NCBI RefSeq assembly: GCF_038002965.1
Contig: NZ_JBBOOE010000001.1
Location: 884,001 to 948,000 of the forward strand
DNA: 64,000 nucleotides
Reading direction: 5' to 3'
Origin: Robertmurraya sp. FSL R5-0851
GTDB lineage: Bacteria; Bacillota; Bacilli; Bacillales; Cytobacillaceae
Shown: positions 1 through 64,000 of the stretch, piece after piece
Position numbering within the stretch: the first letter of the stretch is position 1
Layout: each line of letters begins with the position of its first letter
The notes under the pieces: generated by a model
The model's database searches: none
What the model saw: the letters and a program-made list of their open reading frames with translations, nothing else
What the model was told of the DNA's origin: nothing
Position numbers and translations under genes: made by a program

Positions 1-34
1 TACTCCAGATGCAGCCTCTTGTATGAAAATTAGC

Positions 35-88
35 TTTTTAGGAACAGCTTAACATTGACAAATAAAACTGTTCCTAAAAACATTTTTT
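35..88. terminator. Rho-independent terminator
   Basis: A perfect 13-bp stem (35-47 with 68-80, core AGGAACAG/CTGTTCCT) is flanked by T and A runs, so it can work in both directions. It lies beyond the stop of the minus-strand gene at 151 and may also end a gene left of the window. Confidence 0.7.
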
Positions 89-150
89 CTGAAATAAAAC
101 CGATTAAACCACACCTTGACGTAATGTAAAAATTATTCAACTATTTTTTA

Positions 151-1248
151 TTACGAAAAGGTAGAAGCAGGGAATTCATCAATTTTCATACGAAGTAAAC
201 TATAAGGTTTCTGTCGCAGGTCTTTTCCATAATGAAACCTTGCCTGCCGGTGTAATTGGTTCACAATAACATATAAGTATTGATCCGGCCCAATTGAAAA
301 CGTATCTGGCCATAAAATTCTCGGATCATGAGCGATTGTTTCCATTATGCCATTCGGCAATATCTTTCGAATACTGTTGTTTTCATAGTCTCCGGCATAA
401 ATGGTTCCTTTTGCCCCAGTGATCATTCCATCAGACGCACCTTTTTCTCCCCAGTACTCCACCTGATAAGGTAGTTCTATGTCGGGTATCGTTCTGTCTC
501 TTAGAGCTTCTGTTGAGATCGAATACAAATGCCGACTGGTAAGTGGACAGTAAAATAAAATCTTTCCATCGGGAGAAATCGCTATACCATCAGACGCCAA
601 TTTAAATGGAGATGTGGATCCATCTTTGTTTCGGTTCATCAAAATTTCACCTTCTACTTTCGGCAAAAAATAAGGGTCGGGTGAAGTTGAATTAGCTCCA
701 TTTAACCGTCTAAACGCCTTTCCATTTTCTAAATCTACAACGATAATAGCTCCTGGTCCTTTGGAAGATGAATCCGTTATATAGGCATAACCGGCTTTTC
801 CAACACGAAAATCGAATCGGACATCATTCAGATAAGTTGTTGGAAGGACAACATCTTCTGTAAAGGTATATACTTTTCTTATTGTATTGGTTTTTAAATC
901 AACAGCGACTAATTTTGCCCCTCCTTTAATTGGTTCAGAAAAATTCGGTGCCGCTGTATCTAATACCCAAAGTGTTCCTCTTCCATCCGCAACTACACTT
1001 TGGACACTGATAAAAGACATTGTGATATTACCCTGATAACCCAAATTGGTTTCTAAACTAGGATAAGGCTGCAAAGTATCCCCAACAATTTCCGCAACAG
1101 TGAATTTAACGTCGTCTCCCCATTTCGGAAAGCAAATGAAAATACGACCGGTTTCTGATACGCTAACACCTGTCGGCATAGCTCCATAAAATTCATAGAC
1201 TAGTTCTAACTTACCGAAATATTTTTCCATAGGTAACATAGGCTTCAT
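151..1248 (-). CDS. Yellow/major royal jelly protein-family beta-propeller protein
   Basis: This 365-residue protein has the layout of the MRJP/Yellow family (SMP-30-like six-bladed propeller). It has an N-terminal blade with GVSVSETGRIFICFP, a central LWVLDTA motif near residue 94, YLNDVRFD near 140, and YITDSSS followed by IIVVDLE. A SDGIAISPDG motif near 220 and a late LWPDTFSIGPDQYLYV segment complete it. Insect relatives include dopachrome-conversion proteins; bacterial members are usually annotated only as L-dopachrome tautomerase-related or gluconolactonase-like. There is no signal peptide, so it is probably cytosolic. The start is set by GAGGAGG five bases before ATG. It is transcribed alone. 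The family call is secure, the substrate unknown. Confidence 0.85.
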   Translation of the reverse strand: MKPMLPMEKYFGKLELVYEFYGAMPTGVSVSETGRIFICFPKWGDDVKFTVAEIVGDTLQPYPSLETNLGYQGNITMSFISVQSVVADGRGTLWVLDTAAPNFSEPIKGGAKLVAVDLKTNTIRKVYTFTEDVVLPTTYLNDVRFDFRVGKAGYAYITDSSSKGPGAIIVVDLENGKAFRRLNGANSTSPDPYFLPKVEGEILMNRNKDGSTSPFKLASDGIAISPDGKILFYCPLTSRHLYSISTEALRDRTIPDIELPYQVEYWGEKGASDGMITGAKGTIYAGDYENNSIRKILPNGIMETIAHDPRILWPDTFSIGPDQYLYVIVNQLHRQARFHYGKDLRQKPYSLLRMKIDEFPASTFS

Positions 1249-1522
1249 GATGTCCTCCTCAAAAATTTCGCACGGGATATCACCTATATATGATTTAAAA
1301 TATTTTTAGTGCCTGGTTCATAATGGGCTAAAATTTTTACATATAGTAGATAAGAATGATGAATACGGACATGATGCTAAAATACTGAATAATAATTTCT
1401 AATGGATTAGCACTCCTGTTTCACCACAGAGTAGATTTGATAAAAGGATTAAAAAAGGAAGTATGATCTATGTGTAAAAAGATGGAAAATAGGGAAGTTT
1501 AATAAATAAAAAGGAATAAGAT

Positions 1523-2005
1523 ATGATAGGACTTTTTATTGCCATTATTACTTTTAATTTTATTGCCTTTAAAACAGTGAAAAGATTCACTACAAACCAA
1601 ATTGTGCATATATGGATCTTTACAATTGCTTTTCAGTGTATTTTTGATCTAATTGTTGAATTTAAATATCATGCCTATTGGTATTTTGATAAGCAGGTCG
1701 ATTGGTTAGGGATGCTTGCTCATACAGTACTTATTCCTCCAGTTAATATGATGTTTCTGAATTGGTTTCCTTTTTATCAATCGGTTTGGAAAAAATTCAT
1801 TTATATGTTCTTCTGGGTGATTGGAATATTAATTTATGAAACCTTAACCCTGCTGCCTGAACCTTGGGGATATTTCCACTATGGTTGGTGGAGGATTTGG
1901 CATGCAGCCATTGTGGACCCGATTTTACTCCTTATATTGTTAGGATACTATAAATGGATTTGTAAATTAGAAATGCAACTATTAGAAAATACCATTCAAA
2001 AGTAA
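1523..2005 (+). CDS. CBO0543-like small integral membrane protein
   Basis: The protein has 160 residues and four to five hydrophobic segments (about 1-12, 28-45, 62-80, 90-110 and 128-146), rich in Trp, Tyr and Phe. The pattern of WYFDKQVDWLGML, then PPVNMMFLNWFPF, then GYFHYGWWRIWH fits the CBO0543 family of Firmicute membrane proteins, which has no known function. AAAGGA precedes the ATG. At least three more proteins of this kind lie in the window (18385, 22430 and 37771), one frameshifted and one shortened. A short terminator follows the stop directly. Confidence 0.7.
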   Translation: MIGLFIAIITFNFIAFKTVKRFTTNQIVHIWIFTIAFQCIFDLIVEFKYHAYWYFDKQVDWLGMLAHTVLIPPVNMMFLNWFPFYQSVWKKFIYMFFWVIGILIYETLTLLPEPWGYFHYGWWRIWHAAIVDPILLLILLGYYKWICKLEMQLLENTIQK

Positions 2006-2034
2006 AATGCTCTTTTTGAGGGCATTTTTTTTAA
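2006..2034 (+). terminator. Rho-independent terminator
   Basis: A short stem AATGCTC / GAGGGCATT encloses a T-rich loop and is followed by eight T residues, directly after the stop at 2005. Confidence 0.65.
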
Positions 2035-2066
2035 GGTTTTCTTAAGGTTCGTCTTTAATAATTACT

Positions 2067-2245
2067 GAAGTTTACGGCAAAGGATATCCAAAAGGATTAA
2101 AGGGGGAGGAAAAATACCGTTAGAAGCTCGTATTATGGCAGTGGCTGATGCCTTTTTAAAAAGGATTGGTAAAACAAATACGAATCTATATCCAAGCAAG
2201 AAACTGATCGATCGAATTATCAAAAGGTCGGTTCATAGTGTGTAA
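2067..2245 (+). pseudogene. Relic of an HD-GYP domain (cyclic-di-GMP phosphodiesterase type)
   Basis: Reading from 2067 gives GKGYPKGLKGEE, then after a shift of frame near 2112 IPLEARIMAVADAF. Together these are the signature C-terminal half of HD-GYP domains, normally an unbroken GTGYPxGLKGEEIPLEARI stretch. The reading frame then drifts and stops at 2243-2245. The N-terminal HD motif and the GYP-preceding helix are absent upstream, so only about 50 codons of the gene survive. It has no start codon and no ribosome binding site. What is seen is the motif and the shift; decay by deletion is inferred. Confidence 0.7.
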
Positions 2246-2279
2246 AAATAAGATTGATCATCATCTCACAAAAATATTC

Positions 2280-2308
2280 TTGACCAACGAAAAGAATACT
2301 GCTAAAAT
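2280..2308 (+). promoter_or_regulatory. Sigma-A promoter of the glycine-riboswitch transcript
   Basis: TTGACC (2280-2285) and TAAAAT (2303-2308) are separated by exactly 17 bases. The start point would fall near 2315, about 100 bases before the aptamer. Confidence 0.6.
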
Positions 2309-2412
2309 TACAAATTATCGTAGAATAATAGCTTGAGAGTTTGTTGAAAAAACAAATCTCAGCTGTAAATAATTTAATCAAGCAAGCTATGAATGTTATG
2401 GGTCAAACTATA

Positions 2413-2490
2413 ACAGGAGCGGCTTCTGGAGAGATCGCGTATTGCGACGCCGAAGGGTTCACAATCTCAGGCAAAAGGACAGAAGAGTAA
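2413..2490 (+). ncRNA. Glycine riboswitch aptamer (single)
   Basis: The conserved glycine-aptamer segments appear in order: GGAGAG near 2428, CCGAAGGG near 2450, then CTCAGGCAAAAGGACAG near 2466-2482. Only one aptamer core is recognisable; the preceding leader (2325-2365) folds as a simple hairpin rather than a second aptamer. A terminator lies 85 bases downstream and an APC permease follows, matching the known association of singlet glycine riboswitches with amino acid transporters. Whether glycine turns expression on or off cannot be read from the sequence. Confidence 0.85.
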
Positions 2491-2573
2491 AGATACTATT
2501 TGGTATGAATGAAAGAGTAAGTAAGTTCTCTTTTTATCATTTAACCATGTGTATTTGTTATTCTGACGTTTTA

Positions 2574-2606
2574 AGAGATTGGAGGGAACTCCAGTCTCTT
2601 TTTTTA
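2574..2606 (+). terminator. Riboswitch expression-platform terminator
   Basis: An 11-bp stem AGAGATTGGAG / CTCCAGTCTCT with a GGAA loop is followed by seven T residues. It sits between the glycine aptamer and the permease start, so it is the likely regulated element. Confidence 0.8.
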
Positions 2607-2654
2607 TGGCTATTATTACTACAATAACAATTGAAAAAAACGGAGGAATATCAA

Positions 2655-4001
2655 GTGGCACAGCATGAATTAAAAAGGGAACTGAAAAATCGACATGTAC
2701 AGCTAATCGCAATTGGTGGAACGATTGGTACAGGATTGTTTTTAGGTTCAGGAAAAGCAATTTCATTAGCAGGTCCCTCTATCATCTTAGCTTATTTAAT
2801 CGTAGGGATAGCAACCTTTTTTGTTATGAGAGCATTAGGGGAGCTTTTGTTATCGAATGCGGGTTATCAATCCTTTACCGATTTTGCAGTCGACTATATT
2901 GGACCATGGGCAGGCTTTGTGACAGGATGGACATACTGGTTCTGTTGGATTATGACGGCGATGGCCGATATTATTGCAGTAGGAATGTATGTGCAGTATT
3001 GGTTTGACATCCCACAATGGGTACCAGCGCTTATCTGTTTAATCATTTTATTAGGGTTGAATCTTTTAACAGTAAAGCTTTTTGGAGAATTAGAATTTTG
3101 GTTTGCGATTATTAAGGTTATCACCATTCTTGCTTTAATTGTGATTGGAGTGGTTTTACTTGTAATTGGATTTAAAACAGACGCAGGAACGGTTTCGATA
3201 CAAAATTTATGGCAACACGGAGGGTTTTTCCCGAATGGAATTAGCGGCTTTTTATTTTCTTTCCAAATGGTCGTATTTGCTTTTGTTGGAGTAGAGTTGG
3301 TTGGTGTATCAGCTGCAGAAACAGCAAATCCAAAGAAAAATATTCCTTCAGCCATTAATAAAATTCCATTAAGAATTCTATTCTTTTATGTGGGTGCTTT
3401 AATTGTCCTGCTTAGTATAAATCCATGGAACCAATTGAATGCAGATACAAGTCCCTTTGTTAAGACCTTTACTTTAGTTGGTATTCCCGTTGCGGCCGGG
3501 ATCATTAACTTTGTCGTATTAACTTCTGCTGCCTCTGCTAGTAATAGTGGATTATTTTCTACCAGTCGAATTATGTTTAACTTAGGACGTCAAAACGGTG
3601 GAAGAGGTATGCTTGCAAAGTTAAACAAAAATGCAGTGCCAAGTAATGCATTATTCATTTCAACGGTCATTGTTTCGGTCGGGACACTATTGAGTAAACT
3701 GATCCCTGAGCAAGCCTTTGGAATTGTAACGACCATTAGTGCAATTTGTTTCATTTGGGTGTGGAGCATAATTTTAATCTCTCATATTAGATATAAGAAA
3801 ACTCGTCCAGATCTACATCAAAAATCAATATTTAAAGCTCCATTAACACCTTTTATTAACTATGTCGTACTAGCTCTTTTTGCCTTTATTTTGCTCGTAA
3901 TGCTAATTTCAGAATCCACACGTGCAGCATTATTGTTAACACCATTATGGTTTGTTTTGTTATTTGGTTTGTATTTCTTTAAAAGAAAGAAATCGGTGTA
4001 A
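2655..4001 (+). CDS. APC-superfamily amino acid permease (glycine/D-alanine/D-serine type)
   Basis: This 448-residue, 12-helix transporter belongs to the AAT branch of the APC superfamily. The N-terminal LKNRHVQLIAIGGTIGTGLFLGSG and the later FSFQMVVFAFVGVELVGVSAAE motif (about residue 200) are family hallmarks. It resembles CycA of Gram-negatives and YtnA of Bacillus, importers of glycine, alanine and D-serine. An upstream glycine riboswitch independently supports glycine or alanine as substrate. The start chosen is GTG at 2655, which has GGAGGA seven bases before it; an in-frame TTG at 2631 lacks a proper ribosome binding site. It is monocistronic with a terminator after it. The family is certain, the exact substrate inferred. 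Confidence 0.88.
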   Translation: MAQHELKRELKNRHVQLIAIGGTIGTGLFLGSGKAISLAGPSIILAYLIVGIATFFVMRALGELLLSNAGYQSFTDFAVDYIGPWAGFVTGWTYWFCWIMTAMADIIAVGMYVQYWFDIPQWVPALICLIILLGLNLLTVKLFGELEFWFAIIKVITILALIVIGVVLLVIGFKTDAGTVSIQNLWQHGGFFPNGISGFLFSFQMVVFAFVGVELVGVSAAETANPKKNIPSAINKIPLRILFFYVGALIVLLSINPWNQLNADTSPFVKTFTLVGIPVAAGIINFVVLTSAASASNSGLFSTSRIMFNLGRQNGGRGMLAKLNKNAVPSNALFISTVIVSVGTLLSKLIPEQAFGIVTTISAICFIWVWSIILISHIRYKKTRPDLHQKSIFKAPLTPFINYVVLALFAFILLVMLISESTRAALLLTPLWFVLLFGLYFFKRKKSV

Positions 4002-4009
4002 TAGTGTAA

Positions 4010-4048
4010 GACACTTTGTCAGGAGAGGCAAGGTGTTTTCTTTTTTTT
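4010..4048 (+). terminator. Rho-independent terminator of the permease
   Basis: ACACTTTGTC pairs with GGCAAGGTGT (with G-U pairs) around an AGGAGA loop, followed by TTTTCTTTTTTTT. Confidence 0.7.
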
Positions 4049-4212
4049 AGGCTCTTTTCTAAAACATTGTTGCTATAAACACACCTTTAGGAAATTAACT
4101 ATATGTTTAGACAGCAATCAAAATTTTTTCATCCTTAGAAAAGAGCTACTCTTCAAATAGACCAATAAACCCAGCGTTATACCAAAAACAACAATCTTTA
4201 CGAAACCAGCCT
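4049..4212. repeat. MITE-like inverted-repeat element, copy 1
   Basis: The 164-bp segment is bounded by imperfect 26-bp terminal inverted repeats: AGGCTCTTTTCTAAAACATT at 4049 onward and, in reverse, AACAACAATCTTTACGAAAC at 4187 onward, ending at AGCCT. An internal GAAAAGAGC at 4138-4146 repeats the left end in reverse. A second copy with the same ends and internal motif lies at 9953-10137. It carries no gene and fills most of the gap between the permease and the MFS gene. Confidence 0.65.
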
Positions 4213-4318
4213 TTTTTTATATATAAAAGTAGAACAAGCAATTGTTCATAAAACTCAACATAGGATAATAGCATTATGTTCTCTAAAAAGATTTTCTTGA
4301 AGGTGTAGGGGGGGCACG

Positions 4319-5497
4319 ATGAAAAAGACATGGTTGTTAGGCTTTGGGTTTTTTAGCATTAGTATCGGTTGGTCGCTGTATAACGGATTTGTACCATTTT
4401 TTCTTGAAAATTATTTAGCGAGCACGGCACTGATTGGTTTTTTAATGACCATTGATAACTATATTGCTTTATTTTTACAGCCTTATATTGGGCAACGCAG
4501 TGATCGGACGAATACAACCTATGGCAGACGAATGCCTTACTTACTTGTGGGAATCCCTCTAGCTGCTTTGTTTTTTGCACTAATTCCATTTCACAATAGT
4601 CTTTTAACTTTAATTATTTTTATGTTGTGCATGAACCTGTCGATGGCTATATTTAGATCTCCAACCATCGCTCTCATGCCAGATATCACACCAGAATACC
4701 AGCGAACAAAAGCAAATGGAATTATTAATTTTATGGGTGGCGTTGGTGCCATATTGGCATTTAGTGTGGGCTCTTATTTGTTTAGTGTGAATGAATCCAC
4801 GCCTTTTTTAGCTGTTAGCGTCATATTTTTGGTAGCATTATGGGTTTTGTACAAAAACATTATTGAAAGACGGGATGCCCTCTTCTATTCAGTTACAACT
4901 GCACCGAAGCTCAGCTATAAAAGTGAGTTAAATCGTCCAACGATCATTTTATTAGCGGCAATCTTTTTCTGGTTTATTGCGATACAAGGGATGGAAGCCT
5001 TGTTTACTTTATACGGAGTAAGTGAACTAGGCTTAACCAAAACCGCATCTGCCTTTTCATTAGCCTTCTTTTCATTAAGCTTTGTTTTGTCGGCCATTCC
5101 TTCGGGGTTGCTGGGGGCTAAGTATGGAAAGAAAAGAATGATTATCATAGGAATAATGGGTTTGATTTTTGTGTTTTTATTGTTAACTACTGTTCAAACC
5201 GTTCTATTTCTTCGGATCCTTTTATTCGCGGGTGGAGTTTTTTGGGCCTGTATTAATATTAATGCTTATCCATATATTGTCTCGACAGGTAGCGAACATA
5301 GTTATGGAACTAGAACGGGTTTATATTATTTAGTTTCTTCGCTGTCGGCCATTATTTCACCACCCATATTAGGGGTCTTTATTGATCTCTTTGGTTTTGG
5401 AATTTTGTTTTATGCTGCTGCGGGAAGTATGGTGGTTGCGTTGGTTTGTATGTTGAAAGTGAAGAAGTCGGATAAACATATTGGTTTTGAAAGATAA
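4319..5497 (+). CDS. SLC45-like MFS transporter
   Basis: The 392-residue protein has 12 predicted membrane segments. The first repeat contains DNYIALFLQPYIGQRSDRT and YGRRMPYLLVGIPLAA (residues about 43-80), the loop signature of SLC45/GPH-like sugar transporters, so a sugar or glycoside is the likely substrate. The second half begins near residue 205 after a charged central loop. A G-rich ribosome binding site (TAGGGGGGG) lies just before the ATG. The gene stands alone between the MITE-like element and a strong bidirectional terminator. Substrate not determinable from sequence. Confidence 0.75.
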   Translation: MKKTWLLGFGFFSISIGWSLYNGFVPFFLENYLASTALIGFLMTIDNYIALFLQPYIGQRSDRTNTTYGRRMPYLLVGIPLAALFFALIPFHNSLLTLIIFMLCMNLSMAIFRSPTIALMPDITPEYQRTKANGIINFMGGVGAILAFSVGSYLFSVNESTPFLAVSVIFLVALWVLYKNIIERRDALFYSVTTAPKLSYKSELNRPTIILLAAIFFWFIAIQGMEALFTLYGVSELGLTKTASAFSLAFFSLSFVLSAIPSGLLGAKYGKKRMIIIGIMGLIFVFLLLTTVQTVLFLRILLFAGGVFWACININAYPYIVSTGSEHSYGTRTGLYYLVSSLSAIISPPILGVFIDLFGFGILFYAAAGSMVVALVCMLKVKKSDKHIGFER

Positions 5498-5526
5498 GAG
5501 CTCTTGAACAAGTCAAGAGCTCTTTA
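5497..5526. terminator. Bidirectional terminator
   Basis: An 11-bp stem AGAGCTCTTGA / TCAAGAGCTCT with a 5-base loop lies between the converging MFS and flavin oxidoreductase genes. Confidence 0.75.
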
Positions 5527-5531
5527 ATAAA

Positions 5532-6674
5532 TTACACACCTGGAAACCAACCAGGGCTATTGATAATGGCATTCCATAGAGGGTCAGGAATAACTAATTC
5601 CTTCTGCTTCTCTTTGTTTATTTTTGTTACAATCTCATTCTCTCTGTTTTCAGAGATTTTTTGAACCCAGTCTGGATCAATGATTAGTTCTCTTCCTAAG
5701 GCGAGAAGAGGAACCCCCGTCGCAAACGCTTTACGTGCATCTTCAGCTGTGTAAATAGAACCTACTCCAATCAAAGGAACACGATCATTTATGGTTTCTA
5801 GTAAATACTCAATTCTACTCTTAGAGAGATCTTCTACTCCTCTATGTGGGGTGGAAAAGAAATCCATTAATGATACATGTAGATAATGAAGGTCTTTATC
5901 AGCTAAGGCGTCGATTAATTTCAAGGTGTCACCCATTGTAATTCCTGGCGTTTCAGGTTCCTCAGGGGAAAAACGATATCCTATTAAAAAGGGAGATTGT
6001 GCACTTTCTCGGACAACACGTTTTACCTCATTTACAACTTCCAGAGGAAAAGTCATCCGTTTTTCCAAACTGCCACCGAACCGGTCTTCTCTTCGATTGG
6101 AATGAGGGGAAAAGAATTGCTGTATTAAATAACCGTTTGCTCCATGAATCTCAACCCCATCAAACCCGGCTTCAATCGCTCGACGGGTAGTTTCACCAAA
6201 CGCTTTGATCATTTCTTGAACTTCTTCTTCTGTTAAGGCTCGGGGATTTATATTTGGTTCTTCTGTGGAGACACCGCCTCTTTCAGCGGGAATATCACTG
6301 GCACTTACAATTTCACCGTTTGGAACAAGCTCGGGAGGACACATTCTTCCTCCGTGAAAGATTTGGAGGATCGCTTTTGCTCCTTGCTGCTGTATAGCCT
6401 CGGCTATACGGCGTAAACTAGGAATCATTTCATCGCGATCTCCACCAAACTCTCCGTGAAATCCCTTCCCATTTGCTGTTACATATGTACAGGCAGTAAT
6501 AACCATGCTAACTCCTGCTGAGCGTCTCGCGTAATAATAAACTTCAGCATCCGTCACTGTGCCGTCTGGATTGGAAGAGAAATTGGTCATTGGTGCCATG
6601 ACCATTCGGTTTTTTAATGTGATTCCATTCGAAAAACGAAAGGGGGACAACAAGTCTTCATTTTTTACACTCAT
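5532..6674 (-). CDS. NADH:flavin oxidoreductase, Old Yellow Enzyme family
   Basis: This 380-residue FMN-binding TIM-barrel enzyme starts with the family pattern LLSPFRFSNGITLKNRMVMAPM (residues 8-29). The active-site stretch GVEIHGANGYLIQQFFSPHS (about 173-192) holds the His-Gly-Ala-Asn substrate-binding motif and is followed by NRREDRFGGS. It is a stand-alone barrel like Bacillus YqiG, without the C-terminal FeS/pyridine-nucleotide half of 2,4-dienoyl-CoA reductases. Such enzymes reduce activated C=C bonds of enones or nitro compounds using NAD(P)H. The ATG has AGGAGGAATTC before it. It is monocistronic and divergent from the OFA antiporter gene. Confidence 0.85.
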   Translation of the reverse strand: MSVKNEDLLSPFRFSNGITLKNRMVMAPMTNFSSNPDGTVTDAEVYYYARRSAGVSMVITACTYVTANGKGFHGEFGGDRDEMIPSLRRIAEAIQQQGAKAILQIFHGGRMCPPELVPNGEIVSASDIPAERGGVSTEEPNINPRALTEEEVQEMIKAFGETTRRAIEAGFDGVEIHGANGYLIQQFFSPHSNRREDRFGGSLEKRMTFPLEVVNEVKRVVRESAQSPFLIGYRFSPEEPETPGITMGDTLKLIDALADKDLHYLHVSLMDFFSTPHRGVEDLSKSRIEYLLETINDRVPLIGVGSIYTAEDARKAFATGVPLLALGRELIIDPDWVQKISENRENEIVTKINKEKQKELVIPDPLWNAIINSPGWFPGV

Positions 6675-6978
6675 ATAAGAATTCCTCCTAAGTTTTGTAC
6701 TTTACTATACTCACCTACAAATAACATTTTATGTTTACCTGTTATTTATTTTCTTGACCGATCATAAACAGACATTTATAATTAGTAAAAATCATGATAG
6801 CTCTTCTTAATGTCCTGGAGACAAGGGGAAGGGAAATCATTTGTAATTATTAATTTTGTTTGGTTGCTTATGTAAACACAGTGTATGTGAGTATAGAAGA
6901 GACCAGCGATGATGAATTTTTATCACCGCTGGTCTCTTTTTTATTGGGCAATTTTCTAAACTGAAGGAGGTTTTTTAT
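6675..6978. other. Intergenic region between divergent genes
   Basis: About 300 bases with no gene. It holds the minus-strand promoter region of the flavin oxidoreductase and, towards the right, a strong hairpin with a T run that would sit in the leader of the OFA gene. I recognise no known riboswitch here. Confidence 0.5.
6898..6942 (+). terminator. Terminator-like hairpin upstream of the OFA antiporter
   Basis: An 11-bp stem AGAGACCAGCG / CGCTGGTCTCT, extended after one mismatch by TGAT/ATCA, is followed by TTTTTT. No plus-strand gene precedes it, so it may be an attenuator in the leader of the next gene or the end of a small RNA. Confidence 0.7.
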
Positions 6979-8205
6979 TTGAATCGTTGGTTAGTGGTGT
7001 TGGGGGCCGTTCTCATTCAAATTAATTTAGGGGCGGTGTATGCTTGGAGTCTTTTTAATCAGCCGCTTATCGATAAGTTTGGTTGGGCTAGGGAAGATGT
7101 GGTTGTTACTTTTTCGATCACGATTGTTGTTTTTGCATTTGCAACCATTTTTGCTGGTAGACTGCAAGATCATATTGGACCGAGGTGGGTCGCAACAATT
7201 GGAGGTTTATTGCTAGGGATTGGATTGCTGCTATCAAGTCAAGCAACTTCCCTATTACAGCTCTATTTCTTCTATGGTGTTATCGGAGGAATTGGGATTG
7301 GAATGACCTACGTTTGTCCACTATCCGCATGTGTAAAGTGGTTTCCTGATAAAAGAGGATTTATAAGTGGTGTAGCTGTCGCAGGATTTGGACTAGGTGG
7401 TCTGATTTACAAACCATTGATTGGATATCTTATTGAATTATCAGGAGTTTCTTCAACTTTTATGTATTTAGGAATCATATATTTATTGTTTGTTATTGCT
7501 GGGGCACAGTTGCTCAAAAATCCAACAGAGGAGCAGGTAGTAAAGTATCAACCTAAACAACAAACATCTATTAATCAGGTAAAAACATTTGTAGATACGA
7601 GCAATCAGTTTACACCTAAACAAATGCTTCGAACTCAACAGTTTTATTTATTATGGTTCATGTTTTTATTTGGTAGTGTTTCTGGTTTAATGGTGATTAG
7701 TTTTGCTGTCGACATCGGAGTTGAGATGGCAAATCTAGAACTTGAACAAGCAGGAAATGCGGTTATGGTGATTGCCCTGTTTAATGCGGCAGGACGTATT
7801 GTATGGGGAAAACTATCCGATCGTTTTGGACGGAAATCTACATTAATCACCATTTATGGCTTAACAGCCGGAATGATGTTTTATATGAGTACAGGAATGA
7901 TGAACTATGCTCTGTTTTTAATGGCTGTTTCTTTAATTGGATTTTGCTTCGGTGGTTTTCTCGCTCTTTTCCCATCTGTTACTGCAGACTATTTTGGTGT
8001 ACGAAACATGGGAAGTAACTACGGCTTTATGTATCAAGCCTACGGGTTATCTGCGTTTGTTGGGCCGATGGTTGTGAAGTCCCTTCCGTTTACCTCTGCT
8101 TTTTTACTAGCGGGTTGTATCTGTATTGTGGCAATTATTTTGGCAAGAGTGATTGAAGTACCAAAGATCATTCCTGGAGAAAGGCTTCTTGAAAGAGAAG
8201 CATAA
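6979..8205 (+). CDS. OFA-family MFS antiporter (oxalate/formate-type)
   Basis: The 408-residue MFS carrier has 12 membrane spans. The first helix NLGAVYAWSLFNQPL (about 16-30) is the recognisable OFA-family start, followed by FAGRLQDHIGPRWVATIGG and GGIGIGMTYVCPLSACVKWFPD. The second half repeats the pattern with GRIVWGKLSDRFGRKSTL. Family members exchange small carboxylates; oxalate/formate is the classic pair but YhjX relatives handle pyruvate, so the substrate is open. It starts at TTG 6979 with GAAGGAGG eight bases before. A hairpin-T run upstream could attenuate it. Confidence 0.82.
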   Translation: MNRWLVVLGAVLIQINLGAVYAWSLFNQPLIDKFGWAREDVVVTFSITIVVFAFATIFAGRLQDHIGPRWVATIGGLLLGIGLLLSSQATSLLQLYFFYGVIGGIGIGMTYVCPLSACVKWFPDKRGFISGVAVAGFGLGGLIYKPLIGYLIELSGVSSTFMYLGIIYLLFVIAGAQLLKNPTEEQVVKYQPKQQTSINQVKTFVDTSNQFTPKQMLRTQQFYLLWFMFLFGSVSGLMVISFAVDIGVEMANLELEQAGNAVMVIALFNAAGRIVWGKLSDRFGRKSTLITIYGLTAGMMFYMSTGMMNYALFLMAVSLIGFCFGGFLALFPSVTADYFGVRNMGSNYGFMYQAYGLSAFVGPMVVKSLPFTSAFLLAGCICIVAIILARVIEVPKIIPGERLLEREA

Positions 8206-8213
8206 TATAAGGC

Positions 8214-8253
8214 AAAAAACCGAGTACTTCCCAAAATGTACTCGGTTTTTTTG
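8214..8253 (+). terminator. Rho-independent terminator
   Basis: The stem AAAAACCGAGTAC / GTACTCGGTTTTT is followed by further T residues. A-rich on the other side, it can also serve the converging DUF624 gene. Confidence 0.8.
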
Positions 8254-8261
8254 CTATAAGA

Positions 8262-8867
8262 TCATAAGGCTTTGACCTGTTCTTGAACTTTTTGTAAGAC
8301 CCGATGACAAAGAAAGCTGATACAAAAAGCACAAACACTATAGATGAATAAAAAAGTAATTTGCCAAAAATAAAGGAGTAACCCTGTAGCCACCATACAT
8401 ATCAAGGACAAAAACGTGGTTGGTAAGAATCTTAGAGAAAAGAAAAATGAGTTTTTGACGAGATCGATTGTTTTCATTCGGTAGTGAGCAATCATCGGAA
8501 AAATATAAATCGTTGTTATTAATAATATAAATCCGATCAGTAAAAAGATAGAATAGAAGATAGGTTGTAAAGACCCGAGGCTATTCATTAAAGTAAAGTC
8601 TAAAAATAATAGACCGGAGAGCACTAACCAAATCAACCCAAGCACAAAGCTTTGTTTGAAGTTTTCTTTGAAAAATTTCATATACGAACGAAAGACACTA
8701 TAGTCCTTGTGGATAATCCATTGTCGAGTGACACAGTACATTGCAACGGTCGCAGGGAAAATAGTGATAACTGGAAGACAAAAAATAAGCCATAAAATAT
8801 TAAGTTGAAAAAAAGCGGTTACAATTTCTAGCATTCTAAAAAAAGCATTGTTTTCGTATTTCATCAT
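8262..8867 (-). CDS. DUF624 (YesL-like) membrane protein
   Basis: The 201-residue protein has about five to six hydrophobic segments. The opening FFRMLEIVTAFFQLNILWLIFCLPVIT and the following PATVAMYCVTRQWI match the YesL/DUF624 family. These proteins are often encoded near sugar-ABC or polysaccharide-utilisation genes in Bacilli, but their role is unknown. Here no such system is adjacent: the neighbours are an antiporter and a HAD phosphatase on the opposite strand. It starts with two successive ATG codons after a weak GGTGAAA. It shares the terminator with the OFA gene. Confidence 0.75.
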   Translation of the reverse strand: MMKYENNAFFRMLEIVTAFFQLNILWLIFCLPVITIFPATVAMYCVTRQWIIHKDYSVFRSYMKFFKENFKQSFVLGLIWLVLSGLLFLDFTLMNSLGSLQPIFYSIFLLIGFILLITTIYIFPMIAHYRMKTIDLVKNSFFFSLRFLPTTFLSLICMVATGLLLYFWQITFLFIYSVCAFCISFLCHRVLQKVQEQVKAL

Positions 8868-8971
8868 TTTTTCACCAAGTTTCTTATTTTCTAGGATTAT
8901 GATAAAAATAGCATATTCTTACCGATAAAAAAAGCTGGAATTTCTGTCACGTATTACGAGAGGAGAAGATT

Positions 8972-9667
8972 ATGACGATTAAAGCACTATTTTTTGATTT
9001 GGACGATACCTTACATGACTCGCAATACCCTTTTGAAAAAACGGTAGAAGAACTGCTCCCGGAACTAGTTTCAGAATTAAATATGAATGAACTATCTATA
9101 AAGTTTAGAGAGGCAAGTGACTGGTTGTGGAAGGACTATGTGGCAGGGAACATGTCTCTTGTCGACCTTCGAACGAAGAGGATTATGTTAGCGTTAAAAA
9201 GGATGGATATAACGATCAATACTGAGATGGCTCAATTGTTTCAAAAGCAATACGAGTATAATCAGAGTCAGCTTAAGATGTTTCCGGAGGTACCCGATCT
9301 TCTAGGAAAACTGAAAAAGAAGGGTATTACCGTAGGAATGATCACAAACGGTCCGGTCGAGCATCAGCATAGTAAAATTTCTTCTTTAGGGCTGAAAAGT
9401 CATATTCCAAATGATCTTATTTTTGTATCTGATGGAGTGGGGGTGGCTAAGCCTAATCCAGATATCTTTCATCATGTGAGTAAACATGTAAATTTATTGC
9501 CTCATGAATTACTATACGTAGGTGATTCTTGGGAGAACGATATTGTTGGCTCATCGAAAGCGGGCTGGCATTCGCTTTGGTTTAACCATCGAAAAAAAGA
9601 GCCTGAAACCAACCATAAGCCTTTAGCAGTTATCCATAATCTATCAAGCATTTTGGATTACCTATAA
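8972..9667 (+). CDS. HAD-family hydrolase (YjjG/HAD-IA type)
   Basis: The 231-residue protein carries all four HAD motifs: FFDLDDTLHD (residues 7-16, nucleophile Asp9), MITNGP (about 126), KPNPDIF (about 161) and YVGDSWENDIVGS (about 183-195). The helical cap between motif I and II is subfamily-I type. Relatives dephosphorylate nucleotides or small phosphometabolites. AGGAGAAGATT precedes the ATG. It is monocistronic with a hairpin terminator after it. Substrate is not predictable from sequence. Confidence 0.82.
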   Translation: MTIKALFFDLDDTLHDSQYPFEKTVEELLPELVSELNMNELSIKFREASDWLWKDYVAGNMSLVDLRTKRIMLALKRMDITINTEMAQLFQKQYEYNQSQLKMFPEVPDLLGKLKKKGITVGMITNGPVEHQHSKISSLGLKSHIPNDLIFVSDGVGVAKPNPDIFHHVSKHVNLLPHELLYVGDSWENDIVGSSKAGWHSLWFNHRKKEPETNHKPLAVIHNLSSILDYL

Positions 9668-9696
9668 CAGAGCACCAACCCAACCTAATAAAGAAA

Positions 9697-9725
9697 GAAC
9701 CCTGCGCCAATTACACGCAGGGTTC
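9697..9725. terminator. Bidirectional terminator
   Basis: A 10-bp stem GAACCCTGCG / CGCAGGGTTC lies between the HAD gene and the converging LacI relic. Confidence 0.65.
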
Positions 9726-9732
9726 GTACCAT

Positions 9733-9953
9733 CTAAATCAGACTAGTCTTTTTCAAGTCCATGGTTGAACTTCGCACGACAAGTTCAGGCTCATAAATCT
9801 TCGATTGAGGAACTTCTTTGTTTTCGACTGCGGATACAATCCATTTTGCTGCCTCAATCCCCATGTCCATTTTCGGATGGGTGACGGTGGTTAGCTTTAC
9901 TTCTGTTGCTACTGCTAGGAGCGAGTCATCGTATCCTACAATATTTTTATACA
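9733..9953 (-). pseudogene. C-terminal fragment of a LacI-family transcription regulator
   Basis: The last about 70 codons of a LacI/GalR-type regulator remain: NIVGYDDSLLA, LTTVTHPKMDMGIEAAKWIV and ELVVRSST are the classic end of the effector-binding domain. Homology stops at about 9953, exactly where the left end of the second MITE-like element begins. The open frame runs on into the repeat but encodes nothing recognisable. The DNA-binding helix-turn-helix and N-terminal lobe are not found beyond the element, so the 5' part has been deleted or moved. The product cannot bind DNA. What is seen: fragment and junction. Inferred: element-associated truncation. Confidence 0.8.
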
Positions 9954-10137
9954 AGGCTCTTTTCAACTTTGTTGCTTTTTGGAACATAGTTTTAACAATT
10001 GTGCTAAATTTCAGCAGAAAATAGCATGAATTTAATAAGAAAAGAGCCTGCAAATTAAATTTATAAGCGCAAAACAGCTATTTCCACGTTAAAATCGGTT
10101 TTTAGATTTTAACAACAATCTTTGCGAAACTCGCCTT
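9953..10137. repeat. MITE-like inverted-repeat element, copy 2
   Basis: The ends match copy 1: AAGGCTCTTTTC with TTGTTGCT at the left, and AACAACAATCTTTGCGAAAC with GCCTT at the right (10111-10137). The internal TAAGAAAAGAGCC (about 10037-10049) is also shared. Length is about 185 bp. It abuts and truncates the LacI-type gene. Confidence 0.65.
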
Positions 10138-10232
10138 ATACAATCTTCTTCTATCTATATTAGATGAATCTTTACGGCTATTCATGAATAGCATATAGGC
10201 AGATAAAGCATTCGTTTAATGGAGGAGTGTTT

Positions 10233-12050
10233 ATGCAATTTTTTTACACGGTCCGCCCTGGGGATACACTATTTCAAATTGCAAGTCGATGGAAGCTTTC
10301 TTATGAGTCACTTGCTGCGGCTAATAATCTATTGCCACCCTATACGATATATGTTGGTCAGCAACTGTCTATGCCACCAGGAGTAGATAGAGTTCGGGTA
10401 AATTCAGGTGATACCGTATTTAACATAGCTCAAACGTTTGGCGTGCCACAATCTGTGATTATACAAGCCAATCAGCTTCAGCCACCTTATACGATACAAG
10501 TGGGGCAACTACTGAAAGTACCTCCCGGAAACCCTTTCTATGTCGTTCAGCCTGGAGATACCTTATTTCAAATCGCAAACAGATACAACGTCACTACAAG
10601 GGGACAAAGTAATTATGAGCTGATTCGACAGGTGAACCAGCTTCCAAACTACAATCTTTCCCCGGGTATGCGATTAAGAATTCCGTATGCTCCACCTGGT
10701 GATCTTGGTATGATTGCGTATACTTCCAATCGGGGAGGTAGCTACGATCTATGGGTTTATCATCTTAGGAACGGACAAAATGCGCAGCTCACTAGTGGAT
10801 TAGGAGAATCATATACTACTCCATTTTGGTCCCCCGATAGTACCAAGATTGCTTTTGTAGGAAGAAATGGTGTCTTGTTCATCCTTGATGCAGGGGATGG
10901 GAGCACCTCTCGGATTGACCAATTCACTGAAGGAGAAGGGATCTTTTTAGATTGGTCCCCAGACAGTCAGAGGCTTGCTTATGTAAAAGATAATCAAATC
11001 ATCTTATATCGAGTGTCTACCCATCAGGTTCAACGAATAGAAGCAGTAAATGCGACGGATGTACAGTGGTTTCCGAATGGGAACGAACTCCTTTATCAAG
11101 CTCCTGATGAAAGCGGGGTTAGTCAGCTTTATCGTATAACTACGGATGGTACCGACAAACAACAAATGACTGAAAACGCGGGTGGAAGATTAAACAATGT
11201 TCGCTTATCCCCGAATGGTTTATACGTCTTATACACAAGTCCGGGGGTGAGTATTTCTATTATTTATACGATCTCACTTACAAGTGGACAGATTTTCGAG
11301 GTGAAGGGAGGCCCGCTCGCAAAAAATTATTTTCCAATATGGTCATCAGATTCTTCGACAATTGCTTATAGTGCGACAGCCTTTGAAGAGGTAGGCTATT
11401 TCTCATTGATTCGAACCACAGGCAGGAAAGGAGAGAATGATCGGACGAGAGCCATATCGTCTTGTTTCGCAACTCCTGTTACTTGGTCGCCAGAATCACC
11501 AAAATTAGCTTATCTCTCGGGTTGTAATGGAGAAGGAATAGGGAGAGAAATGTGGGTGCTAGATGTACGCCATCCTGTTCCGATAAAGATTGTAGAGGGA
11601 GGACAAATCACCTCCTTACAATGGTCACCTGTTCCCATTTCCTCTTTAAAAAAGACATTTACAAGTGATCGCTTTAACGTCCAATTTCAGTACCCGGCAC
11701 ACTGGAAGCAGGAGAGTGATGAAAGATATGAAGGCCCTGATGGATTTTTTCAAGTCGCTGCCATATCTTCCGAGGAACCTATCCACACGGTCTGTCAAAA
11801 TGAAGCCTTCCACCAATTACTCCCGTACGGTACCAAACCACTTATCCTACAAACAAACATACAAACTCAGGAGGCTTGCTATATCTTTCCATCAGAAGAT
11901 CAACCCGCTGAAATGGGAGGGCAAGCAGCACTAATTGTCAGATATCCACAACCAATTCAAATCGGAGACACCTTCTATCATTATTTTATTCTATGGGCAG
12001 ACCAAAATCATTTATATGAAATTAGCTCAACACTTACTTTTTTACGATAG
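10233..12050 (+). CDS. Triple-LysM protein with TolB-like beta-propeller
   Basis: The 605-residue protein has three N-terminal LysM repeats (about 3-47, 52-97 and 101-152, each with GDT.F.IA and a PPYTI.VGQ.L-type end). A TolB/WD40-like propeller follows (about 160-475), with repeated units of the FWSPDSTKIAF, DWSPDSQRLAY and IWSSDSSTIAY type. A final domain of about 120 residues starts at SDRFNVQFQYPAHWKQ. There is no signal peptide, as in several Bacillus spore or mother-cell LysM proteins. It probably binds peptidoglycan or spore cortex; propeller function is unknown. ATG at 10233 is chosen because GGAGGAG overlaps the alternative GTG at 10227. It neighbours other LysM genes. Confidence 0.8.
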   Translation: MQFFYTVRPGDTLFQIASRWKLSYESLAAANNLLPPYTIYVGQQLSMPPGVDRVRVNSGDTVFNIAQTFGVPQSVIIQANQLQPPYTIQVGQLLKVPPGNPFYVVQPGDTLFQIANRYNVTTRGQSNYELIRQVNQLPNYNLSPGMRLRIPYAPPGDLGMIAYTSNRGGSYDLWVYHLRNGQNAQLTSGLGESYTTPFWSPDSTKIAFVGRNGVLFILDAGDGSTSRIDQFTEGEGIFLDWSPDSQRLAYVKDNQIILYRVSTHQVQRIEAVNATDVQWFPNGNELLYQAPDESGVSQLYRITTDGTDKQQMTENAGGRLNNVRLSPNGLYVLYTSPGVSISIIYTISLTSGQIFEVKGGPLAKNYFPIWSSDSSTIAYSATAFEEVGYFSLIRTTGRKGENDRTRAISSCFATPVTWSPESPKLAYLSGCNGEGIGREMWVLDVRHPVPIKIVEGGQITSLQWSPVPISSLKKTFTSDRFNVQFQYPAHWKQESDERYEGPDGFFQVAAISSEEPIHTVCQNEAFHQLLPYGTKPLILQTNIQTQEACYIFPSEDQPAEMGGQAALIVRYPQPIQIGDTFYHYFILWADQNHLYEISSTLTFLR

Positions 12051-12066
12051 TGAGAGTCTTTTTAAT

Positions 12067-12107
12067 CAAAAAATCCTCATCTTTACACCAGATGAGGATT
12101 TTTGATT
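12067..12107. terminator. Bidirectional terminator
   Basis: AAAAATCCTCATC pairs with GATGAGGATTTTT around a 9-base loop, between two converging LysM genes. Confidence 0.8.
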
Positions 12108-12108
12108 T

Positions 12109-12861
12109 CTAGTTTAATATAGTTACCTTTAATTGTTTTACTCCAAAATTGATTGCATCCTGTTGAGAAGGAATAAAGACATCAATTTTATTTCCTTTTA
12201 TGGCCCCGCCAGTATCTCCGGCGATCGCTTCACCGTATCCCTCCACATAAACTTTACTACCAAGTGGAATAATAGTAGGATCCACTGAAATAATTTTTGC
12301 ATTTGGGTTTTCCTTTAGGTTAATTCCTGTAGCGGTAAAACCGGAACATCCTTCACATGAAGCTGTATAGGCAGTAGCTTCCATAATTAATTCCTTTGAA
12401 GCTGCTGTGTTTGTTGATGGAGCGCTTGCTGTGGAAGTACTTTCCTTTGACTCTTGTGGTTCAGGAATCACGGATTCTTCAGTTATAGCCGCCTTCGTAG
12501 TTTTTAAATCTTCATAGATTAATAGGTTTAATCCAGGGTGAATTAGATCACTATGTAATTGGTTCCAGTCTTTAATTTGTGAAACTGTTACTTCATGTTC
12601 TAAGGCTATATCCCATAAAGTGTCCCCTTGCTTAACGGTATAATTTTTATGTTGAGCAATGGTTAGAACATCCCCAGGGTAAATAAGGTCAGTAGTAAGA
12701 TCATTCAACGTTTTAATATTTTCTACAGTTGTATTATTCACACGTGAAAGATTCCAAAGGGTATCTCCTTTCTGTACCGTAATCGTTGCAGCTTGTACAT
12801 TTGCACTTATCGATACTGAGAGTACAGTAACTGCTACACCTGAAATCATTTTTTTAAGCAT
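12109..12861 (-). CDS. YocH-like secreted LysM and 3D-domain cell-wall protein
   Basis: The 250-residue protein has a Sec signal peptide (about 1-24, cleaved near NVQAA), two LysM repeats (26-69 and 73-116: GDTLWNLS, GDTLWDIA) and a Ser/Thr/Glu-rich linker. The C-terminal 3D domain (about 160-250) contains TAYTASCEG, ISVDPTIIPLGSKVYVEGYG, AGDTGGAI and IDVFIPS, including the three conserved Asp. 3D domains are the catalytic fold of Rpf/MltA-like muralytic enzymes. Bacillus YocH is part of the WalRK regulon; a loose TGTTAC-N5-TTTTAA match (12893-12909, minus strand) might be a WalR site but is not convincing. It has a good GGAGG ribosome binding site. Confidence 0.85.
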   Translation of the reverse strand: MLKKMISGVAVTVLSVSISANVQAATITVQKGDTLWNLSRVNNTTVENIKTLNDLTTDLIYPGDVLTIAQHKNYTVKQGDTLWDIALEHEVTVSQIKDWNQLHSDLIHPGLNLLIYEDLKTTKAAITEESVIPEPQESKESTSTASAPSTNTAASKELIMEATAYTASCEGCSGFTATGINLKENPNAKIISVDPTIIPLGSKVYVEGYGEAIAGDTGGAIKGNKIDVFIPSQQDAINFGVKQLKVTILN

Positions 12862-13350
12862 TTGTTACCCTCCATGTTCCTTGGTTTCTAATTTAAAATT
12901 ATCGTAACATATATTTTTCTGAGAAAAAGAACAGGGAGGTGTTAATTCGATTACGGCTATGGCATTTTTATTACAATAGTATTTCTAATATTAGTTGAGT
13001 TGTTCTAGAGGAATTGGCAATTTAAGCACAATACTGCTAAGTTTAATGGTTTAAAAAAATAGAAAGTCTTATGCTTAATTGGGTAAACAACAGGACTAAA
13101 ACAAGCGGAGATTCTCCGGTTAGACAGCAGAATATGGCTCGGATGGGTGTAAATAAGCGGAGAATTTCCGATTAAGGGAAGCAAAATTGTCCATTTTCCT
13201 GTTTTGTGAGTCGATAGTCGGAATTTCTTCGTCTATTTGAGCTTTTTATAGAGATTTTTTGAAGATAGGGGAAATTTCTCCGATTATTTATCAGCTCGTC
13301 GCAGATTCCCACATTTATTGAACAAACGGGTGCGTTAGTAAAACAAGAAA
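12862..13350. other. Long intergenic region with degenerate palindromes
   Basis: About 490 bases carry no convincing gene. The left end holds the promoter region of the 3D-LysM gene. From 13104 onwards the sequence is made mostly of decayed GCGGAGAATTTCCG-type palindromes. Confidence 0.6.
13104..13294. repeat. Cluster of degenerate GGAGAAATTCC palindromes
   Basis: Four related imperfect palindromes occur at 13104-13122 (GCGGAGATTCTCCGG), 13151-13175 (AAGCGGAGAATTTCCGATTA), 13215-13238 (GTCGGAATTTCTTCG) and 13264-13294 (GGGGAAATTTCTCCGATTAT). The same family occurs at 29570-29760, 48714-48850 and 50388-50460. Confidence 0.6.
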
Positions 13351-13393
13351 GGACATTACATGCCTTATAGGTGGTATGTAATGTCCTTTTTCA
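13351..13393. terminator. Bidirectional terminator
   Basis: A 12-bp stem AGGACATTACAT / ATGTAATGTCCT is followed by TTTTT. It ends the YkuD gene on the minus strand. Confidence 0.75.
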
Positions 13394-13419
13394 TATTCTT
13401 TGGTACTCTGTTCCCAACA

Positions 13420-13923
13420 TTATGGGTGAATGGTTACCGCCGTTCCGTTAGGGACAATCCTCGCTATTTCCTCTACATCTCTATTGTACATGCGAATGCA
13501 GCCTTTTGAGACCGCCTTTCCAATCGAGCTGGGATCATTCGTCCCATGAATTCCATAACTTTGCTTGGATAAGCTCATCCACATCGTCCCGAACGGTCCT
13601 CCGGGATTAGGTGCCTTATTTAGAATAATATAATTTCCTACCGGTGTTTCAAATAACATTCTTCCTACCGCAATAGGGTATTGTTTTTGAAGGGTACCAT
13701 TTCTAAATAAACGGAGCTTGCGATTATTTATACTCACGTCAATTCGATAAGGACTGTTCTCTGGCGAAGGAACGCCTGGAATATTGATGGATTGTCCGGG
13801 ATAAATGAGGTTTGGATTAATGGATGGATTAGCTCGGAGAATGGTCGCTAGCGGGGTACGATAATCCTTGGAAATTTGATTAAGGGTTTCACCTGCTTTA
13901 ACTGTATGAATCAGAGGGAACAC
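13420..13923 (-). CDS. ykuD: LysM/YkuD L,D-transpeptidase
   Basis: The 167-residue protein has an N-terminal LysM (about 4-50) and a YkuD catalytic domain (about 58-166). The active-site motif [20 protein letters not shown] is present, with His near 124 and Cys near 142. The domain order, length and NPGGPFG.MW.SLSKQ.YGIHG segment match Bacillus YkuD, which forms 3-3 peptidoglycan crosslinks and is associated with sporulation. There is no signal peptide, as in that family. The start is uncertain: the GTG at 13923 touches AGGAGG, whereas an in-frame CTG nine bases downstream has ideal spacing. Confidence 0.88.
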
Positions 13924-14004
13924 CTCCTAGGGAACTTTTTATTACATTCTATGTTAGTGGGGTAAAGTGATTCATATTTGGTTTCTTAATTTCATAAGAC
14001 AATG

Positions 14005-14045
14005 GAAAAAGGGCTCATTCAGTAACACTGAATGGGCTTTTTTAT
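14005..14045. terminator. Terminator-like hairpin
   Basis: AAAAAGGGCTCATTCAG pairs with CTGAATGGGCTTTTTT around TAACA. It lies between divergent genes, with no gene obviously ending here, so it may end a small transcript. Confidence 0.6.
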
Positions 14046-14155
14046 TCCCATTTGTTTCTCCATTTCTTCCTTAATTGGACATAGTTACGCCGTATTTGCT
14101 GACTATAATTTGTCTAGATAAAGCTTTAGGAGAAACGAAGGAGGGTGTCTTCACC

Positions 14156-15091
14156 TTGAAAAAAAGAAAACGAATAGTAACCATTTCAATAGTTATTACT
14201 AGTGTTGCACTGATTCTATATTTATTAGCTGACCGCTATTTGATTGAGCATGTTGAGGTAGAAAATGCACTAGTCAGTTCCGAAACGACGAACTCAACAA
14301 CCACATCAAGTGAAACTACTACAACTGTCGATGAGACCTACGAAACAGATGACTTGAGTTACACGAGTGATACCAAGTCAATTGAAATTGAGAAAGTAGT
14401 GACGGGTTCAGGAAGTGATCAGGTAGTGTACTACGTAGCGGATGTCCAGTTAACAGATTCAAGTAGTTTAAAATCAGGATTTGCCAATAACCAATTCGGC
14501 AATAATATTGTTCAAGTGACATCTGAAATTGCAAGTAATAATAACGCTATTTTAGCGATTAACGGCGATTATTATGGATTTCGTGAAGATGGGATAACGA
14601 TACGGAATGGACAAATTTTTAGAGACAATCCAGCACGTACGGGGTTGGCCTTTTATGAGGATGGATCCATGAAAATCTATGAAGAGACAGAAACTTCTGC
14701 AGAGGAATTAATTGCAGAAGGAGTTACACAAACCTTCTCTTTTGGTCCTGCTCTCGTTGAAAATTCAGTAGCCATTGAAGATTTTGGAGATGTGAGTATT
14801 GATAAGAATTTTGGAAATCGTTCGATTGAGGATTCAAACCCGAGAACAGGGGTAGGTATTATATCTGAAAATCATTATGTGTTTGTCGTCGTTGATGGCA
14901 GAAGTGAAGGATATTCAAAGGGGTTAACCTTAGGCGAGTTTGCTCAAGTGTTTGAAGACTTAGGGGCTACGGAAGCCTATAACCTAGACGGTGGTGGTTC
15001 GTCAACCATGTACTTTATGGGAGAAGTCGTTAATAATCCACGAGGTACGGGAGAGGAACGTGGCGTAAGTGATATTATCTACATCCAGTAG
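14156..15091 (+). CDS. Membrane-anchored phosphodiester glycosidase (NAGPA-domain) protein
   Basis: The 311-residue protein has an N-terminal membrane anchor (about 7-25) and a Ser/Thr/Glu-rich spacer. A NAGPA-type domain follows from about residue 75 to the end, with LAINGDYYGFREDG, RNPR-type TGVGI, and the terminal DGGGSSTMY and ERGVSDIIYI motifs. Bacterial NAGPA-domain proteins hydrolyse phosphodiester-linked sugars of the envelope (YngK and ExoP relatives). TTG at 14156 is preferred: GAAGGAGGG lies ten bases before it, and the protein then begins with LKKRKR plus the membrane helix. The next gene begins 15 bases after the stop, so the two form an operon of envelope glycan function. Confidence 0.82.
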   Translation: MKKRKRIVTISIVITSVALILYLLADRYLIEHVEVENALVSSETTNSTTTSSETTTTVDETYETDDLSYTSDTKSIEIEKVVTGSGSDQVVYYVADVQLTDSSSLKSGFANNQFGNNIVQVTSEIASNNNAILAINGDYYGFREDGITIRNGQIFRDNPARTGLAFYEDGSMKIYEETETSAEELIAEGVTQTFSFGPALVENSVAIEDFGDVSIDKNFGNRSIEDSNPRTGVGIISENHYVFVVVDGRSEGYSKGLTLGEFAQVFEDLGATEAYNLDGGGSSTMYFMGEVVNNPRGTGEERGVSDIIYIQ

Positions 15092-15105
15092 GAGAGGTGA
15101 ATTAT

Positions 15106-16116
15106 ATGATTATCGTCATTCCTGCTTATGAACCAAACGAGAAAATGCTTCAGTTGATAGAAGAAGTTCAAAAGAGCAGTAGCTACCAGATACTAATTGT
15201 AGATGACGGGAGTTCGGTGGAAGGTGAAGGCATTTTTGAACAGGCGGAACAAAGAGGGTGCATGGTTTTAACCCACGAGACAAATCAAGGGAAGGGAGCG
15301 GCCTTGAAAACTGCCTTTACTCATATTCACACACACTATCCAAATGAAGAGGGAATCGTGTGTGCCGATTGTGATGGTCAACATCGGTGGGAAGATATTC
15401 AGCGTGTAGCAAAAGAGTTAGCTGATCATCCTCAAACCATTGTATTAGGGGCTAGGGAATTTATAGGTGAAGTTCCACTAAAGAGTTTAATAGGAAATAA
15501 AGTAACTAGAACCATCTTCTCATTAGTTGCTGGATATAAAATAAACGATACCCAGACGGGACTTAGAGGATTTTCTGTCGATATGCTTCCATGGCTGATA
15601 GACATTAAAGGGAAACGGTATGAATATGAGATGAACCAATTGCTAGAAGCGAAATCAGCTGGTTATAAAGTTCACAGTCTGCCTATTCAAACGGTCTATG
15701 AAAATAACAATAAAGGAAGTCATTTTCGCCCTATCCTTGATTCTATCCGAATTTATCTTCCTATTTTAAAGTTTAGTTTATCTTCTGTTTCTTGTGGAGT
15801 CATTGATTTTATTTGTTTCTTCTTGTTGCATTGGCTCACGAACAATTTGTTATTCTCTGTTATCGGAGCGAGAGCAATCAGTTCCTTTATCAATTATATA
15901 ATTAACAAAAATATTGTTTTTAATAGAAAGAAACAATCTCATAGAAAGCCAATCCTCAAGTACTATAGCTTAGCGGGATTCATATTAGTTAGTAACTATT
16001 TAATGATTTCTTTATTTAATGACACCGGTAAGCTCTCACTTTTTACAAGTAAGAGCTTTACGGAAGGAATTCTTTTTATGGTTAGCTATTATGTTCAGAA
16101 GAAATTTATTTTTTAA
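15106..16116 (+). CDS. Glycosyltransferase family 2 fused to a GtrA-like membrane domain
   Basis: The 336-residue protein starts with a GT-A fold of the dolichol-phosphate mannosyltransferase type (about 1-215): IVIPAYEPN, ILIVDDGSS, NQGKGAALKTA and CADCDGQHRWED carry the nucleotide-sugar and metal-binding acidic residues. It ends with a four-helix GtrA-like domain (about 220-336: GVIDFICFFLLHW, SSFINYIINKNIVF). The two modules are usually separate genes; together they would charge undecaprenyl phosphate with a sugar and flip it. Start is ATG 15106 with AGGAGAGGTG before it. It is translationally close to the NAGPA gene, suggesting polymer glycosylation and trimming. Confidence 0.85.
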   Translation: MIIVIPAYEPNEKMLQLIEEVQKSSSYQILIVDDGSSVEGEGIFEQAEQRGCMVLTHETNQGKGAALKTAFTHIHTHYPNEEGIVCADCDGQHRWEDIQRVAKELADHPQTIVLGAREFIGEVPLKSLIGNKVTRTIFSLVAGYKINDTQTGLRGFSVDMLPWLIDIKGKRYEYEMNQLLEAKSAGYKVHSLPIQTVYENNNKGSHFRPILDSIRIYLPILKFSLSSVSCGVIDFICFFLLHWLTNNLLFSVIGARAISSFINYIINKNIVFNRKKQSHRKPILKYYSLAGFILVSNYLMISLFNDTGKLSLFTSKSFTEGILFMVSYYVQKKFIF

Positions 16117-16141
16117 AGTCCTTTCATGAGGGCTTTTTTCT
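16117..16141 (+). terminator. Short Rho-independent terminator
   Basis: AAAGTCCT / AGGGCTTT with loop TTCATG is followed by six T residues, directly after the stop of the glycosyltransferase gene. Confidence 0.6.
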
Positions 16142-16240
16142 ATTAAATTTTTCAGAAGGAAATCATTTAGAGTAGAGGAAATGCTACTGACACTGTAAAA
16201 TTGTTGGTAGTAAAAATGGATCATAAGGAGGTTATTTTAG

Positions 16241-17173
16241 TTGGATTTTATTGCAATAGATTTTGAAATTGCTAACAATAAGATGAGTAGCGCTTGTTCA
16301 CTAGGAATGGTCTTTGTTAAGGATAATCAAATTGTCGATGAGAAATATTTCTTAATCCAACCTCCAACCTTAACATTTCTAGACGAAACAACAAAAATCC
16401 ATGGATTAACCGTGGAGGATGTAAAGAATGAAAGACAGTTCCATGAGATTTGGGAGGATATCAAACACTATTTCGAAGGCGCGACTATTATTGCGCATAA
16501 TGCTCAATTTGATATGAGTGTTCTCCACTGCTGTTTGAAGGAATATTCTATTGAAATCCCTGAGTTTGAATTTATTTGCAGCATCCCTCTGAGTGCGAAG
16601 GCTTGTAGGGAAAAGGTGGGGAATTCTTTAGTAGAAAGGTTACATCATTTTGATATTCATTTAGAAAATCATCACAACGCCTTACATGATGCAAGAGCTT
16701 GCGCGGAATTAGTTACCACTTGTGTAACAGTAAAAAATAAAAAATCTCTTCAATCGTATTGTAAAACTTATCGAAGTATTCCAATTAAAAAGTTTTCTGA
16801 GCTAAAACCACAAACCTATTTTAAGCAGCAAAAGAAGAAAAAGTCTTTTACAAAAGTGGTGATTTCAGAGATTTCTGCCAATGTTCAAACCTTTAATGAA
16901 GATCATCCTTTTTTCGGGAAAAATATTGTTTTTACCGGAGAATTGAAGCTGGATCGTAAGGATGCGATGCAAAAAGTAGTTAATGCAGGGGGAACGATTA
17001 AAAGTGGGGTAAGCGGAAAAACCCACTATTTAATCGTCGGAAAGCAGGACAAAACGATCGTGGGGGCTAGTGGAATTAGCACCAAAGAAGAAAAGGCCTA
17101 TTCTTTAATTGAAAAAGGGACGGCTATAAAAATAATTGGTGAAGAAGAGTTTGTAGATTTATTGGGGAGTTAA
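16241..17173 (+). CDS. DnaQ-like 3'-5' exonuclease with C-terminal BRCT domain
   Basis: The 310-residue protein has an epsilon-type DEDDh exonuclease domain (about 1-170): IAIDFEIANN gives Asp7 and Glu9, AHNAQFDMSVL the second Asp, and HNALHDARACAEL the catalytic His and last Asp. After a Lys-rich linker a BRCT domain follows (about 222-308): FFGKNIVFTGEL, GGTIKSGVSGKTHYLIVG and EEKAYSLIEKG. This combination is seen in Firmicutes and may act in DNA repair. Start is TTG 16241 with TAAGGAGG before it. It stands alone. The catalytic residues look complete. Confidence 0.88.
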   Translation: MDFIAIDFEIANNKMSSACSLGMVFVKDNQIVDEKYFLIQPPTLTFLDETTKIHGLTVEDVKNERQFHEIWEDIKHYFEGATIIAHNAQFDMSVLHCCLKEYSIEIPEFEFICSIPLSAKACREKVGNSLVERLHHFDIHLENHHNALHDARACAELVTTCVTVKNKKSLQSYCKTYRSIPIKKFSELKPQTYFKQQKKKKSFTKVVISEISANVQTFNEDHPFFGKNIVFTGELKLDRKDAMQKVVNAGGTIKSGVSGKTHYLIVGKQDKTIVGASGISTKEEKAYSLIEKGTAIKIIGEEEFVDLLGS

Positions 17174-17255
17174 GAGAATCTCATATAAATAAACATCTCC
17201 TTCATTAAGGTGTATACTTGATGAGTTGTATAGTTTTTTAGAGGGGAATGAGATC

Positions 17256-18206
17256 ATGAATAATACAAACGAGAAAAAGCAGAAATACCTTTACAATTAT
17301 TCATGTCAAGATGATGAAGTGGAGCTCTGTGCTTTAGAGATGCGTTCTTTTTTTGGACAAGACTCTGACGATTATATAATTGAAAGTAATATAAAAATAG
17401 ATCCAAGCAGAAGTCCGTTTATTCGGGATCGAATAGATATCCTATTTGAAGGCAGTGAATTGGAAGAGATTATTACAAAGGTGAAAAGTTTAACTTCATT
17501 AAAGGAAACTTATCGGGTTATTTTTTTGAAGACTTTTTCATTAGAAAAAGTAGGATTTGAAGAACGAAGACGAGTGGAAAGGGAAGTTGCTCTTCATGTG
17601 CCAGGAGAACCGGATCTAAAGAATCCTGACATTTTGTTCGGAATTATAGAAGTACACGGAAAATGGGTATTTGGTTATTATCAAAAAGGTGAAGCGGTTT
17701 GGTTACAGCATCAATCAAAACCGCATGGTTATTCTACAGCTCTAAGTACACGTGTGGCTAGAGCTGTGGCTAACATTGCCGTACCGCACCCAGCAGGAAA
17801 AAAAGCCATTGATCCATGCTGCGGAATTGGTACTGTACTCGTCGAGGCCTTATCGATGGGAATCGATATTGTTGGGAGCGATGTGAATCCCTTGATCCTT
17901 CCTGGAACACGTGATAATATTGCCCATTTTGGGTACCATTGTGAAGTTCTATTTAGGGATATTCGAAAGGTAACGGGAAGCTACGATGTGGCGATTATTG
18001 ATATGCCTTATAATCTTTGTTCTGTTATCTCCCCACAAGAACAGCTTGAATTGCTACAAAGTGCCTATTCGTTTGCTGAGAAAATCGTGATTGTCACGAT
18101 TGAACCGATTGATTCAATTATTGAAAACGCTGGTTTTCGTATTGTAGATCGCTGTAACGTTAGAAAAGGAACATTTACAAGACAGGTAATTGTCGGGGAA
18201 AAATAA
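17256..18206 (+). CDS. TRM11-like/UPF0020-type nucleic acid methyltransferase
   Basis: The 316-residue protein has an N-terminal region of about 150 residues with weak THUMP-like character, then a Rossmann methyltransferase domain. DPCCGIGTVLVEALSMG (about 187-203) is the SAM-binding motif I, GSDVNP motif II, and DMPYNLCS (about 250) a variant of the (N/D)PPY catalytic motif. It resembles TRM11 and RlmL-type enzymes that make N2-methylguanosine in tRNA or rRNA; the DMPY variant at the active site is worth noting. ATG 17256 follows GAGGGGAATGAG. It is a single-gene transcript with a terminator. Confidence 0.75.
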   Translation: MNNTNEKKQKYLYNYSCQDDEVELCALEMRSFFGQDSDDYIIESNIKIDPSRSPFIRDRIDILFEGSELEEIITKVKSLTSLKETYRVIFLKTFSLEKVGFEERRRVEREVALHVPGEPDLKNPDILFGIIEVHGKWVFGYYQKGEAVWLQHQSKPHGYSTALSTRVARAVANIAVPHPAGKKAIDPCCGIGTVLVEALSMGIDIVGSDVNPLILPGTRDNIAHFGYHCEVLFRDIRKVTGSYDVAIIDMPYNLCSVISPQEQLELLQSAYSFAEKIVIVTIEPIDSIIENAGFRIVDRCNVRKGTFTRQVIVGEK

Positions 18207-18210
18207 AAGA

Positions 18211-18253
18211 GGGAAAAGGTTGTTACCATAAATAAGGTGACAGCCTTTTTATT
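18211..18253 (+). terminator. Rho-independent terminator
   Basis: AAAAGGTTGTTACC pairs with GGTGACAGCCTTTTT around an 8-base loop, right after the methyltransferase stop. Confidence 0.75.
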
Positions 18254-18384
18254 TGGAAGACATTCGATTACTTCAGATTATAGATGGGTAGAATGTTAAG
18301 TAGCAGTATATTAGGCATCATTGAGATTAGGCAAATAAGATGTCGGAAAACATATTATTAAATGCTATGTAAAGGGGATTTTTG

Positions 18385-18869
18385 ATGGATTCGATAGTAA
18401 AAGCAATGGATTTAGGTGCAAAAGGTCTTTGGTTGCCAATCACACTTGCCATTATCTTATTGTTATTTGTGTTTATTATGCCGAAGAAGGAAATGAGCTG
18501 GCGGGGTATTTATGTCACAATAGGAGTAATCGGTTTGGCTACATGGGTAGCTGATAATATTTTTGCTGGTTTTTTGGATCTAGTTGATTTTGGTCATCCC
18601 AGATATTCTGGAATTGGAGAGTTACTAACTTATAGTTTTGTTCCATCATCCCTCGCTGTGATTTACTTGAATTATTTGGGTAAGGATAGGATAATAAGTG
18701 GAAACTAGTGATAACATTTACGCTCCTATCATTTATAATTGAATGGTCGGTAGCTCAGGTAGGATACATGAAGCTCACTCATTGGAACCATCTATATAGC
18801 CTTCCAATCTTCTTTTTAGTCTACAGTTATTTCTTACCACTACACGCAAGAATAATAAAGAAAATGTGA
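18385..18869 (+). pseudogene. Frameshifted CBO0543-like membrane protein gene
   Basis: The first frame (18385-18708) gives 107 residues with three membrane segments and stops at TAG after KDRIISGN. In the next frame the sequence continues without a break as KWKLVITFTLLSFIIEW and ends with HWNHLYSLPIFFLVYSYFLPL before TGA at 18867-18869. Joined near 18695 the two parts form one protein of about 160 residues, the usual length and the usual WN..YSLPI ending of this family. AAAGGGGA precedes the ATG. A GTG at 18708 overlaps the TAG, so coupled translation of the second part is possible. A sequencing error in the ATAATAA tract would give the same picture. Confidence 0.6.
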
Positions 18870-18876
18870 ATACTAA

Positions 18877-18911
18877 AGAGGCAGTAGTATAGGAAATGAA
18901 CTGCCTTTTTT
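18877..18911 (+). terminator. Rho-independent terminator
   Basis: GGCAGT / ACTGCC with a 14-base loop, followed by TTTTTT. Placed just after the second half of the frameshifted gene, it supports treating both halves as one unit. Confidence 0.6.
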
Positions 18912-18920
18912 ATGCAGATA

Positions 18921-19340
18921 TTACGTGTTCTGTTTCCCTCTTTCATCAACAATATCTTGAATAATCTCAATATGGACCGCTGCCCACGCATTTTCTCGAA
19001 AATGAACAATGACACTTATCGTAAGGGTTACCATGTAGAAAATACCAAAGAGGAGAAAAAGGAAACTACCTTCCTTGAAAAGAAATTCCTGTAATTGTTT
19101 TGAGAAAAGAAAAAAGAACCATGGTATGGAGGTAACGAAAATAGGAATGATTCCAGACCCCTGTTTTTCTTTGGTCATACGGTAATATATTAACTTTAAA
19201 GTTGCTGTTTCAATGGTTTGATAGAACGCCCGAATTTCTTCAATCTCTAACAGTTCTCTCACTTGCCCTAATGGCTTATCATGTTTATAAACTTTGTTTA
19301 GTTTCATGTACAGTTTATGAGCATCGCCTCGAAAAGACAC
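18921..19340 (-). CDS. Hypothetical two-helix membrane protein
   Basis: I do not recognise this 139-residue protein. The N-terminal half is charged and helical (KLNKVYKHDKPLGQVRELLEIEEI). Two hydrophobic segments follow at about 63-81 and 90-112 (PIFVTSIPWFFFLFS, FLFLLFGIFYMVTLTIS), then an amphipathic tail. The proposed start is GTG with a poor ribosome binding site; an internal ATG (MYMKLNK) is possible. Composition is coding-like and it lies between two plus-strand units. A short soluble domain plus membrane hairpin is all that can be said. Confidence 0.5.
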   Translation of the reverse strand: MSFRGDAHKLYMKLNKVYKHDKPLGQVRELLEIEEIRAFYQTIETATLKLIYYRMTKEKQGSGIIPIFVTSIPWFFFLFSKQLQEFLFKEGSFLFLLFGIFYMVTLTISVIVHFRENAWAAVHIEIIQDIVDERGKQNT

Positions 19341-19503
19341 CTATATCACCCGTTATTATTTATTTGAAACAATTCTTCACTTAATAACATAAAATTCCCA
19401 GAAAGAGAGTCTTTATTCGATAATAATGTCTATTTTTTCAAACACATAATAGTTTTGATGGTAAAATAAGGATAACGGGTAATCTTTGAAAGGGGATGGT
19501 TCG

Positions 19504-20262
19504 ATGTTGTTAAACCAAGATACCCAATACATTCGAGAGGCATATTTAAAAAAGGAACAAATTGTTTCATATGATGAGTTTCCTTTGAATCTACCCATCA
19601 TCCGAAATTTTCAGGATGTAATCTTCCATCCCAATGTTACTTATATCATTGGTGAAAATGGAATGGGGAAATCGACATTACTTGAGGCCATTGCCATTGG
19701 TTTAGGATTTAATCCAGAGGGCGGGACGTTAAACTTTAACTTTTCAAGTTATGATTCACACTCAAATCTGGACAAATATATACGAGTTGTGAAGGGTGTT
19801 CATAAGGCTAAGGATCATTTTTTCTTTCGCGCGGAAACCTTCTATAATGTGGCTACCAACATCGAGGAATTAGACAAAGAACCTTCTTCAGCTCCTAGAA
19901 TTATTGATTCCTTTGGCGGTAAGTCCCTTCACGAACAATCACATGGTGAATCCTTTTTTGCTGTATTCACTGAACGTTTCCGGGGGAACGGTCTATATAT
20001 CCTTGATGAGCCGGAAGCAGCTTTATCACCATTAAGACAACTCTCCATGTTATCAAGAATCAATGATCTTATTAAAGAAGGATCACAATTTATTATTTCA
20101 ACACATTCACCTATATTAATGGCCTATCCCCATTCAAAAATCATTCAATTGACCAAAGAGGGGATGGATGAAGTTAAATTGGAAGAAACCTATCATTACT
20201 CGATTATGAAACAGTTTTTCGAAGATAGGGATCGGTTGCTTCACCATTTGTTTAATGAGTGA
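19504..20262 (+). CDS. Stand-alone AAA/ABC-type ATPase
   Basis: The 252-residue ATPase has Walker A IIGENGMGKSTLLEAIA (about 48-64), Walker B LYILDEPEAALSP (about 165-177) and a switch His in FIISTHSPILMAYP (about 200). In place of the LSGGQ signature it has HEQSHGESFFAVF. This is the compact AAA_23/RecF-like predicted ATPase family common in Bacilli, function unknown. There is no membrane or nuclease partner in the same operon, so it does not look like a defence pair. Start ATG 19504 is preferred over GTG-like codons upstream because GAAAGGGGA lies seven bases before it. Confidence 0.8.
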   Translation: MLLNQDTQYIREAYLKKEQIVSYDEFPLNLPIIRNFQDVIFHPNVTYIIGENGMGKSTLLEAIAIGLGFNPEGGTLNFNFSSYDSHSNLDKYIRVVKGVHKAKDHFFFRAETFYNVATNIEELDKEPSSAPRIIDSFGGKSLHEQSHGESFFAVFTERFRGNGLYILDEPEAALSPLRQLSMLSRINDLIKEGSQFIISTHSPILMAYPHSKIIQLTKEGMDEVKLEETYHYSIMKQFFEDRDRLLHHLFNE

Positions 20263-20314
20263 AACCTATTTGATACATATTTCGTGGGATGGGAGGAGAA
20301 GAGGAAGGATTAAC

Positions 20315-20417
20315 CTTCCACTACTTTTGGATTTCTTCTAAAGAAGAGGTGGAGCTAAGTAAAGGCCATGGTGATTACTTGGATAAAGTCCTTTAGAAGA
20401 CCATTTCGTAGTGGAAG
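20315..20417. other. Long two-stem inverted repeat between converging genes
   Basis: CTTCCACTAC (20315-20324) pairs with GTAGTGGAAG (20408-20417), and inside it CTTCTAAAG (20335-20343) pairs with CTTTAGAAG (20391-20399). The remaining 47 bases form the loop. No T run follows directly. It could be a bidirectional terminator, a structured RNA or a decayed repeat. Confidence 0.45.
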
Positions 20418-20600
20418 TTAATAAATTTGTCTGATACCTGATAATTGAATGGTAAATGGTTGGTGTGTCTCATCTTTAAGCAACAGGGACTGTTTGATTA
20501 GATCGAGCTTGTAAACACGTCCTTTAATCGTTTTCAAGCTACCATTTGAATAATAATCAATCGAAATTAACTTATTTACGGATAGTTTTTTTAAAAACAA
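20418..20600 (-). CDS. YolD-like small protein
   Basis: A 60-residue protein begins at TTG 20600 with AGGAGGAG just before it. The beta-rich body (LISIDYYSNGSLKTIKGRVYKLD, then SLLLKDE and FTIQLSGIRQIY) resembles the C-terminal half of YolD-like proteins, often encoded with Y-family polymerases. No polymerase gene is adjacent. Short length and weak similarity leave the family call tentative, but the ribosome binding site and composition support a real gene. Confidence 0.55.
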   Translation of the reverse strand: MFLKKLSVNKLISIDYYSNGSLKTIKGRVYKLDLIKQSLLLKDETHQPFTIQLSGIRQIY

Positions 20601-20745
20601 AGTAACTCCTCCTCTAAATTGTTTCTTACAGGAGTCATTATATAAGATACTTTTTAACACGAAGTTAATAACATATTAAGAATATATTAAATGTAAACCA
20701 ATTATTGGAAAACTGTTGTAATAAGATCCAGGAGTGAAAGAAATT

Positions 20746-21297
20746 GTGATTTTAAACAAAGAAGAATACCAGGTGAACGGACTACATTATACGATTAGGT
20801 CAGCGGTTGAAACGGATGCTGAGACTTTGTCGGAACTAAGGCTACAAATTGATGGTGAAACTGAATATATGGATAGAGAAAGAGGAGAAGGATTCATAGA
20901 TGCTGCGGGCTTTGAGCAGTTAATAAAAAGTGATTCAGAGAGTGGTAGAAACATATTTCTAGTGGCAGTGGTGGATGGTCGTATAATCGGGTATTCAAGA
21001 TGTGAAGGTTCTAATTTAAAGAGACTATCACACAAGGTAGAGTTTGGTATTTGTGTGTTGAAAGACTTTTGGGGGTATGGAATTGGCAGGAACTTATTAA
21101 AAGAATCTGTCACTTGGGCTGACTTCAACGGCGTGAAGAAAATAAATTTACATGTATTAGAAATAAATACGAAAGCCATTCAGCTCTATGAAAAGTTTGA
21201 TTTTACTATTGAAGGTGTTTTAAAGAATGACAAGCTTCTGTCAGATGGGAAATATTATAATACCCTTGTGATGGGGAGATGGAATAGTACAAAATAG
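20746..21297 (+). CDS. GNAT-family N-acetyltransferase (RimI/SpeG-like)
   Basis: The 183-residue enzyme has the GNAT fold: YTIRSAVETDAETLSELR at the N-terminus, NIFLVAVVDGRIIGYSRCEG as central strands, and FGICVLKDFWGYGIGRNLL (about 103-121) as the acetyl-CoA pyrophosphate loop (G.GIG). INLHVLEINTKAIQLYEKFDF is the usual C-terminal motif. Substrate unknown. The start is either GTG 20746 (11 bases after GGAG) or a rare ATT at 20743; the upstream GTG 20734 overlaps the ribosome binding site. Followed by a terminator. Confidence 0.8.
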   Translation: MILNKEEYQVNGLHYTIRSAVETDAETLSELRLQIDGETEYMDRERGEGFIDAAGFEQLIKSDSESGRNIFLVAVVDGRIIGYSRCEGSNLKRLSHKVEFGICVLKDFWGYGIGRNLLKESVTWADFNGVKKINLHVLEINTKAIQLYEKFDFTIEGVLKNDKLLSDGKYYNTLVMGRWNSTK

Positions 21298-21314
21298 ATA
21301 TATAATCAACCAGT

Positions 21315-21357
21315 TAGATGGTGTCCCAACAGTTTTATTGGGGCGCTATCTTTTTTT
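21315..21357 (+). terminator. Rho-independent terminator
   Basis: AGATGGTGTCCC pairs with GGGGCGCTATCT (three G-U pairs) and is followed by seven T residues. Confidence 0.65.
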
Positions 21358-21423
21358 ACGAATGGTTTTTTGGGGGCTAGGAAAAAATAACCTAAAGTAT
21401 TCATCCTTACTGGGGGACTTATA

Positions 21424-21684
21424 TTGAAGCCATCTAGAAAAATGAAAGCTCTTATGTATTCGATCTTGGTTGTCTTGATTTGGTTTTTCTTATTTGGAGT
21501 ACGTCTAATCGGTTATTTTTCATCAATAAGTGATAAAGGACTTAGAGCAACAGAATGTGGAACTCAAGGCTGTACTGATGCCATGTTCATTGCTAATTTG
21601 GTATGGACATGGTCTTTTTTTATTGTGATTCCCCTCATCCTCCCTATCGCTCTAATCATTTATTTTCATTTAAAGAAGAGCTGA
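21424..21684 (+). CDS. Hypothetical small membrane protein with two helices
   Basis: An 86-residue protein with basic N-terminus (KPSRKMK), a first helix at about 12-32, a short extracytoplasmic loop with two cysteines (ATECGTQGCTDAMF) and a second helix at about 55-80. I do not recognise the family. The paired Cys in the loop could form a disulphide. It starts at TTG with a TGGGGGAC ribosome binding site. Confidence 0.55.
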   Translation: MKPSRKMKALMYSILVVLIWFFLFGVRLIGYFSSISDKGLRATECGTQGCTDAMFIANLVWTWSFFIVIPLILPIALIIYFHLKKS

Positions 21685-21898
21685 AGAGGCTTTAAATACC
21701 ATGATATAAGTTTCAGTTAAGAGGTATGTTGATTTTCTAGATTTTGGTATTATAAAATCAATTTATTCTTGGTAGCTTTTTTTTGTTTCAGATTTAAAAC
21801 ATATATATGAAAAAAATGGAATGATATCTTAAATTAGGATCCTTATTATGCTTTAATGTTGATAATAGAGAAATGAACAAATGATAGGAGTGTGTGTG

Positions 21899-22354
21899 AT
21901 GGATATTAGACTAGATGATTTAAAAGGTTCAGAGATTGCTGAGTTAATAGGTGAGCATTTACATAGCATGACGTTACATTCTCCGCCAGAAAGTATTCAT
22001 GCGCTTGATTTAGAAAAGTTAAGACAACCAGATATTACGTTTTGGAGTGCGTGGGAATGTTCAGAGTTGCTTGGTTGTGCGGCGCTGAAGGAGCTTGATC
22101 CTCGACATGGGGAAGTGAAGTCGATGAAAACATCTCCTCAACATTTGAGAAAAGGGGTAGCAAAGCAGTTGCTCCAGCATTTGATTGAAGAAGCAAAGCG
22201 CCGTGGCTATCAAAGAATCAGTTTAGAAACAGGTTCAATGGAGGCGTTTGAAGCTGCCAAAAGATTGTATGTCCAGTTTGGGTTTACCTATTGTGAGCCG
22301 TTTGCTGATTACAAAGAAGATCCTAATAGTGTCTTTATGACAAAGGAATTGTAA
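21899..22354 (+). CDS. GNAT-family N-acetyltransferase (YsnE-like)
   Basis: The 151-residue enzyme shows GEVKSMKTSPQHLRKGVAKQLL (acetyl-CoA loop, with RKGVA as the R/Q-x-x-G-x-A/G motif, about 77-98) and ISLETGSMEAFEAAKRLYVQFGF. It ends with YCEPFADYKEDPNSVFMTKEL. The ending and length match YsnE/PA4866-like acetyltransferases that act on amino acids or small amines. ATG 21899 follows ATAGGAG by nine bases. It is a monocistronic gene converging on a CBO0543-like gene. Confidence 0.82.
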   Translation: MDIRLDDLKGSEIAELIGEHLHSMTLHSPPESIHALDLEKLRQPDITFWSAWECSELLGCAALKELDPRHGEVKSMKTSPQHLRKGVAKQLLQHLIEEAKRRGYQRISLETGSMEAFEAAKRLYVQFGFTYCEPFADYKEDPNSVFMTKEL

Positions 22355-22397
22355 GATAAGTTAAGGAGATTATTATCGGTTTATGTTAAGAACTCAA

Positions 22398-22431
22398 ACA
22401 AATCCCTCCCTTGTTAAAGGTGGGATTTGTT
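22398..22431. terminator. Hairpin between converging genes
   Basis: AACAAATCCC pairs with GGGATTTGTT. No long T run follows, so terminator function is plausible but unproven. It overlaps the stop codon of the minus-strand gene. Confidence 0.45.
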
Positions 22432-23020
22432 ATGGTTGGCTTTCAAGTTTCTTAAATCGTTTTAAAATGATCCAACAAATAAGTCCTATAAGCCAATAGA
22501 TAGGAAAAGAATAAATATGCTTCCATGTTAATTCTTTGTAGATATGTACCCACTCCATAAAGGGTTCTGCCACAAAAGCGAGAAAGGCAGAAAGGATTCC
22601 TGTTGATAGGAGAAACGGTTTAAAGTGATGCCCCCACCTTTGATATACATACATAAATGGGACGATTACGACCCCTACATCATAAGGATAGTATTGTGGG
22701 TACAAGTAAGGGGTAAGCCGAACGGGATATACCCAAACAAGTGCACTACTGCCAATGGAATCTAGGATAATTGCTGTAATACCATAAAACAATCCAAAAG
22801 CTGTAATTTCAGTAATTCTTTTTCTATCGATCGTTTTCCACCAGACAATAGGCGATAAAATACTTAATACGACGAGCAACCACCAGTTAAAGGTTAAGTA
22901 GTTATGTTCCCGCCAATACTCTCGAAGAGTTCCATAAAACTCTTTCTCGGTCTGTATGACTTGATCCAATGTAACGGAATACAGAAGAAAATCGAAAATG
23001 GAAGACAATGAGTTCACCAC
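22430..23020 (-). CDS. CBO0543-family membrane protein
   Basis: At 196 residues this is the longest of the CBO0543-like proteins in the window. It has an N-terminal amphipathic segment ending in LREYWREHNYLTFNWW, then four to five helices. The typical VWVYPVRLTPYLYPQYYPYDVGVVIVPFMYVYQRW and EWVHIYKELTWKHIYSFPIYW motifs are present. Function unknown. It starts at a GTG with a weak ribosome binding site, next to the promoter region of the nucleoside transporter operon on the other strand. Confidence 0.72.
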   Translation of the reverse strand: MVNSLSSIFDFLLYSVTLDQVIQTEKEFYGTLREYWREHNYLTFNWWLLVVLSILSPIVWWKTIDRKRITEITAFGLFYGITAIILDSIGSSALVWVYPVRLTPYLYPQYYPYDVGVVIVPFMYVYQRWGHHFKPFLLSTGILSAFLAFVAEPFMEWVHIYKELTWKHIYSFPIYWLIGLICWIILKRFKKLESQP

Positions 23021-23169
23021 ACTTATTTATATATATCAAGTTTAACCAAAAGAAGGATCATTCATTAATTTTTTGATTGGTGCCTATTAGTTAGAGAATA
23101 CTTCACATACATATTCGTCATACTAAGTGAGCCTCTTTTTAACCAAACCATTGTTTTCAAATTGTTAAA

Positions 23170-23184
23170 AACTGTCTGAAAATT
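23170..23184 (+). promoter_or_regulatory. CodY-box-like motif
   Basis: AACTGTCTGAAAATT matches the CodY consensus AATTTTCWGAAAATT at 13 of 15 positions. In B. subtilis the nupNOPQ transporter operon is a known CodY target, which supports the reading. Confidence 0.5.
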
Positions 23185-23196
23185 AAATTTATGGAT

Positions 23197-23242
23197 AAAA
23201 CACGAACGATAAGATAAAAAAATAAATAAATGTTCGATTTTT
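23197..23242 (+). promoter_or_regulatory. PurR operator (paired inverted PurBoxes)
   Basis: AAACACGAACGAT (CGAAC at 23203-23207) and the inverted ATGTTCGATTT (GTTCG at 23232-23236) are separated by an AT-rich spacer of 24 bases between the cores. That spacing is close to the arrangement of Bacillus PurR control sites. It sits just upstream of the promoter for a nucleoside transporter, which fits purine control. Confidence 0.6.
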
Positions 23243-23245
23243 ATA

Positions 23246-23274
23246 TTGTTATTTCATTTGGAATTTGGTAGATT
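23246..23274 (+). promoter_or_regulatory. Candidate sigma-A promoter of the nup-like operon
   Basis: TTGTTA and TAGATT (four of six matches each) are spaced by 17 bases, directly downstream of the PurBox pair. Confidence 0.4.
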
Positions 23275-23327
23275 ATTAATCAGGTATTAAATATGCATAT
23301 GATGAAAACACACATAGGGGGAACGTC

Positions 23328-24347
23328 ATGAAAAAGTTATTTTCCGTATTGATTTTAGCATTGATTCTACTAGTTGCAGGTTGTGGTGGAGCAGAAGAAT
23401 CAGAAAATAATAGTAGTACTACAAATGAAGATTCGAAAAAGATTGCCTTGGTTTTGCCAGAAAAAATGGGTGTGAATCCATTCTTCCAGCAAATGGATGA
23501 AGGGGCGAAACAAGCGGCAGAGGAATTTGGTGTCGAGCTAAAGACAATTGAATCAACTGATCACTCAGCTATTGAAGAAAATCTTCGTGTAGCAGTTGCG
23601 GAAGGTTATGACCTAATTATTACTTCTTCCTTTGAATCAGAAGATGCGCTTAAAAAGGTAGCAGCAGAAAATCCAGATCGCCAATTTGCGATTATTGATA
23701 CATTGGTAGATTTACCTAATGTTCAGAGTGTTAACTTCCGTGAACATGAAGCGGCTTATCTTTTAGGAGCAGCTGCAGGACTTTCAACGAAGACAGACAA
23801 AGTTGGTATGGTAGTGGCAATGGATATTCCATTAATGAAAAAGTGGACAGTAGCGTTTGAACAAGGGCTTAAGGAAACGAATCCTGAAGCTGAGTTTCTA
23901 GTGAACTATGTGGGCAGCTTCTCAGATCCTGCTAAAGCGAAGGAATTGGCGTTACTTCAAGCTTCTAAGGGTGCGGATTTTGTTGCTGGTGCTTCAGCAG
24001 TTGGTGATTTAGGAGTTTTTGAAGCAGCGAAAGAGCAAGGTTTCTTCACGTCAGGTCAAGATATTGATCGTACAGAAGTAGATCCTGAGCATGTCGTTCT
24101 TTCCCAGCTTAAAGGTACGGATGCAGCAGCTTTTGAAACGGTGAAAGCTTTTGCAAATGGTAGCTTTGAACCTGGAGTGGTTGAATATGGTCTTAAGGAA
24201 AAAGGCGTTGGCTTAACATATGTTACTCATGAAAGCAAAACACCATTACATTCTTTTGTGGGTCAGGAAGCTATTGATCAAGTAAAATCACTTTATGATG
24301 AGATTATTGCAGGTAATAAAGTGATTGAAAATCCATTAAGTGAGTAA
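23328..24347 (+). CDS. nupN: BmpA/Med-family nucleoside-binding lipoprotein
   Basis: The 339-residue lipoprotein has a lipobox LLVAGCGG (Cys19) and a Thr/Ser/Asn-rich tether. A periplasmic-binding-protein fold of the BmpA/PnrA family follows: VNPFFQQMDEGAKQAAEEFG, DLIITSSF, VNFREHEAAYLLGAAAG and FVAGASAVGDLGVFEAAKEQG. It captures nucleosides outside the membrane. The following genes encode a ribose-type double ATPase and two permeases, the arrangement of the Bacillus guanosine transporter NupNOPQ. A hairpin after the gene probably gives more binding protein than membrane parts. Regulated by PurR- and CodY-like sites upstream. Ligand purine nucleoside by inference. Confidence 0.82.
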   Translation: MKKLFSVLILALILLVAGCGGAEESENNSSTTNEDSKKIALVLPEKMGVNPFFQQMDEGAKQAAEEFGVELKTIESTDHSAIEENLRVAVAEGYDLIITSSFESEDALKKVAAENPDRQFAIIDTLVDLPNVQSVNFREHEAAYLLGAAAGLSTKTDKVGMVVAMDIPLMKKWTVAFEQGLKETNPEAEFLVNYVGSFSDPAKAKELALLQASKGADFVAGASAVGDLGVFEAAKEQGFFTSGQDIDRTEVDPEHVVLSQLKGTDAAAFETVKAFANGSFEPGVVEYGLKEKGVGLTYVTHESKTPLHSFVGQEAIDQVKSLYDEIIAGNKVIENPLSE

Positions 24348-24358
24348 ACTGAAAAAAT

Positions 24359-24393
24359 CAAACCGACTGCAAATTGTAGTCGGTTTCCATTTT
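24359..24393 (+). terminator. Intra-operon attenuating hairpin
   Basis: AAACCGACT pairs with AGTCGGTTT, followed by CCATTTTTAC. It lies between the binding-protein gene and the ATPase gene, a common way to raise the level of the binding protein. Confidence 0.6.
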
Positions 24394-24409
24394 TACAGGG
24401 GGGAAAACA

Positions 24410-25948
24410 ATGACTTATCGCTTAGAGATGAAGGAAATGACCAAAAAGTATGGTGATTTCCTTGCGAATGATGGCATCTCCATTCAATTGAAAAAAGGAG
24501 AAGTTCTTGCGATTGTTGGTGAAAATGGTGCGGGTAAAACAACGCTTATGAGGATGCTTTACGGGCTAGAACAGCCAACGAGTGGAGAAATCAAGCTGAA
24601 TGGCAAACAAGCCCAATTCTTTGGACCTCAAAATGCCATTGAACAAGGAATAGGGATGGTTCATCAGCATTTTATGTTGTTTAGTGATTTTACAGTTACC
24701 GAAAACATTGTGATTGGGCATGAACCCATCAAGAATGGATTCTTTAATAGAAAAATGGCAGCAGAACAAGTTCAAAAATTGAGTGATCAATATAAGATTC
24801 AAGTGAATCCTAGTAAAAAAGCGGGAGATTGTTCAGTAGGAGAACAGCAGCGAATTGAAATTCTGAAAGTGCTATATCAGGGGGCGGAAATTATTATTCT
24901 TGATGAGCCGACAGCTGTGTTAACCCCTTTTGAAGTAGATGAACTATTAAAAACGATTCGGTTCTTAGCGGATCAAGGAAAAAGTATCATTCTTATCACT
25001 CATAAGTTACCAGAAGTCATGAAAGTAGCCGATCATGTGACAGTGTTACGAAATGGACGTGTCACTGGGAATGTAAAAAAGGAGGACACTTCGATTGATC
25101 AACTGGCTACGATGATGGTAGGTCGAGAGCTCCAACAGCTTTCAGAGCGTAATCAATTAAATGGAGAGCCCCTGCTAGAGCTAGAAGCGGTTTCGATAAA
25201 AGGGAAGAGTTCAAAACCTGTATTGGACCAGCTTTCTTTAACCGTTCATCGCGGGGAAATCGTAGGAATTGCAGGGGTATCTGGTAACGGACAATCTGAG
25301 CTTATTCAAGCAATTTCGGGATTAACAACGGTTGATCAGGGGGATATACGGCTGTCTGGTACGAATCTAGTTGGTAAGTCCGTTGCCTTTAGAAGAAATG
25401 AAGGTCTAGCACATATACCAGAGGATCGCTTTCTTTGGGGGGCGGCGAAGGATGCTACGATTGAAGAAACCGGAGTTATGGGATATTACCATAAAAAAGC
25501 CTTTAACAAATATACGTTTATCTTGAAAAACTCATTCCGAGAGGTTGTAAAGACTTGGATCGACCGCTTTGAGATTAAAGCGAAATCGGTAGATGACAAA
25601 TCAGGAAACCTTTCTGGTGGAAACCTACAAAAATTAATTGTCGCACGGGAACTAGGATTTGAAACAGATTTTCTTATTGCAGCTGAACCTACTCGTGGTG
25701 TCGATATTGGAGCTATGGAATATATCCATGAAGCAATCCTTGAGAAGCGTAACCGTGGGGATGGAATTTTACTTGTCTCTTCAGAGCTATCGGAAATTCT
25801 ATTACTATCAGACCGGATTGCGGTTATGTTTGAAGGGAAAATCGTTGATATTCTTGATAGAAAAGACGCAACAGAAGAACGTCTGAGTGTACTTATGGCA
25901 GGAGGAAAAGAAGATGAATCTTCAGCGAAAAATACAACAACTGCTTAA
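24410..25948 (+). CDS. nupO: Nucleoside ABC transporter ATPase with two nucleotide-binding domains
   Basis: The 512-residue protein has two ABC ATPase domains like RbsA. The first has Walker A GENGAGKTT (about 36-44), signature CSVGEQQR and Walker B IIILDEPTAVL. The second has the degenerate Walker A GVSGNGQSE (about 289), signature NLSGGNLQK and RGVDIGA. Such fused ATPases power the simple-sugar/nucleoside importers. GGGGGGAAAAC precedes the ATG. Its end overlaps the next gene, consistent with coupled translation. Confidence 0.88.
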   Translation: MTYRLEMKEMTKKYGDFLANDGISIQLKKGEVLAIVGENGAGKTTLMRMLYGLEQPTSGEIKLNGKQAQFFGPQNAIEQGIGMVHQHFMLFSDFTVTENIVIGHEPIKNGFFNRKMAAEQVQKLSDQYKIQVNPSKKAGDCSVGEQQRIEILKVLYQGAEIIILDEPTAVLTPFEVDELLKTIRFLADQGKSIILITHKLPEVMKVADHVTVLRNGRVTGNVKKEDTSIDQLATMMVGRELQQLSERNQLNGEPLLELEAVSIKGKSSKPVLDQLSLTVHRGEIVGIAGVSGNGQSELIQAISGLTTVDQGDIRLSGTNLVGKSVAFRRNEGLAHIPEDRFLWGAAKDATIEETGVMGYYHKKAFNKYTFILKNSFREVVKTWIDRFEIKAKSVDDKSGNLSGGNLQKLIVARELGFETDFLIAAEPTRGVDIGAMEYIHEAILEKRNRGDGILLVSSELSEILLLSDRIAVMFEGKIVDILDRKDATEERLSVLMAGGKEDESSAKNTTTA

Positions 25949-26990
25949 GCCTATGTTACAACCAATGATCGCGGTACTAATTGGATTGGTAACCGGAGCA
26001 CTTGCCATAGCTCTTGTTGGAGAGTCTATTATGAATACGTACAAAGTCATGTGGGATGGAGCATTTGGTAATTTCTACTTCCTTACAGCTACTCTTGCTC
26101 GAGCTACTCCAATCATATTGGTAGGATTGGGTCTAGCACTCGCTTTTAGAGCAGGTGTGTTTAATATGGGAGCAGAAGGTCAGATGGTATTGGGGGCCGT
26201 GTGTGCCGCGCTTGCAGCCCTTTATGTACCAGGTGCAGGGATCGTAAAATTGCTTTCTGCGTTTCTTGCAGGTTTTATAGCCGGTGGATTATGGTCATTG
26301 TTAGCCGGTTGGATGGAAGTGAAATACAAAGTACAGCTATTGATTTCTACCCTTCTTTTAAATTATGTTGCTGTCCTGTTCGCAGGGTATTTGGTAGCGG
26401 AACCTTTTCAGGATAAGTCAGGCTCAGCTGCCCTTGCTCAAACGCCTATGCTTGATCAAGCGGTGTGGCTTCCTAAATTATTTGCTGGAATGAGCGTGCA
26501 TATGGGATTTGTAATAGCTGTGATTGGTGCGGTCATCTTATATGTGGTTCTTCAATTTACTTCTTCTGGATATGAAGTAAGAATGCTCGGAAAGAACCCT
26601 TTCTTTGCTGAATACGGGGGAATAAATAAACATAAAGTTCTCCTTTTTAGCATGTTTTTTAGCGGAGGAATTTCTGGGTTAGCTGGAACAGTGGAGGTTC
26701 TAGGATCTCAGTATCGATACGTAGAAGGAGCGCTAACCGTACCAGGCTATGCTTGGACAGGTTTAATGGCAGCACTGTTAGCCAACTCCAATCCATTAGG
26801 TACAGCAGTAGCGGCTATTTTACTTGCCGCCTTACAAACAGGTGCGATGGGGATGGAACGTAACACAGAAGTACCATTAGAAATTGCTAGCGTCATTCAA
26901 GGTGTTCTTATTTTATTTGTTACTGCAAAATTCACCCTAAGCTGGTGGAAAGTTAAAAAGAAAGCGGGTGACGTGAATGGAGCTGTTTGA
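25914..26990 (+). CDS. nupP: Nucleoside ABC transporter permease 1
   Basis: The 358-residue inner-membrane permease of the BPD_transp_2 (ribose/nucleoside) family has about ten hydrophobic segments. AFRAGVFNMGAEGQMVLGAVCAAL (about 70-93) is the family hallmark. Start ATG 25914 has GGAGGAAAAGAAG before it and lies inside the end of nupO; the frame is open further upstream but without a ribosome binding site. Overlaps nupQ by 14 bases. Forms a heterodimeric channel with the next gene product. Confidence 0.86.
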   Translation: MNLQRKIQQLLKPMLQPMIAVLIGLVTGALAIALVGESIMNTYKVMWDGAFGNFYFLTATLARATPIILVGLGLALAFRAGVFNMGAEGQMVLGAVCAALAALYVPGAGIVKLLSAFLAGFIAGGLWSLLAGWMEVKYKVQLLISTLLLNYVAVLFAGYLVAEPFQDKSGSAALAQTPMLDQAVWLPKLFAGMSVHMGFVIAVIGAVILYVVLQFTSSGYEVRMLGKNPFFAEYGGINKHKVLLFSMFFSGGISGLAGTVEVLGSQYRYVEGALTVPGYAWTGLMAALLANSNPLGTAVAAILLAALQTGAMGMERNTEVPLEIASVIQGVLILFVTAKFTLSWWKVKKKAGDVNGAV

Positions 26991-27894
26991 TTATTCTCTT
27001 TTTGCTTCTGCTATCCGTATGGTTAGTCCCATTCTTTTGGCTGCCTTAGGAGGAGCGTTATGTGCTCGAGTCGGAATCTTTAATGTGGGTCTTGAGGGCT
27101 TAATTCTAGCAGGTGCCTTCTCCGCGATCGTTGGTAACTATTATAGTGGAAGTGTTATTATAGCCGTATTAACCGGAGCCTTCGGTGGTGTTCTCGTCTC
27201 TTTATTATTTGGACTAGCCACGATCAAGTTTAAAGCTAATCCGATTGTAGCGGGGATTGCTATCAACTTTCTTGTTTTAGGATTAACTACTTTTGGCCTC
27301 CGAGCCATTTTTCAAGTAAAAGGGGCTTTTTATGATAAGGACATGACGGGGCTTCCTAAGTGGGACCTTCCACTTATTGAAAATATTCCGGTGGTTGGAA
27401 ATCTTCTATCAGGTCACTCACCCCTAGTGTATACGGCTTTTATTGCAGCGATTCTATTATATGTTTTCTTGTTTAAAACCGTCGTTGGGTTCCGTATTTT
27501 AGCTGTTGGGAAAAATGAAGCAGCGGCAAGAAGCCTAGGTTTAAATGTTACCGTTCTTCAGTATGGAGCCATTGTGGCAAGTGGAGTTTTATGTGGTCTT
27601 GCAGGTGCCCAGCTTTCGCTTGGTCAAGTTACGATGTTTACTGAGGGAATGACGGCTGGAAGAGGATTTATCGCGTTAGTAGCGATGATGCTTGGTGGGT
27701 CGCATCCGATTGGCATGATTGGATCGAGTTTATTATTTGGTCTGATGGATGCGTTGAGTATCAGGCTACAAGGGTTTTCTATGCCTACGCAATTCACAGC
27801 CATGTTACCATACGTGATAACGATTATCGCGATGTTCTTTTTAAAGGATCGTGGATTAGAGTCACAAGCATCTGGACAGCAAAGCTCTAGATAA
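26977..27894 (+). CDS. nupQ: Nucleoside ABC transporter permease 2
   Basis: The 305-residue permease of the same family carries ALCARVGIFNVGLEGLILAGAFSA (about 27-50) and AVGKNEAAARSLGLNV (about 171). Eight to nine membrane segments are visible. The ATG lies inside the end of nupP. Tight overlap of nupO-P-Q indicates co-translation. The C-terminus ends in a short polar tail (LESQASGQQSSR). Confidence 0.86.
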   Translation: MELFDYSLFASAIRMVSPILLAALGGALCARVGIFNVGLEGLILAGAFSAIVGNYYSGSVIIAVLTGAFGGVLVSLLFGLATIKFKANPIVAGIAINFLVLGLTTFGLRAIFQVKGAFYDKDMTGLPKWDLPLIENIPVVGNLLSGHSPLVYTAFIAAILLYVFLFKTVVGFRILAVGKNEAAARSLGLNVTVLQYGAIVASGVLCGLAGAQLSLGQVTMFTEGMTAGRGFIALVAMMLGGSHPIGMIGSSLLFGLMDALSIRLQGFSMPTQFTAMLPYVITIIAMFFLKDRGLESQASGQQSSR

Positions 27895-27911
27895 GAACAG
27901 GAGTGAAACAC

Positions 27912-28580
27912 ATGAGCTTAAACAAAGCAGACAGAATTAAACGAACAAGAGTACCAGTAGCTAATCCGAAACATGCAAAGCGGCTTCCGCCCGGCCAAGC
28001 GTTAACGGAACGTTTTCCGATTTTGCATGAAGGAGACGTTCCTGTTTACGATATGGAAAAATGGGATTTAAAAGTCTTTGGTGAGGGTGATAAAGAGGTC
28101 GTACTCACTTATAAACAGATTAAAGAAATGCCTGAAACAACTGTGACCGTTGATATTCATTGTGTAACTCGCTGGTCTAGATTTGATAATCAATTCACGG
28201 GAGTAAAGTTCAGTGATTTCTTAAAGGCATTAAATATCACTCCTAAAAGTAAATACGTGATGCTTCATGCGGACCATGACTATACAGCCAATATAGCATT
28301 GGCTGATTTGTTACATGACGACGTCCTTCTTGCTCATTCGTTTGAAGGAGAGCCATTAACGGATAAGCACGGCTGGCCACTAAGGCTTGTGGTCCCTCAT
28401 CTCTATTTTTGGAAGAGTGTGAAATGGATTAGAGGCATTGAGTTCATTGACGAAAATAAACCGGGATTTTGGGAACAAAATGGATTCCATCTGAATGGAG
28501 ATCCTTTTAAAGAGGAACGCTTTTCGGGAGAAGACCTTCCTATTCCCGAGGATGAATGGGAGCGAAAAGACTTTGACTAA
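27912..28580 (+). CDS. yuiH: YuiH-like sulfite-oxidase-family molybdopterin protein
   Basis: The 222-residue protein matches the molybdopterin-binding fold of sulfite oxidase and YedY/MsrP. FPILHEGDVPVYDMEKWDLKVFGE opens the domain, TVDIHCVTRWSRFDNQFTGV (about 77-96) carries the Mo-coordinating Cys, and HGWPLRLVVPHLYFWKSVKWIRGIEF follows. There is no twin-arginine signal or b-type heme domain, so it is cytosolic, like Bacillus YuiH. Its substrate is unknown. It sits inside a nucleoside-salvage operon, 17 bases after the permease and overlapping the phosphorylase, which suggests a link to purine or nucleoside metabolism. ATG 27912 follows ACAGGAG. Confidence 0.82.
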   Translation: MSLNKADRIKRTRVPVANPKHAKRLPPGQALTERFPILHEGDVPVYDMEKWDLKVFGEGDKEVVLTYKQIKEMPETTVTVDIHCVTRWSRFDNQFTGVKFSDFLKALNITPKSKYVMLHADHDYTANIALADLLHDDVLLAHSFEGEPLTDKHGWPLRLVVPHLYFWKSVKWIRGIEFIDENKPGFWEQNGFHLNGDPFKEERFSGEDLPIPEDEWERKDFD

Positions 28581-29301
28581 CTTTCTGCCAAACCTTAAAT
28601 TAACATCAGATTGTTTACCAGAACGTGTCATTGTTTGTGGAGATCAAGCACGTGCGAAAATCATTGCAGAATTAATGGACAATCCAACCAAATTGGGTGA
28701 GAACCGTGAATACCATAGTTATTCAGGAAGCTGGAAAGGTACAAAAGTAGCGGTGGTTAGTCACGGAGTAGGAGGACCAGGGGCAGCCGTCTGCTTTGAG
28801 GAGTTAATCATGGGTGGCGCACAAACAATCATTCGTGTAGGGACGGCTGGCTCTTATCAAAAAGATGTGCAGCCTGGTAGTCTGGTCATTAGTACAGCTG
28901 CTGTAAGCTGTGATGGATTAACAAAACAAATTGTTCCTCCAGGATTTCCTGCGATTGCTGATCGGAGCATTGTGGAGGCATTAACACAAGCAGGCTCATC
29001 AAATGTGGAAGAGCTATTGGTGAAAGAAGGAATGACGCTTACTCTTGATGCGTTTTATTCTGGTGTTCTCGAATTCCCTCACCAATTGTATAAAAAAGCT
29101 GGAGTTGTCGCAGTGGAAATGGAAAACTCAGCTCTTTTTGTTATCTCGTCTTTGAAAGGAATTAAAGCGGGAGCTATTTTAGCGATTGATGGCTTTGCAG
29201 ATGCAGAACTTCGAGAAGAGTATAATCCTCATAATGAGGTAGTAGGTAGAGCAGTGAATGCAGGAATGAAAGTGGCTTTAGACGCTATAATACAAGTGTA
29301 A
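28573..29301 (+). CDS. Purine/uridine-type nucleoside phosphorylase
   Basis: The 242-residue protein belongs to the PNP/UDP family (DeoD/Udp type). RVIVCGDQARAKIIAELMD is the N-terminal phosphate-site region, MGGAQTIIRVGTAGSYQ the central Arg/GTAGS phosphate motif, and VAVEMENSALFVI (about 178-190) the ribose-binding VEMEN motif. An IDGFAD-type segment near the C-terminus carries the catalytic Asp position. It cleaves imported nucleosides to base plus ribose-1-phosphate. TTG 28573 is the likely start: GGGAG lies ten bases before and it overlaps the stop of yuiH (TTGACTAA), a sign of coupling. Base preference is not determinable. Confidence 0.82.
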   Translation: MTNFLPNLKLTSDCLPERVIVCGDQARAKIIAELMDNPTKLGENREYHSYSGSWKGTKVAVVSHGVGGPGAAVCFEELIMGGAQTIIRVGTAGSYQKDVQPGSLVISTAAVSCDGLTKQIVPPGFPAIADRSIVEALTQAGSSNVEELLVKEGMTLTLDAFYSGVLEFPHQLYKKAGVVAVEMENSALFVISSLKGIKAGAILAIDGFADAELREEYNPHNEVVGRAVNAGMKVALDAIIQV

Positions 29302-29344
29302 TTCAACAGGTGGTTAACGATCATGTTAAACGGGGAAGTACCTT

Positions 29345-29912
29345 CACTCTATAAGTAAAGGGTTCCGTTTTCGGGTGCTTTCTAATTAAAGGGCACATTA
29401 ATGGACGATATGTATTGTACAATTAAAAAAGAGGGTCAAAACTTCTGTCATGTGCAGTGCCGTTTCAATCTATATAAGCTGGTCAATAAATAGCTGCTGA
29501 TTCCCGCATCTGAGATCAAGAGGGCCCGCACTTTTCGGTTGGGGGATCAGGTTATACACTCGAACTTATAAATAGACGGAGGAATTCCGTTTAATTAGCA
29601 AATACGATAAAAAATAGCTTACATAGACGGAGAAATTCCGCCTATTGACTTGAAAAACGTGAAAATGGGGAGATTTTTCTTGCATAAACGGAAAATCTCC
29701 CCTTATTTACCCCGAAACAGGCTTCATTCTGGATTTAACCGGAAAAACGCCGCTTATTTACTTTTGCTGGTTACTCGAATAAGGGCAAGACATCTTCTTC
29801 CAAAGGGAATAGGTTTCCCCTTTTTTTACCAATGGCAATGCCAATACGACTGTCATTTCGGTCCTTATTTTAAGAAAAGCACCCCAAAACGGAACCCTAT
29901 ACTCAAAAAGTG
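29345..29912. repeat. Segment bounded by about 39-bp inverted repeats
   Basis: The left end (29345-29383, with AGGGTTCCGTTTTCGGGTGC) and right end (29873-29912, with GCACCCCAAAACGGAACCCT) are inverted copies differing at a few positions. Nothing protein-like lies between them. It resembles a non-autonomous mobile element or two facing copies of one repeat. Confidence 0.6.
29570..29760. repeat. Cluster of degenerate GGAGAAATTCC palindromes
   Basis: Copies at 29570-29594 (AGACGGAGGAATTCCGTTTA), 29622-29646 (AGACGGAGAAATTCCGCCTA), 29662-29709 (GGGGAGATTTTT and, facing it, ACGGAAAATCTCCCC) and 29735-29760 (CCGGAAAAACGCCGCTTATT) belong to the family seen at 13104-13294. Confidence 0.6.
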
Positions 29913-30010
29913 GTGGTCTGTTTTTAGGCCCGTACACTTTCTAGAATCAGGTTTAACCTTTCACCTCTCGAGGGTATGAAGTCTTTAACACTCGTAAGGG
30001 AGGGATGAAA

Positions 30011-30319
30011 GTGGAAGTACTCAACTGGATTGGGTTACTTATTATCCTTTTAGTAGGGTGGATGTTTTGGTCAAAACTGACTTGGAAAACCATCATGGTC
30101 GGTTCAGACATTCGTTCAGAAGAAGCCATTAGAGATAAATATAGACTATATAAATCTGTAAATATACGTTGTCGCTTGAAAAAAGAAGTTCAGACCCCTA
30201 TTGTTACTGGAGTAAACCAAGTGGTAACCAATCATGTGGATCCAAATGCCGGTTCAACTATTCTTAAGCTACTGGTTCATCGAAGGGATATTTATAAAGT
30301 CAACCAATTGAAGTCTTAG
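30011..30319 (+). CDS. Hypothetical protein with one N-terminal membrane helix
   Basis: I do not recognise this 102-residue protein. A hydrophobic helix (LNWIGLLIILLVGWMFW, about 4-20) is followed by a basic, soluble tail of about 80 residues (YRLYKSVNIRCRLKKEV, then ILKLLVHRRDIYKV). GTG 30011 is preferred over ATG 30005 because GGGAGGG directly touches the ATG. A terminator follows. Likely a small peripheral or single-pass membrane protein. Confidence 0.55.
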   Translation: MEVLNWIGLLIILLVGWMFWSKLTWKTIMVGSDIRSEEAIRDKYRLYKSVNIRCRLKKEVQTPIVTGVNQVVTNHVDPNAGSTILKLLVHRRDIYKVNQLKS

Positions 30320-30322
30320 TAT

Positions 30323-30371
30323 AAAGGGTATTCAAAGACACAACGAAGTGCTCCTGAATACCCTTATTGTT
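30323..30371 (+). terminator. Rho-independent terminator
   Basis: AAGGGTATTCA pairs with TGAATACCCTT around a 20-base loop, followed by ATTGTTTT. Confidence 0.65.
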
Positions 30372-30442
30372 TTCTAAGGTTCAGTTCCGCCCAAACGATT
30401 TTTCTCCTACTTGAATAGGTTGTTGTCAAGGGGGTGAATCAT

Positions 30443-31300
30443 TTGAAATGGGGGAATTTCTTGCTCATCTTCATTAGTGCGTTAGTTTTATTATTGATTC
30501 CAATCTTCTATTTTCAGCCTGATTCAAATGAAACCAGTCAAAATCAAAATGATGCTATTACCGCTAGTACAAACGAGAAACAAAATAATACTAAGGAAGA
30601 AAACGGAAATAATGAAGATGGAAATGAAACAGCCAACACAACTAACGACCCAAACACTGATTATTGGGGAGTTGATTCTGCATCATATGCGACAGAGGGG
30701 CTATACGCCTGTGTAAATGAATATTTCGGAAAGCCTACTGTTTGGGGGAGATATCTAGGGACGATTGAGGGTGTTTCTAGTGGGTTAACAAAAGAGGAAG
30801 TAGAATACTTGCATTCAAATGGAGTAAAAATCCTTCTTATTAATAATCAATTTAACAATGCAACTGGTTATGATAACGGGGTAGAGCAAGCGAATATTGG
30901 AATCTCTTTGGCTGGAGAGTTAAATGTGCCAGAAGGAGTAGCTATATTTGCAGATATTGAACCAAATTATCCCGTAGATTCTGCCTTTATTCAAGGCTGG
31001 TTTGATACGATGATGAACTCTCCTTATGAGCCGGGAATCTATGGTGTATTCTCTCCGGATAGTGCTTTAGTTGAGTCGTACCAAGCTTCAATAAACGAAA
31101 ATCAAGAGATACAAAATAAGGTCATTCTGTGGACGGCCTATCCTCATGTAGACGTAACCACTCAAGCAAATGCGCCAGAAAATGCGGCTGAGGCTCCTGA
31201 AGGTTCACATGTATATGGTTGGCAGTATGGAATTGATGCAGCAGCATGTAATATAGATACAAACCTTTTTAAAGGCAGTTTATTTGATTTTCTTTGGTAA
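30443..31300 (+). CDS. Membrane-anchored DUF1906 (glycoside-hydrolase-like) protein
   Basis: The 285-residue protein has a signal anchor (about 5-24) and an Asn/Glu/Thr-rich low-complexity spacer (about 27-68). A DUF1906/Rv2525c-like TIM-barrel domain follows: WGVDSASYATEGLYACVNEYFGKPTVWGRYLG, then GVKILLINNQ, GVAIFADIEP and HVYGWQYGIDA. Family members are GH25-like and thought to bind or trim cell-wall glycans. The acidic pair in ADIEP is in the position of catalytic acids. TTG 30443 is favoured over GTG 30434, which overlaps AAGGGGG. Monocistronic. Confidence 0.8.
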   Translation: MKWGNFLLIFISALVLLLIPIFYFQPDSNETSQNQNDAITASTNEKQNNTKEENGNNEDGNETANTTNDPNTDYWGVDSASYATEGLYACVNEYFGKPTVWGRYLGTIEGVSSGLTKEEVEYLHSNGVKILLINNQFNNATGYDNGVEQANIGISLAGELNVPEGVAIFADIEPNYPVDSAFIQGWFDTMMNSPYEPGIYGVFSPDSALVESYQASINENQEIQNKVILWTAYPHVDVTTQANAPENAAEAPEGSHVYGWQYGIDAAACNIDTNLFKGSLFDFLW

Positions 31301-31311
31301 TTATACGATTC

Positions 31312-31350
31312 AAATACCCTCTTTCCTTAAAGGAAGAGGGTATTTTGTAT
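31312..31350 (+). terminator. Rho-independent terminator
   Basis: AATACCCTCTTTCC pairs with GGAAGAGGGTATT, loop TTAAA, followed by TTG TAT-rich sequence. Confidence 0.7.
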
Positions 31351-31493
31351 ATTTAATAATATTAACTAATAAATATGCTGGAATTTTGAAGTGATATATA
31401 TTATATTAGAAAAATAGTAAAATGTTGAATAAATATTTAATGCTATGTAAATTTATAAATATACCTCTTTCAACATATAAAGGAGTGTTACTG

Positions 31494-32666
31494 ATGAAGG
31501 ATCAATTAAAACAACATTTAGAGACGATACAAAATAAGCTATGGAATTTGAGCGATTCCATTTACCACGAGCCTGAGTTAGGTGATCAAGAATATAAATC
31601 TATGGAAAAACTCGTCGCGTTTTTAAAGGAGCATCATTTCGCAGTGGAAACAGGAATTGTCGGTCGGTCGACTTCCTTTAAAGCGGTATACGACAGTAAA
31701 AAAGAAGGACCTACGATCGCCTATCTATCCGAGTATGATGCACTTCCTGGAGTAGGACATGGATGCGGCCATAATATGATAGGTACAATGAGTGCAGGTG
31801 CTGGTGTTTTGTTGAGCAAATTGGTTGATGAGCTAGGTGGACGAGTGGTGGTTCTTGGAACTCCTGCTGAAGAAACGAATGGAGCGAAGGTTCCGATGGC
31901 GGAGCAAGGGATTTTTGATGATATTGACGTGGCTATGATTTTGCACCCAGCTGATGAATCCTATGAGAGTGGGGATTCCTTAGCAATGGATGCGATTCAA
32001 TTTGCATTTTCAGGTCAGACAAGCCATGCAGCAGCATCTCCGGAAAAAGGAATCAATGCTCTTGATGCAGTGATTCAGCTCTTTAATGGTATTAATGCCC
32101 TTCGTCAGCATGTGACATCAGATGTTCGGATTCATGGAATTATTAAAGAAGGTGGCATTGCTGCTAACATCGTTCCTGATTATGCAGTTGCCCAATTTTA
32201 TGTACGTGCGAATAATCGTAGCTATCTTGATGAAGTCGTTCAGAAAGTGAAAAATATTGCCCATGGTGCGGCTTTAGTAACAGGGGCAACAGTTGAAATA
32301 ACCAACTATGAACTTAGTTACGATAACATGCTAACCAATCAAACGCTATCTGAACTTTTTACAGAAAACTTACTTGCTACAGGAGTGGAAAAGGTATTAA
32401 AAGCAAAGGACTCATATGGATCCATTGATATGGGTAATGTAAGTCATGTTGTCCCCGCGATTCATCCGTATATTGGACTTGATTCACCAGGGCTTGTTGC
32501 TCATACAAAAGAATTTGCAGATATCACCATTACAGAGAATTCCCATCAAATCTTAAGTAAAGGTGCACTTGCGCTAGCCTCAACGGGTTATGAATTACTT
32601 ACGAATAAAGAAATCTTTGAAAAAGTGGTAAATGAATTCTTAGAAATGAAAAGAAGTCATGGATAA
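31494..32666 (+). CDS. M20-family amidohydrolase (N-acyl amino acid / AbgB-like)
   Basis: The 390-residue metallohydrolase has the M20D layout: an N-terminal catalytic domain with YHEPELGDQEYKS, YLSEYDALPGVGHGCGHNMIGT (metal-binding Asp/His, about 77-98) and VVLGTPAEETNGAK. A lid domain follows from about 175 with GQTSHAAASPEKGINALDAV, and the final VSHVVPAIHPYIGL with late HTKEF. It resembles peptidase M20 domain-containing protein 2 and p-aminobenzoyl-glutamate hydrolases. It precedes an arginine-type ABC transporter by 170 bases, recalling yxeMNOP-type pairings, so it may deacylate imported N-acyl amino acids or dipeptides. ATG 31494 follows AAAGGAGTG. Confidence 0.82.
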   Translation: MKDQLKQHLETIQNKLWNLSDSIYHEPELGDQEYKSMEKLVAFLKEHHFAVETGIVGRSTSFKAVYDSKKEGPTIAYLSEYDALPGVGHGCGHNMIGTMSAGAGVLLSKLVDELGGRVVVLGTPAEETNGAKVPMAEQGIFDDIDVAMILHPADESYESGDSLAMDAIQFAFSGQTSHAAASPEKGINALDAVIQLFNGINALRQHVTSDVRIHGIIKEGGIAANIVPDYAVAQFYVRANNRSYLDEVVQKVKNIAHGAALVTGATVEITNYELSYDNMLTNQTLSELFTENLLATGVEKVLKAKDSYGSIDMGNVSHVVPAIHPYIGLDSPGLVAHTKEFADITITENSHQILSKGALALASTGYELLTNKEIFEKVVNEFLEMKRSHG

Positions 32667-32783
32667 TCGTATCGATTTATTAAAATAATAAAATCATGAA
32701 TGTGGATTAAAGAATAATCTGAATATTTTTATATTAAAAAAGCTACTTCTCAAAATTACATGTATGTGTTACTATACATTCAG

Positions 32784-32799
32784 TTGAATAATTATTCGT
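32784..32799 (+). promoter_or_regulatory. ARG-box-like palindrome
   Basis: TTGAATAATTATTCGT contains the perfect palindrome GAATAATTATTC and resembles the ArgR/AhrC box (TGAAT-N4-ATTCA). It lies 50 bases before the artP-like gene. Arginine control is inferred. Confidence 0.4.
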
Positions 32800-32835
32800 A
32801 TACATCATATAAATGCTATTTAAGGAGGAAACAAC

Positions 32836-33603
32836 ATGAAACAGTTCGGCTTACTTATTACTTTAATTTTAACGTTAGTATTGGCAGCATGTGGCCAAAA
32901 TAATGAATCTGGAAACGGCGAAGCAGGAGAGGACAAAAAGGTATTAACAATGGGAACCTCTGCAGATTTTGCTCCATTTGAATCTCGTAACACATCTGGA
33001 GAAGTAGAAGGATTTGATATTGATTTAGCTAAATACATTGCAGATGAATTAGGCTATGAACTGAAAATTGAGGATATGAAATTTGATGGACTAATTGGAG
33101 CGCTACAAGCAAATCGTGTAGACCTAGTATTATCTGGAATGTCTGCTACAGAGAAGCGTGCTCAGAATGTTGATTTTTCTACTCAGTATCATCATTCAGG
33201 TGAAATGTTTATCACATTAAAGGACTCTGAAGTCACATCTCTTGAGCAATTAGAAGGAAAAACGGTTGGAGTTCAGTTAGGAACGATCCAAGAAGAGGGT
33301 GCTCGTAAGCTTCAGGAAACAGTTGATTTTGAAATCAAGGCTATTGACAACGCAACGATCTTGATTCAAGAATTGTTATCGAATCGTATTGATGTAGCAT
33401 ACTTGGATAAGTCAGTAGCTACTGGATATATTAATGAGCAAGGATTAACAGGATTTGATGATCCTACGACGAGCTCACCAGGAATGGCGGTTGCTTTTCC
33501 AAAGGGCAGTGAACTAGTGGACGAAGTAAACCAAGTCCTAAAGGAAATGGAAGAAAATGGTAAACTAGAAGAATTAAAAGCAAAATGGTTATCGGAAGAA
33601 TAG
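32836..33603 (+). CDS. artP: Arginine-type amino acid ABC transporter binding lipoprotein
   Basis: The 255-residue lipoprotein has a lipobox LVLAACGQ (Cys19). The SBP family 3 domain shows TMGTSADFAPFE, GFDIDLAKYIADELGYELKI, DLVLSGMSATEKRAQNVDFS and KTVGVQLGTIQEEG. The wording of these motifs is very close to Bacillus ArtP (YqiX), an arginine-binding protein. It extracts basic amino acids outside the membrane for the permease and ATPase encoded next. TAAGGAGG precedes the ATG. An ARG-box-like palindrome upstream supports the substrate. Confidence 0.82.
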   Translation: MKQFGLLITLILTLVLAACGQNNESGNGEAGEDKKVLTMGTSADFAPFESRNTSGEVEGFDIDLAKYIADELGYELKIEDMKFDGLIGALQANRVDLVLSGMSATEKRAQNVDFSTQYHHSGEMFITLKDSEVTSLEQLEGKTVGVQLGTIQEEGARKLQETVDFEIKAIDNATILIQELLSNRIDVAYLDKSVATGYINEQGLTGFDDPTTSSPGMAVAFPKGSELVDEVNQVLKEMEENGKLEELKAKWLSEE

Positions 33604-33639
33604 GCTTAACCTGAAAAATATTAAAGTGAGGTGTAAGGC

Positions 33640-34299
33640 ATGAATTTGGACTTTAGCCAAATTGTGCCTTATATTCCTTTTATCTTAGAAGGAATATGGG
33701 TTACATTACAGTTTGTCATTATATCGATTATTTTCGGTTTTATTTTAGGAACGGCTCTCGCGTTATGTAAAATTTCAAAAATGAAAGCATTGAACTGGTT
33801 TGGGGATGCGTATACCTCTATTTTCCGTGGGACACCATTAATTTTACAATTAATGATTATTTATTTTGCGATTCCACAGTTAACAGGCTATGACATTTCT
33901 CCCTTTTTATCAGCGATTCTTGCTTTTGGTCTAAATTCCTCTGCCTATGTATCGGAAATTATCCGTGCAGGAATTCAAGCAGTTGATAAGGGTCAAACTG
34001 AGGCCGCTCAAGCTCTTGGTGTACCTTATCGGTTGATGATGAAGGACATCATTTTGCCACAGGCTTTAAAAAATATTTTACCTGCACTCATGAACGAATT
34101 TATTACATTAACAAAGGAATCAGCTATTGTCTCAACTATTGGGTATTTAGACCTTATGCGTCGAGCTCAAGTAGTTGGTGCTGATATTTATCGAAACTTT
34201 GAACCATTAATTTTTGTAGGGGTCATTTATTGGCTACTTGTTATGGTATTAACGATCATTGGTAAAGTTGTTGAAAGGAGGTTGAAGTTCAGTGATTAA
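33640..34299 (+). CDS. artQ: Polar amino acid ABC transporter permease
   Basis: The 219-residue His/Glu/Gln/Arg-family permease has five membrane segments. [20 protein letters not shown] (about 62-82) and the EAA loop [34 protein letters not shown] (in two parts, about 123-156) are the hallmarks. It forms a homodimeric channel. AAGTGAGGTG precedes the ATG and the end overlaps the ATPase gene by eight bases. Confidence 0.87.
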
Positions 34300-35014
34300 A
34301 GTGGAAAACCTCTATAAACAATTCGGTGATAATGAAGTACTAAAGGGTATCACGACCAATATTAATAGCGGTGAAGTGGTTTCGATTATTGGACCATCTG
34401 GGTCTGGTAAATCAACGTTTCTTCGCTGTATAAACTTATTAGAAGTGCCAACGAAGGGGACCATTTCGATAGATGGTCAAAGTATTACTGATAAAAATAC
34501 AAATATACTTAAAGTTCGTCAACAAATTGGAATGGTTTTTCAGCATTTCAACTTGTTCCCTCATTTAAATGTTCTTGATAACTTAACGTACGCTCCGATC
34601 AAAGTAAAAGGAGAAACGCGACAAGTAGCGGAAGAAAAGGCTCGTAATTTGCTTGCGAAAGTGGGACTTACAGAAAAGGAAAAAGCATTTCCTAGTAACC
34701 TTTCAGGTGGACAAAAACAGCGTGTTGCGATTGCTCGTGCTCTTGCGATGGAGCCCAATTTAATGCTGTTTGACGAGCCAACATCCGCACTTGACCCTGA
34801 AATGGTTAAGGAAGTATTGAATGTAATGAAGGACCTAGCAAAGTCAGGGATGACAATGGCGATCGTTACCCATGAAATGGGCTTTGCGCGTGAAGTGGCT
34901 GACAGAGTATTATTCCTGGATGGTGGAGTTTTACTTGAAGATGCTAGTCCGGCTGAGTTTTTTAGTAATCCAAAAACGGCGAGAGCAAAAGATTTCTTAG
35001 AGAAGGTATTATAA
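34292..35014 (+). CDS. artR: Polar amino acid ABC transporter ATPase
   Basis: The 240-residue ATPase has Walker [10 protein letters not shown] (about 31-39), Q-loop [11 protein letters not shown], signature NLSGGQKQR and Walker [15 protein letters not shown], with the switch His in VTHEM. It powers the artPQ importer. The GTG start sits inside the end of artQ, with GAAAGGAGG before it, so translation is coupled. Last gene of the unit. Confidence 0.9.
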
Positions 35015-35028
35015 ATTATAGTTAGAGA

Positions 35029-35058
35029 TAAGGGCTATCCAAAAGGATGGCTCTTTTT
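35029..35058 (+). terminator. Rho-independent terminator of artPQR
   Basis: AGGGCTATCC pairs with GGATGGCTCT around AAAA, then TTTT. Confidence 0.75.
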
Positions 35059-35059
35059 C

Positions 35060-35155
35060 ATTATCTTGTTCCTTATTACGGAGTATGCAAAGCAATATGT
35101 TGAAAAAGTTAAAGCTGCACGCGGAGAAGATGTGTTAGAAGCAAAAACTATATAA
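35060..35155 (+). pseudogene. Possible C-terminal relic of a membrane protein
   Basis: A frame without a start codon reads IILFLITEYAKQYVEKV then KAARGEDVLEAKTI before TAA. A short hydrophobic stretch followed by a basic amphipathic tail is typical of the end of a transporter. It begins inside the artR terminator and has no ribosome binding site. I cannot name the parent family. Confidence 0.3.
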
Positions 35156-35164
35156 ATATGAAAG

Positions 35165-35195
35165 TAGGGTATTCATGGTTACATGAATACCCCTT
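35165..35195. terminator. Bidirectional terminator
   Basis: GGGTATTCATG pairs with CATGAATACCC around GTTA, between the relic and the converging Mn-catalase gene. Confidence 0.7.
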
Positions 35196-35205
35196 AACTA
35201 TTTTC

Positions 35206-36099
35206 CTACATATTTTCCATTAAGCGTTTGGCGATTTTTGCATAATCGTCACGATCGATTCCAGGAGCAAATTCCTCCGGTAGTTCCTCTAAATTAGGAA
35301 TAGGTGCACCCTTAGGAGCTCCAGTAATTACTTGGAGTTGGTTTCCATTCTCAGGGTTTATCCCTTTCCAAATTTTTGATAGATCGGTATAATGTCCTAC
35401 ATCATTCCATGTATATAAAACATTTGATAACCCTTGATCCTCAAACTTTTTTGCATGATCGAACTTTCTGTTAGATAGATTAGGAATCGGAACCATTTTT
35501 TTAACATCTACGCCCGTAGCAATTTCTAAAGCTTTAGCATAAGCGAGCACATGCGTCCCACCTCTGACAAGTAAGTACCCTATCATTTCCCGAGCAGTTT
35601 CATGTTCTGTCATTTCATATACACGCATCTTATGTGTTCGGGCTCCTACTTCTAAAAAGAAATTATGAAGTAAATCTAGTACTAAGTTTCCGCTGCTAAA
35701 GACATTGTCTCCAGTCCAAGGGCGCCCCATAGAATCACCTGCTAATGCCGTTTGAGCAGTAGCTATAAAGTGATACGTACTGCGTGCATCCATCCCTTCA
35801 CGTAAAGGGGTAACATCAGGGTCGCCAGGAAAGGTATTCCCGCGGGATAACAAATTTATGGTATTACTAACGAGTTCCACATGACCAAATTCTTCTGCTG
35901 TAATACTTGCAACGAGGTCATAAAAAGGTTTTAATTTATCTTTTTGCCGGAAGTTAAAAGACTGATACATATAATTGTTTAAAGTTGACATTTCCCCAAA
36001 TTTTCCACCTAACAACTCCTGAACAGCCGCGGCTGCATTCGGATCACCATGCTCTGGAACGGGAAGGTCAATCAATAATTTATTTTCACGTTTAAACAT
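35206..36099 (-). CDS. Manganese catalase (YdbD-like)
   Basis: The 297-residue protein is a full-length dimanganese catalase: LLGGKFGEMSTLNNYMYQSFNFRQ gives the first Glu ligand, and ITAEEFGHVELVSNTI (about 66-81) the Glu/His pair. HNFFLEVGARTHKMRVYEMTEHETAREMIGYLLVRGGTH supplies the second Glu-His set in two parts. It disproportionates hydrogen peroxide without heme. It resembles Bacillus YdbD and the CotJC coat protein. It is followed in transcription order after a DUF2642 gene only 12 bases upstream, so the two form an operon, possibly in the sporulating cell. Confidence 0.9.
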   Translation of the reverse strand: MFKRENKLLIDLPVPEHGDPNAAAAVQELLGGKFGEMSTLNNYMYQSFNFRQKDKLKPFYDLVASITAEEFGHVELVSNTINLLSRGNTFPGDPDVTPLREGMDARSTYHFIATAQTALAGDSMGRPWTGDNVFSSGNLVLDLLHNFFLEVGARTHKMRVYEMTEHETAREMIGYLLVRGGTHVLAYAKALEIATGVDVKKMVPIPNLSNRKFDHAKKFEDQGLSNVLYTWNDVGHYTDLSKIWKGINPENGNQLQVITGAPKGAPIPNLEELPEEFAPGIDRDDYAKIAKRLMENM

Positions 36100-36111
36100 C
36101 GGATGCCCTCC

Positions 36112-36330
36112 TTATCCTCTAGGAATAACCCAGATAATTTGTTGAGTACGAATAAAGAAAGGTGAACCCCCAGACTCCACTACAATATGGTCAGGCATAA
36201 CAGACTTAAGTAAGCCAGTTACAGTCCCTCTGACCGTTTGGACAGCAACCATTCGTCCGGTAATGCCTTGAAATGCATGATACACATACGAGTCAATATG
36301 ACTGACAAAAGATGGTGTTTGTTGATTCAT
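36112..36330 (-). CDS. DUF2642 (YuzF-like) protein
   Basis: A 72-residue protein with the single DUF2642 domain: YVYHAFQGITGRMVAVQTVRGTVTG followed by VMPDHIVVESGG and FFIRTQQIIWVIP. It is a small beta-barrel, SH3-like fold seen in spore-coat-associated Bacillus proteins. Start ATG 36330 follows AAAGGAGCG; an upstream ATG has no ribosome binding site. Cotranscribed with Mn-catalase. Function unknown. Confidence 0.75.
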   Translation of the reverse strand: MNQQTPSFVSHIDSYVYHAFQGITGRMVAVQTVRGTVTGLLKSVMPDHIVVESGGSPFFIRTQQIIWVIPRG

Positions 36331-36436
36331 GAAGTTTTCGCTCCTTTGTTTTGTAATATCCAACAGTTATATGTATGACGGGACTCAAATATTTATACAT
36401 AGTAGTATACAAACTAATAGTTTATTCAGAAGTTTC

Positions 36437-36465
36437 TTGACATTATTTTTATAGATTGATAAGGT
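36437..36465 (+). promoter_or_regulatory. Candidate sigma-A promoter
   Basis: TTGACA (36437-36442) and, 17 bases on, TAAGGT (36460-36465). The -35 is perfect and the -10 weak. It precedes the homocysteine methyltransferase gene by about 45 bases. Confidence 0.4.
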
Positions 36466-36507
36466 TAAAAAAATTCTATCCTGTTGTGATGGAGGGAGCC
36501 GTATACG

Positions 36508-37446
36508 TTGAAGAAAAACAACCCAATTGATGCTATTTTACAAGAGCATTCACTTATTATAGTAGATGGAGCAATGGCTACCGAGCTTGAAACCCAAGGA
36601 TGCAATTTGGATGATCCTCTATGGTCAGCAAGTGTGTTACTTGAGAATCCGCAGATGATTTATCAAGTGCATTTAAACTATTTTCGGTCAGGGGCAGATT
36701 GTGCGATCACTGCAAGCTATCAAGCAACTGTAGAAGGATTTGCTAAACGTGGATTACAAGAGGAAGAAGCCTTGGAATTGATAAAAAAGACAGTCGTGCT
36801 TGCAAAGAGTGCAAGAGATGACTTTTGGCAAGAAGATCCACAATCTGATAAACCCAAACCATTGGTAGCTGCATCTGTTGGTCCATACGGTGCGTTCTTA
36901 GCAGATGGCTCAGAATATGTTGGGAACTATGGAGTGAGCGATAAAATCCTTAGGGATTTCCACCGTCAAAGAATGGCGGTACTGATTGAAGCAGGAGCTG
37001 ATATTTTGGCATTTGAAACCATTCCTTCCCTTCAAGAAGCGAAAGTATTAATCTCTCTATTGCAGGAGTTTCCTGGAACTTATGCCTGGCTATCCTTCTC
37101 CTTGAAGGACGAATGCTCAATAAGTGAAGGTACATTGTTACAAGAATGTGCTAAACTAGTAAATGAATGTGAACAGATTGCTGCGGTTGGCTTCAACTGT
37201 GCTCCATTAGATTATGTTACAGGGGCCATTAGCAATCTTAAAAGCTATACAGACAAACCTATCATTGTTTATCCAAACTCTGGAGAAACGTATGATCCCG
37301 AGACAAAAACTTGGCACGGTCAAGAATCATGCCATACACTCGAGTCGAAATCAAAAGAGTGGTACGAAGCTGGGGCTCGATTAATTGGTGGATGTTGCCG
37401 AACATCACCAAAGGATATTGAAGCTGTAGCGGGAAAGTGGCGCTAA
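36508..37446 (+). CDS. mmuM: Homocysteine S-methyltransferase
   Basis: The 312-residue enzyme has the zinc-binding Cys set of the S-methyltransferase family: GFNC (about residue 231) and GGCCR (about 296-300). DGAMATELETQGCNL opens the barrel and SYQATVEGF and FETIPSLQEA lie in between. It transfers methyl from S-methylmethionine or S-adenosylmethionine to homocysteine, giving methionine, as Bacillus YbgG and E. coli MmuM do. It starts at TTG after GGAGGGAG. No S-methylmethionine permease is adjacent. No SAM riboswitch is visible upstream. Confidence 0.88.
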   Translation: MKKNNPIDAILQEHSLIIVDGAMATELETQGCNLDDPLWSASVLLENPQMIYQVHLNYFRSGADCAITASYQATVEGFAKRGLQEEEALELIKKTVVLAKSARDDFWQEDPQSDKPKPLVAASVGPYGAFLADGSEYVGNYGVSDKILRDFHRQRMAVLIEAGADILAFETIPSLQEAKVLISLLQEFPGTYAWLSFSLKDECSISEGTLLQECAKLVNECEQIAAVGFNCAPLDYVTGAISNLKSYTDKPIIVYPNSGETYDPETKTWHGQESCHTLESKSKEWYEAGARLIGGCCRTSPKDIEAVAGKWR

Positions 37447-37770
37447 TTTCCGAGGAAATATCAAAAACTTCGTGATAATTTTCCATAATTCGCTAAAATA
37501 TGTACATCCATATGGCAAAAAACGCAAGTGATTATAAAAGTCACTTGCGTTTTATTATGAATTTAAGCTCTTGACTTAATACTCGTGCTTTCTCGCTGAT
37601 CTCAACTGTATCCTCCAGAGGCGTAGTAGAAGATGTTTGTTGAACATTTGAGTCAGAATTATTTCCTTGGAGTCTTTATGAATTCATTATTACGAGGAAA
37701 CCTTAAAAAATCCTTAAAGATTTTAAAAGGGAGAATGAAATTGATAAAGGAATTCCAAAAGAGAAGGTAA
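37447..37770. other. Intergenic region with terminator and minus-strand relic
   Basis: About 320 bases. It holds the terminator of mmuM and, on the minus strand at 37541-37675, an open frame without a start codon reading EDTVEISEKARVLSQELKF, which looks like the end of a small lost protein. Nothing else is recognisable. Confidence 0.4.
37517..37556. terminator. Bidirectional terminator
   Basis: AACGCAAGTGA pairs with TCACTTGCGTT around a 9-base loop, with A and T runs on either side. Confidence 0.75.
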
Positions 37771-38124
37771 TTATTTGAGTGGAATCTGAAAATACCACAA
37801 CATAAAGCTAATAATACCTGTCGATAACAAATAGGTTAAAATTGGGCGAGAATAATGTAATCGAATCATGCTATACATGACCGCATAAAAGAGGAAATCC
37901 ATCCAATAGGAATAATTGTTATGTAAAAGAAGCCTTTCAAATTTATAGAAAACATATTCAATTGCCATGGAAGAGATGACCCAAAGGCTAATAAACCGGA
38001 TTTGCCTAAACAATGAAAAGGTTAAGTACACAAGTGTAATCGCGGGCAAAGTAATAAACGTATATAAAAGGTCAATCATAGTGTGTGACATCAGGAAGAA
38101 ATCCGGCTTATATTCCCACAGCAA
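37771..38124 (-). CDS. CBO0543-like membrane protein, N-terminally short
   Basis: The 117-residue frame has three to four hydrophobic segments and the family-like ending HNNYSYWMDFLFYAVMYSMIRLHYSRP. Full-length relatives in this window have 160-196 residues, so about one or two N-terminal helices are missing. The possible start is TTG with no ribosome binding site, and upstream lies a hairpin on the thrZ leader side. It may be a truncated gene. Confidence 0.5.
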   Translation of the reverse strand: MLWEYKPDFFLMSHTMIDLLYTFITLPAITLVYLTFSLFRQIRFISLWVISSMAIEYVFYKFERLLLHNNYSYWMDFLFYAVMYSMIRLHYSRPILTYLLSTGIISFMLWYFQIPLK

Positions 38125-38172
38125 TTTGTCATGACAAAAGAAGTTATAAAGTAAATTACATGTGCATCACAT

Positions 38173-38224
38173 ACAAACACGCTCGTCCCTTGTTAGAGGG
38201 ATAGGTGTGTTTTTTGTTTTTTTA
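38173..38224 (+). terminator. Terminator resembling the T-box terminator
   Basis: AAACACGCTCGTCCCT pairs with AGGGATAGGTGTGTTT and is followed by T-rich sequence. Its sequence is almost the same as the T-box terminator 275 bases downstream, as if left from an earlier tandem T-box unit. Confidence 0.65.
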
Positions 38225-38237
38225 AGAAAATATTTAA

Positions 38238-38445
38238 AGCCATGAAAAGGACATGAGTGCGACTGAACGGTTAACAGAGAGGGGAGACAAGGCTGGAATC
38301 TTCCTAACGCAGCAGTTACATTTACCACCTTGGAGCAGTATTGGTGAACGTAAAGTAATCAATACCGTAGAAGCTACGATACAGCAAACCAAAGCCATCT
38401 CTCTTAGTGTAGAGGTGGGAAGTTGGGTGGAACCACGAGAAAACA
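38238..38445 (+). ncRNA. T-box riboswitch (threonine)
   Basis: The leader shows the T-box layout: an AGAGAGGGGAGAC stretch near 38276, a stem I 3' part with CACCTTGGAGC (38327-38337), and the T-box sequence GGGTGGAACCACG at 38424-38436 that pairs with the tRNA acceptor end. Candidate specifier codons just before CACCTTGG are ACA (38318) and ACC (38324), both threonine. Uncharged tRNA-Thr would block the following terminator and allow expression of thrZ. Confidence 0.88.
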
Positions 38446-38486
38446 CACTCGTCCCTTTTTTAGGGACGGGTGTGTTTTTTATTTTA
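38446..38486 (+). terminator. T-box-controlled terminator
   Basis: ACACACTCGTCCCT pairs with AGGGACGGGTGTGT, followed by TTTTTATTTT. The left arm overlaps the antiterminator region after the T-box. Confidence 0.85.
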
Positions 38487-38503
38487 TAAAGGAGGCTAGA
38501 TCA

Positions 38504-40408
38504 ATGGAAGTAAATATTCAATTTCCTGATGGAAGTATAAAAAGATATCAAGAAGGTGTAACTTTAGAGGAAATCGCTCAGGGAATCAGTCCAAGTTTGC
38601 GGAAGAAAGTAATCGCTGGAATGGTGAACGGAATGATGGTTGATCTGGGAAGAGAGATCCGGAATGATGCAAGTATTCAATTGATTGAAAGAAATTCAGA
38701 AGAGGGTATTAAGATTATGAGACATTCAACTGCCCATGTGTTAGCTCAGGCAATTAAACGGTTGTATCATCATGTCGATTTATCTATTGGTCCAGTGATT
38801 GAGAATGGATTTTACTATGATGTGGATGTCCCAGAAAGCATTACAGTAAAAGACTTAGGAAAAATTGAAAAAGAAATGAAAAAAATCGTTGCTGAAAATC
38901 TACCTATTAAAAGGGAAGAGTGGTCAAGAGAGGAGGCGAAGCAAGTTTTTGCAAAAGCCCCTTATAAGCTTGAATTGCTTGATGCGATTCCTTCCGAAGA
39001 AAAAATAACTGTATATCGTCAAGGCGAGTTTTATGATTTATGTCGTGGCCCGCATGTACCGTCCACTGGATTTGTAAGAGAGTTTAAATTAACTCATGTT
39101 TCGGGTGCTTATTGGCGAGGAGATAGCAATAATAAGATGTTACAACGTGTGTATGGAGTTGCATTTCCTACAAAAGAAGAACTCGAGGAATATTTCCACT
39201 TTTTAGAGGAGGCTGCTAAGCGAAACCATCGGAAGCTAGGAAGCGAGCTCGAACTGTTCATGTTTTCCGAAGAAGCACCTGGTATGCCATTTTACTTAAC
39301 AAATGGACAATTGATTCGAAATGAACTGGAAACTTTTTTAAGGAAGATTCAAAATTCCTTTGACTATAAAGAAGTTCGAACTCCATTTATGATGAATCAG
39401 CGACTTTGGGAGCAATCTGGGCATTGGGATCATTATAAGGACAATATGTATTTCTCAGAAGTGGATGAACACAGCTTTGCTTTAAAGCCAATGAATTGTC
39501 CCGGACATATGCTAATATTTAAGGATAAGCTTCGTTCATATCGTGACCTTCCGATTCGTATGGCGGAGTTTGGGCAGGTGCATCGGCACGAATTTAGTGG
39601 TGCACTAAATGGGTTGTTACGAGTGAGAAGCTTTTGCCAAGATGATGCACATATCTTTGTCACACCTGAGCAAATAGAAGAAGAAATTTCTTCGGCTTTA
39701 CAATTAATTGACTATGTATATAAAGTATTTGGCTTTGATTATAGGATCGAGTTATCGACAAGACCGGAAGATTATATGGGGGAAGAGGCGTTATGGGATC
39801 GAGCAGAAGGGTCTTTGGTAAATGTGTTGAATAAACTGGGTCTGCCTTTTCAAGTTAACGAAGGGGACGGGGCATTTTATGGGCCGAAGATCGATATTCA
39901 CATCAAGGATTCTCTAAAAAGGAGCCATCAGTGCGCAACAGTTCAGCTTGATTTTCAAATGCCTGAAAAATTTGATCTATCCTATATTGATGAACACAAC
40001 AAAAAGGTCCGACCTGTGGTTATTCACCGAGCTGTATTTGGCTCGATTGACCGCTTCCTAGGTATCTTAATTGAGCATTTTGGCGGGGCCTTCCCTGCAT
40101 GGCTAGCACCGGTTCAAGTCAAAGTGATACCCGTTTCGAAAGATGTTCATCACGAATATGCAATGAAATTAAAACAGCTACTTAAAAAAGATGAAGTTCG
40201 AGTAGAGGTTGATCTTCGTGACGAGAAGCTAGGCTATAAAATAAGAGAAGCCCAAATGAAAAAGATTCCTTATGTGTTAGTAGTAGGGGACCGTGAACAG
40301 GAACATCATTCGGTTAGCGTGAGGCAGTATGGTTCGGAGAATGTGATGGATATGGATTTTGACCAATTTACTAACGTCCTTTTAGAGAAGATTGTTGATA
40401 AGAAGTGA
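38504..40408 (+). CDS. thrZ: Threonyl-tRNA synthetase (second, T-box-regulated)
   Basis: The 634-residue class II synthetase has all expected parts: TGS domain (about 1-62), editing domain with HSTAHVLAQAIK (metal-binding HxxxH), catalytic core with MNCPGHM (zinc Cys), motif 2 around FGQVHRHEFSGALNGLLRVRSF and motif 3 GSIDRFLGILIEHF. An anticodon-binding domain lies at the end (VQVKVIPVSKDVHHEYA). Length is normal. ATG 38504 follows AAGGAGG. It is under a threonine T-box, as ThrZ of B. subtilis is; whether a thrS paralogue exists elsewhere is not visible. The decayed kinase fragment starts within its stop codon. Confidence 0.92.
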   Translation: MEVNIQFPDGSIKRYQEGVTLEEIAQGISPSLRKKVIAGMVNGMMVDLGREIRNDASIQLIERNSEEGIKIMRHSTAHVLAQAIKRLYHHVDLSIGPVIENGFYYDVDVPESITVKDLGKIEKEMKKIVAENLPIKREEWSREEAKQVFAKAPYKLELLDAIPSEEKITVYRQGEFYDLCRGPHVPSTGFVREFKLTHVSGAYWRGDSNNKMLQRVYGVAFPTKEELEEYFHFLEEAAKRNHRKLGSELELFMFSEEAPGMPFYLTNGQLIRNELETFLRKIQNSFDYKEVRTPFMMNQRLWEQSGHWDHYKDNMYFSEVDEHSFALKPMNCPGHMLIFKDKLRSYRDLPIRMAEFGQVHRHEFSGALNGLLRVRSFCQDDAHIFVTPEQIEEEISSALQLIDYVYKVFGFDYRIELSTRPEDYMGEEALWDRAEGSLVNVLNKLGLPFQVNEGDGAFYGPKIDIHIKDSLKRSHQCATVQLDFQMPEKFDLSYIDEHNKKVRPVVIHRAVFGSIDRFLGILIEHFGGAFPAWLAPVQVKVIPVSKDVHHEYAMKLKQLLKKDEVRVEVDLRDEKLGYKIREAQMKKIPYVLVVGDREQEHHSVSVRQYGSENVMDMDFDQFTNVLLEKIVDKK

Positions 40409-41040
40409 TTAAAAGACTGAATCATTGTAAGAAAAAACTGAAAACGAATTGTGATGTAACAGTAACACTCATGCCTTTTTACTTGGAAGACCAATGGATA
40501 GGCTCCTACATTATTCTCAAGCCATCTATCAACAATAAAGATAGTAATGATGTTATCGATCAGTTAGCTCAATTGTCTGAAAAGCGTGCAACTGCTGGTC
40601 ACTTAGCAGCTGGGATTGCACATGAGATCCGGAATCCTATTACAGCCATAAAAGGGTTTCTACAGCTATTAAAGGATGAACAAGAAGGAAATGAAATTTA
40701 TTATGGAGTGATTGATTCTGAGATCGAAAGAATAGAACTTATTCTAAGAGAGCTGATGGTTCTAGCAAAGCCAAATAAACAAAAGTATGAAAAGGTAAAT
40801 ATTCAGTTACTTCTTGATCAGGTGCTGACCCTTATGGAACCACAAGCGCTCTTAAATAATATTCAGCTACAGAGAAATTTTTATTTTGATCAGGCCTTTC
40901 TCTTGGGTGACAACAATCAATTGAAACAAGTGTTTATTAATTTTATTAAAAACTCTATAGAGGCCATGCAAGATGGTGGAACGATTACCATCGAAGGTAG
41001 AATATTAACTGATATGAGCATAGCAAGATTGGAATTATGA
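40405..41040 (+). pseudogene. Truncated sporulation-type sensor histidine kinase
   Basis: The frame gives the end of a PAS domain (VTLMPFYLEDQWIGSYIILK), a HisKA domain with phospho-acceptor His in AGHLAAGIAHEIRNPITAIKG (residues about 65-85), and the N-box QLKQVFINFIKNSIEAM of the ATPase. It then stops without G1, G2 or F boxes. Both the sensor and the ATP-binding lobe are lost, so it cannot autophosphorylate. The GTG overlaps the thrZ stop and has no own promoter. It looks like a relic of a KinA/KinE-like kinase that lost both ends. Confidence 0.8.
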
Positions 41041-41053
41041 CACAAATTCAGGT

Positions 41054-41431
41054 ATGCTGCTTTTCGTTTCTAATTCTGTTTCCTTTGATTTAAAAACAGA
41101 GGATAAGGGTAGTGATGGAGTATACAATGCTATTCGGGCAATTGGTACTCAATTCCATAAAATGCCAGTGACTTTACGAACGGTCCCTTCTCCTACTAAT
41201 AGCTATGCTGTTGAATCAAAAGGTGTGTTGCTACCACTTGAAAACTTCATTTATGAAAGAGGACAAATGGAGCTGTTACTGACTCAAGCAAATAATGTTA
41301 AAAAGGGATATATGACACATAAGAACATGATTGAAGAAGCATTAAATCGCTCCATTGAAGATATTTTTATTATGTGGGATTATGTGGATGATAAAAATTA
41401 TCTAATTATTATCTTTGGGAGAATAAATTAA
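41054..41431 (+). CDS. Uncharacterised protein with DUF2294-like C-terminus
   Basis: The 125-residue frame ends in RSIEDIFIMWDYVDDKNYLIIIFGRIN, matching RPVEDILVDWDLHKDNSVICFIL of the DUF2294-type gene just downstream. NSYAVESKGVLLPLENFI fits the preceding strand and helix of that domain. The N-terminal 40 residues look unrelated. The ATG lacks a good ribosome binding site and follows directly on the kinase fragment, so this may itself be a decayed or fused copy. DUF2294 proteins have no firmly known function. Confidence 0.45.
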   Translation: MLLFVSNSVSFDLKTEDKGSDGVYNAIRAIGTQFHKMPVTLRTVPSPTNSYAVESKGVLLPLENFIYERGQMELLLTQANNVKKGYMTHKNMIEEALNRSIEDIFIMWDYVDDKNYLIIIFGRIN

Positions 41432-41440
41432 CTAGTACGA

Positions 41441-41478
41441 AGAGAGAAGTGGACGCAAGTAGCCACTTCTCTTTTTGC
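41441..41478 (+). terminator. Rho-independent terminator
   Basis: AGAGAAGTGG pairs with CCACTTCTCT around a 10-base loop, followed by TTTTTG. Confidence 0.75.
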
Positions 41479-41569
41479 TTTAGAGAAAAGAGAAAATAAA
41501 AAAACTGGGCAACCTAATTCTACCTAAATAAATTTTAGATAGACAAATATGAAAGTGAGGTTAACCAAT

Positions 41570-42113
41570 ATGACTACTGAATCCCTTCATGAAAAACTCA
41601 TGAAATTAAGTAGCTTAACCAGCAAGATGCTAAGGAAAAATTTTGAATCAATTGAAAGGCATACTCGAAGTTGATTTTGAGGATGAGGTAAAGTCAAGCT
41701 ATCACGATTGGAATTATAAACAAAATACAGGTATGATCACGATTGAATTTGAGAGTAATGTAAAAGGGGTGGTTGCAACAAGTGAAGAGACACCAATTCT
41801 TAAAGATTTAATTAATGAGGTAAATCGAATAAGCATTATTGTCTAGAAGAAACCGGAAAATACTGAAGCATTTGCTATTACTCCTAAAGTGTACTTGGTC
41901 AGAAGAGAAGGGATTTTGGTTGAAATTGAAAAATCATTAATTGAGAAAGGATATGAGCAAACCCTGGTTGTTACGAAAGATGAATTAGAAAAATCATTTT
42001 TGCATCATAATGGACATTTTGAAGAAATTTTTAGCCGGCCGGTTGAGGACATTCTTGTAGATTGGGATTTACATAAAGACAATAGCGTCATATGTTTTAT
42101 ACTAAAAAATTGA
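41570..42113 (+). pseudogene. Decayed two-domain DUF2294 gene
   Basis: ATG 41570 after GTGAGG begins MTTESLHEKLMKLSSLTSKM, the usual start of two-repeat DUF2294 proteins. After LRKNF (about 41645) the frame shifts by one and roughly 50 residues are missing; the second frame continues with LKGILEVDFEDEV and HDWNYKQNTGMITIEF. An in-frame TAG at 41844-41846 then interrupts it, after which the same frame runs on through YLVRREGILVEIEKSLIEKG to RPVEDILVDWDL and ends at 42113. Two independent disabling changes make a functional product unlikely. Confidence 0.7.
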
Positions 42114-42179
42114 GTAATGTTTAAAACCAATTCCATTCGTTCATAAAGATAGTAGTATATTCTCCAAAGAGGTGTCTTT

Positions 42180-42545
42180 ATGATCGAGTTTCTTCAAGAG
42201 CTTTTTCATTCCAATAATCAGTTAGTGACTTTTATCATTGGTGCAGTCTTTATATTTATCATCGTTTCAATCATTCGCTCTGTCTTTCGAATAGTCCTTC
42301 CATTTGTTGTCATCGGATTAGTCATGGTCGTTTTTCTTGGACATTCACCTGATGATGTGATGAATAAAGGGAAGCAGTTTTTCGCTCAAGGCTCAAACTT
42401 GATTCAAGACCTTTTGCCTTTTATTCAGTATAAGGATGGAGACTTTTTAGAGACACCACCAGGGTCTGCTCCGTTTTCTGAGGAAAAAGAAAACAAAGAG
42501 ATTTTAAAAAATGATGGAAATGACCTTGAAATAAATAAGTTTTAA
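42180..42545 (+). CDS. Hypothetical membrane protein
   Basis: I do not recognise this 121-residue protein. Two adjacent hydrophobic helices occupy about 16-57 (FIIGAVFIFIIVSIIRSVF, VLPFVVIGLVMVVFLG), followed by a soluble acidic tail (SPDDVMNKGKQFF, then EEKENKEILKN). It starts at ATG after AGAGGTG. It lies ahead of a TetR-MMPL unit but on its own promoter-sized gap. Confidence 0.6.
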   Translation: MIEFLQELFHSNNQLVTFIIGAVFIFIIVSIIRSVFRIVLPFVVIGLVMVVFLGHSPDDVMNKGKQFFAQGSNLIQDLLPFIQYKDGDFLETPPGSAPFSEEKENKEILKNDGNDLEINKF

Positions 42546-42632
42546 TAAGTCTTAATGGAAGCTTTACCAAAGAAAAGAAATCCTTTTTTCCTCCATAAGG
42601 TTTCATTATAATTAGTGAAGAGGTGAAAGCTT

Positions 42633-43208
42633 ATGGCACGTGAACGGAAATTTTCCAATGAAGAACTGTTTCAGACTGTAAAGAAAATACTTCTTCAACA
42701 TGGATATGAAGGATTCCATTTTGGTCTGTTAGCAGAGCAACTGGATGTATCTAGAGGAGCTTTATATAAATACTTTGAAAACAAAGATGAGTTGATTACG
42801 GATTTTATGCTGTATGAAATGCAGTTATTTATTACAGATTTGTCTCAGATAGAAAACCAGGGAAACTTTGAAGCTCAGTTTGATTTCTTAATGAAGCTTA
42901 TTTTTGATAGGGCAGAAGTTCATCAACTCATTACGGTTGTCAAACAAATGGGAACTAGTTCAAATGAAAAAGCAATAGAAAGAAAAGAACAGCTAGAAAA
43001 GCTTCCTTTAGAAATGTATCGCTATTTACAAAATTTTATTTCATTTGGGAAAAGGGAAGGAAAACTTAAAGAACATATTCCTGATAGTGTCATGCTCGGA
43101 TTGATATTTCAATCGATCGCCGTTCCTAATCATGATGGTTTGTCAAAGTCTGTTTGGGTGGAGTCAATCAAGGAAATCATTAGTAAAGGAATGTTTGCAC
43201 ATTCATAA
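42633..43208 (+). CDS. TetR-family transcriptional regulator
   Basis: The 191-residue regulator has the TetR N-terminal domain (about 7-53): NEELFQTVKKILLQHGYEGFHFGLLAEQLDVSRGALYKYFENKDEL in pieces, with the recognition helix SRGALYKYF. The C-terminal ligand domain is all-helical and unassigned. It sits 110 bases before an MMPL efflux gene in the same direction, with a palindromic operator candidate between them, so it most likely represses that pump. GAAGAGGTGAAAGC precedes the ATG. Confidence 0.86.
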   Translation: MARERKFSNEELFQTVKKILLQHGYEGFHFGLLAEQLDVSRGALYKYFENKDELITDFMLYEMQLFITDLSQIENQGNFEAQFDFLMKLIFDRAEVHQLITVVKQMGTSSNEKAIERKEQLEKLPLEMYRYLQNFISFGKREGKLKEHIPDSVMLGLIFQSIAVPNHDGLSKSVWVESIKEIISKGMFAHS

Positions 43209-43210
43209 TT

Positions 43211-43262
43211 GACACAACTGTCACTTACGCTTGATAATAAGGGTGACAATTGTGTTTTTTAT
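43211..43262 (+). terminator. Rho-independent terminator of the TetR gene
   Basis: ACACAACTGTCAC pairs with GTGACAATTGTGT (one G-U) and is followed by TTTTTT. Confidence 0.7.
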
Positions 43263-43272
43263 TTTTATCCAA

Positions 43273-43290
43273 AGTAACACTTGTGTCACT
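43273..43290 (+). promoter_or_regulatory. Candidate TetR operator of the MMPL gene
   Basis: AGTAACACTTGTGTCACT is an 18-bp near-perfect palindrome (one mismatched pair) immediately before a TATATAT-like -10 region and 28 bases before the MMPL start. Confidence 0.5.
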
Positions 43291-43318
43291 ATATATTATT
43301 AAATAAGGGGAGAGAACC

Positions 43319-45427
43319 ATGAAATCAATTCTCAAAAGAATTACTGATCGAATTTCTACCAGAAAGGGAACTTGGGTTACGTTAGGTGTTTGGGTCATAG
43401 TAACCGTCCTTCTTGCCATACTTGCACCAAGTGCGAAAGATTACGAATCATCCAATATTTCGTCATTACCTAGTGATGCAAAGTCAGTTATTGCTCAAAA
43501 TAAACTGGATCAATATTTTAAAGATAATGACGGAACTCCGGCAATTCTTGTTTTTCAATCAAGTGACGCTAAAGCAGTAAATGTATCTGAATTAAAGTCG
43601 TTTATTAAGGAGGTTGAAAAGGTGGAGGGTGTTAAGGAAATCGTTCCAATCACCACTTTGCCACCACAAGCTATTGAAAGTTTCTTTTCAGATGATAAAA
43701 GCACGGTTATCCTACCAGTTACTTTTGAGGCTGACTTTGAAGCGAAAGAGATGCGGACCTCACAAGAGAAGATGATGGAGATTGCTAAGGAATCTACGAA
43801 TTTGACGTTAACGATCACCGGACCTGCTGGTATTGCTGTAGACGCTCTAGATTTATTCTCGCGAGCAGATGTGGTACTCCTTTTATCAACTGTTGGCCTA
43901 ATCCTTGTCTTGTTAATCGTGATTTACCGGTCCCCTCTACTTGCTTTAATTCCACTTCTTGCTGCTGCTTTTGTCTATGAAGTGGTGAATCAAGTGCTTG
44001 GTCTAATGGGGAAAGCGGGCTTGCTTATTAACAACCAAACATTTTCAATCATGACGATATTATTATTTGCTGCAGTGATTGATTATTCATTATTTGTCTT
44101 TTCTCGTTATCGAGAGGAGTTAAAATCGTACGAAAATAAGCATGAAGCGATGAAAGAAGCAATGAGAGAGACAGGATTACCCGTTTTCTTCTCGGGTGGT
44201 ACAGTCCTTGCTGCCATGTTGGTATTATTCTTCGCAGAATTTGGGGATTACCGAAATTTTGCCCCTATTTTTGCAACGGCCATGCTGATTATCATGCTTG
44301 CTTCGGTCACATTAGTTCCTGCTCTCTTTACACTATTTGGAAGGAAATCGTTTTGGCCTAAAATTCCTAGAGTAGGGGAGGAATCCGTTAAAGCCAATTC
44401 TTTCTGGAGCAAAATAGGCCGAAGTGTAGTGAAGAAGCCCGTTGTTTCAACTGTTGCGATTGGGATAATCCTAGTGGTATCCGCATTAAATATGTTCAAT
44501 CTGAAGTACGAGTTTGATACAATGAAGTCCTTTCCAGAGGATATGCCATCGAGGATCGGGTATGAAATTTTACAAGAAAAGTTTGAAAAGGGGGATTTAG
44601 CTCCAACAACGGTCTTGTTTGAAGCTTCTGAGCAAGTGACGATGGAGCAACAGGATTCCATCATGAAAGAGCTAGCGAAACAACCCCTTATTAGCAGTGT
44701 TCGTCCAAGTGGTGTAACAGAAGACCAAAAAGTTGTTCAATTTACGCTTACTTATACAGAAAGTCCATACGATAGTGAAACGATGGATGCGTTGGAGAAA
44801 ACGAGAGATAATTCACAGGAAATTGTAAAGGATGCAGGTCTCGAAGGTGAGCTTTACTTCGCTGGCGAAACAGCGAATCGAATTGACGATCGAGCAACGA
44901 ATAACAGAGACCTTATTGTGATTGTTCTGTTAGAGTCCATACTCATCTTTGCTATGCTGATCGTAATGACAAAGTCGTTCAAGCTACCTTTATATATGAT
45001 GGGGACCATATTATTATCTTTCCTGGCAGCTGTTGGGTTAGGGATGTTCCTGACAAACCTATTTTTTGATATTGATACGGTTAGTAACCGCGTCCCACTA
45101 TACTCCTTCGTCTTTTTAGTGGCGTTAGGAATTGATTATAATATCATTCTTATTTCAAGGTTTTTGGAAGAAAGAAAAATTCACCCCGTTAAGAAAGCAG
45201 TTGAAATTGCTGTAGCCAATACGGGCGGTGTGATCTCTTCAGCAGGAATTATTCTTGCTGCTACCTTTGCCGTGTTAATGACTCAACCCATTCAATTATT
45301 ATTTGTATTTGGCTTTATTGTTGCAGTCGGGATTTTATTAGACACCTTCTTAATACGAGGAATTTTATTACCAGCATTGCTTGTTTTGTTTGAAAAAGAT
45401 TCGTCTATGCAAAAAGGTCATCAATAA
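43319..45427 (+). CDS. MMPL-family RND transporter (YdgH-like)
   Basis: The 702-residue protein has the MMPL layout: first helix at about 20-40, a large outside domain, six helices at about 185-350 including FAAVIDYSLFVFSRYREEL (the D-Y proton relay) and a second outside domain. A second helix bundle at about 540-690 carries VALGIDYNIILISRFLEERK. Two-repeat MMPL proteins export lipids or hydrophobic drugs. It follows a TetR gene and an operator-like palindrome, the usual arrangement for a self-contained drug-efflux unit. GGGGAGAGAACC precedes the ATG. Ends at a strong terminator. Confidence 0.87.
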   Translation: MKSILKRITDRISTRKGTWVTLGVWVIVTVLLAILAPSAKDYESSNISSLPSDAKSVIAQNKLDQYFKDNDGTPAILVFQSSDAKAVNVSELKSFIKEVEKVEGVKEIVPITTLPPQAIESFFSDDKSTVILPVTFEADFEAKEMRTSQEKMMEIAKESTNLTLTITGPAGIAVDALDLFSRADVVLLLSTVGLILVLLIVIYRSPLLALIPLLAAAFVYEVVNQVLGLMGKAGLLINNQTFSIMTILLFAAVIDYSLFVFSRYREELKSYENKHEAMKEAMRETGLPVFFSGGTVLAAMLVLFFAEFGDYRNFAPIFATAMLIIMLASVTLVPALFTLFGRKSFWPKIPRVGEESVKANSFWSKIGRSVVKKPVVSTVAIGIILVVSALNMFNLKYEFDTMKSFPEDMPSRIGYEILQEKFEKGDLAPTTVLFEASEQVTMEQQDSIMKELAKQPLISSVRPSGVTEDQKVVQFTLTYTESPYDSETMDALEKTRDNSQEIVKDAGLEGELYFAGETANRIDDRATNNRDLIVIVLLESILIFAMLIVMTKSFKLPLYMMGTILLSFLAAVGLGMFLTNLFFDIDTVSNRVPLYSFVFLVALGIDYNIILISRFLEERKIHPVKKAVEIAVANTGGVISSAGIILAATFAVLMTQPIQLLFVFGFIVAVGILLDTFLIRGILLPALLVLFEKDSSMQKGHQ

Positions 45428-45430
45428 GAA

Positions 45431-45467
45431 TAGAGCCAGTCACAAGGGTGACTGGCTTTATTTTTAT
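45431..45467. terminator. Bidirectional terminator
   Basis: AGAGCCAGTCAC pairs with GTGACTGGCTTT around AAGG, between the converging MMPL and RND genes. Confidence 0.8.
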
Positions 45468-48400
45468 GCGTCTATACTTTGTTCGTTTGCTATTTGAGCT
45501 CGTTGTTTCTTAGACTTTTTGAAATGTAAAAGCTCATAAATCACGGGTATGACTACAAGAGTAAGTAGGGTTGCTGCTGCTAATCCACCGATAACAACAA
45601 CAGCTAAGCTTTGTGATACAATGGCACCTGTTTCTGCTTTTTTAAACAGAAGTGGGAGCATGGCACAGATGGTTGCAATAGCCGTCATTAAAATCGGTCG
45701 CATTCTCGTTGCAGTTGCTTCCACAATTGCTTCCCGAATAATCATTTTTTGTTCGTTTTGTTTAATTCGGTCTAATAATACAATCGCATTCGTGACGACG
45801 ATACCAATCAGCATAAGGGCACCCAATAGAGCCGTTACATCCACAGGAATTCGGCTAATCACTAGTCCAAGCACAGCACCAATCGCTGCAAGTGGAAGGG
45901 AGAATAGAATAGCGATAGGAGCTCTTACTGTTTTAAAAGTAATCACCATGATCAAGAAAACTGCTCCGATGGAAACAATCATGGTCATAAATAAATCAGA
46001 GAAGTCATTCGCTTGTTGGACGCTAGCTCCTCCAACAAAAATGTCTACATCATCAGGTAGGTTGATTCCACCATTTCCTTGAGCACCAAATATAACCTCA
46101 TTCATTTCTTTTGAGATGTCTGAAACACGTGCAGAATCAATATTTGCTGTTACTCGAACATATTGGTCTCCATCTTTATGGAAGACACTCGTGGATTCTT
46201 CATTTTTCGTAATAGTAGCAACCTCAGAAACAGGGACTAAACCCGTTTGAGTCATAACAGGGATATTGTTAATCTCATCAGCTGTAGATGGGGAAAGCAT
46301 GGGTTCCAATAAAACAGGTGTGTCTTGTTCTTCTAGTTGGATCATACCAATTGGCATAGCATTCAGCATGGCTGCCAAGCTTTGAGCGGTTTGTTCCGAG
46401 TTTACTTTACTGGAGTCCACTTCAAGTGAAAAGACCGTTTTCTTTTCTTCAAAATTGGTAGAAACTTTTTCAACACCATCAATTCCAGAAATCTCATCCT
46501 TCACTTTTAATGCCGTTTCTTCTAGATTAGCTAAGGAATCACCCATTACATCGATGGTGATTTGGGAAGATGAGCCAGACATCATCGAACTAGCTGAAAC
46601 CGTAAGCTCGGCATCGCTATAATTCTCTTTTTCACCTTCAATCAGTTTGATCATGTGATCCGTATCTTTTTTATCTTTAAGAATAATAGAAAAGCTTGTT
46701 GCTGTTGGTGATTTTACATCCCCGTACTGAGCAGCTTCTGCAGAATTCCCCATTTGAGTAAAGTTATGTTCAACTTCTTCTTGCTTAAGAATGAATTCCT
46801 CCAGTTTAAGGGATCCTTCCTTTACCTCGTCAATAGGGGTATTATTCGGGTACGTTAAATTGGCCACAATGAAATCGGAGCTAGAGTTATCAATGGCCCC
46901 TTTCGGCAACGTTACGTAGGTCACAATCGAGCCTGCAAAAACAAATAATGCTAGGAGAAGGACTGCCCATTTATGATTAAGTGACCAAGTGACAAACTTA
47001 ATGAACTTTACCGCTGGCTTATGTTCAGGTAGCTTTGTATTTTTCAAAAGACCTGCACTCATGAGTGGGACAACCGTTAAAGCTACGACTAATGAAGCGA
47101 GCAGGGAATAGGTAATCGTTAATGCAAATGGAAGCATAATATCCTGAAGGGACCCACTTACAAGACCGATTGGTAGGAATACTGCCACGGTTGTTAAGGT
47201 TGATGATGTGATGGCTGTTCCTACTTCTTTTGTTGCTTCTATTACTAAAGGTACGGAGAATTTTTCCTTTTGCATTTTGCGGAAAATATTCTCGATCACT
47301 ACGATACTATCGTCTACTAAACGACCAACTGCAACTGCCACCCCTCCTAAAGTTAGAACATTAAGTGTAATTCCTGAGCGTGAAAGGAGGAATAAGGTAA
47401 AGGCTAGGGACAATGGAATAGACACAATTGTAATAAAAGTCGAGCGAATGTTTCTTAGGAAAAGCATAATAACAATCGTTGCAAACAATGCTCCAAGTAA
47501 CACTTCCTTCATCATGGTGTGAACAGAGTTTTCAACCATATCCGTTAAGTCTAAAACCACAGTCGTCTCCGATTGACTATACCTTTCGTTCAGTTCCTTA
47601 ATTGCTTGATCGAGCTCTTTACTGATAGATACGGCATTAGATGCACTATCCTTTGTTACTATTAGGAAAAGACCATCTTCACCATTAATGTGATTCAACG
47701 TATCAGAGGGTTCTTGTTTATCAACTGTTGCGATATCCTTTAAACTAACCTCTGGAGATACTTGTAAATTTCTTAGCTCATCTAGGCTATCGATACTACC
47801 AATAACCTTAATGTTACTGGATTTACCATCTATAATTTGTTCACCTACAGCCATCGATGAATTCTGTCCTTGTAAGATGGTCATGATGGTTTGAAATGGA
47901 ATCTGTGTTTGTGCAAGTTTTGCGTTATCTATTTTCACAGATACATAGGAATTCGCTTCGCCCATGGTTTGAATATTAGCAATACCGTCTATATCTTTTA
48001 AAACGGGAACAATTTCTTTTTTAGCAAATTCCACGTTTTCAGCCGTTAATCCGTCTTCAAACGTAATTGAAATTTGGGAGATCGGAATCATATTCGTATT
48101 TAGTTGAATGATATTTGGTTTTGACACGTTTGGTGGAAGGGAAAGCATGCTCAGTGCCTCTTGTACCTCTAGCTTCGCATCCTTCATATTCGTTTTGGAG
48201 TCGTAAAGGATATCAAGCTTTGAATATCCGTCTCCTGTAGTCGAAAAGATATTCGTTTTTCCCTTTACTCCTTCAAGTACCGTTTCCATTGGATTCGTCA
48301 CTTGCTTTTCCATCGTATCAGAGTCGGTTCCTTGACCGAGCACAACGACTGAAACCTGTGGCTGGTCTGCTGCTGGAAAGAACTCCATAGGTAATGTGGT

Positions 48401-48490
48401 GTAGCTTAGGATCCCTAAGCCGAGGATCAAGATCGTAAGAATGGATACTGCAGCTTTGTTACGAAAGGCCCACCTTGTAAAAATAGACAT
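45464..48490 (-). CDS. RND-family efflux pump of the AcrB/SwrC type
   Basis: The 1008-residue pump has two homologous halves with 12 membrane helices. Signatures include MEFFPAADQPQVSVVV at the first outside domain, VGRLVDDSIVVIENIFRKM (Asp pair of the proton relay in helix 4) and SSTLTTVAVFLPIGLVSG. In the second half VTNAIVLLDRIKQNEQ and RMRPILMTAIATICAMLPLL are present. Gram-positive relatives such as SwrC (YerP) export surfactin and other lipopeptides. ATG 48490 follows GAAAGGGG; a longer frame upstream has no ribosome binding site. No membrane-fusion or regulator gene is adjacent. Confidence 0.88.
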   Translation of the reverse strand: MSIFTRWAFRNKAAVSILTILILGLGILSYTTLPMEFFPAADQPQVSVVVLGQGTDSDTMEKQVTNPMETVLEGVKGKTNIFSTTGDGYSKLDILYDSKTNMKDAKLEVQEALSMLSLPPNVSKPNIIQLNTNMIPISQISITFEDGLTAENVEFAKKEIVPVLKDIDGIANIQTMGEANSYVSVKIDNAKLAQTQIPFQTIMTILQGQNSSMAVGEQIIDGKSSNIKVIGSIDSLDELRNLQVSPEVSLKDIATVDKQEPSDTLNHINGEDGLFLIVTKDSASNAVSISKELDQAIKELNERYSQSETTVVLDLTDMVENSVHTMMKEVLLGALFATIVIMLFLRNIRSTFITIVSIPLSLAFTLFLLSRSGITLNVLTLGGVAVAVGRLVDDSIVVIENIFRKMQKEKFSVPLVIEATKEVGTAITSSTLTTVAVFLPIGLVSGSLQDIMLPFALTITYSLLASLVVALTVVPLMSAGLLKNTKLPEHKPAVKFIKFVTWSLNHKWAVLLLALFVFAGSIVTYVTLPKGAIDNSSSDFIVANLTYPNNTPIDEVKEGSLKLEEFILKQEEVEHNFTQMGNSAEAAQYGDVKSPTATSFSIILKDKKDTDHMIKLIEGEKENYSDAELTVSASSMMSGSSSQITIDVMGDSLANLEETALKVKDEISGIDGVEKVSTNFEEKKTVFSLEVDSSKVNSEQTAQSLAAMLNAMPIGMIQLEEQDTPVLLEPMLSPSTADEINNIPVMTQTGLVPVSEVATITKNEESTSVFHKDGDQYVRVTANIDSARVSDISKEMNEVIFGAQGNGGINLPDDVDIFVGGASVQQANDFSDLFMTMIVSIGAVFLIMVITFKTVRAPIAILFSLPLAAIGAVLGLVISRIPVDVTALLGALMLIGIVVTNAIVLLDRIKQNEQKMIIREAIVEATATRMRPILMTAIATICAMLPLLFKKAETGAIVSQSLAVVVIGGLAAATLLTLVVIPVIYELLHFKKSKKQRAQIANEQSIDA

Positions 48491-48713
48491 TGTAAAATTT
48501 CCCCTTTCATGGTAAAAACTATTAATAATCACAAGATGAATCATAACATAATTTGTTCATGAATAAGAACAGTCTCTAGACCGATACGACAATACTTACA
48601 AAGACTTAATAAAAGGGTTATCATTAAATTTGATGAAAATTTTTGGTTAAGATTGTTCGTTTTATTGAATTCTATAAAATTGTTATAACTGAAATCTAAT
48701 TTCACTGTGTAGG

Positions 48714-48850
48714 AGAATAAGCGGGGAAATTCCGGTTAAATTAGGAAATACTCAAATTTCCTTAAAAATAAGGTGCCTTTTTCCGTTTATATTATCCAAA
48801 TCGTTTAATTTGGTCATATTCTGAGCATTTAATCGGAATATCTCCACTAG
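48714..48850. repeat. Degenerate GGAAATTCC palindromes
   Basis: AATAAGCGGGGAAATTCCGG at 48716 onward, CTTTTTCCGTTTAT near 48777 and ATCGGAATATCTCC near 48832 belong to the dispersed family of the window. Confidence 0.5.
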
Positions 48851-48872
48851 CATTGCATATGTATCCACAGGC
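48835..48872 (+). repeat. Left arm of an inverted repeat flanking the IS
   Basis: GGAATATCTCCACTAGCATT and following TATCCACAGG match, in reverse orientation, 50365-50402 on the other side of the insertion sequence. Confidence 0.55.
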
Positions 48873-48886
48873 AAAAAAATATATTT

Positions 48887-48922
48887 AAATAGCCCCCTAT
48901 CAATTGATAAGGGGCTATTTTT
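48887..48922 (+). terminator. Terminator-like hairpin
   Basis: TAGCCCCCTATC pairs with GATAAGGGGCTA (one bulge) followed by TTTTT. It sits 40 bases before the IS end and could protect the transposase from outside transcription. Confidence 0.65.
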
Positions 48923-48959
48923 ATGGACGAAAGCAAAAAAATCTCCTAAAGTAGAAGCT

Positions 48960-50273
48960 GAACCCACGTTATCCGTGACTGCGACTAAAGGAGACTTTCA
49001 TGGATAACATCATATCAAATCAAACTGTATTTAGTAAATGCCTTTCTTTCTTACCATTTGAAAAATTTAAGGGTTCGTCCTTAGACAACGGAGTAAAAAA
49101 ACTGACCACCGCTAATTTAATGAGGATTTGTGTCGCTATGCAACTAGGAAATTGGAAATCCTACGAGGAAACAGAAGAACGTATTCGTGCCATGGATGGT
49201 ACAGAAGAACTGTTTGGCCTCACTAGTATAAGTGCATCTCAACTAAGTCGTCGAGTCAATGCCTTACCTTCGGTCCTGCCACGGCAGTTATTTCTTGATG
49301 CTGTTACCCAGTTGAATAAATTGACGAGTAACAGAAAAGGGATCCCTTCTTTGGGCCGTCTGCATCTCGTAGATTCCTCTTCTCTGCTTCTTGGACCTAC
49401 ACTAGGAAAATGGACGTATTTTACAAAGCATAGTAATTGCGTGAAGCTACATACTCGGATTGTGATAACCGATCCCGGCACAGCTTATCCCGACATGGTC
49501 ATTCCTTCTACAGGTAATGTGGATGATCGTGAAGTCATGCTTAATCTCGTGGTAGACCCTCATGCGACCCATGTGATGGACCGTGGCTATGTGGATTACA
49601 AAAAAATGGACCATTGGGTGGAAAACCGGATTCCATTCGCCATGCGTATCCAAGCTGGGCATAAGGCGAACATGATAAAATCCTATGAAGTTCCCGCTGG
49701 CAGTAGGGTTAAGCTAGACGCCTTAGTCGTCATGGGGAGTAGTTTTAGATCCATGGAACAGCCCCTTCGTCTTGTGGAATTCACGGATGAAGAAGGGAAA
49801 GAGTACCGTGTAGTAACCAATCGGTGGGATTTGAAAGCTGAAGAAGTAACTGAATTGTACCGGCACCGTTGGATGATTGAACTATTTTTTAAGTGGATGA
49901 AACAACATCTACGTCTAGTTAAACTACAAAGTACCCAACCTCAAGGAATCTGGAACCAGATTTTCTTTGCTATGGCGGCGTACTGTGTCACTTTATATGT
50001 TAGGTTAGTTGAGAATAATAAGAAGACCACCTGGAAAGTGCTCACCCTTCTTCGCATCCATGCCGAAAGGACATGGGAAAGTTTTCTCAATGAGTTACAC
50101 CGGTTACCACAAAGAACATCTAAAGGAAGACAAAAGAGCCATCACCCGCCAAATGAAATTGAACTTCATGATGCAGGTGTGGCAATTGTAAAACAGGTGG
50201 GGGTAAGTACTAGTTCAATGGCAAAATATAAAAAACAAAGAAAATAACATCCATTTTTTGGATAACTGGGTTC
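48960..50273 (+). mobile_element. Complete IS4-family insertion sequence
   Basis: The element of about 1.31 kb is bounded by inverted repeats GAACCCACGTTATCC (48960-48974) and GGATAACTGGGTTC (50260-50273), which differ by one base. It holds a single intact transposase gene. No direct target duplication is evident in the bases next to the ends, so either the ends are slightly different from those chosen or the insertion is old. Confidence 0.75.
49000..50247 (+). CDS. IS4-family DDE transposase
   Basis: The 415-residue transposase appears intact. Catalytic residues: first Asp in LHLVDSSSLLL (about 123), second Asp in HVMDRGYVDYKKMDHW (about 191), and the Y-x2-R-x3-E-x6-K motif in YRHRWMIELFFKWMKQHL (about 284-301), diagnostic of IS4. 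It resembles transposases of Bacillus IS4Bsu1 and IS5377-type elements. ATG 49000 follows AAAGGAGACTTTC. It cuts and joins the ends of its own element. Confidence 0.9.
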   Translation: MDNIISNQTVFSKCLSFLPFEKFKGSSLDNGVKKLTTANLMRICVAMQLGNWKSYEETEERIRAMDGTEELFGLTSISASQLSRRVNALPSVLPRQLFLDAVTQLNKLTSNRKGIPSLGRLHLVDSSSLLLGPTLGKWTYFTKHSNCVKLHTRIVITDPGTAYPDMVIPSTGNVDDREVMLNLVVDPHATHVMDRGYVDYKKMDHWVENRIPFAMRIQAGHKANMIKSYEVPAGSRVKLDALVVMGSSFRSMEQPLRLVEFTDEEGKEYRVVTNRWDLKAEEVTELYRHRWMIELFFKWMKQHLRLVKLQSTQPQGIWNQIFFAMAAYCVTLYVRLVENNKKTTWKVLTLLRIHAERTWESFLNELHRLPQRTSKGRQKSHHPPNEIELHDAGVAIVKQVGVSTSSMAKYKKQRK

Positions 50274-50567
50274 AAATATAACCCCCTTAACTTTTTGGCT
50301 CAAAGTCGAAAAATAAATCTGTAAAAATTATACATAAAATACATAAAAAGTAAATCCATTGTATCCTTGTGGATATTTTTGCAACGCTAGTGGAATATCT
50401 CCGCCTATTTCCGCTATTTAGGCTTCCCTTATATACATTAACAGGAAATTCTCCGCCTATGACCTCTCATGACAACCCGATATCGATACGGTGAAGGCAG
50501 AAATGGTTTGCAAACTTCTAAATGAGCAAAATTCGTAATTCTCAATCCGAAGAATTAGTAATTAAGG
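50274..50567. other. Intergenic region right of the IS
   Basis: About 290 bases without a gene; holds repeat arms and palindromes, then the bioB terminator. Confidence 0.45.
50365..50460. repeat. Right inverted-repeat arm and palindromes
   Basis: 50365-50402 (CTTGTGGATATTTTTGCAAC, then CTAGTGGAATATCTCC) is the inverted counterpart of 48835-48872. It continues into GGAATATCTCCGCCTATTTC and AGGAAATTCTCCGCC, members of the dispersed palindrome family. Confidence 0.55.
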
Positions 50568-50600
50568 CAAAAAGAGCAAGGGTATAAGCCCTTGCTCTAC
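50568..50600 (-). terminator. Terminator of the bioYB operon
   Basis: AGAGCAAGGG pairs with CCCTTGCTCT, with a T run on the minus strand. Confidence 0.75.
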
Positions 50601-50614
50601 TTTGTTATGCCTTT

Positions 50615-51613
50615 TTATGCTGTCGTTTCTTCCTTAGCAAATTCTATTTCAAATCCGAGGTCTTGTAGCATTTTGTGATCTGCCGTTGTTTCTTGTCCAG
50701 CTGTTGTTAAATAATCACCCACAAAAATAGAATTAGCAGGGTACAAGCCGAGAGGTTGGAGACTTCGAAGATTAACTTCTCGTCCGCCCGAAATCCGAAT
50801 TTCCTTTGCTGGATTTATAAAGCGCATTAAGCATAGCACTTTTAAGCAATAACGCGGATTTAACTCACTTACACCTTGAAGAGGTGTACCATCAATTGCA
50901 TGTAGGAAATTAACAGGGATAGAATCAGCATCCAATACTTTTAAGCTTCTCGCCATGTCAATCACATCTTGCTGTGTTTCTTTCATTCCTATAATAACTC
51001 CTGAGCAAGGTGAGATACCTGCATTCTTCACTAGCTCGACTGTGTTCACTCGGTCTTCGTATGTATGGGAGGTAGTAATGGATTCATGGTGACTCTCTGA
51101 CGTGTTAATATTATGATTGTATCTGTCGACTCCTGACTCCTTTAATCGTTTTGCCTGTTGCGAGTTGAGTAGACCCAGGCAAGCACAAACCTTCAGACCG
51201 TATTTGTCTTTTATCTCCTCGACGGCAGAAGTGACAATATCCACTTCTTTTTCGCTTGGGCCTCTGCCACTTGCAACAATACAATACGTGCCGGCGTTTA
51301 GCTGATAGGCTCGTTCGGCACCTTGTAGAATCGTTTCCTTGTCAACCATTCTGTATTTTTGGATAGGTGCGCTTGAGATACTTGATTGTGCACAGTAACC
51401 ACAATTTTCTGGACATAATCCTGATTTGGTGTTGATGATCATGTTAAGTTTTACTTTGTTGCCGTAATAATGACTTCGTATTACATAAGCTGCCTGAAGG
51501 ATTTCAAGCAGCTCATTGTCAGGACAAGTAAGGATATTTAACGCCTCATCATTCGTGAGCTCGTAGCCATTATTTAATACATCAAGAGCAAGTCTTTTCC
51601 AATTATTCACCAT
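50615..51613 (-). CDS. bioB: Biotin synthase
   Basis: The 332-residue radical-SAM enzyme has the Fe-S motif CPENCGYCAQSS (residues about 67-78), NHNINTSESHH with the conserved Asn/His region, and GVIIGMKET. RISGGREVNLRSLQPLGL near the C-terminus holds the Arg ligand of the 2Fe-2S cluster. It inserts sulfur into dethiobiotin. It is the second gene after bioY, 19 bases downstream of it. None of the other biotin genes (bioW, A, F, D, I) is in the window, so the precursor source is not shown. BirA operator lies before bioY. Confidence 0.92.
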   Translation of the reverse strand: MVNNWKRLALDVLNNGYELTNDEALNILTCPDNELLEILQAAYVIRSHYYGNKVKLNMIINTKSGLCPENCGYCAQSSISSAPIQKYRMVDKETILQGAERAYQLNAGTYCIVASGRGPSEKEVDIVTSAVEEIKDKYGLKVCACLGLLNSQQAKRLKESGVDRYNHNINTSESHHESITTSHTYEDRVNTVELVKNAGISPCSGVIIGMKETQQDVIDMARSLKVLDADSIPVNFLHAIDGTPLQGVSELNPRYCLKVLCLMRFINPAKEIRISGGREVNLRSLQPLGLYPANSIFVGDYLTTAGQETTADHKMLQDLGFEIEFAKEETTA

Positions 51614-51632
51614 GTATCCTCTCTTTCCGCTA

Positions 51633-52223
51633 TTAAGCCGTTCTTTTTAAATGTTTGAAGCTACCCTTTGATAAAACTGTTTTTTCTAGTCTAAAAGCAA
51701 GAATGGCAGCTAGTGCTGTAAGAATAATATCTTTTGGCATTGGAACGACCATCCAAGACCATGCCATTTGGTAAGTGAAACCTTCAGGGGCCGCCGCCCA
51801 AAGTTTGTATGCCGCGTACATCCAATTTGTTCCAAATACATAATTAATAACAAGTCCGACCATAGCAGCTGTGATGAAGCCAGAAAGGGATCGGTTCTTT
51901 TCTACGATTTTTCCTACTACAAAAACAGCAATAACATATGAAACAATAAATCCAAAGGTTGGACTCAAGAGACTGGAAAAACCAGCTCCAAATCTAGCGA
52001 AAACCGGAACGCCCACCAATCCGACAAGCGCATATACAGTCAAGGAGATCGTTCCCAAACGACTACCAAGAATCAAACCTGCTAAAATAGCAAAAAAAGT
52101 TTGTAGCGTAATTGGAACTCCTCCGACCACCAAAAATGGCACAAATGAGGTAATGTTTGCACCTACAGCCATTAATGCAACGAACATGGCTGCTAATGTA
52201 AGATCAATTGTTTTTAATTTCAT
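51633..52223 (-). CDS. bioY: Biotin transporter S-component BioY
   Basis: The 196-residue membrane protein has six helices and the BioY hallmarks: ALMAVGANITSFVPFLVVGGVPITLQTFFAILAGLILGSRLG in succession (about 16-57), then VGLVGVPVFARFGAG and FIVSYVIA. It imports biotin alone or with the ECF energy module encoded elsewhere. First gene of the bioYB operon; the ATG follows AAAGGGGCTATTTTT. A BirA operator upstream indicates repression by biotin. Confidence 0.9.
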   Translation of the reverse strand: MKLKTIDLTLAAMFVALMAVGANITSFVPFLVVGGVPITLQTFFAILAGLILGSRLGTISLTVYALVGLVGVPVFARFGAGFSSLLSPTFGFIVSYVIAVFVVGKIVEKNRSLSGFITAAMVGLVINYVFGTNWMYAAYKLWAAAPEGFTYQMAWSWMVVPMPKDIILTALAAILAFRLEKTVLSKGSFKHLKRTA

Positions 52224-52274
52224 AAAAATAGCCCCTTTTCTTTTTGTATAAGTAAAGCATAAATTTTCAAAGTA

Positions 52275-52312
52275 TTTTTTGTCAACTAAATATTTTTTAG
52301 GTTAACAAAAAA
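52275..52312 (-). promoter_or_regulatory. BirA operator
   Basis: TTTTTTGTCAAC and GTTAACAAAAAA form the two arms of a palindrome separated by 14 bases, the typical biotin-repressor site (TTGTTAAC-N14/15-GTTAACAA), 52 bases before bioY. Confidence 0.8.
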
Positions 52313-52448
52313 TAATCGTACCTCTAGAAAAAAAGGGATTTAAAAAAAGCTCAAAAATTTGTCATATTCCTTTCGATAAATCATGTTTCTTTTTCCTCAT
52401 AACCGTAGTAAAATACGCTTATAAAATGGAAGGGAAGAGACGAGAAAG

Positions 52449-52724
52449 ATGAAGTTTCCTAAAGATGTAATACTTGATTCAGTTGCTGAAAGAAAAAACC
52501 ACGATGCTTATGGATTAGAATTTGTCCAAGAACTTGGAAATGATGATGCTGGTTACTCAGAAATGGTGGTTATTATTTTTAAATATAAAGATAAATACTA
52601 CAGTGTAGATATTCATCATGTGAATGGTGAGAATAACTACGATCATTGGGACAATGAGGTGGAATGCCCGGAAGTCGTTCGGAAGGAAGCCATACAATAT
52701 TATTGGGAAGAAGTTAAACAATAA
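52449..52724 (+). CDS. Hypothetical small acidic protein
   Basis: I do not recognise the family of this 91-residue soluble protein. It is rich in Asp, Glu and Tyr (YGLEFVQELGNDDAGYSEM, YYSVDIHHVNGENNYDHWD) and has one central beta segment VVIIFKYKDKYYSVDI. ATG 52449 follows GGAAGGGAAGAG. A terminator comes next. It reads like a stand-alone cytosolic protein. Confidence 0.65.
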   Translation: MKFPKDVILDSVAERKNHDAYGLEFVQELGNDDAGYSEMVVIIFKYKDKYYSVDIHHVNGENNYDHWDNEVECPEVVRKEAIQYYWEEVKQ

Positions 52725-52731
52725 AAAAGTA

Positions 52732-52776
52732 ACAAGGTATCAAGATGGGCTAAATGACATCTTGATGCCTTTTATT
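52732..52776. terminator. Bidirectional terminator
   Basis: AAGGTATCAAGATG pairs with CATCTTGATGCCTT around a 10-base loop between converging genes. Confidence 0.75.
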
Positions 52777-53536
52777 ATTCCTTGATTGCGATGACACGAA
52801 TTCTATTATAATCCGCAATCCATTGGTTATCTTGAAATAATTTTGATTTTAGTTGTTGTTCAACCTTATTTATGATTTCCTCTCGATCTGTTTCATCTAT
52901 TCCACGAAAAAAGCTCATTGCGAACATCTTTATCCAGTTCTTTAATCCGTTGGGACCTTCTAGAGGAGTTGGTCTATCATAATGTTGGGCAAGAGTAACT
53001 CTGAAACCAACTGCTTCCATTAATGAAGAATATTCACCAATACTTGGATAATACCAAGGGGAATCATTTCGATCACTCCCTAATTGATGCCGAATTTCAT
53101 CTATGATGGTTTGTACATTCCCTTTTCCACCAAATTCTGCTAAGAATCTTCCGTCTTGTTTTAAGCTTTTGTAGATACATTCTAAAGCTATCTTAGGTTT
53201 TTTTACCCAATGAAGAGTTGCGTTAGAAAAAACAGCATCAAATTCATTTGTATAAGGTAGTTGTGTTGCATCTTGGACGAAAAATGGTATTTCAGGATAT
53301 TTTTCTAATGCTTGTGCAATCATATTATTTGATTTATCTACCCCTATCACTTGGGCCCCCTGATCAAATAACCTTTTCGCCAAATCACCTGTTCCGCATC
53401 CTAAATCAAGAATTCGCTCTCCTTTACGGGGTGCCAACCATTCAATAAGACTATTCCCATATTTCGAGACAAATGAGTGATGATTATCGTATAAGTTTGC
53501 ATTCCATGGATCCTGTTGATGTGCAGTGTTCTCCAT
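52775..53536 (-). CDS. Class I SAM-dependent methyltransferase
   Basis: The 253-residue enzyme has motif I ILDLGCGTGDLAKRL (about 41-55), an acidic loop VIGVDKSNNMIAQA, motif with FFVQDATQLPY and FDAVFSNATLHWV. It is similar to trans-aconitate methyltransferase (Tam) and related small-molecule enzymes. Substrate unknown. ATG 53536 follows AAGGGAGAG; a TTG two codons upstream is too close to the ribosome binding site. Monocistronic, divergent from the signal peptidase gene. Confidence 0.83.
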   Translation of the reverse strand: MENTAHQQDPWNANLYDNHHSFVSKYGNSLIEWLAPRKGERILDLGCGTGDLAKRLFDQGAQVIGVDKSNNMIAQALEKYPEIPFFVQDATQLPYTNEFDAVFSNATLHWVKKPKIALECIYKSLKQDGRFLAEFGGKGNVQTIIDEIRHQLGSDRNDSPWYYPSIGEYSSLMEAVGFRVTLAQHYDRPTPLEGPNGLKNWIKMFAMSFFRGIDETDREEIINKVEQQLKSKLFQDNQWIADYNRIRVIAIKE

Positions 53537-53706
53537 CCTCAACTCTCCCTTGCTTGAATTATCGAAATTTTAACATATTTTAGCATACAAGAAAAAGTTT
53601 CCATCTGGAATGTGGTATGTTATAAGATAAGCAGTCGAAAAAAGGGGAAATTAAAATAATCTAGCAAGCAGTGATCTGATAAATAAAAATAAAGGAGGAA
53701 AACGGT

Positions 53707-54252
53707 TTGAGTGAAACTACAAAAAAGGAAGTTTATTCTTGGTTTAAATCGATTGTGTTTGCATTTATTGTTGCTTTTATTTGTCGTCACTTCCTATTCT
53801 CACCTGCCATCGTTTATGGGGAATCGATGTTACCAACCTTTCAAGAGCATGACCGGCTATTGGTTAGTAAAGTATCAGATGTTCAACGATTTGACCTAAT
53901 CGTATTTAACGCACCAGATTCAGATGAACGGTATATTAAAAGGGTAATTGGCTTGCCTGGAGATCAGGTAGAAGTGAAAGATGATACCCTTTATATCAAT
54001 GGGAACCCAATGGAAGAACCGTACTTAGAAGATATAAAGAAAGATCTATTATTAGATAAATTAACTGGAGACTTTACACTTGAGGAGTTAACAGGGGAAT
54101 CAGTCGTGCCTGATGGAACGTTATTTGTTATGGGAGATAACCGGCTACATAGTAAGGATAGTCGATTTTTTGGCCCAATTCCTATTTCTTCTTTAATAGG
54201 AGAAGTGAAGTTACAGATTTATCCAATAAGGAAAATTGGTATTCCCGAATAA
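53707..54252 (+). CDS. Type I signal peptidase
   Basis: The 181-residue protease has one N-terminal membrane helix (about 13-31), the nucleophile in GESMLPTF (Ser40) and the general-base Lys in ERYIKRVIGLPGD (Lys78). FVMGDNRLHSKDSRFFGPI (about 138-156) is the box E region. It removes signal peptides outside the membrane, like SipS/SipT of Bacillus. TTG start follows AAAGGAGG. Several such enzymes are usual in Bacilli. Confidence 0.92.
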   Translation: MSETTKKEVYSWFKSIVFAFIVAFICRHFLFSPAIVYGESMLPTFQEHDRLLVSKVSDVQRFDLIVFNAPDSDERYIKRVIGLPGDQVEVKDDTLYINGNPMEEPYLEDIKKDLLLDKLTGDFTLEELTGESVVPDGTLFVMGDNRLHSKDSRFFGPIPISSLIGEVKLQIYPIRKIGIPE

Positions 54253-54370
54253 CTGCTTAGTAAAAACAATTATCTAAAAATAACCTACTTCGAGCCTGGA
54301 GTACGGTTATTTTTTTCTGGTGAAAGGATAGTTAATAATAAAAACCCTGTTAGAAAATGTAACACGAGTG

Positions 54371-54399
54371 TTGGGGGAGTTTTGTAATCGATATATACT
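54371..54399 (+). promoter_or_regulatory. Candidate promoter of the guanidine operon
   Basis: TTGGGG and TATACT spaced by 17 bases, about 65 bases before the aptamer. The -35 is weak. Confidence 0.45.
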
Positions 54400-54462
54400 G
54401 AAACCAACTTAAATCTTTGCAAGTAAATATAGGCTCTCCAAAAAAAGTATCAGTGAGAGCAA

Positions 54463-54568
54463 AAAGCTGTCTAGGGTTCCGTTGATATGGTGTCGTATCA
54501 AGTCTGGTCCAAGAGAGAGCGTATAGAATTTTTTTCTATATACACGGAAGGATAAAAGCCTGGGAGAT
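54463..54568 (+). ncRNA. Guanidine-I (ykkC) riboswitch aptamer
   Basis: The conserved ykkC segments appear in the right order: CTAGGGTTCCG (54471-54481), CTGGTCCAAGAGAG (54504-54517), ACACGGAAGGATAAAAGCC (54542-54560) and TGGGAGA. Variable stem loops lie between them, with the usual spacing. The match to the guanidine-sensing subtype (GGGTTCCG...GGTCC.AGAGA...ACACGG...AAAAGCC.GGGAGA) is close. It precedes an ABC transporter and carboxyguanidine-deiminase genes, which supports guanidine as ligand. The next hairpin uses part of the aptamer, so ligand binding should prevent termination. Confidence 0.9.
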
Positions 54569-54606
54569 TCATTCTCTCATTCTTTTATCCTTCTTTTATT
54601 TTTTCA
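54547..54606 (+). terminator. Riboswitch terminator overlapping the aptamer
   Basis: AAGGATAAAAG (within aptamer P3) pairs with CTTTTATCCTT, followed by CTTTTATTTTTT. It is mutually exclusive with the ligand-bound fold, so guanidine turns expression on. Confidence 0.85.
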
Positions 54607-54636
54607 AAAACAAAATTTAACTATGAGGTGAAGAGA

Positions 54637-55647
54637 ATGAGAAAAATGAAACATGTATTTTTAGCAGTCGTATTGGTTGGAACAATGTTCTTAAGTGCTT
54701 GTGGAAGTTCAACAAAAGAAACCTCTGGAAGTGAATCCAGTGGCAATACCGTTAAAATTGGTTTTAGTGCTCTACCTAGCTGGTACTTATGGCATCTTGT
54801 GGATCAAAAGGGTTTCTTTGAGAAATATGATGTTGATGTTGAATTGGTCTATTTTCCAGTCTATGCTGACTCCTTATCGGCCTTAAATACAGGGAAAATC
54901 GATGGAAATACTCAAGCATTGTTAGATGCGATTCCCCCTTTAGATAAAGGAATTGATTTAAAAACCATTTTTATTACGGATAATTCTATAGGTGGTGATG
55001 GAATTGTTGCCACAAGTGATATTCAATCTGTTGAAGATTTAAAAGGAAGATCTGTGGGTACGGAACTAGGAACGATTGAACACTTTTTCCTACTGACTGC
55101 TCTTGAAGATGCAGGTATGACGGAGTCTGATGTGAAATTCACAAACCTGACTGTCCCTGATGCAGGGAATGCTTTCCTATCCGGAAATATTGATGCAGCT
55201 GGACTTTGGGAGCCATTCTTAAGCAAAGCAGTTGGCAAGGAAGGCACACATAAACTGGTTACTTCTGCAGATTATCCTGGGTTAGTATCTGACGTCTTTG
55301 TTGTTCGAGAAGAGGTTACGAAAGAGAAGAAAGAAGAGTTACAAAGAATAGTAAATGCTTGGTTTGATGCCGTTGACTACTTGGAAAAGAATCCGGAAGA
55401 ATCCATTGATATTATTGCCAAAGAGGCTGGAATTACTAGTGAAGAGCTAACAGAAGGATTTAAAGGGTTCAAAATGTTTACCCCTGAAGATAATCTTGAT
55501 TCCTTCAAAGAAGGAAATAGTTACGATTCCTTCTACTATACAGCAGAGAAAAATGCAGAGTTCTTAAAGAGACAGGACTATGTGGATGAAATACCTGACT
55601 TCTCCAATTTTGTTGATTCGTCCTTTGTAGAAAATGTTTCAAAATAA
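54637..55647 (+). CDS. Guanidine-regulated ABC transporter substrate-binding lipoprotein
   Basis: The 336-residue lipoprotein has a lipobox FLSACGSS (Cys near 22) and the NitT/TauT (SsuA-like) binding-protein fold: SALPSWYLWHLVDQKGFFEKYDVDVEL, then NTQALLDAIPP, GGDGIVATSDI and GLWEPFLSKAV. Family members bind taurine, sulfonates, nitrate or thiamine precursors. Its place directly behind a guanidine-I riboswitch and ahead of carboxyguanidine deiminase genes suggests that it binds guanidine or a guanidino compound. ATG 54637 follows GAGGTG. This is inference; no ligand residues can be assigned. Confidence 0.82.
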   Translation: MRKMKHVFLAVVLVGTMFLSACGSSTKETSGSESSGNTVKIGFSALPSWYLWHLVDQKGFFEKYDVDVELVYFPVYADSLSALNTGKIDGNTQALLDAIPPLDKGIDLKTIFITDNSIGGDGIVATSDIQSVEDLKGRSVGTELGTIEHFFLLTALEDAGMTESDVKFTNLTVPDAGNAFLSGNIDAAGLWEPFLSKAVGKEGTHKLVTSADYPGLVSDVFVVREEVTKEKKEELQRIVNAWFDAVDYLEKNPEESIDIIAKEAGITSEELTEGFKGFKMFTPEDNLDSFKEGNSYDSFYYTAEKNAEFLKRQDYVDEIPDFSNFVDSSFVENVSK

Positions 55648-55670
55648 TAAGAATAGAAGGGGTGAGTGGA

Positions 55671-56486
55671 ATGAAGCTACCAAAAAATAGAACAATAAGA
55701 AGCTTAACTTCTATACGTGAAGAGGTTCCAAAAAAATGGTATTTGTTTGGTGTATGTATCACCTTTCTATTACTCTTCCTTTTCTGGGGTGGTATTAGGT
55801 TTATTAACATCGTTGACGAAGTTTTCCTGCCAACCCCAAACGGAGTGGTACTTTCGTTAGCTCAATCTTTTGGAAACCCAGAGTTTTGGGAGCATATTGG
55901 CATAAGTGTGTATCGCGTATTTATGGGATTTTTACTGGCTTGTGTGATTGGTATTCCACTTGGAATATTAGCAGGAACCTTTAAATTCGCAGAATCCTTT
56001 ATTTTACCAATGTCAGAGTTTATTCGTTATATGCCTGCAGCAGCCTTTATTCCTCTAATTATGGTATGGGCAGGAATTGGAGAAACAGCCAAGATATTGG
56101 TGATCTTCATCGGTTGTTTCTTTCAGCTCATCTTGATGGTGGCCGATGATACCAATCGTATTAGCAAAGATTTGCTTTACGCATCTTATACTCTTGGTGC
56201 GAATCGAAAGCAAGTGATTTTCAAAGTCATTATTCCTGCGTTGCTGCCAAAACTCATGACAACTCTACGTTTGATTATGGGCTGGGCTTGGACATATTTA
56301 GTCGTTGCTGAGCTGGTGGCAGCGAATAATGGACTTGGCTATTTCATCATGAAGGCACAGAGATTCTTAGATACAGAGTCTATCTTTGTAGGAATTATTG
56401 TCATTGGACTATTAGGGCTGATTATTGATAGAGCATTTGCGATCGCGAATAAAAAGTTATTTCCTTGGGTGGAAGGTGGGAATTAA
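55671..56486 (+). CDS. NitT/TauT-type ABC transporter permease
   Basis: The 271-residue SsuC/TauC-family permease has six helices. The EAA loop region LLYASYTLGANRKQVIFKVIIPALLPKLMTTLRLIMGWAWTYL (in parts, about 165-207) and LAGTFKFAESFILPMSEFIRYMPAAAFIPLI are the hallmarks. ATG 55671 follows AGAAGGGG; the GTG at 55662 overlaps it. The ATPase gene begins right at the stop codon. It forms the channel for the presumed guanidine importer. Confidence 0.87.
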   Translation: MKLPKNRTIRSLTSIREEVPKKWYLFGVCITFLLLFLFWGGIRFINIVDEVFLPTPNGVVLSLAQSFGNPEFWEHIGISVYRVFMGFLLACVIGIPLGILAGTFKFAESFILPMSEFIRYMPAAAFIPLIMVWAGIGETAKILVIFIGCFFQLILMVADDTNRISKDLLYASYTLGANRKQVIFKVIIPALLPKLMTTLRLIMGWAWTYLVVAELVAANNGLGYFIMKAQRFLDTESIFVGIIVIGLLGLIIDRAFAIANKKLFPWVEGGN

Positions 56487-57284
56487 ATGGTGACTATTGT
56501 ACAGCCAAAAGTGGTAGTCGATCCGGTTGATATCGAAATTGAAATCAATGGATTATCAAAAATCTACGAAACGAAAAACAGCACTTTCCAGGCTTTGGAG
56601 GATGTTTCTTTATATGTGAAAAATGAGGAGTTTGTTTCCATTTTGGGGCCATCTGGCTGTGGGAAATCAACCATTCTTCGAATATTAGCCGGCCTAGAAG
56701 AAGCAACGTCTGGGTCAGTTAAAGTAGCTGGTGAGGAAGTACAAGGTCCAAGCGTCAAGCGGGGGATGGTCTTCCAATCTTATACCCTTTTTCCATGGTT
56801 GACCGTTCGGGAGAATATTGAATTTGGTTTGAAGTTAAAAGGTGTTAGCCCGAAGGAACGGAAAGACATTTCTGATAAATACTTAGCGGTTGTTGGTCTT
56901 GAGCGGTTTGCCAATTCTTATGGAAAAGAATTATCAGGTGGCATGAAGCAGCGTGTGGCCATTGCCCGTTCATTAGCAAATAATCCAGAGGTCTTGTTGA
57001 TGGATGAACCGTTTGGGGCACTTGACGCGCAAACGAAGCAGTCCATGCAGCAATTGCTATTAGATATTTGGAAAAAAGAAAAAACAACCATTGTCTTTAT
57101 TACCCACGACATTGATGAATCGATCTTTCTATCCCAACGAATTTATGTAATGGATGCTCGTCCTGGAAAAATTAAAGAAGAAATTAATGCAGATCTTCAA
57201 CTATTTAAGAATGGCGAACTAGTCGAAGTGGACCGATTTATGAAACTTAAGAAACATATCATTACGCTACTCAAGCATGGATGA
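56487..57284 (+). CDS. NitT/TauT-type ABC transporter ATPase
   Basis: The 265-residue ATPase has Walker A GPSGCGKST (about 52-60), Q-loop MVFQSYTLFPW, signature ELSGGMKQR, Walker B VLLMDEPFGALDAQT and switch FITHDIDES. It is of the SsuB/TauB type. Its ATG directly follows the permease stop, so translation is coupled. It drives the importer encoded by the two genes before it. Confidence 0.9.
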   Translation: MVTIVQPKVVVDPVDIEIEINGLSKIYETKNSTFQALEDVSLYVKNEEFVSILGPSGCGKSTILRILAGLEEATSGSVKVAGEEVQGPSVKRGMVFQSYTLFPWLTVRENIEFGLKLKGVSPKERKDISDKYLAVVGLERFANSYGKELSGGMKQRVAIARSLANNPEVLLMDEPFGALDAQTKQSMQQLLLDIWKKEKTTIVFITHDIDESIFLSQRIYVMDARPGKIKEEINADLQLFKNGELVEVDRFMKLKKHIITLLKHG

Positions 57285-57307
57285 TGGATTAAAAGGAGGA
57301 AATTAGG

Positions 57308-58021
57308 ATGACACATGTTTGGTCGACCATTCTTTCTCCTGGTGGAAAATGGTCAGGGTTTATAAAACGAGGGAAATGTATTCGTTTTACTGCACTTGAG
57401 GAAGGTGCGAATGTATCCATTCTTTTTTATAACGCAAGGGATTTAACCGAGCGCTATGTCATGTCCGACACACTAAAGTCTCAGTTTACAAGCCATTTAA
57501 CAAAAGGTCATGTTCTTTTAAGTGATAATGGCCGAGTGTTGGCAAGTTTTTTAGAAGATAGTGTTGGCTGGCATGATCCGATCGCTGGATGTACGACTCG
57601 TGAGAAAACGGATGCTAAATATGGAGTAACCACCTATCAAATTCAGCGAAACGAGTATTTTCGAAGTGGGCGAGAAAACTTGATTACCGAGCTTGCTCGA
57701 AATGGCTTAGGGGCACGTGATTTAGTACCAGTAGTCAATTTATTTTCTAAAATCACTACAAATGAAAATGGTCAATTAACCTTTCAAAAAAGTCATTGTC
57801 CTAAAGGTGCAAGAGTGACCTTAAGAACGGAGATGGATCTTTTAGTTGTCCTCTCCAATACACCTAATCCTCTAGATCCAAAGACAGAGTTTCCGGCTGT
57901 GCCTGTCCAAATGGAGGTTTCCTCTTCTCCCCAAGTAGAAGAGAATGACATATGTGTGAACAATCGTCCCGAAAATCGACGTGCATTTGAAAATACTTGG
58001 GCTTATTACGATTTATACTGA
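57308..58021 (+). CDS. Urea carboxylase-associated protein 1 (DUF1989), carboxyguanidine deiminase subunit
   Basis: The 237-residue DUF1989 protein begins with an unusual GGKWSGFIKRGKCIRFTALEEGANVSILFYNARDLTERY segment. It then has ASFLEDSVGWHDPIAGCT (about 79-96) and YGVTTYQIQRNEYFRSGRENLITELARNGLGARDLVPVVNLF in parts. This is the UAAP1 type (about 235 residues). UAAP1 and UAAP2 together form the carboxyguanidine deiminase of guanidine catabolism, converting carboxyguanidine to allophanate. AAAGGAGGAAATTAG precedes the ATG. The partner follows 30 bases later. Only the family is certain. Confidence 0.87.
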   Translation: MTHVWSTILSPGGKWSGFIKRGKCIRFTALEEGANVSILFYNARDLTERYVMSDTLKSQFTSHLTKGHVLLSDNGRVLASFLEDSVGWHDPIAGCTTREKTDAKYGVTTYQIQRNEYFRSGRENLITELARNGLGARDLVPVVNLFSKITTNENGQLTFQKSHCPKGARVTLRTEMDLLVVLSNTPNPLDPKTEFPAVPVQMEVSSSPQVEENDICVNNRPENRRAFENTWAYYDLY

Positions 58022-58051
58022 ATACTTTTTTCGAAGAAGGAGGGTCAAACA

Positions 58052-58702
58052 ATGCCTGTTCTAACGAAAGTGGAAAGTCCCCGAGACACGAAGGATGCGA
58101 TATATAGTGAAACCATTTTGGCTGGGAAAGGATTTATGCAAAAGCTTCTACCCGGACAAGTAATAAGAATTGAAGACATAGAAGGAAACCAATCAGTGGA
58201 TGCTTTGTTTTATGATGCGGACAATCCAGACGATCACTATAGCACCGTTTTAACCATTGCTGAGCAGGAGAATATGTACCTTAAGACCGGTTCGACCCTA
58301 CTTGCGGAATCAGGTAAAGAACTCGTCACTATTGTTGCAGATACAGTTGGTTGCCATGATGCTTGGTTTAGTTTTTGTTCTGCCCAAAGCAATACGGTCC
58401 GCTATGGACATGACAAGATTGATATGCATAACTGTCGTGATACCTTTTTGCTTTTGATGGAAGAAAATCAAGCGGGATATACAAAAAGAGATCTACCGCC
58501 AAGCGTTAACTTCTTTTGTATTGTACCTTTTACTCAGGATGGTGCCATTGAATTCGTTGATGGTATTTCTGCACCTGGAAGCTATGTTGAGCTAAAAGCG
58601 AAATGTAACACAATGGTCCTTCTTAGCAACTGCTCCCAGCTGAACAACCCATGCAATGACTACAATCCTACACCTATTAAAGTCTATATCTGGGAATCGT
58701 AG
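58052..58702 (+). CDS. Urea carboxylase-associated protein 2 (DUF1989), carboxyguanidine deiminase subunit
   Basis: The 216-residue DUF1989 protein has GQVIRIEDIEGNQSVDALFYDADNPDDHYS, then VADTVGCHDAWFSFCSAQSNT (about 89-109) with conserved Cys/His/Asp, and IDMHNCRDTFLLLM. LPPSVNFFCIVPF and the NPCNDYNPTPIKVYIW ending identify UAAP2. It pairs with the preceding gene product. In known guanidine operons a biotin-dependent guanidine carboxylase and allophanate hydrolase accompany them; neither is in this window. AAGAAGGAGGG precedes the ATG. Confidence 0.88.
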   Translation: MPVLTKVESPRDTKDAIYSETILAGKGFMQKLLPGQVIRIEDIEGNQSVDALFYDADNPDDHYSTVLTIAEQENMYLKTGSTLLAESGKELVTIVADTVGCHDAWFSFCSAQSNTVRYGHDKIDMHNCRDTFLLLMEENQAGYTKRDLPPSVNFFCIVPFTQDGAIEFVDGISAPGSYVELKAKCNTMVLLSNCSQLNNPCNDYNPTPIKVYIWES

Positions 58703-58764
58703 AATGTGAGTTTACTTAAATGGCTTTTTAACGGAAATGTAATTCATTAAAGGGAGGAATTATT

Positions 58765-59499
58765 CTGGAGAAATATATTGATCTAAACTGCGATATGGGA
58801 GAAAGCTTTGGCCTGTATAAGTATGGTGCTGATGAGGAGCTCATGCCATTAATAAGCTCGGCTAATATTGCGTGTGGTTTTCATGCGGGGGACCCACATG
58901 TCATGCGCGAGTCTGTCGAGTTGGCCGTTCAATATGGTGTAAGGGTGGTAGCGCATGTAGGATTACCCGATAGATTAGGCTTTGGTCGTCGTGAAATGAA
59001 AGTTAAGCCACAAGAGATCTACGATTATACTCTTTATCAGCTCGGAGCTCTTACTAGTTTCTTGCAAAAGAGTCATACATCATTGTCTCATATTAAACCG
59101 CATGGTGCTCTTTATATGATGACAGCTGAAAAAAGAGAGCTAGCGGAAGTAACGGTGGAAGCCGTTTTGGACTTCAATCGTGAAATTGAGATCTATACAT
59201 TACCAAATTCAGAGCTTTATCATGCGGCAAAGGAAGCAAAATTAAAGGTAGTGAGCGAATATTTTGCTGATCGACCGTATGTGAATAATTATGTGAAAAT
59301 GTTCGGCTGGACATTAGAGGAAATTGGACAGCCAAACACAATGGCCAAAAGAGCTTTGCAGTTGTTGGAGGAAAGCCCTGTTGAAACGATTTGTGTGCAT
59401 AGTGATACGCCTAATGCACCAGCAATTATGAGATCGGTTCGAGAAGCCTTATTAGAAAAGGGCTGGCAAATAGGAAGGAAATCGTTAATAGTTAAGTAA
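58765..59499 (+). CDS. pxpA: LamB/YcsF-family protein (5-oxoprolinase subunit A-like)
   Basis: The 244-residue protein is full length only if it starts at CTG 58765 (or ATT 58762), since the conserved N-terminus EKYIDLNCDMGESFGLYKYG lies before the first ATG. AGGGAGG is seven bases before that CTG. Other motifs: SSANIACGFHAGDPHVM (about 31-47), VAHVGLPDRLGFGRREM and HIKPHGALYMM. PxpA acts with PxpB and PxpC to open 5-oxoproline using ATP; those partners are absent here. It is the last gene of the guanidine-riboswitch operon, 62 bases behind UAAP2. Role in this setting is unknown. Confidence 0.82.
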   Translation: MEKYIDLNCDMGESFGLYKYGADEELMPLISSANIACGFHAGDPHVMRESVELAVQYGVRVVAHVGLPDRLGFGRREMKVKPQEIYDYTLYQLGALTSFLQKSHTSLSHIKPHGALYMMTAEKRELAEVTVEAVLDFNREIEIYTLPNSELYHAAKEAKLKVVSEYFADRPYVNNYVKMFGWTLEEIGQPNTMAKRALQLLEESPVETICVHSDTPNAPAIMRSVREALLEKGWQIGRKSLIVK

Positions 59500-59595
59500 G
59501 TTGAAAATTCCTTCTATATGAAGATAATAAAGAAATAACAAGCACCAAAGTATAATCGCTAATATGAGAAGTGAGTGTTTTAATAGTTTCTTCAT
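59485..59595 (-). CDS. Possible small single-helix membrane peptide
   Basis: A 36-codon frame reads MKKLLKHSLLILAIILW then CLLFLYYLHIEGIFNLLNY. A basic start followed by one hydrophobic helix is the pattern of small membrane peptides, but there is no clear ribosome binding site. It overlaps the 3' end of the pxpA-like gene by 15 bases. Confidence 0.3.
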   Translation of the reverse strand: MKKLLKHSLLILAIILWCLLFLYYLHIEGIFNLLNY

Positions 59596-59669
59596 AATAT
59601 TAGTTTGGAAAGTAATGTTAGAAATATTCCAAACTACATGAGAATTTTTTACTGTTACCAACTAGCATA

Positions 59670-59706
59670 TGAAAAGGTGTCAGACATAGATTCTGACACC
59701 TTTTTG
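59670..59706. terminator. Bidirectional terminator
   Basis: AAAAGGTGTCAG pairs with CTGACACCTTTTT around a 9-base loop. Confidence 0.8.
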
Positions 59707-59738
59707 ATTCTCTATTTTTTCACTTGTCTAAATACCCA

Positions 59739-60542
59739 TTAAATCATTTCTTTCTTTTCATACGCAGGTACCCATGAAGCATGGTTATATCCCTTCTCTG
59801 TTGGATATTCTGTATAAATTGGATTCCCACCAGCATTTTTAATCGCTGCGATAATGTTTTGTGAATAAGATACTGGAATGACAACATCATCTACGGCATG
59901 AAATGCCCAAATAGGTTTATTTACAAGCTGTGAGGCTTGAGTCGGATCTCCACCACCAGCAATTGGTACCATGGCAGCAAATAGGTCAGGATATCTTATA
60001 TTTAGATTGAAAGTACCAAATCCACCTTGAGACAATCCAGTAGAGTATAGTCGTTTGCTATCAATATTATATTCACTTCTAACCTTTTGAAGAATGTCGT
60101 AGGCAGTACCTAAGTCTTGAGAGAACTCGAACACTCTGCTTAGATTAATATTATTATTTGTGTCTCTAGTGATTCCAAACCCACCATCGTGTACATTACG
60201 GGCTTGAGGGGCAAGGACAAAAGCTTGATGCTTTGCTTGATTTTCAGGAGCTGCCCAAATTACCGCACCATCATTGGCTAAAATTTGTTTTTCGTTATCA
60301 TTGCCTCGCTCTCCTCCTCCATGCAGGAACAGGACTAGCGGGTACGAATTTGATGGATCGTAATTTTCAGGTACATAAAGGCGATAAGGCATGTTATTGT
60401 AGGTGAAACTTAGGAACTTTGAAGCGATATCTTCTTTGGTTGTGAATGTATAAGTGAACGTGGATACCTTACTTTTTGCACCATTACTAACTTCGTTTGC
60501 AATACTATTGTTCTTAACTTCTATTAACATAGTAAAATACAA
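59739..60542 (-). CDS. Alpha/beta-hydrolase esterase (PHB-depolymerase/prolyl-oligopeptidase-like)
   Basis: The 267-residue enzyme has YPLVLFLHGGGERGNDNEKQI (oxyanion hole HGGG, about 70-90), the nucleophile motif GLSQGGFG (Ser near 172), an Asp in FHAVDDVVIPVS (about 215) and a final catalytic His in GYNHASW. It belongs to the family of secreted esterases with a preceding beta-sandwich. Here only about 45 residues precede the catalytic domain and there is no signal peptide, so the gene may have lost its 5' part. A cre-like site lies 15 bases upstream of the start. Substrate likely a carbohydrate or polyester ester. Confidence 0.75.
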   Translation of the reverse strand: MYFTMLIEVKNNSIANEVSNGAKSKVSTFTYTFTTKEDIASKFLSFTYNNMPYRLYVPENYDPSNSYPLVLFLHGGGERGNDNEKQILANDGAVIWAAPENQAKHQAFVLAPQARNVHDGGFGITRDTNNNINLSRVFEFSQDLGTAYDILQKVRSEYNIDSKRLYSTGLSQGGFGTFNLNIRYPDLFAAMVPIAGGGDPTQASQLVNKPIWAFHAVDDVVIPVSYSQNIIAAIKNAGGNPIYTEYPTEKGYNHASWVPAYEKKEMI

Positions 60543-60556
60543 GGCTAATCATAGAA

Positions 60557-60570
60557 TATAAGCGCTTTCA
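60557..60570 (-). promoter_or_regulatory. cre-like CcpA site
   Basis: On the minus strand TGAAAGCGCTTATA matches the catabolite-responsive element TGWAANCGNTNWCA with one mismatch. It lies just before the esterase gene. Confidence 0.45.
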
Positions 60571-60629
60571 TAAAAAGATAGCCTTTTTCCTTTTTTCTTA
60601 GGAAAAAGTTTGCGAATCCTATTAAAACA

Positions 60630-60668
60630 GGAAAGAGCTACATTTTCATGCAGCTCCTTTATAAAAAA
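60630..60668 (-). terminator. Terminator of the PadR-DUF1129 unit
   Basis: GAGCTACAT pairs with ATGCAGCTC (one mismatch) around TTTC. On the minus strand the stem is followed by TTTCCTGTTTTAAT. Confidence 0.55.
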
Positions 60669-60688
60669 GGGTTCTATTCTCCTGGTAG

Positions 60689-61360
60689 TTAAGACTCAAT
60701 TTTTTTCACTCCATACCCGACGATCCAAATGATGCAACCGCATAAAAGGGAGATCCACCAAGAAAGGGAAAAGGAAGGTCCAACCTCTGGCATAAGTTTA
60801 CTAACAGCAATGATTATACCCATTGATACACTCCCATAAATTCCTGCTTTTATCATATCCTTTTTATTATTCTGCTTTTCAAGGAAGAGTGAGTCCTTAA
60901 TAATTTTAAAAATATACCAAACTCCAAAGGAAATACTAGCTAAAATTACGCAAATAACAATGATAGAGGTAAGCGGATATACCGTTGTGGTTATTTCTTT
61001 GAATTGGGACCCTATAAGAATAACGATAGAACGTATGATTAACATATAACTTATGATATTTAATGCAAGACCACTTATGAATGGAAGTGCTTGACGCTTT
61101 TTTTCCTTAGGAAGGTTCTCGATGATCTCATCAGCGTACTGCTTAGGATTTAGACCAAAGATATCTTTGGCTGTTTTACCTTCGTTTTGAGCCTCTAATA
61201 AATGATCGAGCATTTCCATTAACACTTCCTCCGACTGTTGCTCCGAAAGGGTTAACTGCAGTCGAATGTATACCAGCATGTCACTATAATATTTTTCGTT
61301 CTCTTTGGTTAATCTGTCGCGCTTTCGATTATTTTCTTCAATCAGTTGCTTTGCTTTCAT
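60689..61360 (-). CDS. DUF1129/DUF1700-like membrane protein
   Basis: The 223-residue protein has a soluble helical N-terminal region (about 1-90: EKYYSDMLVYIRLQL, EEVLMEMLDHLLEAQNEGKTAKDIFGLNPKQYADEI) and four membrane helices afterwards. The EML.HL.EAQ.EGK.A.DIFG motif is typical of DUF1129/DUF1700 proteins, which are nearly always encoded beside a PadR regulator in Firmicutes. The gene overlaps the PadR gene by 23 bases. Function unknown; envelope-stress roles are suspected for related pairs. Confidence 0.75.
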   Translation of the reverse strand: MKAKQLIEENNRKRDRLTKENEKYYSDMLVYIRLQLTLSEQQSEEVLMEMLDHLLEAQNEGKTAKDIFGLNPKQYADEIIENLPKEKKRQALPFISGLALNIISYMLIIRSIVILIGSQFKEITTTVYPLTSIIVICVILASISFGVWYIFKIIKDSLFLEKQNNKKDMIKAGIYGSVSMGIIIAVSKLMPEVGPSFSLSWWISLLCGCIIWIVGYGVKKIES

Positions 61361-61688
61361 GATTATTCCTCCTTTGAAATAAAGAATGAACGGGAAGAAA
61401 AACCTGCTCCCACTCTAATGCGATAGTTTCTAGCGTCTCTTTTCCAGCATCTGTTAGATAATAATACTTTCGATTTGGTCCGGATTCAGACGGCTTCATT
61501 TCTCCCCGAATGAGACTGTTTTTTTGAAGTCGAAGAAGAACAGGATAGATGGTTCCTTCACTCACATCACTTAAACCAATGTCTTGGAGCTTTTTGGAAA
61601 GTTCATAACCATAAACAGCTTCCTTCTCGATTACCGCTAAAACGCAGCCATCCATAATCCCTTTTAATAACTGACTTCGAAAAGACAT
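61338..61688 (-). CDS. PadR-family transcriptional regulator
   Basis: The 116-residue regulator has the PadR winged helix: LLKGIMDGCVLAVIEKEAVYGYELSKKLQDIG, SEGTIYPVLLRLQKNSLIRGE and GPNRKYYYLTDAGKETL. It is of the short PadR-s1 type without a long C-terminal domain. ATG 61688 is preferred; a longer frame upstream has no support. Just before it lie a good promoter and an inverted-repeat operator, so it probably regulates itself and the DUF1129 gene. Confidence 0.87.
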   Translation of the reverse strand: MSFRSQLLKGIMDGCVLAVIEKEAVYGYELSKKLQDIGLSDVSEGTIYPVLLRLQKNSLIRGEMKPSESGPNRKYYYLTDAGKETLETIALEWEQVFLPVHSLFQRRNNHESKATD

Positions 61689-61739
61689 AAAGCATACCCA
61701 CTTCCTGGTACTTTGCATAACAAGGTAGCTAATGAAAAA

Positions 61740-61768
61740 ATAACTACTTTGTTATACATGGTAGTTAT
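61740..61768 (-). promoter_or_regulatory. Candidate PadR operator
   Basis: ATAACTAC and GTAGTTAT form an inverted repeat separated by 13 bases, directly after the -10 of the PadR promoter. PadR operators in Gram-positives often read ATAC/ATGT or TAC-N-GTA inverted repeats, consistent with this. Confidence 0.55.
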
Positions 61769-61772
61769 TTTT

Positions 61773-61801
61773 ATTGTAAGTAATTGGTTATTATTTGTCA
61801 A
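61773..61801 (-). promoter_or_regulatory. Sigma-A promoter of the PadR unit
   Basis: On the minus strand TTGACA (61796-61801) and TACAAT (61773-61778) are separated by 17 bases; near consensus. Confidence 0.7.
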
Positions 61802-61918
61802 TATGGAAAAAAACCTTGCTGTTTTTAGGTTATATTTACATGTATAGATTCTTGTTTTTACGGAGACATTTTGGCAGTATAAGAGAGGATTATAACTAGT
61901 TTGATCGGAGGAAATGAA

Positions 61919-62254
61919 ATGGCTAATTTGCCAAATTGTCCAAAGTGCCAATCGGAATACACATACGAAGATGGTCCATTATATATATGCCCAGAGTGTG
62001 GACATGAATGGACTGCAGAAAGTGAAATAAGTGAAGAGCAAAAGGTAGTGAAGGATGCAAATGGGAATGTACTAAACGACGGTGACACTGTTTCCGTTAT
62101 TAAGGATTTAAAAGTAAAGGGCTCGTCATCAGTGATTAAGATCGGTACGAAGGTGAAAAATATTCGTCTTGTTGAAGGCGATCATGATATTGATTGTAAA
62201 ATTGATGGATTTGGTGCCATGCAGTTAAAATCAGAATTTGTAAAGAAAGTATAG
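61919..62254 (+). CDS. PhnA/YjdM-family zinc-ribbon protein
   Basis: The 111-residue protein has an N-terminal zinc ribbon (CPKC at about 7-10 and CPEC at about 27-30) and a beta-rich PhnA domain: [37 protein letters not shown] in parts, then [20 protein letters not shown]. Named for a historical link to alkylphosphonate use, its true role is unclear. ATG 61919 follows GGAGGAAATGAA. Monocistronic. Confidence 0.87.
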
Positions 62255-62402
62255 CATAAGAATGGATTGATTAAAGCCGTATAATACATATTTGTGGTAT
62301 TTACTGGATATATAAGGATATACTAGTAGTAAGGGAACATCCATATGGTCTTCTAGTTCTCATTTGTAGAAGGCAAGAGACCCTTAGGAAGGATGGCCAA
62401 AA

Positions 62403-62771
62403 ATGACAGTAATCGGTTACCAAGCTCAAGTAGCAGATGGAATTAGAAAAAAAGGAATCAAAAGAATGAACTCCTTTTTTAAAACACCTGAAGAAGCAGT
62501 AGAAGAGGCTTTTTCTTTAAAGGAAAAGTTGGATTCAAGATACAAAAATAAAATCAAGTGGGATTATAATAAGAAAATTACAGGTACACTTGAAAAAATG
62601 AAGATACTTAAGGGGTATTTAGATGGAGATGAAGATTCTAGTGCTTTTTATCTTCAGATCACTACCTCAGAGATTCAGAGAAATTTAATATTAGCTTCTC
62701 CTAGTAAGCCCAAAAAGTTTACTGCGAATGACAAAAAAGTGATGACTAAAGTAGCTAAAATATTTGTATAA
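62403..62771 (+). CDS. Hypothetical soluble basic protein
   Basis: I do not recognise this 122-residue protein. It is Lys-rich without membrane helices or Cys. Segments are MTVIGYQAQVADGIRKKGIKR, an EEAVEEAFSLKEKLDSRY helix and SAFYLQITTSEIQRNLILAS. TTAGGAAGGATGG precedes the ATG. Neighbours give no hint. Confidence 0.6.
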   Translation: MTVIGYQAQVADGIRKKGIKRMNSFFKTPEEAVEEAFSLKEKLDSRYKNKIKWDYNKKITGTLEKMKILKGYLDGDEDSSAFYLQITTSEIQRNLILASPSKPKKFTANDKKVMTKVAKIFV

Positions 62772-62967
62772 TTTTTTTCCTATGTGGTTGGAGAATATAT
62801 GTAATTAATACTTATCATTGTTTTATTGCTCATAACCTGTTATTCTTAGAAAGAATTATTTTTGTTCGGTCTGTAAGGAAAAAATAGTGAAAGCTTTTTC
62901 GCCTTTGATTTCTCATTGAGCAATGATAGTATTATATTGTGGAGTATTCCACGCAGGAGGAAACAAC

Positions 62968-63168
62968 ATGCAACAAGGTACAGTAAAATGGTTTAATGCA
63001 GAAAAAGGCTTCGGTTTTATCGAGATTCAAGGTGGAGAAGATGTATTTGTTCACTTCTCAGCGATTCAAGGTGAAGGATTTAAATCTTTAGACGAAGGTC
63101 AAAAGGTTACTTTTGATACTGAGCAAGGTCAACGTGGACTTCAAGCTACTAACGTAAAAAAAGCATAA
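62968..63168 (+). CDS. Cold-shock protein (CspB-like)
   Basis: The 66-residue single-domain protein has the two nucleic acid-binding motifs KGFGFIEI (RNP1, about 13-20) and VFVHFSAI (RNP2, about 26-33), starting [13 protein letters not shown]. It binds single-stranded RNA or DNA and aids translation at low temperature. ATG 62968 follows GCAGGAGG; the gap of nearly 200 bases upstream gives space for the long leader typical of csp genes. Terminator follows. Confidence 0.93.
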
Positions 63169-63183
63169 ATATCATATAAGAAG

Positions 63184-63217
63184 AAACAGATGGTAAACTA
63201 ACCATCTGTTTTTTTAT
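63184..63217 (+). terminator. Rho-independent terminator of the csp gene
   Basis: AAACAGATGG pairs with CCATCTGTTT, followed by further T residues. Confidence 0.8.
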
Positions 63218-63234
63218 ATCTTTAATATAAATAA

Positions 63235-63270
63235 GTAGTGCTAAAACCTTTATGGTTTCAGCACCACTTT
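63235..63270. terminator. Terminator of the chemotaxis receptor gene
   Basis: AGTAGTGCTAAAACC pairs with GGTTTCAGCACCACT (small bulges); A- and T-rich flanks on either side. Confidence 0.65.
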
Positions 63271-63272
63271 TA

Positions 63273-64000
63273 TTATTCATACACTTTAAATGTATTAACC
63301 ATTGCTTGAAGGTCTTCAGCCATTTTTGCTAACGAGTGTGCGGAAGCTGTGATTTCTTCCATCGAAGCAAGTTGTTCCTCAGCTCCAGCAGCCACCGTTT
63401 GGGAACCTGATGAAGATTCTTCGGTTTTCATAGAGATATCAAATATACCCATGGCAACCTGCTCCACGCTTGAAGATAACTGCTTAACAGCGGCAGAAAC
63501 TTCAACCGATTGTCTTGATACGTCCGCTGCAGAATGAAGAATTTTCTCAAAAGATTTACCAGTATCATTAATTAGTACAAGACCAGTTTGTACTTCCGTT
63601 GTACATTTATCCATTGATACAACTGCATTGGAGGTACTGCTTTGGATATCATGTATTAAATGTGTAATTTGTTCAGCAGAACGTCGAGATTCCTCAGCTA
63701 ATTTTCTTACTTCATCAGCCACCACAGCGAAGCCTTTTCCATGTTCCCCAGCTCTCGCAGCTTCAATAGCTGCATTTAAAGCAAGTAAGTTTGTTTGGTC
63801 TGATATTCCGGAGATAACAGCTAAGATTTTCTCTATCTCAGAAGAACGTTCTCCTAAGTCCTTAATAATACCAGATGACGTTTGTACGGTTTCGTTGATA
63901 GATCCCATTTGATCTATGGTTTTTTTAAGTGCGATATTTCCTTTTTCTGATTCTTCGGTTGTTACATTTGAATGATCAGAAACTTGCGTAATCGAATCCG
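63273..64000 (-). CDS. Methyl-accepting chemotaxis protein, C-terminal part
   Basis: The frame is open to the right window edge, so only the last about 242 residues are seen. The signalling tip [47 protein letters not shown] (in parts) is the hallmark of all MCPs and contacts CheA/CheW. The flanking helices with Ser/Glu-rich coiled coil and a final [25 protein letters not shown] complete the cytoplasmic domain. The membrane and sensing parts lie outside the window. Ligand unknown. Confidence 0.93.

Follow-up and report, generated by a model that had tools for sequence, protein, structure and literature searches.

On balance, the guanidine-I riboswitch operon analysed here from Robertmurraya sp. 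FSL R5-0851 appears to encode a guanidine-induced system that imports guanidine, deiminates carboxyguanidine and performs a PxpA-like step on allophanate, with the carboxylation supplied by a distal carboxylase. The operon lies within a stretch of 64,000 nucleotides (positions 884001-948000), hereafter the window, and very probably works together with a distal carboxylase operon; that the PxpA-like protein itself acts on allophanate stands at about even chances, the step being suggested by (i) the position of the gene, (ii) two relatives in which the classical enzyme is not found and (iii) a biuret cluster. The guanidine pathway itself is known, and the placement of a PxpA-like protein in it may represent a new and testable enzyme assignment. 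A search by title and abstract found no literature linking LamB/YcsF or 5-oxoprolinase with guanidine use or allophanate; the accessible parts of two guanidine papers (PMC12186494, PMC11410670) mention no YcsF, LamB, PxpA or oxoprolinase, those of a third (PMC12508155) no LamB or 5-oxoprolin, and those of the PxpTABC paper (PMC13274462) contain nothing on allophanate.

Architecture of the riboswitch operon

The operon is preceded by a full-length guanidine-I (ykkC) riboswitch aptamer (54460-54568, + strand; RF00442, 92.9 bits, gathering score 63, model positions 1-107), and by a terminator-like hairpin followed by a U-rich run (54546-54594, + strand), with a folding energy of -26.9 kcal/mol and a z-score of -7.0, none of 200 shuffled sequences being equally stable. 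The 3' part of the aptamer, from position 54546, also forms the 5' arm of this long hairpin; as judged from the sequence, the aptamer is coupled to its expression platform through the overlapping terminator-like element, in agreement with the first-pass annotation of this DNA. An aptamer 3' end that doubles as the terminator 5' arm is the usual layout of guanidine-I on-switches according to the accessible text of PMC12186494, from whose description the on-switch logic is taken and would apply, by analogy, to 54460-54594. A guanidine-I riboswitch also precedes this operon in four other genomes of the genus examined.

Downstream, on the same strand, an ABC importer comprises (i) a substrate-binding protein of the SsuA/NMT1 family (54637-55647; TIGR01728, 213.3 bits, cut-off 163.5), which displays a lipobox recognized by eye and is 36-51% identical to homologues encoded in at least 12 of 110 Paenibacillaceae carboxylase stretches, (ii) a permease (55662-56486; PF00528) and (iii) an ATPase (56487-57284; PF00005). 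Two putative carboxyguanidine deiminase subunits follow, namely UAAP1 (CgdA-type; 57308-58021, + strand; TIGR03425, 294.3 bits, cut-off 205.95) and a UAAP2-like DUF1989 protein (CgdB-type; 58052-58702, + strand; PF09347), for which TIGR03424 is the best model at 255 bits, below its cut-off of 284.7, as is likewise the case for the ortholog in the Paenibacillaceae genome G856. The last gene encodes a PxpA-like protein that belongs to a divergent LamB/YcsF subfamily (58765-59499, + strand; PF03746, 266.8 bits, cut-off 22). The profile matches bear out the importer, the UAAP1 protein and the terminal LamB/YcsF protein as first annotated; the start of the latter moves upstream of the first ATG chosen at that stage, most likely to the CTG at 58765 that follows a GGAGG. 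The operon would be read as one transcript, with guanidine as both its inducer and its cargo. A terminator-like hairpin 3' of the operon (59670-59706, + strand), found by a pattern scan, is weak, because the region gives four such matches and its shuffled versions give 4.2 on average.

Distribution of the pathway over two operons

The window contains no carboxylase, PxpC or allophanate hydrolase, all matches to PF02626 and TIGR02713 in the genome lying outside 884001-948000; the first-pass annotation had noted the missing carboxylase and hydrolase and had offered two explanations, that both lie elsewhere or that PxpA-like chemistry replaces or supplements a step. The first of these holds for the present genome, where the search it called for located the carboxylase, the allophanate hydrolase and pxpBC, all outside the window. 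Guanidine-I riboswitches number four in the genome, three strong and one weak, and two of the strong ones belong to a second operon (L005), where one precedes an APC-type permease and the other a UAAP1-UAAP2-carboxylase-allophanate hydrolase run. The allophanate hydrolase scores 600 bits (TIGR02713, cut-off 511), and the carboxylase comprises 1214 amino acids, of which D697 aligns with N1330 of the K. lactis enzyme and D949 with position 1584, the latter by counting in the same alignment. Asp at the positions equivalent to K. lactis 1330 and 1584 is the signature that separates guanidine carboxylase from urea carboxylase in the accessible text of PMC11410670, and by Asp at both positions the second-operon carboxylase is assigned to the guanidine type.

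The UAAP pair of the window is a diverged second copy, 58% identical to the other UAAP pair of the genome, and 62-66% identical to the pairs in the operons of G856 and of a second Paenibacillaceae genome, G587, values that say little on descent because ordinary Paenibacillaceae pairs give about 57-66% identity to the window pair. Judged by these matches, the whole genome encodes every step of the guanidine carboxylase pathway. The lack of carboxylase and hydrolase in the window operon does not in itself indicate a variant route, because the missing steps are present elsewhere, and a carboxylase-free route read from the operon gap is ruled out by the second operon. Equally, since an intact allophanate hydrolase is kept, an allophanate function of the PxpA-like gene is not needed in this genome. 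As annotated, the PxpA-like gene has no PxpB or PxpC near it; a canonical PxpA adjoins PxpB and PxpC at 2.755 Mb, which rules out the PxpA-like gene as the sole 5-oxoprolinase subunit of the genome. Two observations had been named that together would make the locus ordinary. One, a carboxylase-hydrolase locus under the same riboswitch class, was found; as for the other, separate transcription of the PxpA-like gene, this gene is the last of the operon, after the deiminase genes and on the same strand, in 5/5 genomes of the genus examined.

A PxpA-like gene in the position of allophanate hydrolase

The second explanation, a PxpA-like step that replaces or supplements a known one, is not shown by the genome of the window and draws its support from G856 (P. 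xylaniclasticus) and G587, in which gene position and a missing allophanate hydrolase coincide. Carboxylase loci were collected from 110 of 394 Paenibacillaceae at E <= 1e-290 (107 above the family cut-off and three partial matches that were kept), 30 of the 110 stretches having 1.5 kb flanks and the rest about 3-5 kb or reaching the contig end. These loci comprise (i) 104 with allophanate hydrolase directly downstream, on the same strand and within 600 bases; (ii) two, those of G856 and G587, with the PxpA-like gene in this position and the gene order UAAP1-UAAP2-carboxylase-PxpA-like; (iii) two, in G830 and G831, with neither gene downstream, as read at the locus only; and (iv) two at contig ends, L281 and L283, also with neither gene, the signature residue of L283 being Asn. 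Simple counting gives 15/5995, or ~0.0025, as the probability of finding two specified loci in the group of six that have no allophanate hydrolase, a figure that is no test of independence because the genomes are kin; the substitution case rests on two related genomes, not on independent events.

A genome-wide model search found no allophanate hydrolase in G856 or G587 (best scores 214.7 and 177.9 bits, respectively, cut-off 511), the G587 assembly being a single contig of 100% completeness. The same search returned the enzyme above the cut-off in 10 of 11 other genomes, and the eleventh, G583, is 66% complete. The carboxylases of G856 and G587 carry the guanidine-type Asp signature, which rules out their identity as urea carboxylases, and the stretches around both include an ammonium transporter and a PII gene. 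No Rfam guanidine riboswitch was found at either operon; a search up to E = 1 for a hidden Rfam riboswitch returned only two eukaryotic RNA families (0.11 and 0.48), and genes for MerR- or IclR-type regulators lie nearby. Because of the missing riboswitch, guanidine as the substrate in G856 and G587 rests on the Asp signature together with the UAAP genes.

The same gene order could arise if the PxpA-like protein assisted guanidine carboxylase as an accessory subunit, bound to the PxpB/PxpC-like carboxyltransferase domains of that enzyme and aiding substrate range or product release, and did not act on allophanate. The carboxylase does have a PxpC-related region (TIGR00724, 278.7 bits in the G856 enzyme) and a PxpB-related one, and the PxpA-like gene stands directly behind it in both genomes; however, the gene and the carboxylase belong to separate operons in the genus of the window, the gene is missing from 108 of the 110 carboxylase stretches, and the missing allophanate hydrolase is left unexplained. 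Such a role is unlikely.

Occurrence and genomic context of the subfamily

The subfamily, searched at E <= 1e-72 only, is rare, with members in 5/193 genomes of the family, all within the genus of the window, 8/394 Paenibacillaceae, 3/396 other genomes of the order sample, 1/397 other genomes of the class sample and 1/28 chosen genomes, the last being the same genome as G856. A search of plasmids gave one member (H1, with an amidase neighbour) among the 30 records listed. Across 17 loci examined, no free-standing PxpB or PxpC occurs near the subfamily gene, the two loci with PxpB/C matches (2/17) owing them to domains of the fused carboxylase, and UAAP genes are present in seven. As a control, 80 loci of canonical PxpA were taken among the matches listed in a contig search with the subfamily alignment (identity <=46%). 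Among these listed matches, PxpB and PxpC are both nearby in 70/80 and UAAP in 0/80; 53 of the 80 have complete flanks of 10 kb, and five of the ten without PxpB/C are short stretches. The PxpB query was the genome's own protein (70/80 among the matches listed), a query cut from the carboxylase being insensitive (29/80). The PxpA-like protein would work alone, not with PxpB/C.

The ten subfamily loci outside guanidine operons present a different setting, with an amidase in eight, an NCS1 nucleobase-type permease in eight, formamidase in two and biuret amidohydrolase in one; a xanthine-dehydrogenase-like enzyme accompanies one locus of the 17. The biuret amidohydrolase (395.1 bits, cut-off 370) adjoins a more distant member, L170. 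The product of biuret amidohydrolase is allophanate, which makes allophanate a known intermediate common to the L170 cluster and the guanidine operons; that only 1/10 of these outside loci has this enzyme is a point against an allophanate role. Also against such a role, all six amidase-type genomes searched keep allophanate hydrolase, five of them along with a carboxylase.

These neighbourhoods, and the link of the LamB/YcsF family to lactams, would also suit a ring-opening role, in which the protein would act on a cyclic compound of guanidino or ureido type, such as creatinine or a ring of the azauracil type, that is taken up together with guanidine and feeds the pathway from above. Yet all seven members of the guanidine clade are without NCS1 permease, amidase and formamidase in the stretches examined, and why G856 and G587 lack allophanate hydrolase is again left unaccounted for, so that ring opening is quite improbable.

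Sequence, fold and phylogeny of the PxpA-like protein

The PxpA-like protein aligns over its full length with the canonical PxpA of the genome, the invariant residues being common to both. Compared to the latter, the segment that follows the ADR(P/A)Y motif is different and shorter, and the AHxG(L/F)PD and CVHSDT motifs differ. It scores above the cut-off of the subfamily model NF003814, just below that of the subfamily model NF003816 and well below those of three equivalog models; at E <= 0.001 only LamB_YcsF/PxpA models match, and no match to TIGR02713 was found. The predicted structure (pLDDT 90) superimposes on the LamB/YcsF structures 2dfa and 1v6t with TM scores of 0.87-0.89. A tree of 34 rows, with L134 and L136 left out, separates the subfamily from canonical PxpA with a support of 100/100 and unites the seven guanidine-operon members in one clade (99/97). 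Between the window copy and its orthologs in the genus, dN/dS is 0.078-0.098, indicating purifying selection. An ordinary spare 5-oxoprolinase subunit or a passenger gene with no part in guanidine use, to which the PxpA family matches and the presence of PxpB and PxpC elsewhere in the genome might point, is very improbable for a gene that is kept in all five genus genomes at dN/dS below 0.1, belongs to a separate clade without linked PxpB/C and coexists with a canonical PxpA already beside them.

Proposed function and relation to known systems

The best reading of the PxpA-like protein is a PxpB/C-independent hydrolase of allophanate, or of the immediate product of its breakdown, that would replace or supplement the classical enzyme. 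In the proposed mechanism, guanidine would enter through the ABC system and stabilise the aptamer, freeing transcription and inducing both operons; the distal carboxylase would generate carboxyguanidine, UAAP1/2 would convert the latter into allophanate by deimination, and allophanate would then be broken down by the PxpA-like hydrolase alongside the classical enzyme encoded in the distal operon. The early steps follow the pathway as described in the accessible parts of published work (PMC12186494, PMC11410670, PMC12508155).

More tentatively, the LamB/YcsF subfamily may constitute an allophanate hydrolase that needs no PxpB/C, is not related to the amidase-type one and was drawn into the breakdown of guanidine and perhaps of biuret, and by extension PxpA proteins generally may hydrolyse amides N-activated by a PxpB/C-type (urea-carboxylase-like) module. 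To our knowledge, the role of PxpA within the three-protein 5-oxoprolinase is unclear, and the extension, if true, would tie the 5-oxoprolinase and the urea/guanidine carboxylase systems to one chemistry. A PxpA relative apparently free of PxpB/C, with a simple predicted substrate, would make LamB/YcsF chemistry directly testable, and the assignment, if true, would mean that a second type of enzyme can carry out the final step of nitrogen use from guanidine and through urea carboxylase.

Guanidine carboxylase operons under guanidine riboswitches, comprising the carboxylase, CgdA/B, allophanate hydrolase and an ABC importer, are described, for example, from Pseudomonas syringae and Vreelandella boliviensis in the accessible text of PMC11410670 and PMC12508155. 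The present system resembles them in the riboswitch class, the ABC importer, the UAAP1/2 pair and the presence of all steps genome-wide, but is divided over two operons, each with its own UAAP pair, and includes an additional PxpA-like gene, which in the two Paenibacillaceae relatives occupies the place of allophanate hydrolase. With 5-oxoprolinase PxpABC the PxpA-like protein shares the PxpA fold, family and invariant residues, whereas it has its own motifs, falls in a separate clade and is encoded without linked PxpB/PxpC. Its likeness to allophanate hydrolase (AtzF/TIGR02713, an amidase with a C-terminal domain) lies in the operon position in the two relatives; by model and sequence it is a LamB/YcsF barrel, not an amidase-signature enzyme, with no sequence match between the two. 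Finally, the weak fourth guanidine-I riboswitch of the genome precedes two small multidrug resistance proteins, an arrangement that resembles, by analogy, the riboswitch and small multidrug resistance layout of guanidine exporter operons in the accessible text of PMC12186494.

Guanidine-I riboswitches and carboxylase loci

The second guanidine operon of the genome (C1:3740326-3748832; L005:10326-18832) comprises two separate guanidine-I riboswitches, the first located upstream of the permease and the second upstream of UAAP1. In addition, a weak guanidine-I match, scoring 41.9 bits and below the gathering score, lies at C1:2096764 (L007:2765-3523), with two small multidrug resistance proteins encoded downstream, an arrangement that resembles guanidine exporter operons. 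The window also contains a glycine riboswitch aptamer (2416-2492, 50.9 bits).

In the vicinity of two Paenibacillaceae carboxylase loci, L209 and L270 (genomes G830 and G831), neither allophanate hydrolase nor a PxpA-like protein was found; the run of carboxylase genes in L270 also encodes a relative of the window's ABC importer.

The PxpA-like gene and its genomic contexts

The apparent start codon of the PxpA-like gene is CTG in the genome under study (window position 58765) and in three of its kin, and TTG in a fifth genome of the genus. The PxpA-like match in genome G873 (C1:2433234-2433941) may represent a broken copy, because one in-frame stop is reported within it.

Outside guanidine operons, the PxpA-like gene occurs in a cluster (L170:4240-11766) comprising GntR, an amidase, the PxpA-like protein, a biuret amidohydrolase, an NCS1 permease, and a formamidase. 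Upstream of these genes, the opposite strand carries a member of the agmatinase family; the cluster may be a set for triazine or azapyrimidine breakdown. In L172 (3471-10177), the PxpA-like gene is flanked on one side by a xanthine-dehydrogenase-like oxidoreductase set and on the other by an NCS1 permease.

A canonical PxpA of Thermomicrobium roseum (L174:3699-7429) is accompanied by the biotin transporter BioY, a pair of carboxyltransferase proteins, and a short protein that bears the annotation acetyl-CoA carboxylase, neighbors that suggest that some PxpBC systems are biotin dependent.
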